From Verrucomicrobiia bacterium (GTDB lineage Bacteria; Verrucomicrobiota; Verrucomicrobiia; Palsa-1439), in the NCBI GenBank assembly GCA_022072455.1, contig JAJVHY010000015.1:62001-126000 (forward strand): DNA of 64,000 nucleotides, in the 5' to 3' direction. This document shows, piece by piece, positions 1 through 64,000 of the stretch. The position numbers were made by a program, and so were the translations under genes. The stretch's first letter is position 1. The number at the start of each line of letters is the position of its first letter. The notes under the pieces are model-generated. The model was not told the DNA's origin, made no database searches, and saw only the letters and a list, made by a program, of their open reading frames with translations.

Positions 1-858
1 TTCAACCAAGCCTCGAAAGCCTGGATTTTGGCCGAGAGCCGCACGGAGAATTTCCAAGGTTCGCGTGCGGCGCTCGACATCATGTGCCGGGAATTGGAAG
101 GCGCGATGGTCGGTGTGCGCACCAATGCCAACGGAACACAAACCCGGGTCAATCTTGTTACCTTTGAAAACTCCGGCGCGGCCGCAATCCCGACCGGTTC
201 CGGGACAATCACTCCAACCTTCGCCACCGGCTACGGCAATCTCAGCGTCACTTCGCCAAATGACGCCATTTTTTTCATTACTCAGGCTCCTGATTCGAAG
301 TCGAGCAGTAGTGACTATATTGATTTAGCCGAATGTGGCTACTTTGTCGGCTTCTCAACAGCCACGAGCGGCAATGGTGGTATTCCCCGGGGCTACTATG
401 GGCTATTCCGGCATTATGCGCGAAGTAGTGCCACAGCTAGTTGGGATTTCTTCGGCAACACGGCCAATTGGTGGAGCACTGTCCAAGCGGTTAAAACACC
501 ATTCTTGGATAATGTGATCCGCTTCGAACTCCGGTATGAGTATGCGAATCCTGATGTCGGTGTGACCAATGGCACCTCGATCGTCGAAAACTGGAACACC
601 ACGTCAGGTGGTCCATTGTCTTCCATCGTCCCCGACCCAACCACTCAATTGCCGCGCGCCTTTCACCTTCGGCTCTCCGTGATTGATCGCCGGTACGCCG
701 CCCGGTTGGCTGTGATCCTCAACAACGGATCGCTCGGGAGCAATCTCAACAATGTCCCTTACAACTTGGATGCGATTTCAAATACCGCACTCCAACGAAC
801 TCTGAAAGAAGGGATGCGGACCTTCTTCCGGACGGTTTATCCGCGAGGTGCCTCGTGA
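1..858 (+). CDS. Pseudopilin-like protein, Verru_Chthon cassette protein C-like (5' end outside the window)
   Basis: The reading frame is open from base 1, so the gene begins upstream. The first internal start, a TTG at 28, is probably not the real one. The visible 285 residues lack the N-terminal methylation and transmembrane segment expected of a pseudopilin, which should lie to the left. What remains is a soluble domain rich in Gly, Asn, Thr and aromatic residues; near its start a short stretch (SRAALDIMCRELEGAM) resembles the conserved helix after the pilin stalk in GspJ-like proteins. The stop overlaps the GTG start of the next gene (GTGA), so the two are probably co-translated. Position directly before a GspK-like protein, as in the Verru_Chthon cassettes of Verrucomicrobiota, supports the name. 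A general type II secretion minor pseudopilin is the alternative. Confidence 0.55.
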   Translation, partial: FNQASKAWILAESRTENFQGSRAALDIMCRELEGAMVGVRTNANGTQTRVNLVTFENSGAAAIPTGSGTITPTFATGYGNLSVTSPNDAIFFITQAPDSKSSSSDYIDLAECGYFVGFSTATSGNGGIPRGYYGLFRHYARSSATASWDFFGNTANWWSTVQAVKTPFLDNVIRFELRYEYANPDVGVTNGTSIVENWNTTSGGPLSSIVPDPTTQLPRAFHLRLSVIDRRYAARLAVILNNGSLGSNLNNVPYNLDAISNTALQRTLKEGMRTFFRTVYPRGAS

Positions 859-3461
859 AGACCCGCATCCTGAAATCTCAACGCAGTATCGCCTTGGTGT
901 TGACCTTGGCGGTCTTGGCGGTGCTCTCGTTGATTGTTATTGGTTTTCTGGTGAGCATGCGCACCGAGCAATCGGCAGCGCGCAACGCGGTTCATGTCAC
1001 GGTGGCCCGTCAGATGGGGCAGGCGGCCGTGGATAATGCGGTCTACTTGATGCGTGCCAACATGCCAGCCTTAGGGCCCAGTAATTCGTTTGTGACCATG
1101 GCCGGGGCCGCGGTTGCCTGGCCAACAGCGCCGCCAGCCGGCGGACAGCTCTTTTCTGTATCCAGCGCCGGCACGATTGACCTGAATGCTGACCAGGTGA
1201 TCGTTTCCGCCAGCAACAGCCTCTATGCCACAGCCGCTGACCGGCAAATTGTCGCCAATTGGGTTAATGTAGCTACCAACGGAACTGACGGGTCCGGGGG
1301 GCACCCGTTGATTGGCCGGTTTGCATTCTGGGTGGATGATGAGGCGGCGAAACTGAATATCAATGTCGCCAAAGAACGCTTTGACGCCCTCGGTAACACT
1401 ACGTCAAATCTGGATCTGACCGTGCTTTTGAACATTGCCTCCAGTCGCGCGGCTGCGACGCATGAATATGCCCGGACGAATGGCTTCTTCAGCCCAGAAC
1501 AATGGCAAATGGCCGGTAGCGGTGGCAGCGCCATCACCTACGGGTTTTACCAACAGCATCAGTTTTCCATCACCCCGTTCAGCACCGACGCCGGTCAAAC
1601 CCCGTGGGGTAGTCAGAAATTTTACCTCAACACTGACTTCGCTTCTTTCCAAGCCGAAATTGACGGCGGCGCAACAAACACCTTGGCCGCCCCGGTCTTG
1701 GTCAACTGGTTTGGTCAGACCTTCGCCGACAAGTATGGCGGCAATGTGAATCTCGTCAAACAAATGCTGGCCAACATGTGCGACTTCCGTTACTCACCCA
1801 GCGGCCCCACCAATACCTGTACCGGGGCCCAAGGCGGCTACCTCGACGCCAACGGCATTCCGCTCCATTACCTCGGGTTGAAACGGTACCCGCACCTCAA
1901 CGAAATTGGCGTCCAAGCCACTTACTTCCGCCCCAATGCCAATGAAATCCAATGCAAGCTCTGGTTTCTTGTCGAAGTGGTCAATCCCTACGATCAACAG
2001 TGGGGGATCGGCGGCCAAATTCGCCTGAGCATGGATAAACTCACCTACCGAGTCTCCAATGCATTGGGTGGCTGGAACTACACTTGTGGCTACGATACTG
2101 GTTGGGCTCAGAATGCCCTGTGTCCCAATCCGGCCAATGTGCCGACCTATGCCAGCGCTCAAGAAGTCACTTACGATATTACGGCGAATATCCCCGCCAA
2201 CAGTTCGGCAGTGTACGAGATTCCCGTTTGGGTTGGAAACCCGGAAGCCGGTGACACCAATACCGTGATTGACCGAGTCTTTGCGCGCGTCAATCGCGTG
2301 CGCTTGCTGCAAACCCAAAATGCGTCCACCTCCATCCGCGATTGGGCCGACACCAAAGATTTTGACACTCGCAACGGCGGCGTGGCCAACCAAGATCATT
2401 TTGCCTTCACCAACAACATTCAAGCTGTTGGGGCCACCGGCCCATTCCCCGGCTACAACGACAACAACACCCTTGGCATTGCCAAGAACGATCCGCGAGT
2501 TCGCCGCTTTGCCAACTGGGCACCCCCCGGAGATGGCACCGCTAAAGTCCAACCGTGGACACCGGTCGGCTTCGACAACGCTTATCCAACGACGCTGCCC
2601 AACGCCTCCGGGGCCCAGAATAGCGTCGTGGACATGGCTATCGGCACCGGCATTGCCAATCTCCCGAACGACATCCTGCCCTCCGGCGCGGGCTTGCCGG
2701 CGGGGACTAATGTCCTTACTTCCCCGTCGTTCTACATGAAGACCAGCACGAACAATCTCCCGTATGAATCCGTCGGCGAACTCGGTTACATTCACACTGG
2801 TCTCCAATGGCGAACGATCCGGCTCCAACCTTGGCCCGCGCCCGAATCCACCGCCAACTACATTCCCGATTGGGCGGTGCTCGACATCTTCTCCGTAACG
2901 AATGCGCCATTGTCTGGGCGGATCAACATTAATGGCATCGTCACCAACCTAGCCAGCGCGACCACCCCGCTGCGTCTCACTCCGCTCCAGGGTTTGCTTA
3001 CCGGGATCAACTCCGGCAATGGCCTCGGTCAAGCCACCGATCAACTCCGCATCGCCAGCAACATCTACAACCTTGTTTGGGCAGATACGGGGGCGCTGAG
3101 TTGGGCGGCGAAACGCAGCACTGGCGGTCGCACCTTCAACCCCGGCGTCTTCAACATGATCGGTGAACTTTGCGAGATTGACCTGATCTCCACCAACGGC
3201 AATCCCTCGACCATCTGGACCAACGACTTCGTCCGCGAGGGGCGGATCCGCACCTTTGCCAACCTCGTCACCACACGCTCCGACACCTTTACCGTGTGGG
3301 GCATTGGCCAGGCGATTCAGGACATCATCGATCCGAAAGGTACGGTTGATGCCGGTGATTTGATCACCGCAGAAGTCAAAGTTCAGGCGGTCGTCCAGCG
3401 CTACGAAGAGAACGGCCAAGCCAAATTCCGCACCCTCTACTTCCGCTATCTCACGCCCTGA
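855..3461 (+). CDS. Large GspK-like membrane-anchored protein, Verru_Chthon cassette protein A-like
   Basis: An 868-residue protein starting with GTG at 855, inside the previous stop. The N-terminus has a short basic leader and then one hydrophobic segment (about residues 11-34), followed by a polar helix (MRTEQSAARNAVHVTVARQM) typical of GspK/PilX-type minor pseudopilins. The rest is a long extracytoplasmic region rich in Asn, Thr and Gly, with phrases such as FWVDDEAAKLNINVA that recur in GspK-like proteins. It is much longer than ordinary GspK (about 320 residues), which fits the Verru_Chthon A family. The last part includes a GIGQAIQDI stretch and a strand-rich tail. Its role is unknown; it may help assemble a pilus-like fibre or secretion structure. 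Codons end mostly in C here, unlike the genes from 6000 onward. Confidence 0.6.
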   Translation: MKTRILKSQRSIALVLTLAVLAVLSLIVIGFLVSMRTEQSAARNAVHVTVARQMGQAAVDNAVYLMRANMPALGPSNSFVTMAGAAVAWPTAPPAGGQLFSVSSAGTIDLNADQVIVSASNSLYATAADRQIVANWVNVATNGTDGSGGHPLIGRFAFWVDDEAAKLNINVAKERFDALGNTTSNLDLTVLLNIASSRAAATHEYARTNGFFSPEQWQMAGSGGSAITYGFYQQHQFSITPFSTDAGQTPWGSQKFYLNTDFASFQAEIDGGATNTLAAPVLVNWFGQTFADKYGGNVNLVKQMLANMCDFRYSPSGPTNTCTGAQGGYLDANGIPLHYLGLKRYPHLNEIGVQATYFRPNANEIQCKLWFLVEVVNPYDQQWGIGGQIRLSMDKLTYRVSNALGGWNYTCGYDTGWAQNALCPNPANVPTYASAQEVTYDITANIPANSSAVYEIPVWVGNPEAGDTNTVIDRVFARVNRVRLLQTQNASTSIRDWADTKDFDTRNGGVANQDHFAFTNNIQAVGATGPFPGYNDNNTLGIAKNDPRVRRFANWAPPGDGTAKVQPWTPVGFDNAYPTTLPNASGAQNSVVDMAIGTGIANLPNDILPSGAGLPAGTNVLTSPSFYMKTSTNNLPYESVGELGYIHTGLQWRTIRLQPWPAPESTANYIPDWAVLDIFSVTNAPLSGRININGIVTNLASATTPLRLTPLQGLLTGINSGNGLGQATDQLRIASNIYNLVWADTGALSWAAKRSTGGRTFNPGVFNMIGELCEIDLISTNGNPSTIWTNDFVREGRIRTFANLVTTRSDTFTVWGIGQAIQDIIDPKGTVDAGDLITAEVKVQAVVQRYEENGQAKFRTLYFRYLTP

Positions 3462-3662
3462 GCGCGCGTGCGTTGCCGGATTGCTCTGGCGGCAGTGCTC
3501 TCAACTCGCTACTTCACAGAAGTGGCTTCAGCACGCGATTGACAACTTGTCCAGCAGTCATCCTGCGCCTGACAGCCTGTCTTGAATTGACGCGCGATCT
3601 GTTTCGCGCTGATCTATTCTAACCTTCTACACCGCAACTGGTTGTCAGTCTGTCGCGTGTCG

Positions 3663-3678
3663 TGGCATTGGCAGTGCT
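3663..3678 (+). promoter_or_regulatory. Possible sigma-54 (-24/-12) promoter before hypB
   Basis: TGGCATTGGCAGTGCT has the GG-N10-GC spacing required for sigma-54 and five of six bases of the TGGCAC box; the -12 box (GTGC) is weaker. It ends only 12 bases before the GTG start of hypB, so a transcript from it would be almost leaderless, which counts against it. The rest of the 229-bp gap between 3462 and 3690 shows no gene. Confidence 0.25.
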
Positions 3679-3690
3679 AAACCGCAGGAT

Positions 3691-4440
3691 GTGAATGTCA
3701 CTGTTCTGAAAAACGTCCTCGAAGCCAACGACTCCATCGCGGCCAAACTGCGCGAGCGACTGACCGCCAAGAAGATCACCACCGTCAATCTCATCAGCGC
3801 CCCGGGTGCCGGGAAAACCTCGCTCTTGGAATTGACCATCCCGCGTCTCAAATCCCATTGCCGGATCGGCGTTCTCGAAGGCGACATCGCCACCACGCGC
3901 GACGCCGACCGGATTGCCAAGCTCGACGTGCCGGTTGTCCAACTTCTCACGGGCGGCGCATGTCACCTCGAAGCGCCACTCGTCCAGCGCGGCTTGGATG
4001 CGCTCAACCTCGACGCCCTGGACCTCATCTTGATCGAGAACGTCGGCAACATCGCCTGCCCGGCCGAGTTCGATCTCGGCGAGACCTGCAAAGTCGGCAT
4101 CCTCAGCGTCACCGAAGGCCACGACAAACCCGGCAAATATCCGTTGCTCTTCCACGAGATCAGCGCGCTCGTGCTCAACAAAATTGATCTCCTGCCCTAC
4201 ACCGATTTCAACTTCGACCAGTTCGTCGCTGACTTCCGCAAGCTCAACGCGACTGCGCCGATCTTCCAAGTCTCCTGCAAAGCCGGTCAAGGCATCGCCC
4301 AATGGGCGCACTGGCTGGAACACGTGACCGCTGGTGAACTCGACATCGCGCCCCATCATCACCACGACGATCTGGCCGACGTCATCACACCGCACGCGCA
4401 CCCCCACAAAACTGAATTTGTGAAAGTGAGCCACGGATGA
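3691..4440 (+). CDS. hypB: [NiFe]-hydrogenase nickel incorporation GTPase HypB
   Basis: A 249-residue SIMIBI-class GTPase that helps insert nickel into the large subunit of [NiFe] hydrogenase. The P-loop SAPGAGKT is at residues 36-43, followed by the HypB signatures LEGDIATTRDADRI and TGGACHLEA (nickel/zinc-binding Cys-His at the switch region), LILIENVGN (Walker B/G3) and VLNKIDLLPY (NKxD guanine-specificity motif). It lacks the His-rich N-terminal stretch of some HypB proteins but has a His-rich C-terminal tail (HHHH and HAHPH) that could store metal. The start is GTG at 3691. Upstream the frame meets a stop within about 80 bases with no ATG, GTG or TTG, so this start is effectively forced, although the AGGA before it is too close for a normal ribosome site. 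The stop overlaps hypF by ATGA. No hypA lies beside it. Confidence 0.95.
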   Translation: MNVTVLKNVLEANDSIAAKLRERLTAKKITTVNLISAPGAGKTSLLELTIPRLKSHCRIGVLEGDIATTRDADRIAKLDVPVVQLLTGGACHLEAPLVQRGLDALNLDALDLILIENVGNIACPAEFDLGETCKVGILSVTEGHDKPGKYPLLFHEISALVLNKIDLLPYTDFNFDQFVADFRKLNATAPIFQVSCKAGQGIAQWAHWLEHVTAGELDIAPHHHHDDLADVITPHAHPHKTEFVKVSHG

Positions 4441-6659
4441 AAACTCGGGTACGGGCGCGGATTCACGGGCGCGTCCAAGGCGTCGGCTTCCGGCCGACCG
4501 TCTACCGGTATGCCACGCACCTCGGGCTGGCCGGGTACGTCTGCAACGGCCCGCATGGCGTCACCCTTGAAGTTGAAGGCGAAGACCTCAACGTCGGTTT
4601 GTTCTTCACGCGCCTGACCGGCGCACCGCCGCCGCAAGCGAGCATTGAAAACATCGAGAAGCAAGTCCTCGGCACCAAAGGCTACGAGCGGTTCGAAGTC
4701 ATCGAATCCGAACCCGACGGCGAGCTTGCGATGCACATCACGCCTGACTTGGCGCTCTGCGACGATTGCGCCCGCGAACTCCGCGATCCGCGCAACCGCC
4801 GGTATGGTTATGCGTTCACCAACTGCACCAACTGCGGCCCCCGCTTCACGATCATCCGCGACTTGCCCTACGACCGCGCCAACACCTCGATGGCCGGCTT
4901 CGCCATGTGCCCGCCGTGCGACCACGAGTATCACAACCCCCATGACCGGCGGTTCCACGCGCAACCTGACGCGTGCCCGAAGTGCGGCCCGCAATTACAG
5001 CTCATGGTGACCGGCGGGACAAGTGAGTTGAGTCAACCGCTGCAGAAGACCGAGGAATTGCTCCGGCGCGGGCGGATCGTTGCCATCAAGAGCCTGGGCG
5101 GTTTTCATCTCGCTTGCGATGCCTTGAGCCGCGAAGCCGTCGCGCGCCTCCGGCACCGCAAGCAACGCCCGCACAAATCATTCGCCGTCATGTTTCGCGA
5201 CCTGGTGGCGGTGCGGAAATATTGCCAGGTCAACGAGGCCGAAGAGGCGGAGTTGCTCAGTTCCGCGCATCCGATCGTCGTTCTGAAATCCAAGTCGCCG
5301 GCCCTCCAGCCCACCATTGCCCCCGACTCCAACACCATCGGCGCCTTTCTGCCCTACACGCCGCTGCATTGGCTGCTGCTGGAAAAATTCGACGCGTTGG
5401 TCATGACCTCCGCCAATCTCGCCGAGGAACCGATCGCCAGCGAAGATTCCGAATTGCCGGCGGTGTTCGACGCCGTGCTCACGCACAACCGCCCCATCGT
5501 CCACAAATGTGACGACTCTGTCGTGCGCGTCATCAATGGCCAGCGGCAATTCTTCCGCCGCGCCCGCGGCTTCGCGCCGAACGCGATTCGATTTGCGCCA
5601 GACTCCGCCGCGATCCTGGCCGTCGGTGGCGAACTCAAAAACACCTTCTGCCTCGCCCGCGCCGGCAACGCGTTTCTCTCGCAGCACATCGGCGACCTGA
5701 AAGATTTCAAGACCTACAACCATTTCGCCGCCGAAATTGCCGAGTGGCGGCGCCTGATGCGAGTCGAGCCGACGGTGGTCGCCCACGATTTGCACCCGGC
5801 GTATCTGTCGACCCGATTCGCCAAGGAATTCGTGGCCTCGACAAAAATCGGTGTCCAACACCATCACGCCCACATCGCGAGTGTGATGGCGGAACACGAC
5901 TTGCACGACTTCGTCATCGGCGTTGCGCTCGACGGCACCGGCTCCGGGACGGATGGCACGGTTTGGGGCGGCGAAGTTCTCGTGGCGAACCGGGCGGATT
6001 TCGAGCGCGTGGCGCATTTCAAACAATACGCCTTGCCGGGCGGTGACAAAGCCGTCGAAGAACCGTGGCGGATGGCGACGAGCATGTTGGCGGCGGAGGA
6101 ATTGATCCAACCGAATCGTCGCACGGAGCCGATTTTTAAGATGATCGAGGCGCAATTCAATTCACCGCTGACTTCGAGCGCCGGGCGGTTGTTTGATGCG
6201 GTGGCGGCCATTCTCGGTTTGGGGGATGTGGTGAGCTACGAAGCGCAGGCGGCCATCCGGCTGGAGGCAGTGGCGGACGCAACAGTGGAAGCCAAGTATC
6301 CCTTCGAGATCGCCTTTCACCAACAACCCTGGATTCTCAACTTTGGCGCGATGCTCCGGCAGATTATGACCGACAAACGCGCCGGTGTGCCGGTCAGCGA
6401 AATCTCCGCCAAATTCCACAACACGATTGCCGGCGCGATTGTGCAGACGTGCCGGTTCATTCGCGGGCAACGCAACCTCAATACCGTCGCCTTGTCGGGC
6501 GGCGTTTTTCAAAACGAACTGTTGTTGCGCCGGTTGGTCGAGAGTTTGCAGCGGAACTATTTCAAGGTCTACACCAACACCCGCGTCCCGCCCAACGACG
6601 GCGGATTGGCGCTCGGACAAGCTGCCGTTGCGGCAGCAAGGACGGCGGCATGTGCCTAG
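4437..6659 (+). CDS. hypF: Hydrogenase maturation carbamoyltransferase HypF
   Basis: A 740-residue protein, the usual HypF length. It uses carbamoyl phosphate and ATP to make the carbamoyl group that HypE turns into the cyanide ligand of the hydrogenase iron. Domains in order: acylphosphatase-like (residues about 3-90, GRVQGVGFRPTVYR); two zinc-finger units (CDDC/CTNC and CPPC/CPKC, about 108-185); a YrdC-like domain (about 200-390, with KSLGGFHLACDA and TSANLAEEPI); and a Kae1-like carbamoyltransferase domain (VQHHHAHIASVMAEH, ALDGTGSGTDGTVWGGE, ALSGGVFQN). All these signatures look intact. It starts inside the hypB stop and ends inside hypC. Composition changes within the gene: the first two thirds use C-ending codons and the last part uses G-ending codons. 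Confidence 0.97.
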   Translation: MKTRVRARIHGRVQGVGFRPTVYRYATHLGLAGYVCNGPHGVTLEVEGEDLNVGLFFTRLTGAPPPQASIENIEKQVLGTKGYERFEVIESEPDGELAMHITPDLALCDDCARELRDPRNRRYGYAFTNCTNCGPRFTIIRDLPYDRANTSMAGFAMCPPCDHEYHNPHDRRFHAQPDACPKCGPQLQLMVTGGTSELSQPLQKTEELLRRGRIVAIKSLGGFHLACDALSREAVARLRHRKQRPHKSFAVMFRDLVAVRKYCQVNEAEEAELLSSAHPIVVLKSKSPALQPTIAPDSNTIGAFLPYTPLHWLLLEKFDALVMTSANLAEEPIASEDSELPAVFDAVLTHNRPIVHKCDDSVVRVINGQRQFFRRARGFAPNAIRFAPDSAAILAVGGELKNTFCLARAGNAFLSQHIGDLKDFKTYNHFAAEIAEWRRLMRVEPTVVAHDLHPAYLSTRFAKEFVASTKIGVQHHHAHIASVMAEHDLHDFVIGVALDGTGSGTDGTVWGGEVLVANRADFERVAHFKQYALPGGDKAVEEPWRMATSMLAAEELIQPNRRTEPIFKMIEAQFNSPLTSSAGRLFDAVAAILGLGDVVSYEAQAAIRLEAVADATVEAKYPFEIAFHQQPWILNFGAMLRQIMTDKRAGVPVSEISAKFHNTIAGAIVQTCRFIRGQRNLNTVALSGGVFQNELLLRRLVESLQRNYFKVYTNTRVPPNDGGLALGQAAVAAARTAACA

Positions 6660-6859
6660 CCGTTCCAGCGCGGATCGTTGAATTGCGGGAAACTACCGCG
6701 ACCATTTCCGTAGACGGCGCATTGCGGGATGTGGATGTGTCGTTGATTGAGGAACCGCGGTTGGGCGATTACGTGCTGATCCATGCCGGGTTTGCCATTC
6801 ACAAGTGGGAACAGAGTGAAGTGGAGGAATTGGAAGAAATTCGGAGCGCGACGGCATGA
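6650..6859 (+). CDS. hypC: Hydrogenase assembly chaperone HypC
   Basis: A 69-residue chaperone that carries the Fe(CN)2CO unit with HypD to the hydrogenase large subunit. The start is fixed by the essential N-terminal motif MCLAVPARI, whose Cys2 is the iron-binding and target-binding residue. The ATG at 6650 lies inside the last codons of hypF, a 10-base overlap. The open frame extends upstream to 6449, but that part is opposite real hypF coding sequence and lacks the motif. The remainder follows the HypC pattern (DVSLIEEPRLGDYVLIHAGFA and an acidic C-terminal helix). The TGA stop overlaps the ATG of hypD. Confidence 0.95.
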   Translation: MCLAVPARIVELRETTATISVDGALRDVDVSLIEEPRLGDYVLIHAGFAIHKWEQSEVEELEEIRSATA

Positions 6860-7923
6860 AACTTCCACTCCAGGAAATTGCCGGCCTGGCGCAACGGCTC
6901 ACCCGGCCGGTGCAGTTCATGGAGGTGTGTGGAACCCACACGATGGCGGCGTACCGGTCGGGATTGCATCAGCTCTTGCCGCCGAATGTGCGGTTGCTCT
7001 CGGGGCCGGGTTGTCCGGTGTGCGTGACGGATCCGAGCTACATTGACGCCGCGATTGAGTTGGCCGGTCATCCCGACATCATCGTGGCCACGTTCGGTGA
7101 TCTCTTGCGCGTCCCCGGTAGTGATTCGTCATTGGAGCAGGAACGCGCCGCCGGCGCCAATGTGCGCATCGTGTATTCGCCGAGCGATGCGCTGGTGTTG
7201 GCGCGGGAGTGTCCGTCGAAGAAAGTGGTGTTCCTCGGCGTCGGTTTCGAGACGACGGCGCCGACCGTGGCGTGGGCGATCAGCCAGGCGGCACTCGATG
7301 ACCGCAAAAACTTTTTTGTGCTCTGTGCCCACAAGACGATGCCGCAGGCGATGGATGCGTTGCTGCACGGGCAAGCAGTCAAGATTGACGGCTTTATCTG
7401 TCCCGGCCATGTCAGCGTGATTACCGGAGCGCAGATGTACCGGTTCATCTGCGAGCGCTACCGGATTCCGTGCGTCGTGACCGGGTTCGAGCCGTGGGAC
7501 ATTCTGAGCGCAATCAAAATGCTGTTGCGGCAAGTCGTGGAGGGCCGCGCGGAAGTGGAGAACGAATACAGCCGGTCCGTCTCCGAAGCTGGCAATCCCG
7601 TGGCGCAGCGGTTGATGGCGCAAGTCTTCGAGCCGTGTGACGTGGTGTGGCGCGGGATCGGGACGATTCCCGGCAGCGGGTTGCGGATTCGGAAGGAGTA
7701 CGCGCGCTTTGATGCCGCAGTGGCGCTGGATGTGACGTTTGTCGAGGCGCGCGTGAATCCCTCTTGTTTGTGCGGGACGGTGATGCGGGGGATGGCCACG
7801 CCGTTTGATTGCCGGCTGTTTGGCCGGGCGTGTTCGCCCAGTCATCCAATCGGCCCCTGCATGGTGTCGAGCGAAGGTGTGTGCGCAGCCTGCTTCAAGT
7901 ATGAAAAGAGGGCGGCAGCATGA
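6856..7923 (+). CDS. hypD: Hydrogenase maturation iron-sulfur scaffold HypD
   Basis: A 355-residue protein of normal length that forms the HypCD scaffold on which the Fe(CN)2CO group is assembled. Signatures seen: MEVCGTHTMAAYRSG near residues 23-36, the Cys-rich GPGCPVCVTD near residue 54, VGFETTAPTVAW, CAHKTMPQAMDALL, GFICPGHVSVITG, and a C-terminal cluster of cysteines (CLCG, C in FGRACSPSH, CAACFKY) that binds the [4Fe-4S] cluster. It overlaps hypC (ATGA) and hypE (ATGA), so all five hyp genes are translationally coupled. Confidence 0.97.
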   Translation: MKLPLQEIAGLAQRLTRPVQFMEVCGTHTMAAYRSGLHQLLPPNVRLLSGPGCPVCVTDPSYIDAAIELAGHPDIIVATFGDLLRVPGSDSSLEQERAAGANVRIVYSPSDALVLARECPSKKVVFLGVGFETTAPTVAWAISQAALDDRKNFFVLCAHKTMPQAMDALLHGQAVKIDGFICPGHVSVITGAQMYRFICERYRIPCVVTGFEPWDILSAIKMLLRQVVEGRAEVENEYSRSVSEAGNPVAQRLMAQVFEPCDVVWRGIGTIPGSGLRIRKEYARFDAAVALDVTFVEARVNPSCLCGTVMRGMATPFDCRLFGRACSPSHPIGPCMVSSEGVCAACFKYEKRAAA

Positions 7924-8921
7924 ACCGCCACCGGATTCTTCTGGCGCACGGGGGCGGCGGGTCGCTGACGCAGGAACTGATTCAGCGGTTGTTTGTGCCG
8001 GCGTTCAAGATGTCGTCGCTTGACGACGCGGCGGTGTTGGCGGTGGACCGGGTGCGGTTGGCGTTCACCACGGACAGCTATGTGGTCAAGCCGTACGTCT
8101 TTCCGGGCGGCGATATCGGGCGGCTGGCAGTTTGCGGGACAGTCAACGATTTGGCGGTGCAAGGCGCGCAACCGTTGTGGTTGAGCTTGAGTTTTATTTT
8201 GGAAGAAGGGTTACCGGTGGCGGACCTGGAAAGCATCGTCGCCTCCATTGCGACCACGGCCAGCGAGGCTGGGGTCACGATTGTGACGGGCGACACGAAG
8301 GTCGTCGAGCGCGGCCAGTGTGAAGGCTTGTACATCAACACGGCCGGGATTGGCCGGGTGGCGGGCCGCCGGTCGGTGAGTCATGCCGGGGCGAAGCCGG
8401 GCGATGTGGTGTTGATCAACGGCCCCATCGGCGAGCACGGCGTGGCGGTGATGAGTCGGCGCGCGGGGATTGAATTTCAAACGAGCGTGGTCAGCGATAG
8501 CGCACCGGTCTGGCCGTTGGTGAAGGCGATTCTTGATCTGGGCGCGGAGGTGCACACGTTGCGGGATCCGACGCGCGGCGGCGTGGCGGCGGCGTTGAAC
8601 GACATCGCGACGGCGTCGGGCGTGGGAATTCGGCTGGAAGAAAAAGCGCTGCCAATTGGCCGGGAAGTGCGCGGCGCGTGCGATTTGCTGGGCCTGGATC
8701 CGTTGACGATTGCGAACGAAGGCAAGCTGTTGGTGATTTGCCGGCAAGCCGACGCCGAGCGCGTGTTGGCGACGATGAAACGGCAGCCGCTCGGCCGGCA
8801 AGCCGTGGTGATTGGTGAAGTGATGGAAACCCCCAAGGCGATGGTGTTGCTCCGCACCACCATCGGCGGTGAACGCATCGTGGATATGCCCACGGGCGAG
8901 GATTTGCCGCGGATCTGCTGA
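7920..8921 (+). CDS. hypE: Hydrogenase maturation dehydratase HypE
   Basis: A 333-residue PurM/AIR-synthase-like ATPase that dehydrates the carbamoyl group on its C-terminal cysteine to a thiocyanate, the source of the cyanide ligands. The C-terminus reads LPRIC, with the terminal Cys required for the reaction. Other signatures: HGGGGSLTQELI at the N-terminus, TTDSYVVKP, VTGDTKVVERG, RDPTRGGVAAALNDIA and ANEGKLLVIC. The start overlaps the hypD stop. The gene closes the hypBFCDE run; nifJ follows after 8 bases and could share the transcript. Confidence 0.97.
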   Translation: MNRHRILLAHGGGGSLTQELIQRLFVPAFKMSSLDDAAVLAVDRVRLAFTTDSYVVKPYVFPGGDIGRLAVCGTVNDLAVQGAQPLWLSLSFILEEGLPVADLESIVASIATTASEAGVTIVTGDTKVVERGQCEGLYINTAGIGRVAGRRSVSHAGAKPGDVVLINGPIGEHGVAVMSRRAGIEFQTSVVSDSAPVWPLVKAILDLGAEVHTLRDPTRGGVAAALNDIATASGVGIRLEEKALPIGREVRGACDLLGLDPLTIANEGKLLVICRQADAERVLATMKRQPLGRQAVVIGEVMETPKAMVLLRTTIGGERIVDMPTGEDLPRIC

Positions 8922-8929
8922 AGGAATCT

Positions 8930-11900
8930 ATGAGCACGACAAAACGGAAGTTTGTAACGATGGACGGTAACGAAGCGGTCGCCCACGTGGCGTTCCGCAC
9001 AAACGAAGTGATCGCGATTTATCCGATCACCCCTTCGTCGCCGATGGGCGAATGGGCCGATGAATGGGCGGCCAAAACAGTCCCGAACATTTGGGGCACG
9101 GTGCCGTCGGTGATCGAGTTGCAGAGCGAAGCGGGCGCAGCCGGAACGGTGCATGGTGCATTGCAGACCGGATCGCTGACGACGACGTTCACGGCGTCGC
9201 AGGGATTGCTGTTGATGATCCCGAACATGTTCAAGATTGCCGGCGAATTGACGCCGTGTGTTTTCCACATTGCCGCGCGGTCGGTGGCGACGCATGCGTT
9301 GTCCATCTTCGGCGATCATTCGGATGTGATGGCGGCGCGCTCGACTGGTTGGGCGATGCTCTGCTCGAACTCAGTGCAAGAGGCAATGGACTTCGCGTTG
9401 ATTTCGCAGGCGGCCACGCTCAAGGCGCGGGTGCCGTTCCTGCATTTCTTTGACGGTTTCCGCACGTCGCACGAAGTCGCGAAAGTTGAGGTGCTGACAG
9501 AAGACGACATGCGCGCGATGATCGACGACGAGCTGGTGCTCGCGCATCGCGGACGTGGGTTGACGCCCGACCGGCCGGTCTTGCGCGGGACGGCGCAGAA
9601 CCCGGATGTCTTTTTCCAAGCCCGGGAAGGCTGCAATCCGTTTTACGCGGCGTGCCCGGATATTGTGCAGTCGGCGATGGACAAGTTCGCCGCCCTGACC
9701 GGCCGGCAATACAAACTCTACGAGTACTACGGCGCACCGGATGCCGAGCGCGTGATCGTGATGATGGGGTCGGGCTGCGAGGCGGCGCTGGAGACGGTGG
9801 ATTTTCTGAAAGGCAAGATCGGCGTGCTGAAAGTCCGGCTGTACCGGCCATTCGACACGGCGCGGTTTGTCGCGGCGTTGCCGGCGACGGTGAAATCGTT
9901 GGTGGTGCTCGACCGGACAAAAGAACCGGGCGCGACCGGCGAGCCGTTGTATCAGGACGTCGTGACGGCGTTGGCAGAACAGGGGCGGAAGATACCGGTC
10001 CTCGGTGGCCGGTATGGACTGTCGTCGAAGGAATTCACGCCGGCCATGGTCAAGGCGGTCTTTGAGGCGGACCGGAACCATTTCACAGTCGGCATCAACG
10101 ACGACGTGAGTCACACGAGTCTCGCGTTTGACCCGCATTTCTCGACGGAGTCGGACAAAGTCGTGCGTGCGGTGTTTTATGGACTCGGTGCAGACGGGAC
10201 CGTCGGCGCGAACAAAAACTCGATCAAGATTATCGGCGAAGAGACGAACAACTTTGCCCAAGGGTATTTTGTGTACGACTCGAAGAAGTCCGGCTCGATG
10301 ACCGTGTCGCATCTGCGGTTCGGGCCGGAGCCGATTCGCTCGACGTATCTGGTGTCGAAGGCGAATTTTGTGGCGTGTCACCAACCGATTTTCCTCGAAC
10401 GCTATGACATGCTCAAGGATGTCGTGACCGGCGGGACGTTCCTCTTGAATTCGCCGTTTGGGCCGGAGGTCGTTTGGAGCAAGTTGCCGCGCCCGATTCA
10501 AAAGAACATCGTGGAGAAACAGTTGAAGTTCTACGTGATTGACGCGGTGAAGGTCGCGCACAACAGCGGCATGGGCGGACGCATCAACACCGTCATGCAA
10601 GTATGTTTCTTCGCCATCTCGGGTGTGTTGCCTAAGGACGAAGCGATCAACGCGATCAAGTATTCGATCAAGAAGACCTACGGCAAGAAGGGCGATGAGA
10701 TCGTGAACATGAATCTCAAAGCCGTGGACTCGACGTTGGAGCACATGCACCAAGTGGTCGTACCGGCTGCCGTAAGCAGTGAGCTGGCGTTTGCGCCGCC
10801 TGTCTCCAAGGATGCGCCGGGCTTCGTGCGCAATGTCCTCGGTGAGATCATTGCCGGCCGCGGCGATCTGTTGCCGACGAGCGCGTTGCCCTGTGACGGC
10901 ACGTTCCCGACCGGCACGGCCCGGTATGAGAAGCGGAACATCGCGTTGGAGATACCGGTGTGGGATCCGAACGTCTGCATTCAATGCGGGAAATGCGCGA
11001 TGGTCTGCCCGCACGCGGTGATCCGGGCGAAAGTATATGAGCCGGTGACGACCATGCCGGCAACCTTCAAGTCCACAGCGGCGCGCGATAAGGATTGGAA
11101 GGAGACCGGGTTGAGTTTCACGATCCAGGTCGCGCCGGAAGATTGTACCGGCTGCGCGCTGTGCGTGGATGTGTGCCCGGCCAAGAACAAGAGTGAGCCG
11201 AAGCTCAAGGCGATCAACATGGCGGCACAACCGCCGATTCGCGAAACGGAAGTGGCGAACTGGGACTTCTTCCTGAAGATACCGGAACTGGACCGGCGGA
11301 AGATCAAAGTCGGCAGCATTCCGCATCAGCAATTGCAGCAGCCGTTGTTTGAGTTCAGCGGCGCGTGCGCGGGCTGCGGCGAGACGCCGTATGTGAAGTT
11401 GATGAGTCAGTTGTTCGGCGACCGGCTCATCGTCGCGAATGCGACCGGTTGCACTTCGATCTACGGCGGTAATTTGCCAACCACGCCGTGGACGGTCAAC
11501 GCGGAGGGACGCGGGCCGGCGTGGTGCAACTCGTTGTTCGAGGACAACGCGGAGTTTGGCTTGGGTTTCCGGGTGTCGCTCGATAAGCAGCAGGAGTTTG
11601 CCGGTGAGTTGCTCAAGAAACATGCGAGCATCGTCGGCGATGATTTGGTGACGGCCATTCTGACGGCGCCGCAAGCGACGGAAGCCGACATCTATGACCA
11701 ACGCCAGCGGGTGGAGGCGGCAAAACAGAAATTGCGCGGAGTCAGCACACCGGCGGCGAAGTCGCTGGCGGCGGTAATCGACATGCTCGTGAAGAAGAGC
11801 GTTTGGATCATGGGCGGCGACGGCTGGGCGTACGACATTGGGTTCGGCGGATTGGATCACGTGTTGGCGAGTGGCCGGAACGTGAACATCCTCGTGCTCG

Positions 11901-12469
11901 ACACCGAAGTGTACTCGAATACCGGCGGGCAGATGTCGAAGTCCACGCCGCGCGGCGCGGTGGCGAAGTTTGCGGCGAACGGCAAAACGCTCGGGAAGAA
12001 AGACCTCGGCCGGATCGCGATGACCTACGGGCACGTGTACGTGGCGAGTGTGGCGATGGGCGCGCGCGACGAGCACACGCTGCGGGCGTTCCTCGAAGCG
12101 GAGAGTTACGACGGGCCGTCGTTGATCATTGCCTACAGCCATTGCATCGCGCACGGCATCAACATGACCACGGCGATGCAGAATCAAAAAGCGGCGGTCA
12201 ACTCCGCGCAGTGGTTGCTCTACCGGTACGATCCGCGGCGGATCGCGACGGGCGACAATCCGTTGCAACTGGATTCCCGGCCACCGAAGCAACGGGTGGA
12301 TGAGTTCCTGATGATGGAGAACCGGTTCAAGATGTTGACCAAGAGCGACCCGGAACGGGCGAAGATGTTGTTCAAACAAGCACAGACCGATGCGGAGAAA
12401 CGCTTCAAGCGGTTCGAGTATCTGGCGACGTGGAAACCGAACGGCGCAGTCGCGACGAAGGAGATTTGA
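8930..12469 (+). CDS. nifJ: Pyruvate:ferredoxin (flavodoxin) oxidoreductase, single-chain
   Basis: A 1,179-residue single-chain PFOR that converts pyruvate and CoA to acetyl-CoA and CO2 and reduces ferredoxin or flavodoxin. The N-terminal part has the pyruvate-binding domain (DGNEAVAHVAFR, YPITPSSPMGE). Two ferredoxin-type [4Fe-4S] motifs occur at Cys683/686/689/693 and Cys739/742/745/749. The C-terminal TPP domain shows CAGCGETPYVKL, NATGCTSIYGGNLPTTPW and the GDGWAYDIG...NTGGQMSKSTP region. A good ribosome site (AAGGA) precedes the ATG. The reduced ferredoxin it makes is a natural electron source for a hydrogenase, consistent with the hyp genes just upstream, although no hydrogenase structural gene is in view. 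Confidence 0.97.
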   Translation: MSTTKRKFVTMDGNEAVAHVAFRTNEVIAIYPITPSSPMGEWADEWAAKTVPNIWGTVPSVIELQSEAGAAGTVHGALQTGSLTTTFTASQGLLLMIPNMFKIAGELTPCVFHIAARSVATHALSIFGDHSDVMAARSTGWAMLCSNSVQEAMDFALISQAATLKARVPFLHFFDGFRTSHEVAKVEVLTEDDMRAMIDDELVLAHRGRGLTPDRPVLRGTAQNPDVFFQAREGCNPFYAACPDIVQSAMDKFAALTGRQYKLYEYYGAPDAERVIVMMGSGCEAALETVDFLKGKIGVLKVRLYRPFDTARFVAALPATVKSLVVLDRTKEPGATGEPLYQDVVTALAEQGRKIPVLGGRYGLSSKEFTPAMVKAVFEADRNHFTVGINDDVSHTSLAFDPHFSTESDKVVRAVFYGLGADGTVGANKNSIKIIGEETNNFAQGYFVYDSKKSGSMTVSHLRFGPEPIRSTYLVSKANFVACHQPIFLERYDMLKDVVTGGTFLLNSPFGPEVVWSKLPRPIQKNIVEKQLKFYVIDAVKVAHNSGMGGRINTVMQVCFFAISGVLPKDEAINAIKYSIKKTYGKKGDEIVNMNLKAVDSTLEHMHQVVVPAAVSSELAFAPPVSKDAPGFVRNVLGEIIAGRGDLLPTSALPCDGTFPTGTARYEKRNIALEIPVWDPNVCIQCGKCAMVCPHAVIRAKVYEPVTTMPATFKSTAARDKDWKETGLSFTIQVAPEDCTGCALCVDVCPAKNKSEPKLKAINMAAQPPIRETEVANWDFFLKIPELDRRKIKVGSIPHQQLQQPLFEFSGACAGCGETPYVKLMSQLFGDRLIVANATGCTSIYGGNLPTTPWTVNAEGRGPAWCNSLFEDNAEFGLGFRVSLDKQQEFAGELLKKHASIVGDDLVTAILTAPQATEADIYDQRQRVEAAKQKLRGVSTPAAKSLAAVIDMLVKKSVWIMGGDGWAYDIGFGGLDHVLASGRNVNILVLDTEVYSNTGGQMSKSTPRGAVAKFAANGKTLGKKDLGRIAMTYGHVYVASVAMGARDEHTLRAFLEAESYDGPSLIIAYSHCIAHGINMTTAMQNQKAAVNSAQWLLYRYDPRRIATGDNPLQLDSRPPKQRVDEFLMMENRFKMLTKSDPERAKMLFKQAQTDAEKRFKRFEYLATWKPNGAVATKEI

Positions 12470-12471
12470 TT

Positions 12472-13479
12472 ATGGACCTACGAACTACCTACATGGGCTT
12501 GTCGTTGAAAAATCCACTCGTGGTGTCGGCCTGTCAGCCGTTGTCGGACGAGATCGGCAAGATCCGGCATATGGAAGATGCCGGTGCGGCGGCGGTGGTG
12601 TTGTACTCGCTGTTCGAGGAGCAACTCCGGCTCGAGACCTATGAACTGGAGCATCATCTCAATACCGGCACGAATTCCTTCCCGGAAGCGCTCTCGTATT
12701 TTCCGGAGCCGGCGGAGTTCCAACTCGGCCCCGAGGAATACCTCGAACACATCCGCAAAGCCAAAGCAGCGGTGAACATCCCGGTCATTGCCAGCCTCAA
12801 CGGCAGCACGCTCGGCGGTTGGACGGATTTCGCGAAACAGATTCAGCAGGCTGGTGCCGATGCGTTGGAGTTGAACATCTACTACATCCCGACCGACATC
12901 CATCTGAGCGGCGCGGCGGTCGAGAAGACCTACCTTGATATTCTCAAGGCTGTGAAATCGGCCGTAAAGATTCCGGTCGCGGTGAAGCTGAGTCCGTTTT
13001 TCTCGAACATGGCCAACATGGCCGTGCAACTCGATGAAGCCGGCGCCGACGCGTTGGTGTTGTTCAACCGGTTTTACCAACCCGATCTCGACATCGACCA
13101 ATTGGAAGTCCAGCCCAGTGTCCTGCTCAGCACGCCGCAGGCGCTGCGGTTGCCGTTGCGTTGGATCGCGATGTTGCACGGGCGCATCCGGGCGGATCTC
13201 GCCGCGACCAGCGGCATCCACACTTCGCGCGACGCGCTGAAAATGTTGATGGTCGGTGCGAATGTCACCGAACTTGCCTCGGCATTGCTCGCGCGCGGAA
13301 TTGACCATATTCGCGTCGTTGAGCAAGGCATCCGCGAGTGGATGACGGAACACTGGTACGACTCCGTCACGCAATTGCAGGGCAGCATGAGTCAGATGAA
13401 ATGTCCCGATCCGAGCGCGTTCGAGCGCTCCCAATACATGCGGGCTTTGGCCAACTACAAGCCCGCGTCCGGGAGGTGA
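12472..13479 (+). CDS. Dihydroorotate dehydrogenase-like FMN oxidoreductase
   Basis: A 335-residue TIM-barrel flavoprotein related to dihydroorotate dehydrogenase. It begins MDLRTTYMGLSLKNPLVVSA, the class 1 PyrD-type start, and has barrel strand motifs (IPVIASLNG, ADALELNIYY, IPVAVKLSPFFSN for the phosphate/FMN side, GADALVLFNRF). The ATG at 12472 is chosen over an upstream ATG at 12430 inside nifJ because the PyrD-like homology begins here and nifJ stops at 12469. The usual catalytic Ser/Cys loop of true PyrD is not obvious, so a role in pyrimidine synthesis is doubtful. Its place 2 bases after nifJ suggests an electron-transfer or pyruvate-related function. Confidence 0.85.
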   Translation: MDLRTTYMGLSLKNPLVVSACQPLSDEIGKIRHMEDAGAAAVVLYSLFEEQLRLETYELEHHLNTGTNSFPEALSYFPEPAEFQLGPEEYLEHIRKAKAAVNIPVIASLNGSTLGGWTDFAKQIQQAGADALELNIYYIPTDIHLSGAAVEKTYLDILKAVKSAVKIPVAVKLSPFFSNMANMAVQLDEAGADALVLFNRFYQPDLDIDQLEVQPSVLLSTPQALRLPLRWIAMLHGRIRADLAATSGIHTSRDALKMLMVGANVTELASALLARGIDHIRVVEQGIREWMTEHWYDSVTQLQGSMSQMKCPDPSAFERSQYMRALANYKPASGR

Positions 13480-13484
13480 GTCGT

Positions 13485-13868
13485 ATGAAATACAGTCGTG
13501 AAGAAGCCATCCAGCGCATCCGGCAATTCCTGGTCGCCAACCAGCGTCCCGAGGAGACGACCTGCCAGGCGGCGGCGCGCGTCGGCATCTTCTGCCATGG
13601 ATACGATCAATGGAGTGTCGCCCAACTGCGCGACCGGTACCCGTGGCTCGCCAAGAAGATGCCGGAGAACACGCCGCGCGAGGAGTTTCTCAAGCTGATC
13701 GTCGCGTGGGACGGCGCCCGTCAACTCGTGACGCACACCACGACGACGTGTGATGCCAAGGCGGCGGACCATGAGGGTTGTTTGGGTTTCGACCGATTCA
13801 GCAACTCGCAGCTCAAGCGGTTGTGTCCGCAGGTTTTCAACGCTGAGGATGAGATTGCGGATTGGTAG
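13485..13868 (+). CDS. Hypothetical protein, 127 residues, in the nifJ operon
   Basis: I do not recognise this family. The ATG at 13485 follows a strong ribosome site (GGGAGGTGAG) five bases after the stop of the dihydroorotate-dehydrogenase-like gene. The open frame extends further upstream, but that part overlaps real coding sequence. The protein is mainly helical and soluble, with an N-terminal helix (YSREEAIQRIRQFLVANQR), five cysteines spread along its length (in TCQA, FCHG, TCDA, GCLG and LCPQ) and an aromatic patch (GYDQWSV, RYPWLAKK). There is no signal peptide or membrane segment. The cysteines could bind a metal or be redox-active. Spacing suggests co-expression with PFOR; function unknown. 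Confidence 0.7.
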   Translation: MKYSREEAIQRIRQFLVANQRPEETTCQAAARVGIFCHGYDQWSVAQLRDRYPWLAKKMPENTPREEFLKLIVAWDGARQLVTHTTTTCDAKAADHEGCLGFDRFSNSQLKRLCPQVFNAEDEIADW

Positions 13869-13877
13869 TGGGCCGGA

Positions 13878-13952
13878 GCATAACGGTCAATATAGGTCAT
13901 CCACCGGTGGCCGCGTAGCGGGCAGCGGGTGGCTGCACCGAAGTTGTTAGAC
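13878..13952 (-). repeat. Possible integron attC-like recombination site
   Basis: On the minus strand, three bases after the stop of the membrane-protein gene, the sequence starts with GTCTAAC (fits the RYYYAAC R'' box) and 75 bases later ends with GTTATGC (a variant of the GTTRRRY R' box). Between them lie partly complementary arms (GGT...CCACC against GGTGG...ACC) around a GC-rich loop. A second GTTAGAC box on the same strand sits just before the gene start (14540-14546). Box order and spacing resemble an integron cassette, but pairing is imperfect and no integrase is present. Confidence 0.3.
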
Positions 13953-13954
13953 TC

Positions 13955-14536
13955 TCACACATTTGGAGTGGTTCTTCGCAACCTGAGGTGTAGTGCGGCT
14001 ACACAGCTGGCCACCACGGAGAAACACACGGCACTGAAAAGAACGGAAACACAGGCCACGCTCCTCGTCGACTGAACTAATGAACTAAGACCAGGAATCA
14101 CCGACACCAGTAATAGCCAACATGCCATGCCGGGAGTAAGAAAGCCCAAGACGACACTTCCCGGAATACCGACGTGCTTGTAAATGAGCAATAGCGTCGA
14201 AACCAATACGAGTGCTCCGGTGAAACCAACCAACGCACCGCGCAAGATAGCTCGGAAGAAGCACACGCCGTCTACCTCCCGAATCCTAGCGAACACTCGA
14301 TAGGCACAGATTACTCCTAGCCAGAGCGCGAAACAGGGCACACCGATGAAGAGTGCTACCAACGGACGGGATTGCGTCTCTACCACTGGACGCTCATGCC
14401 AAGATAGCGTTAAAGTGAACGCTTCCGGCGTCGCTACGGCCATAATGACAAGCACCGGCAACACGATCAGGAATAGCCATAGGAGTGCTAGCATAGACAC
14501 TCTGAGCCAAGGTGATCGTATTTCCATCGCATCCAC
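13955..14536 (-). CDS. Hypothetical multi-pass membrane protein
   Basis: A 193-residue integral membrane protein of unknown family. About five hydrophobic segments can be seen: near residues 11-35 (LALLWLFLIVLPVLVIMAVA), 58-80, 94-115, 122-146 and 155-178. The C-terminus is short and basic (RLRRTTPNV). The start may be GTG at 14536 or the in-frame ATG at 14527; neither has a clear ribosome site. It is on the strand opposite the nifJ operon and is bracketed by GTTAGAC/GTCTAAC boxes like an integron cassette. Its lower G+C and more mixed codon use than the neighbours also hint at transfer. No function can be assigned. Confidence 0.6.
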   Translation of the reverse strand: MDAMEIRSPWLRVSMLALLWLFLIVLPVLVIMAVATPEAFTLTLSWHERPVVETQSRPLVALFIGVPCFALWLGVICAYRVFARIREVDGVCFFRAILRGALVGFTGALVLVSTLLLIYKHVGIPGSVVLGFLTPGMACWLLLVSVIPGLSSLVQSTRSVACVSVLFSAVCFSVVASCVAALHLRLRRTTPNV

Positions 14537-14700
14537 TTAGTCTAACAAGTGATTATACAGGTCTGTCTATCATCCCATTTGGCGTGATAGACGACAGGGT
14601 GTGTAATGGACCGAACCCTTGGTTGCTTCGACACAGGGGGCTTGTAGCATGGGTGTCGTTGGGGGTCAATTCGCCTCGGCCCATGGTAGTGACTAAATTC

Positions 14701-14761
14701 GGAGGGCCACGCTTCTGCGTGGCCGCGTTTCGTGAATGGACGCGCAGATGCGCGTCCCTCC
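14701..14761. repeat. REP-like palindromic element with two perfect hairpins
   Basis: The 61-base element is bounded by GGAGGG and CCCTCC (inverted). Inside are two perfect 8-bp stems with 4-base loops: GGCCACGC-TTCT-GCGTGGCC at 14705-14724 and GGACGCGC-AGAT-GCGCGTCC at 14738-14757. The paired-hairpin design in non-coding DNA is typical of dispersed REP/BIME-type repeats. Only one copy is in this window, so its repeated nature is inferred. Confidence 0.5.
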
Positions 14762-14824
14762 GATGCGGTAGGACACTACCCGACCCACGGAGTGCAGTTC
14801 AAACATTTGGCCCAGAACTGTCGC

Positions 14825-14870
14825 CGCAGGCTTTACGCCTGCGAAGGCACGCGCACCCATAAAGGGTGCG
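14825..14870. repeat. Two short perfect hairpins, REP-like
   Basis: CGCAGGC-TTTAC-GCCTGCG at 14825-14843 and CGCACCC-ATAAA-GGGTGCG at 14852-14870. Both have perfect 7-bp stems and 5-base A/T-rich loops and are 8 bases apart. There is no T-run after either, so a simple intrinsic terminator is unlikely, but they lie past the 3' end of the minus-strand GH2 gene and could stop or stabilise its transcript. Confidence 0.45.
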
Positions 14871-14930
14871 GCTACAGCAAGTGTTGAACTAATTCAATCA
14901 ACTCACACCGCCACCAACGGGAGAACTTGG

Positions 14931-20763
<5,833 letters not shown>

Positions 20764-20887
20764 GATGAGGAGACTTCTACCTATGAGAAGCGGGACTGGC
20801 AATCAGATGTTATGGGTCAGGACGCGATTGGAAATCGCGGTCAGAACGAAACGTACGGCGACCCACAGTTGTCCCGCGGATTGGCCG

Positions 20888-20898
20888 TCACGACGTGA
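20888..20898. promoter_or_regulatory. Possible operator, short inverted repeat
   Basis: TCACG-A-CGTGA is a perfect 5-bp inverted repeat around one base, in the gap between the divergent alpha-mannosidase and transporter genes. This is where an operator shared by both units would be expected. It is too short to support by itself. Confidence 0.2.
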
Positions 20899-21040
20899 TG
20901 CCGACGGCGGGGAGTTGCGTCGATTGTGGCCGGCTCGCAGTGTGCCAATTTGGCTTGGTTCATACGAATGAGGCTGGACTTGGTTGAGATTCTCTGGCAG
21001 AAAACTCCACGAGTTTGGTTTTCCATCCAAGCGGGTTCAT

Positions 21041-23605
21041 TTGCGAATTCTCACAACACTCATTGGGTTGCTGATCTTGGCTGGCACAGTTGGGGCCGAA
21101 CAGCCGGTGGAACTGCGCGCGTTCGGTGTCCCGCAAACGGATACCGGCGATGTGGCGTCGCAGGCGTTGTTGGAGACGATGGAGGAATTTCACCGGCAGC
21201 ACCCGAATGTGCGGTTGGTGTCGCCGATTGGGTTGCAGATTCCGGGGCGGACGTGGGACCTCCAGCAGTTGATGCAGATTGCCGGCGATGTGGCGCCGCA
21301 CGCGATGTATGTGAATTTCCGGATGTCGGATACGTTCATCCAGCAGCGTTTTCTTTATCCGCTCGACCAATACCTGGAACGCACGGCGGGTGTGACTCTC
21401 AAAGACGGGCATTTGCTGGAGTTGGATGACTATCTCCGGCAACTCGAACGCGGGCCGAATTTTGCGAGTGAAATCGGTCCGCGGGTTGCCCCGCAATGTT
21501 GGCGGGTGATGCGCCGGGCGTGTCCGTATGGCGCGGAATGTCCGTACGTCCATGAATGGCAGGCGACGCCGGCCGCGGTGCATCAGCACGTCTGGGGTTT
21601 TCCGATGCGGACGGTCGTGATGGCGATGTTTTACCGGAAGGATTTGTTCAATGAGGCCGGCTTGCCGGATCACGTGCCGGAGACGATGGAGGAGTTGCTG
21701 GAGTGGTCGCGGCGGTTGACAAATCCGAAACAGAACCGGTTCGGGTTGCGGTTGCATTTACAGGAGTTGTCATGGAGCACGGCGGCATTTCTGTATTCGC
21801 AGGGCGGGCGGATGGTGACGCAGGACACGAACGGGCAGTGGCGGTGTGCGTTCGACAGTGAGGCGGCGGTCGAAGCGTATTATTATGTGGCGCGATTGTT
21901 TCATGAGCCGTTCGAGAATCAGCACGGGCGGTTTGCCGGCGTGGTTTACACGGGAGTAGCCGGGGGCGTGGGGCAGGTGCAGACGGCGCTGGAGTTCAAC
22001 TACCTCAACACGCAGTCCTTTGCCGGGCGCGATTTGAACCAGTGGGGTTTCGGGCCGGTGCCCAAGAGCGCGACGGGCGAGCGGGGGGCGGAGTTCAATT
22101 CAGTGATGTTGGGGATATTTGCCGGCTTGGAGAAGGATCCGGTCCGGCGCGATTTGGCGTGGGAATACATCCGGTTCTACGATGGTCCGGTCGCACGCCG
22201 GAATTTGGTGCGGAAGTACGTCGAGAACGGACTGGGCCGGTTCATGCAACCGAGTTTGTTGCGGGAGGCCGGGTACGCCGACCTGGTGGCGCAGGTGCCG
22301 AAGGGCTGGGAGGCGGCGTATCAAGCCGCGCTGGAAAGCGGGGTGCCGGAACCGTACGGCAAAAATTGCCAGTATGTGTACACCTATCTCTCCAAAGCCG
22401 TGGACCAGATCCGCACCGACAGCACGGTGCGCGACGCGATCCGCACCGGTAACGCAATCACCGCCAAAAACCGGATCCGGGAAATCCTGCAATATCGCGC
22501 GGCCCGCACCAACGAACGGATGCTGGGATTACTCCAACCGGAGGAGCGAGTGTTTCGGACGCGGGTGGCAGTGGCGGTGGCGGTGGCGATCTTGATCATC
22601 TTCACGTTGGTCTTCATCAACGTGTTCAAGACGTTCGGGTCGGCGTACAGCGCGCAATATGGAACGACGCGGGCCGGTCACTGGCAATTTCTGCGGCACC
22701 CGTGGGCGTATCTGATGTTGTTGCCGGCGTTGCTGTCCATTGCGTTGTGGGCGTATTACCCCTTGGCCCGGGGGACGGTGATCGCGTTTCAGGATTACAA
22801 CGTTCGCGGCTTCAGCCGGTGGGTGGGCATGGAGAATTTCGCGACGGTGTTGTTCGATCCGGAGTTCTGGTACGCCGTGTGGATCGCGCTGAAATACGGG
22901 GCCCTCTATATTTTGTTCGGGTTTTGGACGCCGATCGCGCTGGCGTTTTTGTTGACGGAAGTGCCGCGCGGGAAAATTTTGTTCCGGACGATCTTCTATT
23001 TACCGGCTGTGCTCAGCGGGGTGGTGACGATCTTTTTGTGGAAAGGGTTCTACGGCACCGCCGGCATGATCAATCAGGTCATGAATTTTTTCATCGGTCT
23101 GCTCAATCACTTGCCGCGCGTGGAACTGGCGGCGGTCAATACGGTGTGGCTGGACTCGCCGCAGTTTGCGCTGTTTTTTTGTTTGTTGCCGACGGTCTGG
23201 GCCGGGATGGGACCGGGGTGTTTGATTTATCTGGCGGCGCTGAAGACCGTGCCGGAAGAAATCTACGAAGCCGCCGACGTCGATGGCGCCGGCATCCTGA
23301 CGAAAGTGTTTCAGGTGGCGATTCCGAACATCCGGGCGTTGATCGCGATCAACTTCATCGGCGCAATGGTCGGCGTGATCCATAGCGGCGGCGGCTTCAT
23401 TCTGGCTATGACCGGCGGCGGTCCGTACACACCCAACGGCCAGACGGAAGTCATCGGGTTGCATATTTTCTGGCAGGCCTTCGGTTATCTGCGTTTCGGG
23501 GCCGCGACGGCGATGGCGTGGGTGTTGGGGGCCATGCTGATCGGGTTCACAGTCATCCAACTCCGGCGTTTGAGTCGGATGGAATTTCGAACGGCGGGAA
23601 AATAA
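21041..23605 (+). CDS. Fused sugar ABC transporter: extracellular binding protein plus MalF-type permease
   Basis: One polypeptide of about 854 residues joins two parts that are usually separate. Residues 1-19 form a good signal peptide if translation starts at TTG 21041 (LRILTTLIGLLILAGTVGA, then EQP); an in-frame TTG at 20984 would add 19 residues. Residues about 20-490 are a family 1 solute-binding protein (FRMSDTFIQQRFLYPLDQYL, ALYRKDLFNEAGLP-like region, LTNPKQNRFGL). A transmembrane segment near 515-535 (VAVAVAVAILIIFTLVFINV) leads into a MalF-type permease of about six helices with the EAA coupling loop EEIYEAADVDGAG. The stop overlaps the next permease ATG by one base (TAATG). The binding domain would be tethered to the outer face of its own permease. 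The substrate is probably an oligosaccharide, judged from the neighbouring hydrolases. Confidence 0.85.
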   Translation: MRILTTLIGLLILAGTVGAEQPVELRAFGVPQTDTGDVASQALLETMEEFHRQHPNVRLVSPIGLQIPGRTWDLQQLMQIAGDVAPHAMYVNFRMSDTFIQQRFLYPLDQYLERTAGVTLKDGHLLELDDYLRQLERGPNFASEIGPRVAPQCWRVMRRACPYGAECPYVHEWQATPAAVHQHVWGFPMRTVVMAMFYRKDLFNEAGLPDHVPETMEELLEWSRRLTNPKQNRFGLRLHLQELSWSTAAFLYSQGGRMVTQDTNGQWRCAFDSEAAVEAYYYVARLFHEPFENQHGRFAGVVYTGVAGGVGQVQTALEFNYLNTQSFAGRDLNQWGFGPVPKSATGERGAEFNSVMLGIFAGLEKDPVRRDLAWEYIRFYDGPVARRNLVRKYVENGLGRFMQPSLLREAGYADLVAQVPKGWEAAYQAALESGVPEPYGKNCQYVYTYLSKAVDQIRTDSTVRDAIRTGNAITAKNRIREILQYRAARTNERMLGLLQPEERVFRTRVAVAVAVAILIIFTLVFINVFKTFGSAYSAQYGTTRAGHWQFLRHPWAYLMLLPALLSIALWAYYPLARGTVIAFQDYNVRGFSRWVGMENFATVLFDPEFWYAVWIALKYGALYILFGFWTPIALAFLLTEVPRGKILFRTIFYLPAVLSGVVTIFLWKGFYGTAGMINQVMNFFIGLLNHLPRVELAAVNTVWLDSPQFALFFCLLPTVWAGMGPGCLIYLAALKTVPEEIYEAADVDGAGILTKVFQVAIPNIRALIAINFIGAMVGVIHSGGGFILAMTGGGPYTPNGQTEVIGLHIFWQAFGYLRFGAATAMAWVLGAMLIGFTVIQLRRLSRMEFRTAGK

Positions 23606-25488
23606 TGCCCATCATCAGTCACATTGGCGCGCGCTCGTGGAAAGTCCGGACGGTTTACGGGTGCATCTACTTCCTGCTCTTGCTCGGTGCCGCGACGATG
23701 ATCTATCCGTTGCTGTTGATGCTGACCGGCTCCGTCAAAAGCAATGCCGATTCCGAATCCGTCACGCCGTTCCCGAAGTATTGGGGAAATGACACCGTGC
23801 TCTTCCAAAAATACCTCGACTCGAAGTACAATATGGATCTGGCGGCGGTGACCGTGGCGTGGGGTCAACCGCTCGTGAACTGGCCACTCATCCAGCCGCC
23901 CGCGCCCACTGCTGATCTCGACGATTACCTCGCCTGGCGCGTGCAGTGTCCCTTCTGGGAGCTGGGCCACATTCGCGGGCAGGGCACCTTGCCGCTCAAT
24001 GCCCGGTTGTTTCGGCGCGAGATGTCCGCGAAATTCAACCAGGACATTGTGGCGTTCAGTCGCGCGATGGGGATCGCCGCCAAAAACTGGAGTGGCTTAT
24101 TTCCGCCGGGCCAGCCGCCCACCCGGTATCATCGGGTTCCGGAAGGTTTGCGCGCTGAGTTTGCGAAATTTGCCGCCACGCGCCCGGTCGAGGACCGGAA
24201 CCTGGTGAATCTCGATGGCAAATTCTGGCAGGAATATCTCCGGCCCAAATACGGCAACGACATTGCCGGCTACAACCAGACGCACGACACGCACCACGCC
24301 CGCTTGTTGGATGTGCCACTGGCCCGGCGTGCGCCCGCGCATCCTGCCACCCGCGCGGACTGGGAAGCCTATGTGCGCCACAAACTGCCGTTGGAATTCA
24401 TCCGCCTCGACACCCCATTCCCGGCCACGGCACCGACGGGGCAAATTGCCCAAGTCGAATGGGAGGCAAACCTCAAGGACCCGACCGTGGTGCCGGTGCC
24501 TGCCATCGAAGTCTACGGGCCGCGGCAGATGTTCGAGGAATTCGTTGCCCAACGCCGCGGCGTGCCGGTCGCGGAACTCGAACCGCTGCGCCTGCCCGCC
24601 GCCGCAGCAGACTACCACGATGCGCTCACCAACAAACGCGCTTGGCGCTGGGAATTCACGACGCGCAACTACAAACAAGTCTTCGAATACATCGCACTGC
24701 ATGGTCGTGGACTCCTCAACACCTTCATCTATTGCAGCCTCGCGGTCGGCTGCGCGCTCATCGTCAACCCGCTGGCCGCCTACGCGTTGAGCCGGTACAA
24801 ACTGCCGAGCACCTACACCGTCCTGCTGTTCTGTCTGGCGACGATGGCCTTTCCGGGCGAGGTCACCATGATCCCGTCGTTTCTGCTCTTGAAACGGTTT
24901 CCGCTCTGGCCGTTGCTGGCGGGAATCGCGACGTTCCTGCTCACGTTCTACACCGTGGCAAAACTGCGCCCACGCTGGCCGGAGACCGTGCATTTTCTGG
25001 GCGCGCTCGCGACCGGTTTGATCGTCGGCTACGCTGTCGTGCCCCGCGTCTTGGCGCAACCGACCCTGAGCTTGCTCAATACCTTTGCCGCACTCGTGTT
25101 GCCGGGCATGGCGCATGGCTTTTCGATTTTCCTCCTCAAAGGTTTCTTCGACAGCCTGCCGCGCGAGTTGTACGAAGCCGCCGAGATTGACGGGGCCGGC
25201 GAGTGGACAAAATTCTGGACGATCACCATGAATACGTCGAAGCCGATTCTGGCGGTCACGGCGCTCAGTGCCTTCACGCATGCGTACAGCGCCTTCATGA
25301 TGGCGCTGATCATCATCCCCGATCAGAAGATGTGGACGTTGATGGTGTGGATCTACCAGCTCCAGACCTACTCGCACCCGACCGTGGTCTTTGCGTCACT
25401 GGTCATCGCCGCGATCCCGACATTCATCATTTTCGTCCTCTGTCAGAACGTCATCATGCGCGGCATTGTCGTCCCGTCGGAAAAGTAG
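23605..25488 (+). CDS. MalG-type sugar ABC transporter permease with large extracytoplasmic insertion
   Basis: A 627-residue protein, about twice the normal MalG length (about 280-300). The first membrane helix is near residues 18-39 (YFLLLLGAATMIYPLLLML), followed by the usual TGSVKS. Then about 310 residues of soluble, mostly helical sequence (about 45-350) are inserted before RNYKQVFEYIALHGRGLLNT, where the standard permease resumes. A second smaller insertion with one or two extra hydrophobic helices sits near 430-490 (PLLAGIATFLLTFYTVAKL). The EAA loop RELYEAAEIDGAG is present. The ATG at 23605 is chosen because it overlaps the preceding stop; the frame extends upstream to 23518 inside the fused gene. 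The 3' end overlaps the convergent hydrolase gene by 35 bases. Confidence 0.85.
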   Translation: MPIISHIGARSWKVRTVYGCIYFLLLLGAATMIYPLLLMLTGSVKSNADSESVTPFPKYWGNDTVLFQKYLDSKYNMDLAAVTVAWGQPLVNWPLIQPPAPTADLDDYLAWRVQCPFWELGHIRGQGTLPLNARLFRREMSAKFNQDIVAFSRAMGIAAKNWSGLFPPGQPPTRYHRVPEGLRAEFAKFAATRPVEDRNLVNLDGKFWQEYLRPKYGNDIAGYNQTHDTHHARLLDVPLARRAPAHPATRADWEAYVRHKLPLEFIRLDTPFPATAPTGQIAQVEWEANLKDPTVVPVPAIEVYGPRQMFEEFVAQRRGVPVAELEPLRLPAAAADYHDALTNKRAWRWEFTTRNYKQVFEYIALHGRGLLNTFIYCSLAVGCALIVNPLAAYALSRYKLPSTYTVLLFCLATMAFPGEVTMIPSFLLLKRFPLWPLLAGIATFLLTFYTVAKLRPRWPETVHFLGALATGLIVGYAVVPRVLAQPTLSLLNTFAALVLPGMAHGFSIFLLKGFFDSLPRELYEAAEIDGAGEWTKFWTITMNTSKPILAVTALSAFTHAYSAFMMALIIIPDQKMWTLMVWIYQLQTYSHPTVVFASLVIAAIPTFIIFVLCQNVIMRGIVVPSEK

Positions 25489-28159
25489 CCAGCGTCACGT
25501 CACCATTCAACCCACTGGGCCGCGGCTGACCGTACATCAGATTCGTCAGCGTGTTCGTCACGTGCAGTTCGAGCCGGTTGGTGCCGGTGCGCAATGCGCT
25601 GGTGATGTCGAGCCGCCACGGTGACCACAGCAGCTTGCCGGCGGGGCGACCGTTGAGCATGACGACGACGTGATCGCGCGGCGGCCGCGTCAATACCAAC
25701 TCGACCCGCTGGCCGGCAATTTTTTCCCACCGGAAATCCTGGGTGTGAATCATTGTGCCGCTGTAATGCGGGAAGCCGAGTCGGCACCAGTCGCCGGTGC
25801 CGCGCAACGTGCGCCGGGCAACCAAGGTGCCGCCCTTCACCAGGAAATCCCCGTATAACCGGCAGGGATCAATCATGCCGTCGGAAGATTTCTCGATGGT
25901 CACGGTAAATGTCAGCTCGTTCATGCCGGCGCGCACGGGGAGGATGTGTTCCCGGTTGGTGGGGTCGTACCGGTAGACTTTCTTCCACTGGGTGAGTGGC
26001 CGGCCATTGCAGGTGGCGATCCATTCGCCGCGGATCGTTTCGCCTTCGATGACCAGTTGCACCGTGCGCACACCCCGGCAACGGAAACGGGTGCGGTAGA
26101 CGAGTGTTTTCGCTTTCGGCATTTTGGGGTTCGTGGGGATCAAGCCGAGCGCGACCTGGTCAACCGCGCCGTTTTGCGGCACCGCATCATAGTACGGCGC
26201 GAGCTTGGTCGGTTTGCCGTTCAACGTCCAGTGTTGCAGGACCAAGACGTTGTCACTGGCGGGGCGGAGTTGCCAATCCCCCGGTAACACGCGCGCCAGC
26301 CGGCTGGGGGGCGGTGGGGGCGCGTCGAGCCAGCGAGTTTCGTAGCCCTCCAGCCGGTGTGACTGGCCCTGGAGCGTGAAAGTTTCGGCGCGGGGCGCAA
26401 GGTTTTGGAGAAACCAATCGCCGGCTTTCGTCGGTGTGGCGCGAATGTTGCCGGAGCGCGAGTGCAGCGGCCCCGGCCCGGCTTCCGTGCCGGTCTGCTT
26501 CAAGCGTCGGACATGACGCAGCGCTTCGGCGTCGAGCGTGCCGGGCAGATGGATGAGATGCCGGTAGCTGGCCTTGCCGATTTGGATTCGCCGGCCGACC
26601 CTGCGGACGGAGGGGAGATCGAGGTCGTCCACCCAGTGGAAGGGCACGCCGCGTTCCTGTAATTGGAGCGCGAGGCGCATCGCGGTTTCGTAGATTTTGA
26701 CGGCACCGCGCGCGTTGCCGAGCCGCCAGAGGGTGCGCATCGGGCGGACGATGACGACGTCGGTGCGGATGTTGCCGGGGCCGAGGCGTTCGGCGGTGGT
26801 GCGGACAGTGTCAGCCCAATCTTTGAAGTGCGGCCAGAGCGTGCTCGGTTTGTACATCGTCGGCGGCGCGTCGTATTTCCGGTAGCCGTCGAGCCAGCCA
26901 AAGAGGCCGTGGTTGACGAAAAAGTTGATGCCGAGGGAGGCCAGCCATTCGGCGATGCGTTTCATGTCTTGGAGGTTGAGTTGGAAGCCGTTGGCGCCGA
27001 AGAGTTCGCAGCCGGCTTGCGGACAACCGTTTTGGGCGGCGACGGACGCGGCGAGGGTGGGGATGAAATTGAGGATCGGGTGGGCGCGGTCGCCGACGGC
27101 CGGAATGATGAGATCGCAACCGGGGAGGTGAAAGGTTTTGAGGATTTGGGCGATGCTGCCGCAGAGGGCGGCTTCTTGGAGCCATTGTTCTTCTGGGCTG
27201 ATGTGGCCGGTGAAGTTGAGACTGTGTTGGCGGCACCACGTGGCGATGGGTTGGGCCCAGTTTTCGCGGAAGAGGCGGAGGGTAGCTTGCCGGTAGCGGA
27301 GCCGGCATTCAGAGTTGCCGGGACCGGCCAGGGATAACAGGGCGCGTCGGTCTTTTTGGTAGTCGGGCCAGGCGGCGGCAATCGCGTCGCTCCACGGGAG
27401 GGTGTTCCGGTATTTCGGTTCGTCGGTGAAGATGCCGGGAATGGTTTTGCCGAATTCTTTGCCGAAGCGCCGGTAGTATTGGGCGTGGGTGACGTTGAGG
27501 AATTCTTGCGTGGCCGCCCGGTTGGAGACGTCCACGTAGTGGCCGAATGGTTCGACGAAGTCGCCGCCGGTCTGGAGGGTGAAGACGACCAGTTCCCAGT
27601 GCCCCGCCGGCACAGTGCCTTCGAAGGCGGCTTGGGGATGACTCGCGGAGGAACGCGGGCAGTCGTAGAGCTTGGCGTAGTGCGGGTCGTAGTAGTAGCG
27701 GCTGTCCCATTCGCGTTTGATCCACGTGTCGTTGAATGGGCCGATGTGAGCGGTCACGTCCCGCGCTTGTTGGCCACGGACGAGGAAGGCGGCGAGGACG
27801 GGTTCGTGGCCGAGGACGACGCGGTGGTGGCCGGCTGTCAGGCGGTGGCGTTGGATGCGAAGGTGGCGTTCGGCGAAGGTCGGATTGCTGGCGACGACTT
27901 TGCCGCCGGCCACGCCGCTGGGATAGGGGAATTCGTCATAGAGCCAGGCTTTGATGCCGGTTTTTTTCGCTTCGGCAATACACGCGCCGATGGCGGCGAA
28001 CCATTCTTCTGACAAGTACGGCGTGAGCAGTCCTTCGCGCGGATGGAGGAAAAATCCGTCCACCCCGGCGGCGGCCATGGCGCGGACACACTGGCGGAGA
28101 TACGGGATGTCGAGTTGGTGGTTGAGGACGAAAAAGGGAACGACTTGAGCGTTCTTCAT
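25454..28159 (-). CDS. Probable glycoside hydrolase with C-terminal galactose-binding-like domains
   Basis: A 901-residue protein. Residues 1-about 480 look like a TIM-barrel hydrolase (FFLHPREGLLTPYLSEEWF, WLYDEFPYPSGVAGG, GIFTDEPKY with Asp-Glu, HISPEEQW, FFVNHGLFGW). A region with ATPTKAGDWFLQNLA follows, and the end (about 680-890) has two sugar-binding jelly-roll-like parts (VQLVIEGETIRGEWIATCNG and VVMLNGRPAGKLLWSPWRLDI), as in GH2- and GH106-like enzymes. I compare it most closely with unassigned rhamnosidase-like (GH106-type) proteins; the substrate is unknown. No signal peptide is seen. The start is the ATG at 28159, overlapping the AraC-gene stop (ATGA). The frame stays open to 29029, but that part lies over the AraC gene in another frame and is low-complexity Arg/Pro/His. 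Confidence 0.75.
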   Translation of the reverse strand: MKNAQVVPFFVLNHQLDIPYLRQCVRAMAAAGVDGFFLHPREGLLTPYLSEEWFAAIGACIAEAKKTGIKAWLYDEFPYPSGVAGGKVVASNPTFAERHLRIQRHRLTAGHHRVVLGHEPVLAAFLVRGQQARDVTAHIGPFNDTWIKREWDSRYYYDPHYAKLYDCPRSSASHPQAAFEGTVPAGHWELVVFTLQTGGDFVEPFGHYVDVSNRAATQEFLNVTHAQYYRRFGKEFGKTIPGIFTDEPKYRNTLPWSDAIAAAWPDYQKDRRALLSLAGPGNSECRLRYRQATLRLFRENWAQPIATWCRQHSLNFTGHISPEEQWLQEAALCGSIAQILKTFHLPGCDLIIPAVGDRAHPILNFIPTLAASVAAQNGCPQAGCELFGANGFQLNLQDMKRIAEWLASLGINFFVNHGLFGWLDGYRKYDAPPTMYKPSTLWPHFKDWADTVRTTAERLGPGNIRTDVVIVRPMRTLWRLGNARGAVKIYETAMRLALQLQERGVPFHWVDDLDLPSVRRVGRRIQIGKASYRHLIHLPGTLDAEALRHVRRLKQTGTEAGPGPLHSRSGNIRATPTKAGDWFLQNLAPRAETFTLQGQSHRLEGYETRWLDAPPPPPSRLARVLPGDWQLRPASDNVLVLQHWTLNGKPTKLAPYYDAVPQNGAVDQVALGLIPTNPKMPKAKTLVYRTRFRCRGVRTVQLVIEGETIRGEWIATCNGRPLTQWKKVYRYDPTNREHILPVRAGMNELTFTVTIEKSSDGMIDPCRLYGDFLVKGGTLVARRTLRGTGDWCRLGFPHYSGTMIHTQDFRWEKIAGQRVELVLTRPPRDHVVVMLNGRPAGKLLWSPWRLDITSALRTGTNRLELHVTNTLTNLMYGQPRPSGLNGDVTLATFPTGRQCRA

Positions 28160-28992
28160 CGGGCGCGGAGTATGGCACTCGGTGTCGTACCGGTAAAGCG
28201 TTTGTAGACGGTGGCGAAGTGTTGGGAGCTGGCGAAGCCGAGGGCGTGGGCGACTTCGGTCACGGTGGTGTGGCCGCGCGCGAGGCGGCGCTTGGCGGCG
28301 GCGATTTTGGCGCGTTGGATGTATTCGCCAGGCGGGATGCCGGTGTCTTGCTTGAAACGCATTTTGAAGCGGGAGACGGACAGGCCGGCCTGGGCGGCGA
28401 GTGACGGGATGGTGAGGCGATCGGTGAGATGGTCTTCGATGTAGCGCAAGAGTTGGTTTTGCGTGCGGGTGGCCGGCGCGGGGCGGGCGCATTCGATCAC
28501 GCGGAGGAGAAAGGCCGTGACGCGGTTGGCCATGCGGGCGGCGCGTAAGGGCGAGTGTTGCCGGTAAGTGGCGAGGATGTCGTCGAGGAGATCTTTCATG
28601 TCCCACGCGCCGCGAAAATGGCGGGGTTTGATTTGGAGCAGGGCGCGGACGAGCGGTCCGGCCTGCCGGGCCGGTAAACCGAGGAACGTTTGGCCGGCGC
28701 GGGGCAGGCGGAGGATCATCCAGTAGAGGATGCCTTTTTCTTCGGGCGCATCGCCGGTGCTGTGGCGTTCGTTGGGGAAGGTGATGAAGACGTCGCCGCC
28801 GCGCAGGATGTAGTCGCGGTTGCCGACCCGGTAGGTTTGTTGGCCTTTGACAAGGAAACAGATTTCCATCGCGGCGCGGTGTTGATGAGCGGGGAGGCCG
28901 GGTTGAGCGCGGGTGTAGTCGTAGCGGCCGAGCATCCACACGTTGGGGACGCCGGTGCGTTCGAGCCACATTGCGACGCGTCGCCGGGTCAT
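28156..28992 (-). CDS. AraC-family transcriptional regulator
   Basis: A 278-residue regulator. The N-terminal cupin-like sensor domain (about 15-110; LPAHQHRAAMEICFLVKGQ, RGGDVFITFPNERHST) probably binds a sugar. The C-terminal part (about 175-275) has two helix-turn-helix units: SLAAQAGLSVSRFKMRFKQD, then GIPPGEYIQRAKIAAAKRRL and TEVAHALGFASSQHFATVYK with FTGTTPSAILRAR at the end. I chose the ATG at 28992; an in-frame start at 29121 would run into the neighbouring desaturase gene. The stop overlaps the start of the glycoside hydrolase gene, so regulator and enzyme are translated together. The gene is divergent from the desaturase with only 54 bases between them. It is the only regulator visible in the sugar locus and is the likely controller of hydrolases and transporter. 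Confidence 0.93.
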   Translation of the reverse strand: MTRRRVAMWLERTGVPNVWMLGRYDYTRAQPGLPAHQHRAAMEICFLVKGQQTYRVGNRDYILRGGDVFITFPNERHSTGDAPEEKGILYWMILRLPRAGQTFLGLPARQAGPLVRALLQIKPRHFRGAWDMKDLLDDILATYRQHSPLRAARMANRVTAFLLRVIECARPAPATRTQNQLLRYIEDHLTDRLTIPSLAAQAGLSVSRFKMRFKQDTGIPPGEYIQRAKIAAAKRRLARGHTTVTEVAHALGFASSQHFATVYKRFTGTTPSAILRAR

Positions 28993-29046
28993 GTTCGCAA
29001 TAGTATCGCGAGACCGGGCGGAAAGCCAAACGAAAGGCGGGCGCGT

Positions 29047-30042
29047 ATGGTGCGGGTGGTGAACACTCCTGTCAGTTGGTACCGAACGCCGTTGGATAAA
29101 ACCGTCCTGATGGAATTGCACGAGCGCAGTGATTGGCGCGGTGCGTTCCAGACGCTGGGTTTTTTGGGGATTCTGATCGTGACTGGCGGGACGGCGATGT
29201 ATTCATTCCGGCACTGGCCTTGGTGGGCGACGGGGTTGCTTGTGTTTGGGCACGGGATGGTGGCGTCGTTTTACATCAACGGGGTGCATGAACTCATGCA
29301 CGGCACGGTTTTTCGCACAAAGATTTTGAATCGGATCTTTTATCGGGTCTTGCTGTTTTTCAGTTGGGTGGATGATTTGTTTGAAGCCAGTCATGTGCGG
29401 CATCATCAATATACGCTGCACCCAGCTGAGGATGGCGAAGTGGTGTTGCCGATCAAAATCATGGTGCGCGATTTCTTTCGGGATGGGTTTGTTGCGCCGC
29501 ACCTCGCGTGGAAGGCCATCGTGAAAACGATCCGGCAGGCGTGCGGGAAATTTGTGGGGGATTGGGAATTGTCGTTGTGTCCAGCGTCTGATCGGGTGAA
29601 GCGGCGGCGCACGATTGGTTGGGCGCGCACGGTGCTCGTGGGGCATGGGTTGATCTTGGCGGTTTCGATTTACTACAAGCTCTGGCTCTTGCCGGTGTTG
29701 ACGACGTTCGCGCCTTTTTTCGGGGGGTGGCTGTTTTTTCTGTGCAATAGCACACAGCACATCGGCTTGCAGGATAATGTGCCGGATTTTCGTCTGTGTT
29801 GTCGGACGTTTTACTTGAATCCGTTTGTGCGGTTTCTTTACTGGCAGATGAATTACCATACGGAGCACCACATGTACGCGGCGGTGCCGTGTTACAAGCT
29901 CGGTAAACTTCATCAGCTCATCAAACACGACTTGCCGCCATGTCCACGCGGGATTGTGGCGACTTGGCGGGAGATTGCTGCCATCCAAAAGATTCAAGAA
30001 ACGAATCCCGCCTACCAGCACGTCGCTCCCTTGCCCAACTGA
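29047..30042 (+). CDS. Membrane fatty acid desaturase
   Basis: A 331-residue di-iron membrane desaturase/hydroxylase. The three histidine boxes are intact: HELMH (81-85), HVRHH (116-120) and HTEHH (271-275), with NSTQHIG adding another conserved His. Four to five hydrophobic helices flank the boxes. The ATG at 29047 is preceded by AAAGG; the frame extends upstream to 28690 but that part overlaps the AraC gene on the other strand. The substrate could be a fatty acyl chain or another lipid such as a carotenoid or sphingolipid-type molecule. It stands alone, divergent from the AraC gene and about 190 bases before the polysaccharide operon. Confidence 0.9.
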   Translation: MVRVVNTPVSWYRTPLDKTVLMELHERSDWRGAFQTLGFLGILIVTGGTAMYSFRHWPWWATGLLVFGHGMVASFYINGVHELMHGTVFRTKILNRIFYRVLLFFSWVDDLFEASHVRHHQYTLHPAEDGEVVLPIKIMVRDFFRDGFVAPHLAWKAIVKTIRQACGKFVGDWELSLCPASDRVKRRRTIGWARTVLVGHGLILAVSIYYKLWLLPVLTTFAPFFGGWLFFLCNSTQHIGLQDNVPDFRLCCRTFYLNPFVRFLYWQMNYHTEHHMYAAVPCYKLGKLHQLIKHDLPPCPRGIVATWREIAAIQKIQETNPAYQHVAPLPN

Positions 30043-30085
30043 TAGCCCAGCGCAGTTCTTGCGGAAGATGTTACCAAAAAGGGGT

Positions 30086-30114
30086 TTAGGTGACTTATCG
30101 TCCTGTGCTACAAT
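30086..30114 (+). promoter_or_regulatory. Weak candidate promoter for the polysaccharide operon
   Basis: A good -10 box TACAAT at 30109-30114 lies 17 bases after a poor -35 box TTAGGT at 30086-30091. It is in the only sizeable gap (30043-30228) before the run of polysaccharide genes, so a promoter is expected about here. The exact choice is uncertain. Confidence 0.25.
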
Positions 30115-30228
30115 TCGCTCTGGACAATTGAGCTAAACTCAATGACTTATTCCCCTTTGGAAACTATATGTTCGCTCAACCGAGTCTAGCGGCGGCCTAA
30201 ATTTCGGGTTTGGAAATATCCCCCACCT

Positions 30229-31788
30229 ATGACATCTCCCAATTCACGCGCCGCCAATTACCTCCGCGGTTTGGGGACGGGGTACGTGCGGATGTTTGTG
30301 CAGGTCTTGGTGGGGTTGTGGTTGGTGCCGTTCACGTTGCAGTATCTGGACCGGGAACGGTTTGCGATTTTCAGTCTCACCTTGGGAATTTTGGGTTGGC
30401 TGGCGTTGTTGGATTTTGGGATTACCGGGGGGTTGCGGGTGCAGGCGGCACGGTTGACGGGGCGACCGAATCCCGATGAATTGAACCGGCTGGTCAGTAG
30501 TGCTTTTTTCACGCAGTGCGCAGTAGTGGTGGCGGTGTTGCTGGTGGGCAGCGGGATTGCGTTGGGTTTTTCACATTTTTTTGATGTGCGCCCGGACTTG
30601 TTTCATGAAGCACAGATTGTGTTTTTGATCGCCGTGGTGGGATCGGCTTTGTCGGTGGCCGGGCAGACATTTTCGGCGTTGTTGATCGCGCATCAACAGG
30701 TCCATGTGGACAATTTGATCGGTCTGTTGCTGATCGTCATTCGGACGGTGCTGACGGTGGTGTTGTTGAAATTGGGCTGGGGTCTGTATTCGCTGGCGGT
30801 GGCGCATGTGGCGGCGCGGTTGGTGACGGCCGTGTTGGCGGTCATCCGGAGTTACCGGGTGGTTCCGGGGTTGCAGATCCGGTACAGTCTCGCGTCGTGG
30901 GAATCGCTGCGGGGAATGACGAATTTGGGGATTTGGTTCACGTTGGGTTCGATTGCCGGGATCGCGATTGAATCGTTGGACAGTTTGGTCACCGCCAAAG
31001 TGGTGTCGGTGGCGACGGTGACGACGTTGGCGTTGACCAGCCGGCTGTATGAGTTTGTCGGCTCGTTGGTGTATGTGATTACCGAGACGGCGCGGCCGAT
31101 GTTGGGGCAGCTTTTTGGCGAGAACAAACTGGAGGACGCCCAGCGGACTTACCGGCATCTGGTCGCACTGTCCACGGGCTCGGCGGTGGTCTTTGCGTTG
31201 TCGGTCTGGACGGCGAACTGCGCATTTGTCACGCGGTGGGTGGGGGCGCAGAATTATGGCGGGTTGGTGGTGGATACGATCCTCGGTTTGAACCTGATCA
31301 TGCACATGTGGGTGATGCCGAATCGCGCGGTGTTGTCAGCGAATTTGGTGGTGCGCCCGCAGACGTTGGCGCGGTTGGTGGAAGGTGGGGTGAATCTGGG
31401 GTTGTCCATTTGGTTGGGGTCCTATTGGGGGCTGCGGGGGGTGTTGGTGGCGACGTTCATCAGTGGGATTCTGACGACGGTTTGGTATCTGCCCTACCTG
31501 ACGGCGCAACAGTTTCAATGTTCGTTCCAGAAGGTGTTTTGGAAGGACTCGGCTCCAATCCTGCTATTAGTGATTTGTTTGGTGCCTGTGGCCATTTTGG
31601 GCCGGTATTTGGCTACGCAACTGATGGGTTATACAGGCGCATTTGTTGGCATGGCCGTGACCGGCGCGGCGGGGCTGGCGTTAATGTGGGCGGTGGTCTG
31701 TGATGCATCGCTGCGGGCGCGGTTACCGGTGCGGAAACTGGTGGCGGAAAAGATTTTGCTCCCGTTGCGCGCTTGGGCAAGAAATTGA
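30229..31788 (+). CDS. Polysaccharide flippase (Wzx/MATE-like)
   Basis: A 519-residue integral membrane protein with about 12-14 hydrophobic helices, in the MVF/polysaccharide-transporter fold that flips lipid-linked sugar repeat units across the inner membrane. Typical features are the N-terminal NYLRGLGTGYVRMFVQVLVG helix, FAIFSLTLGILGWLALLDFG, and the middle SRLYEFVGSLVYVITETARPM. It is the first gene of a long same-strand series ending at 44535. No strong ribosome site is seen before ATG 30229. Codons end mainly in G, while the next gene uses C-ending codons. Confidence 0.88.
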   Translation: MTSPNSRAANYLRGLGTGYVRMFVQVLVGLWLVPFTLQYLDRERFAIFSLTLGILGWLALLDFGITGGLRVQAARLTGRPNPDELNRLVSSAFFTQCAVVVAVLLVGSGIALGFSHFFDVRPDLFHEAQIVFLIAVVGSALSVAGQTFSALLIAHQQVHVDNLIGLLLIVIRTVLTVVLLKLGWGLYSLAVAHVAARLVTAVLAVIRSYRVVPGLQIRYSLASWESLRGMTNLGIWFTLGSIAGIAIESLDSLVTAKVVSVATVTTLALTSRLYEFVGSLVYVITETARPMLGQLFGENKLEDAQRTYRHLVALSTGSAVVFALSVWTANCAFVTRWVGAQNYGGLVVDTILGLNLIMHMWVMPNRAVLSANLVVRPQTLARLVEGGVNLGLSIWLGSYWGLRGVLVATFISGILTTVWYLPYLTAQQFQCSFQKVFWKDSAPILLLVICLVPVAILGRYLATQLMGYTGAFVGMAVTGAAGLALMWAVVCDASLRARLPVRKLVAEKILLPLRAWARN

Positions 31789-31808
31789 AGTACAGGACGA
31801 AAACTGAC

Positions 31809-32813
31809 ATGAAACGGAAACAAATTTGTTCACTGGTGACCGGCGGCGCGGGCTTTATTGGCTCACACGTCGCTCGGCATTGCTTGAAGATGGGGCACCA
31901 AGTCGTGGTGCTCGACGATCTGAGCGGCGGGTTTCGCGACCATGTGCCGGCTGGCGTGAAATTCATCAAAGGTTCGATCACCGACCACAAACTGATTGAC
32001 CGGCTCTTCGAGCAGTACCGGTTCACCTACGTCTACCACTTGGCGGCGTACGCGGCGGAAGGCCTGTCGCACTTCATCCGCCGGTTCAACTACAACAACA
32101 ACCTCATCGGCAGCGTCAACCTCATCAACGCCTCCGTGCGCCACGAAGTGAAACGCTTCGTGTTCACCTCCTCGATTGCCGTCTACGGCGCCGGGCAGTT
32201 GCCGATGGACGAAGCGATGGTGCCGCAACCGGAAGACCCCTACGGCGTCAGCAAATACGCCGTGGAACTCGATCTCCGCGCCGCCCACGAAATGTTCGGC
32301 TTGGATTACATCATCTTCCGGCCACACAACGTCTACGGCGAAAACCAGAACATCGGCGACAAATACCGGAACGTCATCGGCATTTTCATGAACCAAATCA
32401 TGCAGGGCCAACCACTCTCCGTTTTTGGCGACGGCACCCAGACGCGCGCGTTCAGCTACATTGACGACGTCGCACCGCATATCGCCCGCAGCGTCAAAAT
32501 TCCCGCGGCCACCAATCAAGTCATCAACATCGGTGCCGACACACCGTACACCGTCAACGAGCTTACACGCGTCGTCGCCGAAACGTTTGGCGTCACCGCA
32601 CAGGTCACTCATTTGCCGGCCCGCAACGAAGTCGCGCACGCCTACTCGACCCACGCGAAAGCCCACCGGATTTTCGGCAGCGACAAGAGCGTGCCGTTGG
32701 CGACCGGTATCGCCCGCATGGCGAAGTGGGCGCAAAAAGTTGGCGCGCGCCGCAGCCCGAAGTTCAAGAACATTGAAATCCTGAAAAATCTGCCGCCCAG
32801 CTGGACCAAGTAA
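31809..32813 (+). CDS. NAD-dependent sugar-nucleotide epimerase/dehydratase (extended SDR, GalE-like)
   Basis: A 334-residue extended short-chain dehydrogenase. The NAD-binding TGGAGFIGSH is at residues 11-20, and the catalytic YGVSK is at residues 145-149 with an upstream TSSIAVYG. FRPHNVYGENQN and DGTQTRAFSYIDDV are typical of UDP-hexose 4-epimerases and related enzymes. The ATG at 31809 is preferred over an upstream in-frame start at 31773 inside the flippase gene because AGGA precedes it and the nucleotide-binding fold starts immediately. It probably makes an activated sugar for the glycosyltransferases downstream; the exact sugar cannot be told. Confidence 0.92.
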   Translation: MKRKQICSLVTGGAGFIGSHVARHCLKMGHQVVVLDDLSGGFRDHVPAGVKFIKGSITDHKLIDRLFEQYRFTYVYHLAAYAAEGLSHFIRRFNYNNNLIGSVNLINASVRHEVKRFVFTSSIAVYGAGQLPMDEAMVPQPEDPYGVSKYAVELDLRAAHEMFGLDYIIFRPHNVYGENQNIGDKYRNVIGIFMNQIMQGQPLSVFGDGTQTRAFSYIDDVAPHIARSVKIPAATNQVINIGADTPYTVNELTRVVAETFGVTAQVTHLPARNEVAHAYSTHAKAHRIFGSDKSVPLATGIARMAKWAQKVGARRSPKFKNIEILKNLPPSWTK

Positions 32814-33914
32814 ATGACTCCATCCGCGCGACCGTGGCGCATCCGGTGCCTGTTCCGCGATCAACTGGCGCACATCCAGCCAGTCGAGGCGGCACTGGCC
32901 GGGCGCGCCGAATTTCAATACGATGCCGACTGGGATCCAGCCAAAATCACGGGCGACCTTGTCGTCTGCATCAACGAATATCACTACGACGTCATCCGTT
33001 GTCTCGACGCCGCCCGAGCCGCCGGCATCCCGACCTTGACGTTGCAAGACGGCATCCTGGAATGGCGGTGCCAATACGACAACCCGCTCTTCGGCGCCGC
33101 GCCGCAACACCAGCCGGTGCTCGCTGATAAAATCGCCTGCCTCGGCGCGCAGAGTGCCCGGCAAATCGCCGCTTGGGGTAATGCCGGCAAAACCGAGATC
33201 ACCGGTATGCCGCGCCTTGATCAATTGCTCCAACGTCCGCGCGTGCCGGTCCGCCAGCCGGCCACGCGGCTCTTGGTCATGACCGCCAAAAATCCCGGTT
33301 TCACCGAAGCCCAGCGCGAAATCACGATCACCTCCTTGCGCGATTTGAAGCGGTACCTCGACACGCGCGCCGATCTGCAAGTTCAATGGCGCGTCAGCAA
33401 GAGTGTGGCGGACTCGCTGGGCGTGGCCAACCAACTTCAGGAAGTCGCGACCGGCGAATTGGCCGCCCAAGTCGAACAAGCCGATGCCGTGATCTCGACG
33501 TTGAGCACGGCAATGCTCGAAGCGATGCTCCTCGGCCGGCCGGTGGCTGCGCTCGATTATCACAACGTCCCGCGCTTTGTCCCGACCGCGTGGACGATCA
33601 CCGCCAAGGAACACATCGCGCCGGTGGTGGATGAGATCCTCCGTCCGCCGGCCACGAAACTGACGTTCCAAAACGATTGCCTCCACGATTGCCTGCGATT
33701 GGACGGCCCCGCGGCTCCGCGCGTGGCGGCATTGATCGAAGCGATGATTGCGCGCCAGCCGGTCAATCTCCCGGTACCCGCAAAGTCCGCGGCGACCATT
33801 GACCCGCGGCTGCTGCGCGCTGAAAACGAAATTGAGCGGCTCAAAGCGCAACTCGCGGAACGCCCGGTCGCGAAGCGGTTGCTGACGAAACTGCGCCGGG
33901 CCGCGAAGAAATGA
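32814..33914 (+). CDS. Capsule/surface-carbohydrate protein with GT-B-like fold and C-terminal coiled coil
   Basis: A 366-residue protein starting directly on the base after the epimerase stop. It has alternating strand/helix segments (GDLVVCINEYHYDVI, PTLTLQDGILEWR, KTEITGMPRLDQLL) and an EQADAVISTLSTAMLEAMLLGRPVAAL-like segment that matches the UDP-binding half of GT-B proteins such as capsular polysaccharide and CDP-glycerol transferases. The last 35 residues form a charged helix (ENEIERLKAQLAERP) likely to be a coiled coil. I do not recognise an exact family. From position, it likely adds or handles a sugar or phosphate unit in the surface polymer. Confidence 0.65.
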   Translation: MTPSARPWRIRCLFRDQLAHIQPVEAALAGRAEFQYDADWDPAKITGDLVVCINEYHYDVIRCLDAARAAGIPTLTLQDGILEWRCQYDNPLFGAAPQHQPVLADKIACLGAQSARQIAAWGNAGKTEITGMPRLDQLLQRPRVPVRQPATRLLVMTAKNPGFTEAQREITITSLRDLKRYLDTRADLQVQWRVSKSVADSLGVANQLQEVATGELAAQVEQADAVISTLSTAMLEAMLLGRPVAALDYHNVPRFVPTAWTITAKEHIAPVVDEILRPPATKLTFQNDCLHDCLRLDGPAAPRVAALIEAMIARQPVNLPVPAKSAATIDPRLLRAENEIERLKAQLAERPVAKRLLTKLRRAAKK

Positions 33915-33918
33915 AGCC

Positions 33919-34965
33919 ATGGCCAAACGCTTACTAGGATTTACGCAAAGCAGTTTCGATCCGGCCGCGCGGTTCCGGTTCATTCAACTCATCCCGCATC
34001 TCCGGCAAGCGGGCTGGGAAGTCGCCCACCGGCCCAACCGGCCCGACCGGCAATGGAACAGTCCACTCCGGCCGGCCGTGCTACGCGGACTGCATTACCG
34101 GGCGGGGCGGGTGTTGATGCGGTACAACCGCGGGCGCGATGTCAGTGAGGCTGGGCAGTATGACGTGGTGTTCGTGAACCGCGATCTGGCCGGGCCGGGG
34201 TTGACGCTCGAAAAACGGCTTCACCGGAACAACCCGCACTTCGTTTACGATTTCGACGACGCGATATTTGTCGGCCCGAACGAAGCCGCCGTGGCGTGGA
34301 TGTGCAAAAACGCCGCTTGGGTGACTCCCGGCAACGAATACCTCGCCGCGTTCGCCCGGCAACACACCGACAAGATGACGATTATTCCGACGATCATTGA
34401 TACGGACACCTACGAGCCACCAGCCAGCGCGAACGGCGGGCCGGTGCGTGTCGGGTGGAGTGGTTCCGATCAATCCATTCACGCTACGTTGGTGCCGAAT
34501 CTGGAGATGCTCCGGGAATTGCAGACACAGGTGGATTTTGAATTGGTTGTCATCACCAACACCGAGCCGAAACTGCCGGTCAACGGCCTGCGCTGGCGGT
34601 TCATTCCCTGGCGTGCGGACGACGAACGGAAGTTGGGCACACTCCTCGACATCGGAATCATGCCGCTCAAGGACGACACGTTCCAACGCGGTAAATGCGC
34701 GCTGAAAATTTTGCAATACATGGCGGCCGGTTTGCCGGCGGTGGCTTCGCCGGTCGGCGTCAATGCGGACGTCGTGTTGCCGGAGCGGACGGGGTATTTG
34801 GTGCGGACGAAGGCCGAGTGGCACGCAGCGCTCGCGACGTTGATTCGCGATGCCGGGTTGCGGGCGCGGTTGGGGCAAGCGGGCCGTGAACGCTGCGTGG
34901 CGGAGTATTCCGTGCGCCGGTGGTTGCCGACGTTGCTCGAAATCTTCACCAAGGTGGCGCGGTGA
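33919..34965 (+). CDS. Glycosyltransferase, GT4-like
   Basis: A 348-residue GT-B glycosyltransferase. The N-terminal acceptor domain begins LLGFTQSSFDPAARFRF; VYDFDDAIF and VTPGNEYLAAFA are typical of this group; the C-terminal donor domain has VGWSGSDQSIHATL, DIGIMPLKDDTFQRGKCALK and QYMAAGLPAVASPVGVN, with the usual Lys and acidic-loop pattern. It starts 4 bases after the previous gene, and its stop overlaps the next start (TGATG). It likely transfers one sugar to the growing lipid-linked unit on the cytoplasmic side. Confidence 0.88.
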   Translation: MAKRLLGFTQSSFDPAARFRFIQLIPHLRQAGWEVAHRPNRPDRQWNSPLRPAVLRGLHYRAGRVLMRYNRGRDVSEAGQYDVVFVNRDLAGPGLTLEKRLHRNNPHFVYDFDDAIFVGPNEAAVAWMCKNAAWVTPGNEYLAAFARQHTDKMTIIPTIIDTDTYEPPASANGGPVRVGWSGSDQSIHATLVPNLEMLRELQTQVDFELVVITNTEPKLPVNGLRWRFIPWRADDERKLGTLLDIGIMPLKDDTFQRGKCALKILQYMAAGLPAVASPVGVNADVVLPERTGYLVRTKAEWHAALATLIRDAGLRARLGQAGRERCVAEYSVRRWLPTLLEIFTKVAR

Positions 34966-36011
34966 TGCAACGGCTGACCGGGTGGCGCGCGCCGGCAACT
35001 GACGAACGCGGGTTGCCGGATTGCACGCTGGTGGTGCCGACGTGGAAACGGCCGGTGCCGATGGCGGAGTTGGTGCGGGCGTTGGCGCAGTTGCCGGATC
35101 CGCCGGCGGAAGTGGTCGTGGTGGACGGCTCACCGGACACGGCGACCAGTGACGCGTTGCGGGCGGTGACCGGGCTGCCGTTTGAGTTGAAATACATCCG
35201 CAGTCCGGTCGGCTTGACCCGGCAACGCAACGTGGGCGTGGATGCGAGCACGCGGGAGTTCATCTTTTTTCTCGATGACGATTGTTTCCCGGAGCCGGAG
35301 TATTTCCGGCGGCTCCGGCAGATTTTTCTCGATGACCGGGCGGGACGGATCGGTGCGGTGCGCGGGTTTTTGATCAATGGCGTGAACTTGCCGGTGGGGG
35401 CGATGTGGGAATGGCGGGCGCGGTTGGGGATTTGCGGACGCGAACCCGGCAAGTATTATCCCACCGGCATGACTTGGACTTGGAACGGGACGAAGCCGTT
35501 TGCCGGAACGCGGCCGATTGATGTGTTGGCCGGCGGGGCAGTGGCGTACCGGCGGGCGGTGTTTGCGAAGCACCGGTTTTCAGAATTCTTTGCCGGGTAT
35601 TCGTCGGGGGAAGATTTGGAATTTTCCCGGCGGATGGCGGCGGATTGGGAGTTGGTCGCGAGCGGCGAGGCGCGGGTGGATCACCGGCACGCGGCGGGGG
35701 GGCGACCCGGTGGGTTTGAGTTTGGACGGATGGCGATGCGCAACCGGTATTTCATCTGGCGCCGTCATTCACCGCAAGCCGGCATTGGGGCGTGGTGGAA
35801 GGTGAAGTTGGATGAGATGCTGATTCTGGGCCGGGAACTCGGCAATGTAATCCGCGGCCCGGCGCGAGGCGCGGCGGTCGCGCGGTTTTTGGGGCGGATT
35901 TGGGGCAGCGCGGAGTGTGTGGTGCGGCCGCCCCGGTACGAGGAACCGCCGGCGCGGCGGGAGTATGAATTTGATTTGGCGGACTCATGCAAACCAGTCT
36001 CCACCCGGTAA
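34965..36011 (+). CDS. Glycosyltransferase family 2
   Basis: A 348-residue GT-A enzyme. The N-terminal nucleotide-sugar domain shows CTLVVPTWKRPVPMAELV, VVVVDGSPD, SPVGLTRQRNVGV and the metal-binding FFLDDDCFPEPEYF near residues 99-112. A later FAGYSSGEDLEFSRRM segment holds the acceptor/catalytic Asp-Glu region. The start is ATG at 34965, which shares one base with the previous stop; the adjacent GTG at 34962 is less likely. The end overlaps the following membrane protein by 25 bases, a longer overlap than at the other joints. Confidence 0.9.
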   Translation: MQRLTGWRAPATDERGLPDCTLVVPTWKRPVPMAELVRALAQLPDPPAEVVVVDGSPDTATSDALRAVTGLPFELKYIRSPVGLTRQRNVGVDASTREFIFFLDDDCFPEPEYFRRLRQIFLDDRAGRIGAVRGFLINGVNLPVGAMWEWRARLGICGREPGKYYPTGMTWTWNGTKPFAGTRPIDVLAGGAVAYRRAVFAKHRFSEFFAGYSSGEDLEFSRRMAADWELVASGEARVDHRHAAGGRPGGFEFGRMAMRNRYFIWRRHSPQAGIGAWWKVKLDEMLILGRELGNVIRGPARGAAVARFLGRIWGSAECVVRPPRYEEPPARREYEFDLADSCKPVSTR

Positions 36012-37372
36012 GTGACGTGGCGTTGTCCAGCCCGGTCGCGCCGGCGTTTAACCAGCGCGCGGTGATGGCGTGGGTGGCAGCGTGTGCCTTGCCGGCGATG
36101 GCGCTGTTTTCAGTGGGGCGCGCGTCGTTGGCCGGGTATTGTTTCTGGGCGGTGTTGGGACTGGCACTGGTGGTGTTGGCGGCGCGTGGGCGGGGGGATG
36201 AGTTGTTGTGTCTGGCGTTGGCGGTGATGCCGGTGATCAATTTGTTGCGGGACTATGCGTTTTACAACGTCATCATTGTGATGCTGGTGGTGATTTTTCT
36301 GTATTGGCTGGTGGTGGATCGCGCGACGCTGGGGCGGATTTGGGGGAGTTATCCGCTGGCGTGGGTGTTGGTGGCGTGGACGGTGGTTTATTACGTTTTC
36401 AGTTTTTTGTTCACGGGACAGTACTCGCGGAATTTGCGGTTGTTGGAGTTGAGTCTGACGGTGTTGGGGATGTTGTTGATTGGGCGGCAGCGGCGAATGT
36501 TGCTGACGATGTTGGCGGGGTTTTGTTTGGCGGCGGTTTTGGTGAGCCTGGCATTTTTGGCGCAGGCGCCGGCGGCGACGGCGGGCCGGTTGGGGATGCT
36601 GGTGGTCGAGGATCGGAGTTTGGGAAACCCGGTTCAATTGGGGATGCCATTGGCATTGAGCTGGCTGGTGTTGGTGGTGGACCGCGGGCAGTGGTCGTTG
36701 TGGGGGCGGACAAAAATCTGGCGGTGGGTGCTGGCGGCGATCGTGTTCGTGGCGCTGGCGTTGACGACGTCGCGTGTGTCGTGGGCAGTGGCGGTGATCG
36801 GCGTGCTGGTGAGTTTTCTGGCTGGGTCGCGGCAGCGGTGGCAAATCTTGACGGTCGGGTTGGTGGTGGCGGCGGGCATTCAGTTGTTGTTGCTGAGTCC
36901 GTATGGTGAAGGGTTTGAGCGGGGCTTGACGCGGACCTTCAGCAGCAGCCGGAGCATGGCCAATCGGACGAGTGGCCGGTCGGACCAATGGCAGGTGTCG
37001 TACCGGGCGGTGATGGAATCACCGGGAGCGATGGTGTATGGACACGGGCCGGGGTTGGGGCCGGAGGTTTATGCGCGGGTGTCGGCGGAGACTCCGGATG
37101 TCCGGTATGCGGTGGGCGAACGGGTGGCGTTGCATTCACTGTTCATGCAAGTGGTGGTGGAGAGCGGATTGGTGGGCTTGGGGTTGGTTGTGATTTGGTT
37201 GATTGTGGCGGGAGTGAATGTTGTGCGCTGGACGCGGCGCGAGAAAATGATTTTTCCATTGGTGTGTTTTGTTGGGTACGGGCTGGTCGTGGTGACGGTG
37301 TCGGGCAATGATACGACCTCGGCCATGTTTCTAGGGCTGGGGTTGTTGACGAGCAGTCGGAGGCAACCATGA
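35987..37372 (+). CDS. O-antigen ligase/polymerase-like membrane protein
   Basis: A 461-residue integral membrane protein with about 10-12 hydrophobic helices and one large extracytoplasmic loop between about residues 310 and 385, the layout of the Wzy/WaaL (O-antigen ligase) superfamily. The loop contains RTSGRSDQWQVSYRAVMES and GHGPGLGPEVYARV, and then HSLFMQVVVESGLVGL; these Arg, Gly-rich and His features fit the Wzy_C region. It would polymerise the repeat units or attach the polymer. The coding strand is very G- and T-rich, giving mostly GTG, TTG and GCG codons. Confidence 0.82.
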   Translation: MQTSLHPVSDVALSSPVAPAFNQRAVMAWVAACALPAMALFSVGRASLAGYCFWAVLGLALVVLAARGRGDELLCLALAVMPVINLLRDYAFYNVIIVMLVVIFLYWLVVDRATLGRIWGSYPLAWVLVAWTVVYYVFSFLFTGQYSRNLRLLELSLTVLGMLLIGRQRRMLLTMLAGFCLAAVLVSLAFLAQAPAATAGRLGMLVVEDRSLGNPVQLGMPLALSWLVLVVDRGQWSLWGRTKIWRWVLAAIVFVALALTTSRVSWAVAVIGVLVSFLAGSRQRWQILTVGLVVAAGIQLLLLSPYGEGFERGLTRTFSSSRSMANRTSGRSDQWQVSYRAVMESPGAMVYGHGPGLGPEVYARVSAETPDVRYAVGERVALHSLFMQVVVESGLVGLGLVVIWLIVAGVNVVRWTRREKMIFPLVCFVGYGLVVVTVSGNDTTSAMFLGLGLLTSSRRQP

Positions 37373-37932
37373 GTTGGCGCGCGGATTTTGGGCGGGATGT
37401 GGCAGCGTACCGGCGGGCGAGCGGGGGCGGGACGCTGAAGTTGATTTTATTGGAGCAAGGGTTGTGGGCGTTGCTGGAATACCGGTTGGCGGTGGCGGTG
37501 TACCGGAGTGGTTGGCCGAAGATCATCAAGTGGCCGGTGCACGTGGTGTTGACGTTGTGGCACAAGCTGATTGAGATGGCGACCGGGATCAGTTTGCCGT
37601 GCACGGTGACGGCGGGGCCGGGGTTGTATTTGCCGCATGGCGGGTTGCGGGTCGTGAATGCCGGGGTGGTGCTCGGCGCGGATTGTGTCATCAGCCAAGG
37701 CGTGACCATCGGTGTGTCGGGTCGGGGTGAGCGGCGTGGGGTGCCGCGGGTTGGGGACCGGGTTTATTTTGGCGTGAACGTAGTGGTCGTCGGCAAAATC
37801 GTGGTGGGGGATGATGTGTTGATCGGGGCCAATTCGTTGGTGAACCGGGATGTGCCGGCGCATTGCACGGTGATGGGCGTGCCGGCGGTGGTGGTGAACC
37901 AAAAAGGCTCGGAAGGATATATCGCGTCATGA
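37369..37932 (+). CDS. Serine acetyltransferase-like hexapeptide-repeat acyltransferase
   Basis: A 187-residue protein ending in a left-handed beta-helix of hexapeptide repeats (PHGGLRVVNAGVVLGADCVI, GDRVYFGVNVVVVGKIVVGD, IGANSLVNRDVPAHCTVMGV). The N-terminal helical part is like that of CysE and of the colanic acid acetyltransferase WcaB. In this setting it most likely acetylates a sugar of the surface polymer and does not make O-acetylserine for cysteine synthesis. The starts and stops at both ends overlap the neighbours by 4 bases (ATGA). Confidence 0.85.
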   Translation: MSWRADFGRDVAAYRRASGGGTLKLILLEQGLWALLEYRLAVAVYRSGWPKIIKWPVHVVLTLWHKLIEMATGISLPCTVTAGPGLYLPHGGLRVVNAGVVLGADCVISQGVTIGVSGRGERRGVPRVGDRVYFGVNVVVVGKIVVGDDVLIGANSLVNRDVPAHCTVMGVPAVVVNQKGSEGYIAS

Positions 37933-39032
37933 AATTGTTGATCGTGGCGCGGATGCCGCATTACCGGCGGGACGGGCGGTGGCATGCGTTGGGGCCGTAT
38001 GCGCGGGAGATTGATATTTGGGCGGATCTTTTTCCAGAAGTAGTGATTGCCGGGTCGGTGAGCGATGAACCGATGCCGGCGGATTGTGTGCCGTTTTCAC
38101 GACCGAATATTTCAGTGGTGCCGGTCAGCGATGGGACGGGGCGGTGGGCGCAGTTGGTGCGCTTGCCGGTAATGATCGCGCAGTTGGGCCGGTACCTGTG
38201 GCGGGCGGACGCGGCGCATGTGCGGTGTCCGTGTGATTTGGGATTGTTGGGCGTGGTGTTGGCACCGTTGTTTTGCCGGCGGCGTTACGCGAAATATGCG
38301 GCGCAATGGCCGGGCTTTCCCGGCGAGGCGTTGGCCTGGCGTTGGCAGCGGGCGATTTTGCGGTCGCGCTGGTGGAACGCGCCGGTCACGGTTTACGGCG
38401 AGTGGCCGAATCAGCCGGCGCATGTGGTGCCGTTTTTTACGTCGGTGATGACTGAGGAACAGGTCTCGCGCGCGCGGGTGGCGTCCGCCGGCAAGAAGTT
38501 GGGGAAGGTGCCGCGGGTGTTGTTTGTGGGGCGGTTGACGAAGTCGAAGAACGTGGACGTTTTGCTCGATGCGCTCGCGGGAGTGACCGGCGTGGAAGCC
38601 GTGATCGTGGGCGATGGGCCGGAGCGGGCGGCGCTGGAAGAGCAGGCGGAGCGGTTGAAACTGGGGAGCCGGGTGCGGTTTGTCGGCGGGGTCGCGTTTG
38701 AGCAGGTGCTGGATTTTTATGAGCAGGCGGATGTGTTGGTGCTGGCTTCGAATTCCGAGGGGTGGCCGAAGGCGCTGGCGGAGGGGATGGCGTTTGGGTT
38801 GGTATGCATCGGGTCCGATCGCGGTTTGATTCCGACGATGTTGAGCGGAGGGCGGGGTTTGGTGGTGCCGCCGGGCGATGTGCCGGCCTTGACGGCGGCG
38901 TTGCAGAAAATCGTGGCGAACCGGGCGGACAGCGAGGCGATGGGGCAACGGGCGGCGGCGTGGTCGCAGCAACATTCACTGGAAGGTCTGCGGGAGGCGT
39001 TGCGGAAATTATTGGAGGAGCGCTGGGCATGA
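37929..39032 (+). CDS. Glycosyltransferase, GT4
   Basis: A 367-residue GT-B glycosyltransferase. The donor domain has VLFVGRLTKSKNVDVLLDAL, AVIVGDGPERAALEEQAERL, VRFVGGVAFEQVLDFYEQAD, and the E-x7-E pattern in SNSEGWPKALAEGMAFGLV. The ATG at 37929 is inside the preceding stop; the open frame extends upstream to 37863 but overlaps the acyltransferase. The N-terminal part has several cysteines (RCPCDLG, LFCRRR). It is the first of four consecutive GT4 genes. Confidence 0.92.
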   Translation: MKLLIVARMPHYRRDGRWHALGPYAREIDIWADLFPEVVIAGSVSDEPMPADCVPFSRPNISVVPVSDGTGRWAQLVRLPVMIAQLGRYLWRADAAHVRCPCDLGLLGVVLAPLFCRRRYAKYAAQWPGFPGEALAWRWQRAILRSRWWNAPVTVYGEWPNQPAHVVPFFTSVMTEEQVSRARVASAGKKLGKVPRVLFVGRLTKSKNVDVLLDALAGVTGVEAVIVGDGPERAALEEQAERLKLGSRVRFVGGVAFEQVLDFYEQADVLVLASNSEGWPKALAEGMAFGLVCIGSDRGLIPTMLSGGRGLVVPPGDVPALTAALQKIVANRADSEAMGQRAAAWSQQHSLEGLREALRKLLEERWA

Positions 39033-40054
39033 AACCACTCGGTGTCATGCAGGTCGTGGATTCGTTGAATGCCGGCGGGCTGGAGCGCGTGGCGGTCAAC
39101 ATCGCGAATCATTTACCGGCGGAACGGTATCGGAGTCATCTGTGTGTGACGCGCGCCGGTGGGCCGTTGGCCGACGTGGTCGCGCCGGAAGTTCGGCAAC
39201 TCCATTTGCAGCGGACCGGGCGATTTGATTTTGGGGCGTTGCAGCGGTTGAAGGATTATGTCCGGGAAAATGACATACAGATTTTGCACGCCCACGGCAC
39301 GTCGGTTTTTCTCGCGTCGCAAGTGCCGGCGAAGTTGTTGTGGCACGATCATTTTGGCCGGTACGCGACGGAAGAACGGCCGGCGTGGTTGTATCGTTTG
39401 GCGACCCATCGCGCTGCCGGTGTCATTGCGGTGAACGAGCCGCTGGCCAAATGGGCGCGCGAGCGGTTGAAGGTGAAACGCGTCTGGTATGTGCCGAATT
39501 TCGTGAGCGAACCGCCGGCGAATCTCACGCCGCCGGAATTGCCGGGGAAGCCGGGCTCGCGGATTGTCTGCGTTGCGAATCTGCGACCGGAGAAGGATCA
39601 TTTGACGTTGCTGGCGGCGATGCGGGAGTTGCCGGCGGCGCAGTTGATCATGGTCGGGCAGGCCGGCAATGCGGAGTATTTGGAGCGCGTGAAGGCGGCG
39701 CTGCCGGCAAATGCGATCTGGTTGGGGGCGCGGCCGGATGTGGCGGCGATTTTGCGCGGGTGCGACGTGGGGGTGTTGAGTTCGGCGTCGGAAGGGTTGC
39801 CACTGGCGTTGATTGAATATGGGATGCATGGGTTGCCGGCGGTGGCGACACGGGTGGGGCAGTGCGCAGAGGTCTTGGATGGTGGGCGGGCGGGGTGGCT
39901 CGTGCCGCCGGGTGATGGGCCGGCTTTGGCGGCGGCGTTGCGGGAGGCACTCCAGCAGCGGGAGCGCGGTGCGGTCTTGCGTGAACGGGTGCATCGGTTG
40001 TATAGCGCGACAACAGTGATGAAACAGATCGAGGAGATTTACCGGGCGTTATGA
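39029..40054 (+). CDS. Glycosyltransferase, GT4
   Basis: A 341-residue GT-B glycosyltransferase with the Gly-rich acceptor loop QVVDSLNAGGLERVAVNIA near the N-terminus and the donor signatures IVCVANLRPEKDHLTLLAAM, AQLIMVGQAGNAEYLERV and SSASEGLPLALIEYGMHGLP (E-x7-E). The ATG at 39029 overlaps the previous stop; longer upstream frames are shadows of the preceding gene. The stop overlaps the next gene by ATGA. Confidence 0.93.
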   Translation: MKPLGVMQVVDSLNAGGLERVAVNIANHLPAERYRSHLCVTRAGGPLADVVAPEVRQLHLQRTGRFDFGALQRLKDYVRENDIQILHAHGTSVFLASQVPAKLLWHDHFGRYATEERPAWLYRLATHRAAGVIAVNEPLAKWARERLKVKRVWYVPNFVSEPPANLTPPELPGKPGSRIVCVANLRPEKDHLTLLAAMRELPAAQLIMVGQAGNAEYLERVKAALPANAIWLGARPDVAAILRGCDVGVLSSASEGLPLALIEYGMHGLPAVATRVGQCAEVLDGGRAGWLVPPGDGPALAAALREALQQRERGAVLRERVHRLYSATTVMKQIEEIYRAL

Positions 40055-41085
40055 AACCGGCGCTATTGTTGGTAGGCAATTTTTTGTCGAACGCCAATGG
40101 GTCGCGGACGGTGGGCGAGGAAGTGGCGTGCCGGTTGCAGACGGCGGGGTGGTCGGTGTTGACGACGTCGAGCAAGACGGACCGGCTGATGCGGTTGGCG
40201 GACATGTTGCAGACGGTTTACCGGCGGCGGAAGGAATATGATGTGGCGCAGGTGGAGGTTTACAGTTACGCGGCGTTCATCTGGGCAGAGGCGGTTTGCG
40301 CGGCGTTGCGGCAGTTGGGGAAGCCGTACATCTTGACGTTGCACGGCGGGCAGTTGCCGGAGTTCGCGAAGAAGTGGCCGGGGCGGGTGCGGCGGTTGTT
40401 GAACTCGGCGAAGATCGTCACGACGCCGTCGCGGTACTTGCACGACGCAATGCAGCCGTACCGGGCGGATTTGTTTTCGTTGCCGAATGCGATCGAGTTG
40501 GGGATGTACCGGTATCGGCTCCGGCAGGGCGCGACGCCGGCGTTGGTGTGGTTGCGGGCATTTCATGCGACGTATAATCCGACGCTCGCGCCGCAGGTGG
40601 TGAAGTTGTTGGTGGAGAAATATCCGGACGTGCATTTGACGATGGTGGGGCCGGACAAGGGCGATGGGAGTTTGCAGGCAACGCAGGCGGAGGCGGCGCG
40701 GTTGGGGGTGACAGACCGGGTGACGTTCGTGGGCGGGGTGGCAAAGTCCGAGGTGCCGGCGTGGTTGACGCACGGGGATATTTTTCTGAACACGACGAAC
40801 GTGGACAATACGCCGGTGAGTGTGATCGAGGCAATGGCGACGGGGTTGTGCGTGGTGAGCACGAATGTGGGCGGGTTGCCGGATTTGTTGGAGCATGACC
40901 GGACGGCGTTGTTGGTGCCGCCGAATGATGCGGTGGCGATGGCGGGGGCGGTGGAGCAGATTTTGCGGGATCCGTTGCTGGCGGCGCATTTGTCCGGGAA
41001 CGCGCGGGCTTGGGCGGAGGCGTATGATTGGGGCGCGGTGTTGCCGATGTGGGAGTTGCAGTTCAACACGGTGGCCGGTAAATGA
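40051..41085 (+). CDS. Glycosyltransferase, GT4
   Basis: A 344-residue GT-B glycosyltransferase. The N-terminus reads LLLVGNFLSNANGSRTVGEE, typical of GT4 enzymes that scan for lipid-linked acceptors; YILTLHGGQLPEFAK and TPSRYLHDAM follow. The donor domain has DVHLTMVGPDKGDGSL, RVTFVGGVAKSEVPAWLTHG and NTTNVDNTPVSVIEAMATGL, in which the usual first Glu of the E-x7-E motif is replaced by Asp/Asn-rich residues. ATGA overlaps at both ends. Confidence 0.92.
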   Translation: MKPALLLVGNFLSNANGSRTVGEEVACRLQTAGWSVLTTSSKTDRLMRLADMLQTVYRRRKEYDVAQVEVYSYAAFIWAEAVCAALRQLGKPYILTLHGGQLPEFAKKWPGRVRRLLNSAKIVTTPSRYLHDAMQPYRADLFSLPNAIELGMYRYRLRQGATPALVWLRAFHATYNPTLAPQVVKLLVEKYPDVHLTMVGPDKGDGSLQATQAEAARLGVTDRVTFVGGVAKSEVPAWLTHGDIFLNTTNVDNTPVSVIEAMATGLCVVSTNVGGLPDLLEHDRTALLVPPNDAVAMAGAVEQILRDPLLAAHLSGNARAWAEAYDWGAVLPMWELQFNTVAGK

Positions 41086-42179
41086 CGGCGCGGTGTTTTT
41101 TTATCGGGACGACGCTGGCAGACAATCCGGTGCCGCACCATTTCACGGCGTTGGCGAACGAACTGGTTCGGCGCGGGCACCGGGTGGTGATTGTCGCGCC
41201 GCATCGGGTGGTGGAACTCGAAAATCACACGAGCAACCCGGCGATTTACGTCTGGCCGTCGCCGCGGCCGACGAAACTGGCGGACGCGCTGTTTTTGCGG
41301 CGGTTGATTCGCGAGTACCGGCCGGATTGTCTCATTGCGAATTTTGTGGCGGTGAACTGGATGATGTTCGTCGGGAAATGGATGGGCGTGCGGCAGCGGG
41401 TGGCGTGGTATCACACGTTGAGCACGCAGATCCAAATTGACAACCCGGCCCCGGCTTGGAAGCGCTGGTTGCTCTGGCACCGAAAAGCGCTGGTGTACCG
41501 GGCCGCGACGCAGATCGTGCCGGTCTCGGCGGCGGCGCGGGCGGATGTGGCGCGGTTGCATCCGCGATTTGCCGCGAAGTGCCGGGTGATCTTGAACGCG
41601 ATCAATGATCCGGGAGTGAACGCGGTGGTGCCGGCCACTGACCGGCTGGTGTGCGCGGCGCGGTTTGAGCGGTCGAAGGGACAGGATGTGTTGATTCGCG
41701 CGTTGGGTTTGTTGCGCGAGCAACAGCCGACCGTGCGCGTTGAATTCATTGGCAGCGGACCGGCGCAGGCGGCCTGCGAGGAACTTGCGCGCGCTGAGAA
41801 GATTGCTGACCGGTGCGCTTTTTTGGGACGTGTGCCACATGGCGAAGTGCTGCGGCACATGGCCGGCGCGACGGCGACGGTGTTGCCGAGCCGGAGCGAC
41901 AATTGTCCATTGGTCACGATTGAATCGCTGGCAGTCGGGACGCCGGTGTTGGGTTCGCGGGTGGGTGGGATCCCGGAGGTGGTGCGGGATGGCGTGGACG
42001 GTTTTTTGGTGCCGCCCGACGATCCGGCGGCGTTGGCGGCGAAACTGGATGGGTTGTTGAGTGATCCGGCATTGCAGCGTCAGCTCCGTGTCAACTCGCG
42101 CGCCGGTTATTGTGAGCGGTTTGATTTGCAGAAAGCGGTGCCGCCGCAGGCCGATTGGTTAGAGGAGTTGACGCGCTGA
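41082..42179 (+). CDS. Glycosyltransferase, GT4
   Basis: A 365-residue GT-B glycosyltransferase. It starts CFFIGTTLADNPVPHHFTAL, and the donor domain contains VCAARFERSKGQDVLIRAL, VRVEFIGSGPAQAACEELAR and SRSDNCPLVTIESLAVGTPV with the conserved Glu. It is the last of four adjacent GT4 genes and overlaps the CapK-like gene by one base (TGATG). Differences among the four N-terminal domains suggest distinct acceptors and not a recent duplication. Confidence 0.92.
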   Translation: MTARCFFIGTTLADNPVPHHFTALANELVRRGHRVVIVAPHRVVELENHTSNPAIYVWPSPRPTKLADALFLRRLIREYRPDCLIANFVAVNWMMFVGKWMGVRQRVAWYHTLSTQIQIDNPAPAWKRWLLWHRKALVYRAATQIVPVSAAARADVARLHPRFAAKCRVILNAINDPGVNAVVPATDRLVCAARFERSKGQDVLIRALGLLREQQPTVRVEFIGSGPAQAACEELARAEKIADRCAFLGRVPHGEVLRHMAGATATVLPSRSDNCPLVTIESLAVGTPVLGSRVGGIPEVVRDGVDGFLVPPDDPAALAAKLDGLLSDPALQRQLRVNSRAGYCERFDLQKAVPPQADWLEELTR

Positions 42180-43531
42180 TGGGGCATGCGTTGGAAGCCA
42201 TTTATCCGTATGTGCCGGTGTGGGCGCAGAACTTGGGGATTTCACTTTTTGGGTTGGCGTACCGGCGGGAGCGGTTGGGCGGGGAGTTTGACCGGTATGT
42301 GGCAGGGTTTCGGGAGCGGGACCGGTGGTCGAAGGAGCGGATGGAGGAGTATGTCGCGACCGAGTTGCGCCGGGTGGTGCAGCGGGCGGTGGAACAGGTG
42401 CCGTATTACCGGGAGCGGTTGACGGTGGGTGGGGATTTGCCGGTGACGCCGAAAGCGGATTTGCGCGCGCGCGGCGCGGAGTTTGTGGCGGCGGATTGCC
42501 GGGGCCGGGTGGAGTTTTATTCGAGCAGCGGGAGCACGGGGACGCCGGTGAAGATCGCGTACACGGCGGCGGATCATCGCCGGTTTATGGCGGCACGGGA
42601 GGCGCGGTCGTTTGGGTGGGCAGGGACGAGCATTCGCCGGCCACGCTCAATGATCGGGGGGCGGCGGGTGGTGCCGAGTGGGACGGCGCGGGCGCCGTTT
42701 TACCGGTATAACTGGGCGGAGCAGCAGGTTTATTTTTCGGCGTATCATATCGCACAGGCCAATGTGGCGGATTATGTAGCGGGCTTTAACAAGTACCGGC
42801 CAGAGTTGCTGACGGGGTATGCGTATTCGCATTATTTGCTGGCGCGGATGATGGTCGCCCAAGGTTTGACGCTGGAGTATGAGCCGAAGGCGGCGGTGTT
42901 GAGCAGCGAGAAGTTGACGGCGGAGATGAAGCGGGTGATCCGGCAGGCGTTGCGGGTGCGGGCGTTTGAGGAGTACGGGGCGGTGGAGAATTGTTTGTTG
43001 GCGACGGAGTGTGAGGCGGGGCGGTTGCACGTGAGTCCGGATTTTGGGGTGGTGGAGATCGTGGATGCGGCGGGGAAGCCGGTGCCGCCGGGGGTGGAGG
43101 GGCGGGTGGTGTGTACGGCGTTGTTGAGCGAAGCGCAGCCGTTGATCCGGTATGAGATCGGAGATGTGGCGGTGTGGGCGAAGGAGGAGTGTCCGTGCGG
43201 CCGCTCGCAGTTGCCGGTGTTGGAGGAAGTGGTGGGGCGGTTGGAGGATGTGGTGGTGGGGCCGGATGGGCGGGAGTTGGTGCGGTTTCATTGGGTGTTT
43301 ATGGATTTGCCGAATGTGGTGGAGGGCCAGGTGGTGCAGGAGGCGGTGGATCGGTTGACGTTGAAGTTGGTGACGCGGGAAGGTTTTGGCGCGGCGGAGG
43401 AGCGGATGATTCGGGAACGGTTTGCGGAACGATTGGGGCCGGTACAATTGGTGATTGAACGGGTGTCGGAGATTCCACGGACGGAACGCGGGAAGTTTCG
43501 CGCGGTGATTTCCAAGGTGAAGCGGCCATGA
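42179..43531 (+). CDS. CapK-like AMP-forming ligase (phenylacetate-CoA ligase family)
   Basis: A 450-residue member of the ANL adenylating superfamily. The phosphate-binding loop SSSGSTGTPVKIAYT lies near residues 112-126, and EEYGAVENCLLATECEAG is the middle motif. The C-terminal domain carries CPCGRSQLPVLEEVVGRLED. Proteins of this type (CapK) are common in capsule and O-antigen clusters, where their acid substrate and role are poorly known; they may activate an acyl or amino acid decoration. The ATG at 42179 overlaps the previous stop, and the stop overlaps the next gene (ATGA). The coding strand is extremely G-rich. Confidence 0.85.
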   Translation: MGHALEAIYPYVPVWAQNLGISLFGLAYRRERLGGEFDRYVAGFRERDRWSKERMEEYVATELRRVVQRAVEQVPYYRERLTVGGDLPVTPKADLRARGAEFVAADCRGRVEFYSSSGSTGTPVKIAYTAADHRRFMAAREARSFGWAGTSIRRPRSMIGGRRVVPSGTARAPFYRYNWAEQQVYFSAYHIAQANVADYVAGFNKYRPELLTGYAYSHYLLARMMVAQGLTLEYEPKAAVLSSEKLTAEMKRVIRQALRVRAFEEYGAVENCLLATECEAGRLHVSPDFGVVEIVDAAGKPVPPGVEGRVVCTALLSEAQPLIRYEIGDVAVWAKEECPCGRSQLPVLEEVVGRLEDVVVGPDGRELVRFHWVFMDLPNVVEGQVVQEAVDRLTLKLVTREGFGAAEERMIRERFAERLGPVQLVIERVSEIPRTERGKFRAVISKVKRP

Positions 43532-44535
43532 TCAGTGTGGTGATCGCAATTTTTAACGAGGAGCATTTTATCGAGCGGTGTCTCGCTGGTGTGTTGGCAC
43601 AGGATTATCCGGCCGAGCAGATGGAGATCATTGTGGCGGACGGGATGTCCACGGATCGGACGCGGGAGTTGGTGGCGAAGTATCCACGGGTGCGGTTGAT
43701 TGATAATCCCGGTCGGATTGTGTCGACTGGATTGAATCGGGCGGTGGCGGCGGCGCGGGGAGAAATCATCGTGCGGTTGGATGGGCATTGTGAGTATCCG
43801 CGGGATTATGTGCGGCGGGTGGTGGCGTTGCGGGAGGAGTTGAACGCGGACAGTGTGGGCGGGGTGTTGGCGCCGGTGGCGAACGGTTATGTGCAGCGAG
43901 CGGTGGCGGCGGCGTATGCATCGCCGGTCGGACTGGGGAGCGCGGGATTAAAGGCCGAGGCGTCGGCCGATGTGGTGCGGGAGGTGGACACGGTCCATGG
44001 GGGGTGTTGGCGCCGGGAACGGTTGTTGGCGGTGGGCGGGTTTGATGAGGAGATGGTGCGGAATCAGGATGATGAGTTGAGTTTCCGGTTGCGGCACTCG
44101 GGCGGGAAGATTTTTCAGTCGTTGGGAATTCCGGTCCGGTATCATGTGCGGAACAGTTACCGGAAGTTGTTTTGGCAGTTTGCGCAGTATGGGTACTGGA
44201 AGGTGCGGGTGGTGCGAAAGCATCCGCGTCAGGCGAGTGTCCGGCATTTTGTGCCGGCAGCGTTTGTACTGACGGTGGGAGCGGGGTTGGTAGTGGCGCC
44301 ATTTTCTTCGGTTGGTCGCTGGGGGTTGATTGCGGTGGTGGGATTTTATTTGGTCGCAGTGGCGGCGGTATCGCTGGCACAGGTTTGGCGGACGGAAAAG
44401 AAGTTATGGCCGGGGTTGGTGATGGCGGTGGCGCTGATTCACCTCGGGTACGGCGGCGGATTTTTGTTGGGCTGGCTGCGGACGGCAGTCGGGCGGTTGC
44501 CGACGGATCGGATATTTGAACGCGGGACGCGGTAG
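43528..44535 (+). CDS. Glycosyltransferase family 2 with C-terminal membrane helices (ExoA-like)
   Basis: A 335-residue GT-A enzyme. MISVVIAIFNEEHFIERCL, EIIVADGMSTDRTRELV, AARGEIIVRLDGHCEYPRDY and a later NQDDELSFRLRHSG give the nucleotide, metal (RLDGHCEY) and acceptor sites. The last 90 residues hold two to three hydrophobic helices (VLTVGAGLVVAPFSSVGRWG and following), as in succinoglycan ExoA-like proteins. It ends the polysaccharide run; the next gene is convergent and its stop is 6 bases away, so the two transcripts need termination in a very small space. Confidence 0.92.
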   Translation: MISVVIAIFNEEHFIERCLAGVLAQDYPAEQMEIIVADGMSTDRTRELVAKYPRVRLIDNPGRIVSTGLNRAVAAARGEIIVRLDGHCEYPRDYVRRVVALREELNADSVGGVLAPVANGYVQRAVAAAYASPVGLGSAGLKAEASADVVREVDTVHGGCWRRERLLAVGGFDEEMVRNQDDELSFRLRHSGGKIFQSLGIPVRYHVRNSYRKLFWQFAQYGYWKVRVVRKHPRQASVRHFVPAAFVLTVGAGLVVAPFSSVGRWGLIAVVGFYLVAVAAVSLAQVWRTEKKLWPGLVMAVALIHLGYGGGFLLGWLRTAVGRLPTDRIFERGTR

Positions 44536-44541
44536 GATTGA

Positions 44542-47500
44542 TTACTTGGCAGAGCCGAAGGTGTTGATGGCGGCGACGTAGGTGAGGAGTTTTTCGGCGG
44601 CAAAGGCTTCGTTGTTGACGACGACAATCACCGGCATTTTGATGGTTGAACCGGGATTGGTGACGTTGGTCATACCGAAGTTGGTCCACGCATCCTGCCA
44701 AGTGGATTTATTGAGCGAGATGACGAGTTGCCAGGTTTGAGTGGTTTGGTTGAAGGTCAAGCGGCAGCGGCCGGCTGGACTGGCGGCGCGACCTTTGGCG
44801 TCGAGGGTAAAGCTGACGATGTTGTTGCCGATGCTGAGGCTGAGGGGTTGGCCTTCGGGGATGAATTTGGGATCGAGCGGGAGGATCGCGGTGAGTTTGG
44901 CGGAGTCGGCGCTGGGGCGGGCGAAGTCGGATTTGAGTTGGAGGAGGGGGATCTCCATTTGACAGGGGATGCTGATGTTGCGATTCGCGATTTGGGTGCC
45001 GAGGCTGTCGTTGCGGGAGGCGGCGACGCGATAGGTGCCGCAGTCAGCGTAGGCATGGGTCGGTTGGCCGAGGGTGCTCGTGTTGCTGTCGCCAAAGTTC
45101 CATTGATAGGTGGTTGACCCGCTCGGTAGGGTCGTGCCTTTGAAGCGGAAGGTGGTGGGATCGCCAGCGACCACAATTGGGAGGCCGGCGACTTCAGTCC
45201 AAGAGTTGACGGCTACAGCTGGGGCGGGTGTGGTGTTGCCGCCGCCGGAGGTTTCGCCCGGGGGCAACACAGTGACTTGGAAGCTGGTGAAGGTGGTGAA
45301 GAACCCGTCTTTGACGCTGAGCGTGATGATGGCTGTGCCGGTTTGCCCGTAAATCGGCGTGAGGCTGACGGTGCGGATGTTGCCTTTCCCGCTGAAGCTG
45401 ATGTTGCCGGTTGGGATCAGGGCGGGATTAGACGAAGTTCGACCAAGGCTCAGGCGCGATGCTTTGGTGCGATCATCGGCGATCGTGAAGGGGAGGTGGA
45501 GGAGCGATGTGTTCGCCTGAATGGATTGGGCAGACAAACTCGTGATGGTCGGGGGGCGGTTGGTGACAGGGGCGACCACATCGAGAGTGAAGCTCGTGGT
45601 GCTGGCCTGGTTGCCATCGGCCGCGCGGACGGTGATGGTGGTTTTGCCGCTGCGTTGGCTGCTGGGGGTGGCGGCGACGGTCCGGTAGTGGCCGCTGCCC
45701 GCGAGGACAATCGAGTTGTTTGGTACGAGATCGGTGTTCGAGGAGCTGACGGTGATGGTCAGGTTGTCTGGGGAGTTGCTGGCGTCACTGACCATGAAGG
45801 GGAGCGGCCCGGCGGTGGAGTTCGTGCTGACCGTCTGATTGGCGATGCGTGTCAGTTCCGGAGGAGCGTCGTCCGGGTTGGTGGAATTGACGGTGAGGAT
45901 AAAGGCGGTGCTGGCGGACAGGTTGCCGTCACTGACGGTGAGCGTAATGGTGGCGGTACCGGTCTGGTTGGCGGCCGGCGTGACGGTGATGGTGCGGTTA
46001 CCGGCAGAGCCCCCGAGGGTGATGCCGGAGTTGGGAACGAGAGAAGTGTTGGAGGAACTGGCGGTCAGGGTGAGGCTGCCGGCGGCGGTTTGCGAATCAG
46101 CGACGCTGACGGCCAGCGGTCCCAACGTGGTGTTGGCGTCAATTGATTGGGCGCCGAGGCCGGTGATGGTGGGGGCGGTGTTCACGGCGTTGACTGTCAC
46201 GGTGAAAACGGTGCTGATGTTCAAGCTGCCGTCGCTGACGGTGAGGGTGATGGTGGCAGTGCCGGTTTGGTTGGCGGCTGGGGTGACGGTAACGGTGCGA
46301 TTCGCGCCGCTGCCGCCGAACGTGATGGCGTTATTGGGGATGAGGGACGTGTTGGATGAGTTGGCGGTCAGGGTGAGGCTGCCAGCGGCGGTTTGCGCAT
46401 CGCCAATGGTGATGGCGAGCGGGCCGGCGGAGGTGTTGGCGTTGATCGACTGGTTGGCCACGCTCGAAATCGTGGGCGGAGTGTTTGGCGGGGCCGCGGC
46501 GTTGACGGTGATTGTGAACGATGTGCTGGCAGTCAAGCTTCCGTCGCTGACGGTGAGCGCAATCGTGGCTGTCCCGGTTTGATTCGCAGCGGGATTGATG
46601 GTGACGGTGCGACTCGAGCCGCTGCCGCCAATAATGATGGCGTTGTTGGGGACGAGGGAAGTGTTGGAGGAACTCGCGGTTAGTGTCAGGCTGCCGGCGG
46701 AGGTTTCAGAGTCACCAATGGTCAGATTGAGCGGGCCCACAGTGGTGTTCGTGTTGACCGTCTGATTGCTCAAACCTGAGATCGACGGGCTGGTGTTGCC
46801 GGCGCTGACTACCACGAAGAATGAGATAAAAGAGGTCAGGCTGCCGTCGCTGACGGTGAGGGTGATGGTGGCGGTGCCGGATTGATTGGCGGCCGGTGTG
46901 ATGGTGACTGTGCGATTGGCTCCGCTACCGCCGAACGTGATGCCGCTAGTCGGAACGAGTGACGTGTTGGAGGAATCGGCGGACAGGGTCAGACTGGCAG
47001 CCGCCGTCTGCGAATCACCGATCGTAATAGCCAAGGGGCCGGTTGAGGTATTGGCATTAATCGAGCGGTCACCCGGATTGGTGATAGTTGGCGCAGTATT
47101 CACGGCATTGACGGTGACGGTGAAGGAGGCGTTGGCGGACAAGCTGCCGTCGCTCACGGTGAGCGTGATGGTGGCGGTACCGGATTGATTGGCGGCCGGA
47201 GTGACGGTGACGGTGCGGCTGGAGCCGGAGCCACCGAGGGCAATGCCGGAATTGGGAACGACTGAAGTGTTAGAGGAACTGGCGGAGAGTGTGAGACTGC
47301 CAGCGGCAGTTTGCGAATCAGCAACGGTGATCGTCAAGGGGCCGATGGATGTATTGGCGCTGGTGGTGCGGTTGCCAGGGTTGGTGATGGTGGGGGCGGT
47401 ATTGACGGTGTTGACGGTGACGGTGAAGGAGGTGTTGGCGGACAAACTGCCATCGCTGACGGTGAGGGTGATGGTGGCGGTGCCGGATTGATTGGCGGCC

Positions 47501-49218
47501 GGAGTGACGGTGACGGTGCGGCTGGAGCCGGAGCCGCCGAAGGTGATACCGGAGTTAGGGACGAGCGAGGTATTGGAAGAACTGGCTGAGAGCGTGAGGC
47601 TGCCGGCGGCAGTCTGAGAATCGCCGACGGTGACTGCGAGCGGGCCGGTGGAGGTATTCGCATTAAGGCTTTGATTGGACGGGGGTGTAATTGTGGGGGG
47701 GGTGTTGCCGGTTCCGCCGCTCGATTTGATGACGATGAACACGCCGAAGTACGGGAAGGTGCTCGCTGGTTTGGGTGAATTCACAGTGTCAATCGGTGCG
47801 GCCACGGTGCGGCCGGTCAGGGGGATGATGATGGAGCCGTTGACGTTGGTGAGGGTGAGGATGTCGCCGTGATAGTTTTGGGCGTTGCGGAGGGTGAGGA
47901 TGTCGCCGGGGGCGGAGACGGAGGAAACATTGACGGTGATGCTGCTCGCGCCGGCCCAGTTGTAGATGATCATGTGGGAGCGATTCGCTTCGTAGGCATT
48001 GGGGCGGATGATGACGTCGAGGCCGGTCGTGGGGCGGCTGAGGGCGTAGGTGTTGCCAGGGAACGAGCTGGCGGAGCCGGTGGCCCATTGATTGGTGCCG
48101 TAGTAGCGGTTGCCGGTGAAGGCGGTATCGCTGGCGAGTTTGAATTGCGAGGTGCCGACGACGATGTTGCTTTTGACGGTCCAGCCGATGGTGCCGCCAG
48201 TGTAGCCGGGGAAGTGGTCGGCGGCTTGGCCGGCGGCGCGGTCGCCGATGCTGCGCCAGATGTAGTTTTGGCTGAAGGTGTTGTTGCGGGTGACGACGCC
48301 CGAGCCGACAAGGACGTTGCGGCCCACGGTGACGTCGTTGGTGAAGACCGAGCCATTGTTGGCGAAGATGTTGCCGGTGATCTGGAAGTTGTTGGCGTCG
48401 TCGGTGCCGTAGAATTGACCGCCGTGATTGGCATTGTTGAACATGAGGTTGTCCGTGACGGCCAAGGTGGGATTGGTGATGGTGTTCTGGAGGTACATGC
48501 CGTGGCCGTGGGTGCGATCGGGAGCAACCCAGCCATTGTATTGGATGAGGTTGCCGTAAACCTCCATCCCGCCGGCCTTCACACCATCGTTGCCGACGCC
48601 GCCGCCGATGCAATCGTGAAAATGACAGTTGATGACCTTGTTGCCGGGCACGGCGTTGTGGAGGCCGGAGATGGCGTAGTCCTCGTTGGGTGCGCCGAGG
48701 CCGTTGGTGATCCAGAAGTCGGTCGGCCACGAGCCGGTTTGGGTGGCGCGCCGGTTGGCGGTGATGGTGGTGGTGAATTCGAGTCCCCACCAACGAACGT
48801 AGCCACCACCGGTATGCAAGATCGGGCCGTCAACGATGGCGCGTTCACCGTTGTAGTTCCGGACCGTGATTGGTGCTGCCGCGGTGCCGGCGAGGTAACA
48901 ATTGTAGCGGAAGGACTTGCCGCCGACCAGATGACTGCCTCCACGCAACCAGAGGGTGTCCCCGGCTTTGATGGTGCCGTTTCTGGTGAGAGCGGTTTTC
49001 AGATCCCACGGTGAAGCGAGCGTGCCGGCGCCGCTACTGGTGCCGGTGGGGCTGGCGTACCAATCAGCCGCAAAAAGGGAAGCGAATGGCAGGGCGAGGA
49101 AGGCGAGAATCAAGAAGCTGACGGTTTGCGACGATATTCGTTTGAAGTGTTTCGGCGGCGCGGTTGAGCTTTCTCTCAGCGTGCCGACGACGTGGCGGGA
49201 CGGCTGAATTGACTTCAT
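44542..49218 (-). CDS. Giant secreted protein: beta-helix domain, eight Ig-like repeats, PKD domain
   Basis: A protein of about 1,558 residues. I chose ATG 49218 (MKSIQPSRHV); the frame is open to 49287. A hydrophobic segment near residues 33-52 (VSFLILAFLALPFASLFA) is a likely signal peptide. Residues about 53-480 begin DWYASPTGTSSGAGTLASPW and contain Asn-rich turns (NFQITGNIFANNG) typical of right-handed parallel beta-helix, pectate-lyase-like proteins. Residues about 505-1320 are eight tandem repeats of about 101 residues. A PKD-type domain follows (about 1340-1425, YQWNFGDSN), and the C-terminal 130 residues form another beta-rich domain. No LPXTG or PEP-CTERM tail is seen. It is probably a surface adhesin or polysaccharide-binding or -degrading protein. 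Placement next to the polysaccharide genes and divergent from the NRPS-PKS genes gives no firm link. Confidence 0.85.
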   Translation of the reverse strand: MKSIQPSRHVVGTLRESSTAPPKHFKRISSQTVSFLILAFLALPFASLFAADWYASPTGTSSGAGTLASPWDLKTALTRNGTIKAGDTLWLRGGSHLVGGKSFRYNCYLAGTAAAPITVRNYNGERAIVDGPILHTGGGYVRWWGLEFTTTITANRRATQTGSWPTDFWITNGLGAPNEDYAISGLHNAVPGNKVINCHFHDCIGGGVGNDGVKAGGMEVYGNLIQYNGWVAPDRTHGHGMYLQNTITNPTLAVTDNLMFNNANHGGQFYGTDDANNFQITGNIFANNGSVFTNDVTVGRNVLVGSGVVTRNNTFSQNYIWRSIGDRAAGQAADHFPGYTGGTIGWTVKSNIVVGTSQFKLASDTAFTGNRYYGTNQWATGSASSFPGNTYALSRPTTGLDVIIRPNAYEANRSHMIIYNWAGASSITVNVSSVSAPGDILTLRNAQNYHGDILTLTNVNGSIIIPLTGRTVAAPIDTVNSPKPASTFPYFGVFIVIKSSGGTGNTPPTITPPSNQSLNANTSTGPLAVTVGDSQTAAGSLTLSASSSNTSLVPNSGITFGGSGSSRTVTVTPAANQSGTATITLTVSDGSLSANTSFTVTVNTVNTAPTITNPGNRTTSANTSIGPLTITVADSQTAAGSLTLSASSSNTSVVPNSGIALGGSGSSRTVTVTPAANQSGTATITLTVSDGSLSANASFTVTVNAVNTAPTITNPGDRSINANTSTGPLAITIGDSQTAAASLTLSADSSNTSLVPTSGITFGGSGANRTVTITPAANQSGTATITLTVSDGSLTSFISFFVVVSAGNTSPSISGLSNQTVNTNTTVGPLNLTIGDSETSAGSLTLTASSSNTSLVPNNAIIIGGSGSSRTVTINPAANQTGTATIALTVSDGSLTASTSFTITVNAAAPPNTPPTISSVANQSINANTSAGPLAITIGDAQTAAGSLTLTANSSNTSLIPNNAITFGGSGANRTVTVTPAANQTGTATITLTVSDGSLNISTVFTVTVNAVNTAPTITGLGAQSIDANTTLGPLAVSVADSQTAAGSLTLTASSSNTSLVPNSGITLGGSAGNRTITVTPAANQTGTATITLTVSDGNLSASTAFILTVNSTNPDDAPPELTRIANQTVSTNSTAGPLPFMVSDASNSPDNLTITVSSSNTDLVPNNSIVLAGSGHYRTVAATPSSQRSGKTTITVRAADGNQASTTSFTLDVVAPVTNRPPTITSLSAQSIQANTSLLHLPFTIADDRTKASRLSLGRTSSNPALIPTGNISFSGKGNIRTVSLTPIYGQTGTAIITLSVKDGFFTTFTSFQVTVLPPGETSGGGNTTPAPAVAVNSWTEVAGLPIVVAGDPTTFRFKGTTLPSGSTTYQWNFGDSNTSTLGQPTHAYADCGTYRVAASRNDSLGTQIANRNISIPCQMEIPLLQLKSDFARPSADSAKLTAILPLDPKFIPEGQPLSLSIGNNIVSFTLDAKGRAASPAGRCRLTFNQTTQTWQLVISLNKSTWQDAWTNFGMTNVTNPGSTIKMPVIVVVNNEAFAAEKLLTYVAAINTFGSAK
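45262..47706 (-). repeat. Eight tandem Ig-like repeats (about 303-bp units) inside the giant protein
   Basis: Each unit starts with NTxPTI and ends with TFTVTVN or similar. The core pattern is SSNTSLVPNSGI, GGSGSSRTVTVTPAANQ and TATITLTVSDGSL. The six N-terminal units are close to each other in both DNA and protein. The last two (start DAPPELTRIANQT and TNRPPTITSLSAQS) are clearly more divergent. Such repeats can gain or lose units by recombination. Confidence 0.9.
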
Positions 49219-49698
49219 ATTCTTTGTGGCTACTTTCCAGTTGGTTGTGGCTTGAACATTTCGACTGGAATTCCCTATAGCAACCATCGGGCCAACTACG
49301 GAAAAGGCAGAAAATCACTAAGATTGGTAAATTGTCAGGCGTGGATTCACCCCGAAAATCGTCGTCAACCGGTGGTCATGAGACGCCAATTATTCCACGC
49401 TGAAAGATGGTGGGATCATTGGTGTTGCCCTGGAGGCCAGTAATCAATGCCACTGGACAAGGATGGCTTTTTCGCCGAACATTCGTTTCTCCCAATGGTC
49501 TGAGGTTTGCTATCAACAGAAGCTCAAATGACCCCGTTTCATCTGATTTCTCAGAATTGCATTTGCACCGGCAACCGTCTTGCCGGTTTGCGAGAATTTG
49601 GCAGTCGAATAGGAAAAACTATTTCCACGGATGGCAATTCTGTTGACGTTTGTGAGTGACCATTTCATCTGCAAGTGCTTTGATAAAAGGCCGATTCA
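49219..49698. other. Non-coding gap between the giant protein and the NRPS-PKS genes
   Basis: About 480 bases between two divergent genes, less GC-rich than the surroundings. The short open frames here (63-79 codons) show no recognisable features. The stretch should hold the promoters of both units. The only clear structure is the perfect hairpin at 49567-49587. A ribosome site-like AAAAGG precedes ATG 49699. Confidence 0.6.
49567..49587. promoter_or_regulatory. Perfect 8-bp inverted repeat upstream of the NRPS-PKS operon
   Basis: ACCGGCAA-CCGTC-TTGCCGGT, 112 bases before the start of the first synthase gene. There is no T-run after it, so an operator or an RNA hairpin in the leader is more likely than a terminator. 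CCGG-rich words are common in this genome, which lowers its weight. Confidence 0.35.
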
Positions 49699-52600
49699 AT
49701 GTCTGCAAATCTTCCAGTCCAATGCCTCCAGCACCTGATCGAACAGCAGGTGGCGCGCACGCCGGCCGCGGTGGCGCTCGTTGCGCCGAACGGCCAGTTG
49801 ACCTACCGGCAATTGGATGATGAGGCGAACCGGCGCGCGGAACAGTTACGGGATTTGGGAGTCGGTCCGGGACGGTTGGTCGGAGTTTATGTGGACCGGT
49901 CGGTGGAGATGGTGGTGGGCTTGCTGGCGATCTTGAAGGCCGGCGGAGCCTACTTGCCCCTCGACCCAAACTTCCCGGCGGATCGATTGGCGTTCATGGT
50001 TGCCGACGCGCAGCCGGTCGTGCTCTTGACGCAAAAGAAATTGGCCGGGTCATTGCCGGCGCATCAGTCGCAAGTCGTCGTGTTGGATGAGCCAATGCCG
50101 GAAATTTCTGCCCGCACTGACCGGCCGCAACCAACGGCAACCGATTTGGCCTATGTGCTCTACACATCGGGTTCGACCGGGAAACCCAAGGGCGTCCAGA
50201 TTCCGCATCAGGCGGTCGTCAATTTCATGCTGAGCATGGCACGCGAGCCGGGAATGACGGAGCGCGATGTGCTCGTCGCGGTCACGACGTTGTCGTTCGA
50301 CATTGCCGGCTTGGAACTTTACCTGCCGTTGACCGTCGGCGGACGAGTCGTCTTGGCGAGCCGGGAAACTGCGGCGGACGGCGCGCGGTTGGCGGCGTTG
50401 CTGGCGAGTTCGGGCGCGACGGTGATGCAGGCGACGCCGATCACGTGGCGGTTGTTGTTCGAAGCCGGCTGGCCGGGCGGCTCACAACTGCGCGTGTTCT
50501 GCGGCGGCGAGGCGTTTCCGCGCGATTTGGCGACGCGCCTCCTGGCCACCGGCGCGGAAGTCTGGAATTTGTACGGACCGACAGAAACCACGATTTGGTC
50601 AACAGTGTACCGGGTCGCGCCGGGCGAAGGCGCGATTCCGATCGGCTGGCCGATTGATAACACGCAGTGCCTCATCTTCGACGACAAAATGCAGCCGGTG
50701 ACGGCAGGCGAGCCCGGTGAGTTGCTCATTGGCGGTCTCGGCGTGGCACGCGGTTATCTGAACCGACCGGAACTGACGGCGGAAAAATTCGTCGTGATCA
50801 ACGGCGCGCGACTTTATCGGACCGGCGACTTGGCGCGCATCCGCCCCGATGGGTTGATCGAATGTCTGGGGCGGATTGATCATCAGGTTAAAATTCGCGG
50901 CTTCCGCATTGAACTTGGCGAGATCGAGACCGTGCTCGCGCAACATTCGCTCGTGAAGGAAGCGGTCGTCGTCGCGCGCGAAGACGCTCCCGGCGAAAAA
51001 CGCCTCGTCGCGTATCTCGCGACAGCCGCACCGGCCGAAATTGATCAAGACCAACTCCGGGTGCTTCTGCGTTCGCAGTTGCCGGAATACATGGTGCCGG
51101 CTGCTTTCTGCACACTCGCGCAATTGCCGCGCACGCCCAACGGCAAAATTGACCGCAAAGCTCTACCGGCGCCAACGGTCGAAGCGCCGCGCCCGTTGCC
51201 GGCGGGGACGCCGCTCGAAGAGGCGATTGCCGGCATCTGGCGTGAAGTGCTTGGAGTCGGGGTGGTCGGGTTGCACAGCAATTTCTTCGACCTCGGCGGG
51301 CACTCCTTGTTGATGGGCCGGGTGCACGCCAAGTTGAAAGATTTCCTCAAACGCGACGTGTCCATTGTCGAACTCTACCAACATCCGACGATCAGCAAAC
51401 TCGCCGCCTATCTCTCCACCGACGAAAAACCGCTCGAATTACCGGCGCCGTTGCGCGCGCATGTCGGCGAAGATTCCATCGCCATCATCGGTATGGCCGG
51501 GCGGTTCCCCGGCGCGAACAATCTCGACGAGTTTTGGAAAAACCTCCGCGACGGCGTCGAATCCATTTCATTTTTCGCCGACGACGACCTCCGCGCGGCG
51601 GGCGTGCCGACGGAGTTGATTGCCAACCCGGCCTACGTCCGCGCCAAAGCCATCGTCGAACAAGTTGACCATTTCGATGCGGCACTGTTCGGCTACAGTC
51701 CCGGCGAAGCGACGCAGCTCGATCCGCAGCAACGCATCTTCCTCGAAGCCGCTTGGAGCGCGCTCGAAGATGCCGGCTACAATCCCGAAGAAGCCGGCCG
51801 CGCCATCGGCGTCTATGCCGGCGCGAGTCCGAATCTCTACATGTTCCAGGTGCTCGCCCGGCAGAATTGCGCGTACGGTTTCCCGCTGACGATCCATCAG
51901 GAAAAAGATTACCTCGCCACGCGCGTCTCCTACGAACTCAACCTCCGCGGTCCCAGCGTCGCGGTTCAGACGGCGTGTTCCACGTCGCTCGTCGCGGTTC
52001 ACATGGCGTGCCGGAGTCTGCTCGGCGGGGAATGCGACATCGCGTTGGCCGGCGCCGTCAGCGCGCAAATGCCGCAGACCAGCGGGTACCTCTATCAAGA
52101 TGGCGGCATCGGCTCGAAGGACGGCCATTGCCGCGTGTTCGACGCGGACGCCAGCGGTACCGTCTTCGGCAACGGCGTTGGCATCGTGGTGTTGAAACGC
52201 TTGGCCGACGCGCTTCGGGATGGCGACACCATCCGCGCCGTGATCAAGAGCACGGCTATAAATAATGACGGTGCCGGCAAAGTCGGCTTCACCGCCCCGA
52301 GCGTGACCGGCCAGGCTGAAGTCATCGCAACGGCCCACCGTGCCGCGAAAATTTCTGCCGACCAGATTTCGTACCTTGAAGCGCACGGGACCGGCACTGT
52401 CGTGGGCGATCCGATTGAAATTGCCGGGTTGACCAAAGCGTTTCGTGCCACCACGACGCAGACCGGCTTTTGCGCCATCGGCTCGGTGAAGTCGAACATC
52501 GGCCATCTCGACGCCGCCGCCGGCATGGCGGGACTGATCAAGACGGTCCTCGCGCTCGAACACCGGCAAATCCCCCCGACACTGCATTACCGGAACCCGA

Positions 52601-55600
52601 ACCCGAACATTGATTTTGCGAACAGCCCGTTCTACGTCTGCCAGGAATTGACGGAATGGAAAAGTGACGGCCCGCGCCGGGCCGGCGTGAGTTCATTTGG
52701 TGTCGGCGGCACCAATTCCCACGTCATCCTCGAAGAAGCGCCGGCCAGTGCCGCCGTGCCGGCGGAGTCGGGGCCGCAGGTTTTTGTGTTTTCCGCGCGC
52801 ACCCCGGCAGCGTTGAACAAGGTCGTGGCCAATTTCCGGGAGCATCTCCGCGCGCATCCCGAAATTTCGCTGGCCGATGCCGCATTCACACTGCAAATGG
52901 GCCGCCGGCATCTGGACACCCGGTTTGCGGTTGTCGACGACGTGCTGAGCGCGCCGGTCACGGCTTCGGTCGCGACGGTGCCGCCGAAGATTGTCTTCAT
53001 GTTTACCGGCCAAGGCGCGCAATACGCCGGCATGGGCGCGGAGTTGTACCGGGAGGAGCGGGAGTTTGCGCGGGTGGTGGACGAGTGCCGGGAGTCGATT
53101 CAGTTGAACACCGGCGATGTCAATCAGACCGCGAACGCGCAGCCGTTGTTGTTCATCCTCGAATACGCGCTGGCGCGGTTGTGGATGAGTTGGGGCGTCG
53201 AACCGCACGCGATGATTGGGCACAGCATCGGCGAATACGTCGCGGCGTGTCTGGCCGGCGTGATGTCGTTACCGGAGGCGTTGCGGCTCGTCGCGTTGCG
53301 CGGACGGTTGATGCAAGGGATGCCGGCGGGGGCGATGTTGGCGGTGCCGGCGGGCGCCGCGAAAGTCGAAGAGTGGCTCCGGCAAACGAATCTTTCCATC
53401 GCGGCCGTGAACGCACCGGAGCTGACGGTGGTTTCGGGGCCGACGGACGAGATTAGAAAATTTGAAGCGCTGTTGGACGCGCAAGGACAGGCGAGCCGGG
53501 CGTTGCACACGTCGCATGCGTTTCATTCGGCGATGATGGAACCGATTTTGACGGAGTTCCAGGCCGCCGTCGCGTCGGTGAAATTGCAGGCGCCGCGGAT
53601 TCCGTATGTTTCCAATCTGACCGGCAAGTGGCTGACGGACGCGCAGGCGGTTGATCCGGGCTACTACGCGCAACATCTCCGGCAGGCCGTCCGGTTCGCC
53701 GAGGGAATTCAAGAGATCAAACGCGAGTTCGATCCGGTATTTCTGGAAGTTGGCCCCGGACAGACGCTCAAATCGTTGGTCAGCCGGCAAGGATGCGTCG
53801 CGTTGCACTCACTGCCCGGGGCGACGGACAAGCAAAGTGAGTTGAAAGTTTTCTTGAACGCGGTCGGGCAATTGTGGTGCCGCGGGAAAAACATTGCGTG
53901 GAAAAAAGACCGGCCACGGCGCCGCATTCCGTTGCCGACGTATCCGTTCGAGCGGGTCCGCTATGCCGTGGACGCTGCGCCGGTGGCGGTGCGCCAGCAA
54001 GGGAAACGGCCGGTGGATGAATGGTTTTACGCGCCCAGCTGGCGGTCGGCGGCACCACTCGCGGAAGTCGTCGGTGGCCGGCAAACGTATCTTGTGTTGC
54101 GGTGTAATGATCCGTTGCACCAGCAGGTGACGGAGCGCCTCCGCCGGCAAGGGCACGCGGTGCACGAAGTGTTGCCGGGGGAGGACTTCGAGAAGTTGCT
54201 CAAGGACCTGAAGCCGACGCGCGTCGTGCATTTGTGGGGCTGGGGCCAGACTCCGAGCACGGACGATTTGGCGCTGGACCGGATTTTCTTTCCGCTCGTG
54301 GAGTTGGCGCAGGCGGCCGGCACGATGGAACTCGACATCAAGGTCGTGGTGGATGGCAGCGTCGAAGTCGTGGATGAAGGCGTGCCGCGACCGGAGAATG
54401 CCGTGGCGACGGGGCCGGTGCTGGTGATCCCGCAAGAGTTCAAGAACATCACGTGTTCGTGCATTGACGCGCCGCCGGTAACACGGTCGGTGGAACAACT
54501 GGCCGGTGAGCTTTCGCAGAAAAGCACGGATGCGTTGGTGGCTTACCGGGGGAAATACCGGTGGACGAAGACTTACATGCCGGTGAGCTTGCCGGCGGCG
54601 ACGCTCAAGCCGGGCGGGGTGTATTTGGTGACGGGCGGGTTCGGCGGGATGGGAAGCGCGTTGGCGGATTTTCTCGAACGGACCACGCAGGGGAAAGTCA
54701 TTCGAATCGGCCGGTCAGCCGGCGTGGATGTGACGAACCGAGAGCAGATGCGGGCGGTGATCGCGAAGCACGGACGGATTACCGGCGTAATCCACGCGGC
54801 GGGCGTGCCGGGGGGCGGCGCGGTGCAGTTGAAAACCCGGGAGGCCGCGCTGGAAGTGATGCGGGCGAAGATTCACGGGACGCGCGTGTTGGCGGAAGTG
54901 CTCGCGGAACAGCCACCGGATTTTCTGGTGCTGTGTTCGTCGGTCAACTCGGCCATCGGCGAATTTGGTCAGGTGGATTATTGCGCGGCGAACGCGTTTC
55001 TCGATGCGTTTGCGCACGCGAACACCGGCATGCGGACGATTGCGATCAACTGGGACATGTGGAGCGAAGTCGGGATGGCGGTGGACACGAAAGTGTCGGC
55101 GTCCCGGCAAGAGCAGCGCACGGAAAATCTGAAAGCCGGAATCCTGACGCGCGAAGGCCACGAAGTGTTGGCGCGCGTGCTCGCCGGTAACCTCACGCAA
55201 GTGCTGGTTTCGACACGCGAGTTGGCAGAGATGCGGGCGGCCCGGCAGAACTATGAGCCGGTCGCGAACGCGCCGGCGGCGGTGGCCGCGGTTCATCCGC
55301 GACCGGAGTTGAAAACGGCCTACGTTGCGCCGCAAGATGATGTCGAGCGGAAGATGGCCGGCATTTGGCAACAGTTGTTGGGGATTGAAAAGATCGGCGT
55401 CCACGATAATTTTTTCGAGTTGGGCGGTGATTCGCTGCTCGCGGTGCAAGTCGTGGCGCGATTAAACCAAGCCCTGAATGTGAAGTTGCCGGTGGTGACG
55501 TTCTACGCCGACCCGACGATCGCCGCGTTGAAAAAACAACTCGCCGGCAACACACCAACGGGGTCGGAACAGAGTTTGCTAGAAGACCGGCGACAGGCGC

Positions 55601-55677
55601 GTCAGGGGCTCCGCCAGCGCGCCCAACGGCGCATTGACAAGGGACTTGCGGAGAAAAACGAACAAGTGGGCGAATGA
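49699..55677 (+). CDS. Hybrid NRPS-PKS: A-PCP-KS-AT-KR-ACP
   Basis: A 1,992-residue synthase. Order: adenylation domain (about 10-505; YTSGSTGKPKG near 155, LYGPTETTIW near 291, GRIDHQVKIRGFRIELGE, TPNGKIDRKALP); peptidyl carrier (Ser536 in LGGHSLL); ketosynthase (about 595-1035; Cys760 in TACSTS, His in EAHGTGT and KSNIGHLD); acyltransferase (about 1090-1400; Ser1176 in GHSIGEY, malonyl-type HAFH); ketoreductase with its structural half (about 1440-1820; TGGFGGMG at 1645-1652, catalytic Ser-Tyr-Asn region SSVNSAIGEFGQVDYCAANA); acyl carrier (Ser1912 in LGGDSLL). All active residues are present. There is no condensation domain before A, so this is a loading plus first extension module: an amino acid is loaded, extended with malonate, and reduced to a beta-hydroxy-gamma-amino acid. 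The charged C-terminus (DRRQARQGLRQRAQRRIDKG) may be a docking segment. The stop overlaps the next gene (ATGA). Confidence 0.95.
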   Translation: MSANLPVQCLQHLIEQQVARTPAAVALVAPNGQLTYRQLDDEANRRAEQLRDLGVGPGRLVGVYVDRSVEMVVGLLAILKAGGAYLPLDPNFPADRLAFMVADAQPVVLLTQKKLAGSLPAHQSQVVVLDEPMPEISARTDRPQPTATDLAYVLYTSGSTGKPKGVQIPHQAVVNFMLSMAREPGMTERDVLVAVTTLSFDIAGLELYLPLTVGGRVVLASRETAADGARLAALLASSGATVMQATPITWRLLFEAGWPGGSQLRVFCGGEAFPRDLATRLLATGAEVWNLYGPTETTIWSTVYRVAPGEGAIPIGWPIDNTQCLIFDDKMQPVTAGEPGELLIGGLGVARGYLNRPELTAEKFVVINGARLYRTGDLARIRPDGLIECLGRIDHQVKIRGFRIELGEIETVLAQHSLVKEAVVVAREDAPGEKRLVAYLATAAPAEIDQDQLRVLLRSQLPEYMVPAAFCTLAQLPRTPNGKIDRKALPAPTVEAPRPLPAGTPLEEAIAGIWREVLGVGVVGLHSNFFDLGGHSLLMGRVHAKLKDFLKRDVSIVELYQHPTISKLAAYLSTDEKPLELPAPLRAHVGEDSIAIIGMAGRFPGANNLDEFWKNLRDGVESISFFADDDLRAAGVPTELIANPAYVRAKAIVEQVDHFDAALFGYSPGEATQLDPQQRIFLEAAWSALEDAGYNPEEAGRAIGVYAGASPNLYMFQVLARQNCAYGFPLTIHQEKDYLATRVSYELNLRGPSVAVQTACSTSLVAVHMACRSLLGGECDIALAGAVSAQMPQTSGYLYQDGGIGSKDGHCRVFDADASGTVFGNGVGIVVLKRLADALRDGDTIRAVIKSTAINNDGAGKVGFTAPSVTGQAEVIATAHRAAKISADQISYLEAHGTGTVVGDPIEIAGLTKAFRATTTQTGFCAIGSVKSNIGHLDAAAGMAGLIKTVLALEHRQIPPTLHYRNPNPNIDFANSPFYVCQELTEWKSDGPRRAGVSSFGVGGTNSHVILEEAPASAAVPAESGPQVFVFSARTPAALNKVVANFREHLRAHPEISLADAAFTLQMGRRHLDTRFAVVDDVLSAPVTASVATVPPKIVFMFTGQGAQYAGMGAELYREEREFARVVDECRESIQLNTGDVNQTANAQPLLFILEYALARLWMSWGVEPHAMIGHSIGEYVAACLAGVMSLPEALRLVALRGRLMQGMPAGAMLAVPAGAAKVEEWLRQTNLSIAAVNAPELTVVSGPTDEIRKFEALLDAQGQASRALHTSHAFHSAMMEPILTEFQAAVASVKLQAPRIPYVSNLTGKWLTDAQAVDPGYYAQHLRQAVRFAEGIQEIKREFDPVFLEVGPGQTLKSLVSRQGCVALHSLPGATDKQSELKVFLNAVGQLWCRGKNIAWKKDRPRRRIPLPTYPFERVRYAVDAAPVAVRQQGKRPVDEWFYAPSWRSAAPLAEVVGGRQTYLVLRCNDPLHQQVTERLRRQGHAVHEVLPGEDFEKLLKDLKPTRVVHLWGWGQTPSTDDLALDRIFFPLVELAQAAGTMELDIKVVVDGSVEVVDEGVPRPENAVATGPVLVIPQEFKNITCSCIDAPPVTRSVEQLAGELSQKSTDALVAYRGKYRWTKTYMPVSLPAATLKPGGVYLVTGGFGGMGSALADFLERTTQGKVIRIGRSAGVDVTNREQMRAVIAKHGRITGVIHAAGVPGGGAVQLKTREAALEVMRAKIHGTRVLAEVLAEQPPDFLVLCSSVNSAIGEFGQVDYCAANAFLDAFAHANTGMRTIAINWDMWSEVGMAVDTKVSASRQEQRTENLKAGILTREGHEVLARVLAGNLTQVLVSTRELAEMRAARQNYEPVANAPAAVAAVHPRPELKTAYVAPQDDVERKMAGIWQQLLGIEKIGVHDNFFELGGDSLLAVQVVARLNQALNVKLPVVTFYADPTIAALKKQLAGNTPTGSEQSLLEDRRQARQGLRQRAQRRIDKGLAEKNEQVGE

Positions 55678-58600
55678 GTTCAAATTTGAACATCTCATCC
55701 AGCGACATTGCTGTGATCGGCATGAGCGGGCGTTTTCCGCAGGCGGCCGGCGTGGAGGAGTTGTGGCGGAATCTGTGCGCGGGCCGGGAAGGCATCCGCG
55801 TGTTGTCGGACGAGGAGTTCGTGCGGCACGGCGAGGCGCGCGAAGTCGTTACCTCCGGCGAATACGTCAAGGCGGTGGCGGATGTCGCGGGGATCGAGTT
55901 TTTCGATAATGGATTTTTTGGGTTCACGCCGCGCGACGCGACGTTGATGGATCCGCAGTTGCGGTTGTTGCTGGAATGCGCGTGGGCGACGGTGGAGCAT
56001 GCCGGTTACAACGTGGCGGATTACCGGGGGGCGATCGGGGTTTTTGCCGGGGCGGGGCCGAATTCGTATTTCATCGAGAACCTCGTGCGCAACCAGGAGT
56101 TGATGCGCGCGGTGGCGGGCCCGCAGTCGGCGTTGGATGTGTTCACGACGAGCGACGCGTTGAGCACGATGGTGTCGTTCAAGTTGAATTTGCGCGGGCC
56201 GAGCATCAGCGTGCAGACGGCGTGTTCGACGTCGTTGGTCGCGGTGCATCTGGCGTGTCAGAGTTTGCTCAGCCACGAATGCGCGATGGTGTTGGCGGGC
56301 GGCGTGAATCTCAACATTCCCCAGGAACGCGGTTACGTGTTTCAGCCGGGAATGATTTTGTCGCCCGACGGGCATTGCCGGCCGTTCGACAAGGATGCGG
56401 CGGGGACGATTTTTGGCGGGGGCGTCGGGCTGGTGTTGTTGAAGCGGCTCGCGGATGCCGTGGCGGACCGGGATTGTATTTACGCGGTGATCAAAGGGTC
56501 GGCGGTCAACAACGACGGTTCGACGAAAGCCGGGTTCACCGCGCCGAGTGTGGTGGGGCAGGCGGCGGCGGTGGCGGACGCGTTGGCGATTGCGGACGTG
56601 CCGGCGGAGACGATCGGGTACGTCGAAGCGCACGGCACCGGCACGGCGTTGGGTGATCCGATCGAGGTCGAAGCGTTGACGCGCGCGTTCCGGCAAGGCA
56701 CGGCGCGAAATCAGTTTTGCGGGATTGGATCGGTGAAAAGCAACATCGGCCACCTTGACCGGGCGGCGGGGGTGACCGGCTTGATCAAGGCGGCGCTGGC
56801 GCTGCATCGCGGCCAGATACCGGCGACGTTGCATTACCGGGCGGCGAACCCGAACATCAATTTTCCGGCCACGCCGTTTTATGTCGTGGACAAACTGACC
56901 GAGTGGAAACCGGCCAGACAACCGCGGCGCGCGATGGTGAATTCACTCGGATTCGGCGGCACCAATGCGTGCGTGATTTTGGAAGAAGCACCGGCGCTGG
57001 CGAAGTCGGGCGGGAGCCGACCGTATCAACTGTTGACGATTTCCGCGCGGACGGAAACCGCGCTCGACGCGGCGACGGCGAATCTCGCGGAGCATTTCGA
57101 GAAACACGCGGACGTGTCGCTGGCGGATGCCGCGTTCACGTTGCAGGTCGGCCGGCAAGCGTTTGATTACCGGCGGAGCGTGGTGGGGCGCGATGCGGCG
57201 GAGATTGTGGCCAAGTTGCGCGGGCCGCAGGTTACCGGGAAGGCGAACTCGCCGGGGGTGGTGTTCATGTTCCCCGGTCAGGGCGCGCAGTATGCCGGGA
57301 TGGGCGCGGAGTTGTATCGGACGGAGCCGGTGTTCCGCACGGAAGTGGACCGGTGCGCGGCGATCCTCGGGTTTGATTTGCGGGCGGTGTTGTTCCCCGC
57401 CGCCGGCCACGAGGAAGAAGCGCGCCGGCAGTTGATTCAAACGAAATTCACTCAGCCGGCTTTGTTCGTGATCGAGTATGCGTTGGCGCGTTTGTGGATG
57501 TCGTGGGGCGTGCAACCGATGGCGATGATCGGCCACAGCGTCGGCGAGTACGCGGCGGCCTGTCTGGCCGGGGTGCTCACGCTGGAAGACGCGGTGGCGC
57601 TCGTCGCGGAACGGGCGGCGCTGGTGCAGGCGTTGCCGGGGGGCGCAATGTTGGCGGTGCGGTTGACGGAAGCGGAGGTGACGCCGCTGTTGAACGCGCG
57701 GCTGGCGGTGGCGGCGGTGAATTCGCCGAAGTTGTGCGTGGTGTCGGGCCCGGAGGCGGACGTGGCGGAATTGGAGAAGCGGCTCGAAGCGCAGGGGACC
57801 GGCGCGCGGCGCTTGCAGACTTCGCACGCGTTTCATTCGCCGATGATGGAGCCGGTGTTGGCGCCGTTCACGGAACGGTTGCGCCGGGTGAAATTTAATG
57901 CGCCGCAGATTCCGTACGTGTCGAACGTGACCGGGAACTGGATCACGGCGGCGGAAGCGACGCGGCCGGAATACTGGGCGGGGCATGTCCGGCAGACGGT
58001 GCGGTTTGCGGACGGCGTGGCCAAGTTGCTGGCGGCAGGGACGCGGTTATTTTTGGAAGTCGGCCCCGGGCAGGGACTGAGCCAGATGGTGCGACAGACC
58101 GGTGGGACGCAGGTGGCGACATCGCTGAATGCAGCGACAGGCGATTGGCCGACGTTGCTGGAGGGAGTCGGACGAGTCTGGGGCGCGGGCGTGCCGGTGG
58201 ATTGGCGGGCGTTTTACGCGAACGAAGAGCGGCGACGGGTGGCGTTGCCGACGTATCCTTTTGAAAAGAAACGGCACTGGATCGAAGCGCCGGGCGTTGT
58301 GGCGGCGCCAGTGCAACCGCGCGAGTTGCCGGCAGTCGTGGCGAGCGGGGCCGGGCAGACGGTCGAAACGTTGCGGGGAATCTTGGCGAATCTTTCGGGC
58401 AAGTTGCCGGCGGAGTTGCCGGCGACGGCGACGTTCGTGGAGTTGGGTTTTGATTCGTTGTTCTTGGCGCAGTTCAGCCGGAAACTGAAAACGGAGTTGG
58501 GCGCAGCGGTGAATTTTGGTCAGTTGATGGATCAACTGGCGACGTTACAAGCGTTGGCGGATCATCTGGACCAGTCGCGCGCGGTGGCGGTGCCGGCGGT

Positions 58601-61600
58601 GACGCCGGTGGCCAAAACACCGGCGGCGGAAGTGATCACGTTGCCGACCACGCCGGGACAACGCGAGATTTGGTTGGCGTCGAGCCTCAGCGAAAATGCG
58701 TCGCGGGCGTACAACGAAGTGGTGGTGCTGCGGTTGCGCGGGAAGTTGGGGGTCGAGAGTCTGCGCGCGGCGTTGCAGGAACTCGTGAACCGGACGGACG
58801 CGTTACGGATCACGATTTCCGCCGACGGTCAGCAGCAGTGCATTCACCCGACGCGGACGCAGGAGTTGCGGGTGGTGGATGCGGTGACGGAGGATTTCAC
58901 GACGACGCTGTTTGATTTTGTGAACGGGCCGCTGATGAAGGCGCAGTTGGTCCGCGTGAGCGCGGATGAACATGTGTTGCATCTGGTGTTTCATCACGTG
59001 GTGTTGGATGGCTGGTCGACCCACGTGGCGGTGGTGGAGTTGAGCCGATTGTACACGGCGCAAGTGCGCGGGGTGGCGGACACGGAGCCGGCGGCGTTGC
59101 AGTACCGGGATTATGTGGCGTGGTATCACGCGCCGGCGGCGGTGCAGAAACGGGCGCAGGATGAAACGTATTGGCTGAAGGCGTTCGCCGACAAACCGGC
59201 CGCAGTGGAGTTGCCGGCGCGCAAGGGGCGACCGCCGCAACGGTCGTTGCGCGCGGGGTATGCCAGAACGGCGATTGACGCGGAGCAGTATCGCCGGTTG
59301 AAGAAGGTCAGCGCGCAGGCCGGGGTGACGTTGTTTCATTTTCTGTTGGCGACGTTCAGCGTCTGGGCGCGGCGGATTTCGGGGCAGGAAGACATTGTGG
59401 TTGGGGTGCCGTTGGCGGGACATCTGGCGGCCGATTTGCAGGAACTGTCCGCCGCGGACCGGATGATCGGCCATTGCTCGAATTTGGTGCCGATTCGTTC
59501 AGAGGTGCGCGGGGCGGAGTCGTTCGCGAACCATCTCACGACGATCAAACGGAAAGTGGCCGAGGCGCGGACGCACGAGAGTTTCACGTATGGCGAGTTG
59601 ATCGAGAAGCTGAACCCGGTCCGCGATCCGAGTCGGGTGCCGTTCGTGTCGGTGACGTTCAACCTCAACGACGAGCCGGCGTTGCACTGGGAGCAACTGG
59701 AGGCAGAGGTCGAGGTGCCGCCGTTTGCGTCCATCTTTTTTGATTTTGAAATCAACATGTGGGAAAGCGCGACCGGGTTACGGATCGCCTGTTACTTCGC
59801 CACGGATTTGTTCGACCAGACCATGGTGGAAAGCTGGCTGGCGCAATGGCTGCGACTCATCACGAGCGCGGCGGAGAATCCCGCGCTGCCGCTCGACCGA
59901 TTGGAGTTGCTCGGGGCGGCGGACCGGCAGCGGTTGGTGGTGGAGTGGAATCAAACGGCGGCCGAATATCCGCGGGACGCGACAATTCATCAGTTGTTTG
60001 CCGAGCAAGCGGCGCGGACGCCGGAGCGGCGGGCGGTGCAGTGTGAAACAAGCACGCTGACGTATGCGGAGCTGGACAAGCAGGCGACGCAACTGGCCGG
60101 GCGATTGAGCGCGGCCGGGGTGCGCCCCGGCATGTTGGTCGGGTTGTTTGCGGAGCGCTCGATTGAGATGGTCGTGGGCGTGCTGGGAATTTTGAAAAGC
60201 GGTGCGGCGTATGTTCCGATGGATCCGGCGTTCCCGTCCGAACGATTGGCGTTCATGGTGGAAGACGCGGCGATGCCGGTGATTGTGACGCAGGCGCGAT
60301 TGGTGAAAAGTTTGCCGCGGCACAACGTGCGGGTGATCGTGGTGGACGACGGCGGAACGGAACGCGGCGAGTTGCCGGCGCGGGTGGCGGCGGAGAGTGT
60401 CGCGTACACGATTTTCACGTCGGGTTCGACCGGGCGACCGAAAGGTGTGCCGGTGCCGCATCGCGCGGTGGTCAATTTCCTCAACTCGATGCGCAAGCAA
60501 CCGGGGTTGAAGCCGGACGAGGTGTGGTTGTCGGTGACGACGTTGTCGTTTGATATTGCCGGGCTGGAGTTGTTCCTGCCGTTGACCACCGGCGCGTGTG
60601 TCGTGGTGGCGACGCAGGAAACCGCGATGGACGGGCTGCGATTGCGGCAGGAATTGACGCGCTGCGGGGCGACCGTGATGCAAGCGACGCCGGCCACGTG
60701 GCGGATGTTGTTGGAGACGGAGTGGCCGGGGGATCCGCGCTTGAAGATTCTGTGCGGTGGCGAGGCGCTACCGGCGGAATTGGCGGCGCAGTTGCTGCCG
60801 GTGTGCGCGGAGTTGTGGAACATGTACGGGCCGACGGAGACGACCATTTGGTCCACCTGTTGCCGGGTGACAGACCCGCGCGACATTCATATCGGGCGGC
60901 CGATTGATAATACGCAGGTGTACATCGTGGATGCGGCGCTCCAACCGCAGCCGGTAGGCGTGGCCGGCGAATTGTTGATCGGCGGCGACGGACTGGCATT
61001 GGGGTATCTGGGGAGGCCGGAACTCACGGCGGAGAAGTTTATCGCGAATCCATTCCGCGCCGGTGAGCGGGTGTATCGGACCGGCGATCTGGCACGGTGG
61101 CGGCCCGACGGCAACGTGGAGTGCATGGGTCGGTTGGATCATCAGGTGAAAGTGCGCGGGTTCCGGATCGAGTTGGGCGAAATTGAAACGGCGTTGGGTC
61201 AGCATCCGGCAATTCGCGATGCGGTGGTGGTGGCGCGGGAGCAACAATTGGTGGCGTACCTGGTGGCGTCGGCGCCGCCGCCGGTGTCGGAGTTGCGGGA
61301 GTTTTTGGGGAAGACGTTGCCGCACTATATGGTGCCGGCGTTGTTTGTGTTCCTCGACCGGCTGCCGCTGACGCCGAATGGGAAAGTGGATCGGAAGGCG
61401 TTGCCGGCGCCGGCGGCGGGCGGGCGTGATCAGCAGGTGGAGTTTGTCGCGCCGCGCACGCCGCAGGAAATCCAATTGGCGGAATTGTGGCGGCAAGTCC
61501 TGCGCGTTCCGCAGGTCGGCGTGAACGACAATTTCTTTGAGTTGGGCGGACATTCGTTGTTGGCAGTGCAAGTCACGACCCGGTTGCATCAGGCGCTGGC

Positions 61601-61736
61601 GGTGGAGTTGCCGCTGCGGGTGATGTTTGAGAAGCCGACGCTGGGGGAATTGGCGCGGCATCTGGACAATCTGGTGTGGGCGCGCGGCACGCAAGGGCGA
61701 ATATCCGAAACGGAACTGGTGGCCGGAGAAATTTGA
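55674..61736 (+). CDS. Hybrid PKS-NRPS: KS-AT-ACP-C-A-PCP
   Basis: A 2,020-residue synthase. Order: ketosynthase (about 10-440; Cys184 in TACSTS, EAHGTGT, KSNIGHLD); acyltransferase (about 530-835; Ser622 in GHSVGEY, malonyl-type HAFH); acyl carrier (Ser928 in LGFDSLF); condensation domain (about 965-1430; HHVVLDG at 1107-1113); adenylation domain (about 1445-1940; FTSGSTGRPKG near 1582, MYGPTETTIW near 1717, GRLDHQVKVRGFRIELGE); peptidyl carrier (Ser1961 in LGGHSLL). No ketoreductase or dehydratase is present, so this PKS module should leave a beta-keto group before the next amino acid is joined. There is no thioesterase, so the chain passes on to the downstream NRPS. The A domain is very similar to that of the upstream protein. 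Confidence 0.95.
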   Translation: MSSNLNISSSDIAVIGMSGRFPQAAGVEELWRNLCAGREGIRVLSDEEFVRHGEAREVVTSGEYVKAVADVAGIEFFDNGFFGFTPRDATLMDPQLRLLLECAWATVEHAGYNVADYRGAIGVFAGAGPNSYFIENLVRNQELMRAVAGPQSALDVFTTSDALSTMVSFKLNLRGPSISVQTACSTSLVAVHLACQSLLSHECAMVLAGGVNLNIPQERGYVFQPGMILSPDGHCRPFDKDAAGTIFGGGVGLVLLKRLADAVADRDCIYAVIKGSAVNNDGSTKAGFTAPSVVGQAAAVADALAIADVPAETIGYVEAHGTGTALGDPIEVEALTRAFRQGTARNQFCGIGSVKSNIGHLDRAAGVTGLIKAALALHRGQIPATLHYRAANPNINFPATPFYVVDKLTEWKPARQPRRAMVNSLGFGGTNACVILEEAPALAKSGGSRPYQLLTISARTETALDAATANLAEHFEKHADVSLADAAFTLQVGRQAFDYRRSVVGRDAAEIVAKLRGPQVTGKANSPGVVFMFPGQGAQYAGMGAELYRTEPVFRTEVDRCAAILGFDLRAVLFPAAGHEEEARRQLIQTKFTQPALFVIEYALARLWMSWGVQPMAMIGHSVGEYAAACLAGVLTLEDAVALVAERAALVQALPGGAMLAVRLTEAEVTPLLNARLAVAAVNSPKLCVVSGPEADVAELEKRLEAQGTGARRLQTSHAFHSPMMEPVLAPFTERLRRVKFNAPQIPYVSNVTGNWITAAEATRPEYWAGHVRQTVRFADGVAKLLAAGTRLFLEVGPGQGLSQMVRQTGGTQVATSLNAATGDWPTLLEGVGRVWGAGVPVDWRAFYANEERRRVALPTYPFEKKRHWIEAPGVVAAPVQPRELPAVVASGAGQTVETLRGILANLSGKLPAELPATATFVELGFDSLFLAQFSRKLKTELGAAVNFGQLMDQLATLQALADHLDQSRAVAVPAVTPVAKTPAAEVITLPTTPGQREIWLASSLSENASRAYNEVVVLRLRGKLGVESLRAALQELVNRTDALRITISADGQQQCIHPTRTQELRVVDAVTEDFTTTLFDFVNGPLMKAQLVRVSADEHVLHLVFHHVVLDGWSTHVAVVELSRLYTAQVRGVADTEPAALQYRDYVAWYHAPAAVQKRAQDETYWLKAFADKPAAVELPARKGRPPQRSLRAGYARTAIDAEQYRRLKKVSAQAGVTLFHFLLATFSVWARRISGQEDIVVGVPLAGHLAADLQELSAADRMIGHCSNLVPIRSEVRGAESFANHLTTIKRKVAEARTHESFTYGELIEKLNPVRDPSRVPFVSVTFNLNDEPALHWEQLEAEVEVPPFASIFFDFEINMWESATGLRIACYFATDLFDQTMVESWLAQWLRLITSAAENPALPLDRLELLGAADRQRLVVEWNQTAAEYPRDATIHQLFAEQAARTPERRAVQCETSTLTYAELDKQATQLAGRLSAAGVRPGMLVGLFAERSIEMVVGVLGILKSGAAYVPMDPAFPSERLAFMVEDAAMPVIVTQARLVKSLPRHNVRVIVVDDGGTERGELPARVAAESVAYTIFTSGSTGRPKGVPVPHRAVVNFLNSMRKQPGLKPDEVWLSVTTLSFDIAGLELFLPLTTGACVVVATQETAMDGLRLRQELTRCGATVMQATPATWRMLLETEWPGDPRLKILCGGEALPAELAAQLLPVCAELWNMYGPTETTIWSTCCRVTDPRDIHIGRPIDNTQVYIVDAALQPQPVGVAGELLIGGDGLALGYLGRPELTAEKFIANPFRAGERVYRTGDLARWRPDGNVECMGRLDHQVKVRGFRIELGEIETALGQHPAIRDAVVVAREQQLVAYLVASAPPPVSELREFLGKTLPHYMVPALFVFLDRLPLTPNGKVDRKALPAPAAGGRDQQVEFVAPRTPQEIQLAELWRQVLRVPQVGVNDNFFELGGHSLLAVQVTTRLHQALAVELPLRVMFEKPTLGELARHLDNLVWARGTQGRISETELVAGEI

Positions 61737-61758
61737 GCATTCAGGAAACTGATTCACC

Positions 61759-62466
61759 ATGTCCCATCTCCAACGACGAATAATCAAGCGGCTGAAAAGC
61801 GATGGGCTCGCGTCCTGTTTGCGCTTCCTGGCGGTTGCGGGTTGGGCCGAGGTCACCACCACGATTGCGGAGGCGCGGCGCGGCATCGACACGGAGCATC
61901 CGGCCAACCACCGGCAACTCGGGATTCTGAACCCGGAGAATCATTGGTACAAGGCGGCGGCGTATGACACGTTTCAGCGCGCCATGCGCCACGTGACCGT
62001 GCGGCCGGGGCAGGATGTGTTCGTGGATTTTGGATCCGGCAAGGGACGGATTGTCGTGTTGGCGGCGGAATATCCATTCCGCCGGGTGATTGGCGTGGAG
62101 TTTGTGGAGTCGCTGCATCGTGTCGCGAAAAAGAACCTGAGTCACCGGGCAAGGCACCGGGTCTGTCAGGATATTCAACTGATTCGGGCTGACGCGACCC
62201 AGTGGCCAATTCCCGCCGACGCCAACATACTCTTTTTCTACAATCCATTTGAGGGGGCGGTGCTCGCCAAAGTCTGGGAGAACATCCGGCAATCGCTCCA
62301 CGATGCTCCCCGGTTCATGACCATTGTCTATGTGCGGCCTGAAGCTTTTTTTGAGTCGCAGATTCGCTGGCAGGAGTTGCTGACGTGCCGCGTGCGGATG
62401 GTCTGTCGGGAAGGCACGTTGGCCATCTACGAACACACACCGGCGACGGGGGGGATCAACGCATGA
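61759..62466 (+). CDS. SAM-dependent methyltransferase-like protein within the NRPS-PKS operon
   Basis: A 235-residue class I methyltransferase-fold protein. Motif I VDFGSGKGR is at residues 89-97, an acidic residue follows the next strand (GVEFVESLH, about 113), and IQLIRADATQWPIP matches motif II-III. NILFFYNPFEG resembles the catalytic NPPY-like loop. The N-terminal 60 residues are helical with no known domain. It starts 22 bases after the PKS-NRPS stop with AGGAAA upstream, and its stop overlaps the next NRPS gene (ATGA), so it belongs to the same operon. It may methylate the peptide-polyketide product (O- or N-methylation), but a similar fold occurs in histone-methyltransferase DOT1-like proteins, so the target is unknown. 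Confidence 0.8.
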   Translation: MSHLQRRIIKRLKSDGLASCLRFLAVAGWAEVTTTIAEARRGIDTEHPANHRQLGILNPENHWYKAAAYDTFQRAMRHVTVRPGQDVFVDFGSGKGRIVVLAAEYPFRRVIGVEFVESLHRVAKKNLSHRARHRVCQDIQLIRADATQWPIPADANILFFYNPFEGAVLAKVWENIRQSLHDAPRFMTIVYVRPEAFFESQIRWQELLTCRVRMVCREGTLAIYEHTPATGGINA

Positions 62467-64000
62467 CGTTGGACCAACTCGTCGCGAAACTGCGTGAGCA
62501 GAATATCACGTTGTGGGTCGAGGGCGACCGGCTGCGGTACCGGGCGGCGCCGGAGGCGGTGACTCCCGAATTGCTGGCGACCTTGCGCGAGCGAAAGACT
62601 GAGCTGATTGATTTTCTGCGGAAGGTGGGACAGGGCAACCCGAGTGCGCCGCCCGCCATTCCGCGACTGGACCGGACGAGGCCGTTGCCGCTCTCGTTCG
62701 CGCAGGAGCGCTTGTGTTTCCTCGATCGGTTCGAGCCGAACAGTCCGGCGTTCAACATACCCGTCGGGACGCGGTTGACGGGACCGCTGAACGAGACGGC
62801 ATTGCGGCAGGCGCTACAGGCGATCGTGGACCGGCATGAGGCGTTGCGGACGAATTTAGAGATCGTGGACGGGTTGCCGGCGCAGCGGATTGTGGCGGCG
62901 ATGCCGGTGGAATTGCCGGTGGTGGATTTGACGGGGATGCCGGAGGCGGAAGTCATGCGCCGGGCGGAGCTGGAAGCGCAGCGGCCGTTCCAGTTGGCGA
63001 CGGAGTGCAAGTTGCGGGCGACGTTGTTCCGGGTGGGGGCGACGGAACATTGGTTGGTGATGAACCTGCATCACATCGCGGCGGACGGTTGGTCGCTGGG
63101 GATTGTGTTCCGGGAACTGGCGGCGTTTTACGAGAGTTTTGTCGCGGGAAAGCCGGCGCAGTTGCCGGCGTTGCCGATTCAATACGCGGATTATGGGGCG
63201 TGGCAGCGGGAGTGGTTGCAGGGCGAGACGCTGGACCGGCAGATGCAATACTGGCGGCACCGGCTTGCGAATGCGCCGGCGCTCTTGGAGTTGCCGACGG
63301 ATAAACCGCGGCCGGCGGTGTTGACGCAGGCCGGGAGCGCAGTGGTGGAGACGTACCCGCCGGCGGTGGCGCCGGCGGTGGCGGAGTTCAGCCGGCTGGA
63401 AGGCGTGAGTCCGTTCATGACGTTGTTGGCGGCGTTCCAAGTTTTGTTGCATCGCTATTCACGGCAAGACGACATTTTGGTCGGGACACCGATGGCGTGC
63501 CGGAACCGGACGGAAATCGAGGGGTTGATCGGCTTTTTTGTGAACACGGTGGTGATGCGCGAGAATCTCGCCGGTAACCCGTCGTTCCGCGAGTTGGTGC
63601 GCCGGGGACGGGAGGCGACACTGGAGGCGTTGGCGCATCAAGAGTTGCCGTTTGAGAAACTGGTCGAGGAGTTGAAGCCGGAACGGAATCTGGCGCACGC
63701 GCCGGTGTTCCAAGTGTTGTTCACGGCGAATAATTTTGAGCGGACGCCTGTGCAGATGGCGGGCGTGCAGATGACGCCGGTCGAATTCATCGGGCGGACG
63801 GCGAAGTATGATCTGACGTTGTACTGGCAACTGAACGCGCAAGGTCTGGCGGTAACGTTGGAGTATGCAACGGATCTATTCGAGGCCGACACGATGCGGC
63901 GGATGCTCGGGCATTACCGGACATTGGTGGAAAGTCTGGTGGCGCGGCCCGAAGCGGGAATTGAAACAGCGGAACTGTTGCCGGCGAGTGAACGCCGGCA
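62463..64000 (+). CDS. NRPS with N-terminal TubC docking domain and condensation domain (3' end outside the window)
   Basis: The frame is open from ATG 62463 to the window end (512 residues visible). Residues 1-53 (start MTLDQLVAKLREQNITLWVE, then DRLRYRA and a helix LLATLRERKTELIDFL) match the TubC_N docking fold that accepts a chain from an upstream carrier protein. A condensation domain begins near residue 75 (PLSFAQERLCFLDRFEPNS), has HHIAADGWS at 203-211, LPIQYADYGAWQREWL, GTPMACRNRTEIEGLIGFFVNT and PFEKLVEELKPERN, and is complete to about residue 510. The visible motifs fit an LCL-type condensation domain. Adenylation and carrier domains should follow to the right. The start overlaps the methyltransferase stop. 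Confidence 0.95.
   Translation, partial: MTLDQLVAKLREQNITLWVEGDRLRYRAAPEAVTPELLATLRERKTELIDFLRKVGQGNPSAPPAIPRLDRTRPLPLSFAQERLCFLDRFEPNSPAFNIPVGTRLTGPLNETALRQALQAIVDRHEALRTNLEIVDGLPAQRIVAAMPVELPVVDLTGMPEAEVMRRAELEAQRPFQLATECKLRATLFRVGATEHWLVMNLHHIAADGWSLGIVFRELAAFYESFVAGKPAQLPALPIQYADYGAWQREWLQGETLDRQMQYWRHRLANAPALLELPTDKPRPAVLTQAGSAVVETYPPAVAPAVAEFSRLEGVSPFMTLLAAFQVLLHRYSRQDDILVGTPMACRNRTEIEGLIGFFVNTVVMRENLAGNPSFRELVRRGREATLEALAHQELPFEKLVEELKPERNLAHAPVFQVLFTANNFERTPVQMAGVQMTPVEFIGRTAKYDLTLYWQLNAQGLAVTLEYATDLFEADTMRRMLGHYRTLVESLVARPEAGIETAELLPASERR

Follow-up and report, generated by a model that had tools for sequence, protein, structure and literature searches.

An apparently native integron gene cassette standing alone behind a conserved operon, and cassette arrays with mostly GAT-core attC sites, in a Verrucomicrobiia genome

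Integron gene cassettes reportedly also enter the chromosome at places that are neither attI nor attC sites, in the 'attG' insertions that Loot et al. are said to have described (2024, Nat Microbiol; as referred to in PMC12444791 and PMC12901181). For the attC site itself, the available parts of three papers give the consensus RYYYAAC/GTTRRRY (PMC12901181, PMC3053210, PMC7370490). Looser sites are on record: three of eight attC representatives of Treponema denticola have no identifiable AAC according to an excerpt of PMC3607928, and the portion at hand of PMC10127599, whose references on this point include Francia 1993 and, from 2010, a paper in Nucleic Acids Res, states that IntI1 requires only 5'-GNT-3' and that cleavage at GAT occurs, especially at secondary sites. 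For CALIN elements, IntegronFinder 2 sets a default threshold of two attC sites (PMC9024848, available part), and the same part of that text does not name the phylum Verrucomicrobia; little on integrons in Verrucomicrobia was found in print.

The locus analysed here lies in the draft genome of a Verrucomicrobiia bacterium (4.82 Mb in 36 contigs; G000 in our numbering), within a window of 64 kb, by which we mean the whole stretch analysed, i.e. positions 62001-126000 of contig C9. Directly behind a conserved operon, this window contains what is very probably an integron gene cassette that stems from the genome's own attC family, and the cassette apparently came from the bacterium's own integron. 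The T following the first core G is counted as its first base and the G in the second core as its last, and an arrow (↓) marks the cut:

13884..14545, minus strand: lone gene cassette of 662 bp, with matching core ends GTTAGACT / AGTCTAAC and the canonical order of ORF, then attC
14540..14546, minus strand: left boundary core G↓TTAGAC, complementary without mismatch to the R'' of the cassette itself; the G is the target's, and TTAGAC is the start of the cassette
13955..14536, minus strand: 193-aa ORF (ORF call), whose predicted product is a membrane protein with some six hydrophobic segments (hydropathy)
13878..13952, minus strand: attC site of 75 bp, in the order R''-L''-loop-L'-R' (match to covariance model R3, BLAST to an attC site on C12, fold)
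13946..13952, minus strand: R'' box GTCTAAC, 7/7 to RYYYAAC (sequence)
13928..13939, minus strand: L'' arm, with C13936 (plus-strand numbering) unpaired, i.e. extrahelical in the folded bottom strand (fold)
13895..13905, minus strand: L' arm, pairing with L'' (fold)
13878..13884, minus strand: R' box G↓TTATGC, 6/7 to GTTRRRY, of which TTATGC is 3' flank (sequence)
13485..13868, plus strand: p127, a conserved 127-aa gene at the end of a POR-DHODH-p127 block common to relatives

Along the minus strand one thus reads TATAATCACTTG, the cut, TTAGACTAAGTGGATGCGATG, the 193-aa ORF with its stop codon, GTCTAAC, ATATTGACCG, the second cut and TTATGCTCCGG. A preliminary description of this DNA had quoted three heptamers and interpreted them as a gene followed by its attC site, and all three are indeed found on the minus strand: GTTAGAC at 14546-14540, 3 bases ahead of the GTG start codon (14536), GTCTAAC at 13952-13946, 2 bases past the stop codon, and GTTATGC at 13884-13878. 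The order of gene and attC site proposed there is borne out by matching ends and by an attC model match. The cassette start, G↓TTAGACT, and the cassette's own R'' are exact complements over 8/8 bases in the orientation that a cassette requires, and GTTAGACT has only two occurrences in the 64 kb, counting both strands, which are precisely the two cassette ends. The gene had also been said to differ in composition; with a G+C content of 0.538 against 0.613 for the window, a level equally low in 32 of 1267 sliding 663-bp windows, the cassette does so. The pattern of GTTAGACT plus five bases plus ATG has no match anywhere in the genome, and no sigma-70-like promoter was found adjoining the cassette.

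That a cassette begins with the complement of its own R'' is a rule that other cassettes follow as well. Start core and R'' agree in 6/6 bases in 141 of 180 neighbouring site pairs from this and related genomes (repeated cassettes counted); this breaks down into 9/19 pairs in the genome itself (shuffle mean 1.9, maximum 7) and 132/161 in relatives (shuffle mean 27, maximum 45).

The attC site in the window has a canonical GTT core. Its bottom strand gives the more stable fold, at -16.2 kcal/mol (z -2.86) against -10.8 kcal/mol (z -1.39) for the top strand. The bottom-strand stem takes the form R-spacer-L with one unpaired C in the L arm, so that one extrahelical base is clear, whereas the second one that is present in array sites is not. 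By BLAST against its own genome, the site aligns over 58 bp with 88% identity to an attC site at C12:159337-159393 (E 2.2e-13), and its last 22 bases weakly resemble C12:157969-157990 (91%, E 0.1). Three covariance models find it with different force. The first, R1, was built from five sites of the array on C12; with E values up to 10 it finds 23 places in the genome, located on C12, C31, C30, C19, C23, C14, C15 and in the window, where its match is weak (17.1 bits, E 3.9 genome-wide). The second, R2, gives the window site 43.3 bits, which we do not take as evidence because this site is part of the training set of R2; at E 1e-4, 96 of the 286 class genomes, our own included, have sites that match R2. 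The third, R3, was built from 142 attC sites, all from other genomes and collected by way of R2, which makes it independent of the letters of the window, if not of the search path. With R3 the site is the top match in the entire 64-kb window (19.3 bits, E 0.0084; the runner-up has 14.4 bits), and most sites in the genome's own arrays score strongly, with up to 61.4 bits. A search of the window with Rfam at gathering thresholds gave no match, and Rfam may lack an attC family.

By its boundaries, its gene-attC order, its bottom-strand hairpin with an extrahelical base and a start core complementary to its own R'', the unit is thus like other integron gene cassettes; unlike typical ones, it is single, lies outside arrays and carries a gene without a known family. 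At E 0.1 neither Pfam nor NCBIfam has a family that matches the 193-aa protein, no homologue was found on plasmids, and the protein's only match in IMG/VR covers 17 residues. In its own genome the gene was found at a single place. Among 113 genomes searched, including this one, there is one weak match besides the gene itself (E 8e-4, 40% identity over residues 100-168, with in-frame stops).

Comparison with relatives shows what surrounds the cassette. When 57 genomes were searched, our own included, p127 was found in G006, G007, G009 and G010, with 64-71% identity to the counterpart here, and all four of these relatives have retained POR, the DHODH-like gene and p127. The 193-aa gene has no match in any of their four stretches with this block, i.e. 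it does not show, at this place, the stable vertical ancestry that would speak against a mobile origin, and its absence from syntenic relatives makes the cassette an addition at the p127 locus. The DNA similarity of the relatives breaks off before p127 reaches its stop codon or at most one base from this codon. On the other side, upstream of the cassette start, the window contains an inverted repeat, GTCTATCA-12 nt-TGATAGAC, at 14565-14592, whose arms resemble GAT-type R boxes and are without L arms. Further upstream, at 14685-14881, lie two dispersed palindromic repeats; positions 14548-14930 used as a query have 32 genomic matches including the self-match, and the other 31 all fall on 14685-14881.

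Taken together, the 8-base match of the ends, the attC hit, the homology to array sites and the absence in relatives define a lone, single-attC, CALIN-like cassette. The preliminary description had suggested a lone cassette of the CALIN type. It is indeed alone, with no intI alongside, and in this respect the locus is like CALIN; with one credible attC site in the window, however, it remains below the default threshold of two, and, unlike CALIN, it has related arrays and intI elsewhere in the draft genome, on separate contigs. A complete integron at the locus, with intI and attI beside the cassette, was not found, nor is there any match to the integrase profile TIGR02249 on contig C9.

The cassette was probably placed here by off-target, integrase-catalysed insertion at a secondary site. 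In such an 'attG'-like event an IntI-type integrase would recombine the folded bottom strand of the cassette attC with a secondary G↓TT target directly 3' of the p127 gene, behind the conserved operon, and the footprint would consist of the target G plus TTAGAC at one end and the attC G plus TTATGC at the other. An active IntI could in principle excise the cassette again. The putative empty target reads CACTTG↓TTATGC. As in attG insertions, this chromosomal site would be neither attI nor attC; unlike in attG experiments, the window cassette is a natural footprint and its empty site is not seen. The 67 bases 3' of p127 in the four relatives look mutually unrelated, so that the empty target is not visible there and secondary-site insertion can only be inferred.

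The main rival to insertion at a secondary site is decay of an array, in which the cassette would be all that is left of a local integron or CALIN after the loss of its other cassettes and its intI, and G↓TTATGC would be the start of a vanished neighbour instead of a secondary target. We regard this as possible but rather unlikely. Single or few attC matches do occur on C14, C15 and C19 as well, and within 3 kb there is no matching start core for the site on C15 or for either site on C19 and only a 6-base one for that on C14; moreover, the arms of the inverted repeat at 14565-14592 are similar to GAT-type R boxes. However, there is no second credible attC site in the window or in C9:50000-62000 to its left, the 5' flank of the cassette is without an L' arm, and the cassette edge is 15 bp away from the stop codon of p127, a conserved gene.

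Readings in which no integron is involved appear far less probable. An ordinary gene might by chance be followed by an inverted repeat or a hairpin of the terminator type and be framed by core-like heptamers, and the modest attC score as well as the high chance frequency of GTTRRRY-type heptamers would fit this; yet the 8-mer that is unique to the two ends, the homology to array attC sites, the match to a model from other genomes and the absence in syntenic relatives make coincidence a very improbable explanation. Insertion as a transposon, MITE or REP-type element is hardly credible either: dispersed palindromic repeats abound in the genome and some of them adjoin the 193-aa gene (14685-14881), but these repeats lie outside the cassette, and the cassette ends are integron core sites.

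Components of an integron are found on other contigs. The preliminary description had noted the absence of an integrase, which is correct for the window but not for the genome: the copies and intI that it proposed to look for turned up as integrase genes and related arrays, though not as a second copy of the 193-aa gene. At E 1e-5, TIGR02249 has matches on C3, C35, C23, C12, C11, C27, C13, C22 and C6. C3:1-549 is an integrase piece that begins at the contig edge and covers profile positions 132-314 (290.6 bits, above the TIGR02249 cut-off), and its closest solved structure is IntI4 (2a3v, E 2e-55). An N-terminal piece at C35:20162-20746 covers positions 1-195 (249.5 bits, below the cut-off), beyond which this intI copy passes into foreign sequence. 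These two incomplete copies, one at the end of C35 and one at the start of C3, have 176 bases in common with one difference, because of which they likely represent two gene copies or else two strains. None of the intI genes in the assembly is full-length. On C35, intI and the cassettes diverge, which is the arrangement of integrons; the first cassette starts G↓ATATGCG and matches its own R'' over 7 bases, and a blastn comparison of the C35 attI region with phages found nothing. Across the class, an integron integrase is found at E 1e-60 in 78 of 286 genomes, our own included. On C23 a further integrase copy is split into two pieces, one of which contains two TGA codons. Divergent from these pieces, at about 11217-11565 of locus L011, lies one GTT cassette, which begins with GTTCGACT and there agrees with its own R'' over 8 bases; cassette and integrase pieces look like the remnant of a second integron.

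A BLAST search of the genome with the window attC site as the query led to the arrays themselves:

C12 (locus L024), 8200-12096: own-genome cassette array
C31 (L053), 504-5228: own-genome cassette array
C35 (L010), 11094-11686: own-genome cassette array
C30 (L054), 117-3561: own-genome cassette array

A strict regular-expression scan for R''/R' boxes found only the window's own site convincing in stretches of C3, C35, C23 and C9; in stretches of C12, C19, C21, C25 and C6 it gave no convincing site and missed all GAT sites of C12, because the array sites depart from the strict consensus. The array on C12 forms the end of the contig and consists of eight small minus-strand ORFs, each with at least one hydrophobic segment and with attC-type hairpins behind them, and is interrupted once by IS-like sequence. 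In the array on C31, an IS110-family transposase gene (Pfam DEDD_Tnp_IS110, 3.5e-22; L053 988-2292) lies inside an attC site. Elements of the IS1111 type that target attC sites are known (PMC11187229, available part), which supports the identity of the IS-interrupted sites on C31 and C12 as attC. The same IS/attC junction sequence is seen by eye in an attC site on C12 (L024, about 10100-10460), and on C30 (L054, about 690-1646) there is an ORF that by eye is REP-associated transposase-like.

In contrast to cassettes with RYYYAAC/GTTRRRY sites, the array sites of this genome mostly have ATC/GAT. Of 26 readable sites, 17 have GAT (in 16 distinct contexts), 8 have GTT, the window site included, and 1 has GCT; this count covers 26 of 30 rows, leaving aside a GAT-type match at 47145-47192 of the window, which is not credible (E 0.87), and three without R columns. 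The GAT sites combine G↓ATRRRY with RYYYATC, their cassette ends mostly match, and they occur in arrays mixed with GTT cassettes. Where both ends of GAT cassettes can be seen (n=29; 11 here, 18 in relatives), 25 also start with GAT, and all 25 of these agree with R'' in 6/6 bases; the 146 GTT cassettes include 140 with a GTT start and 116 with 6/6 agreement between start and own R''. The change from GTT to GAT thus does not look like decay. C31 carries the same cassette twice (about 115-565 and 2630-3075); the two are identical for 25 bases or more as far as the crossover G, which is followed by TTGGGATG in one case and by ATAGACTT in the other, i.e. the next cassette is once of the GTT type and once of the GAT type. 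A duplicate with two different followers implies that the cut after G is used beside both core types. We consider it quite probable that the native attC cores have mostly shifted from GTT/AAC to GAT/ATC, that both types share arrays, in cassettes whose two ends hardly ever differ in the second base, and that the integrase recombines both, cutting after the G.

Elsewhere GAT cores are rarer. A set of 40 stretches, selected non-randomly from the best R2 matches in 34 further genomes of the class, has 214 sites, of which 193 are GTT, 20 GAT and 1 CTT, with the GAT sites confined to G084 (17/48), G225 (2/5) and G026 (1/7). G084, a one-contig genome of the same class, has its 17 GAT and 31 GTT sites mixed in arrays, a count that takes in a repeated stretch of array. 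At named integrase loci across bacteria (the best 80 of 574), 87 sites comprise 85 GTT, 1 CTT, 1 AAT and 0 GAT, and 68 IMG/VR loci show GTT in 33/33 sites. A single integrase clade behind the use of GAT was considered and rejected, with three changes needed in a tree with 3 of 160 rows labelled: the integrases of G084 and G026 form no single clade with our own, in a placement that leaves out the integrase of G225 and whose bootstrap support is not settled.

The closest parallel is the relaxed triplet of IntI1, which likewise allows GAT as a core with the cut after G. For IntI1, however, this concerns secondary sites, whereas here it concerns native cassettes, mostly with GAT at both ends, and the majority of sites. 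In the literature searched, of which coverage was partial, we found no description of native GAT-core arrays.

Overall, the lone cassette represents a natural case of an integron gene having left its array. The mixed GAT/GTT arrays matter more than this cassette, since the literature, as far as its available parts go, gives AAC/GTT as the conserved part of attC, and the strict-consensus scan missed the GAT sites of C12. GAT-core sites are a natural variant of the attC consensus, and the bacterium's own integron stands out slightly in that the majority of its recombination sites deviate from the textbook core at one base. If the shift in the native cores is real, it would be a natural and self-consistent relaxation of the integron core-site consensus, and these arrays are natural substrates for testing how strict an integrase is at the second core base and in the matching of its partner sites.
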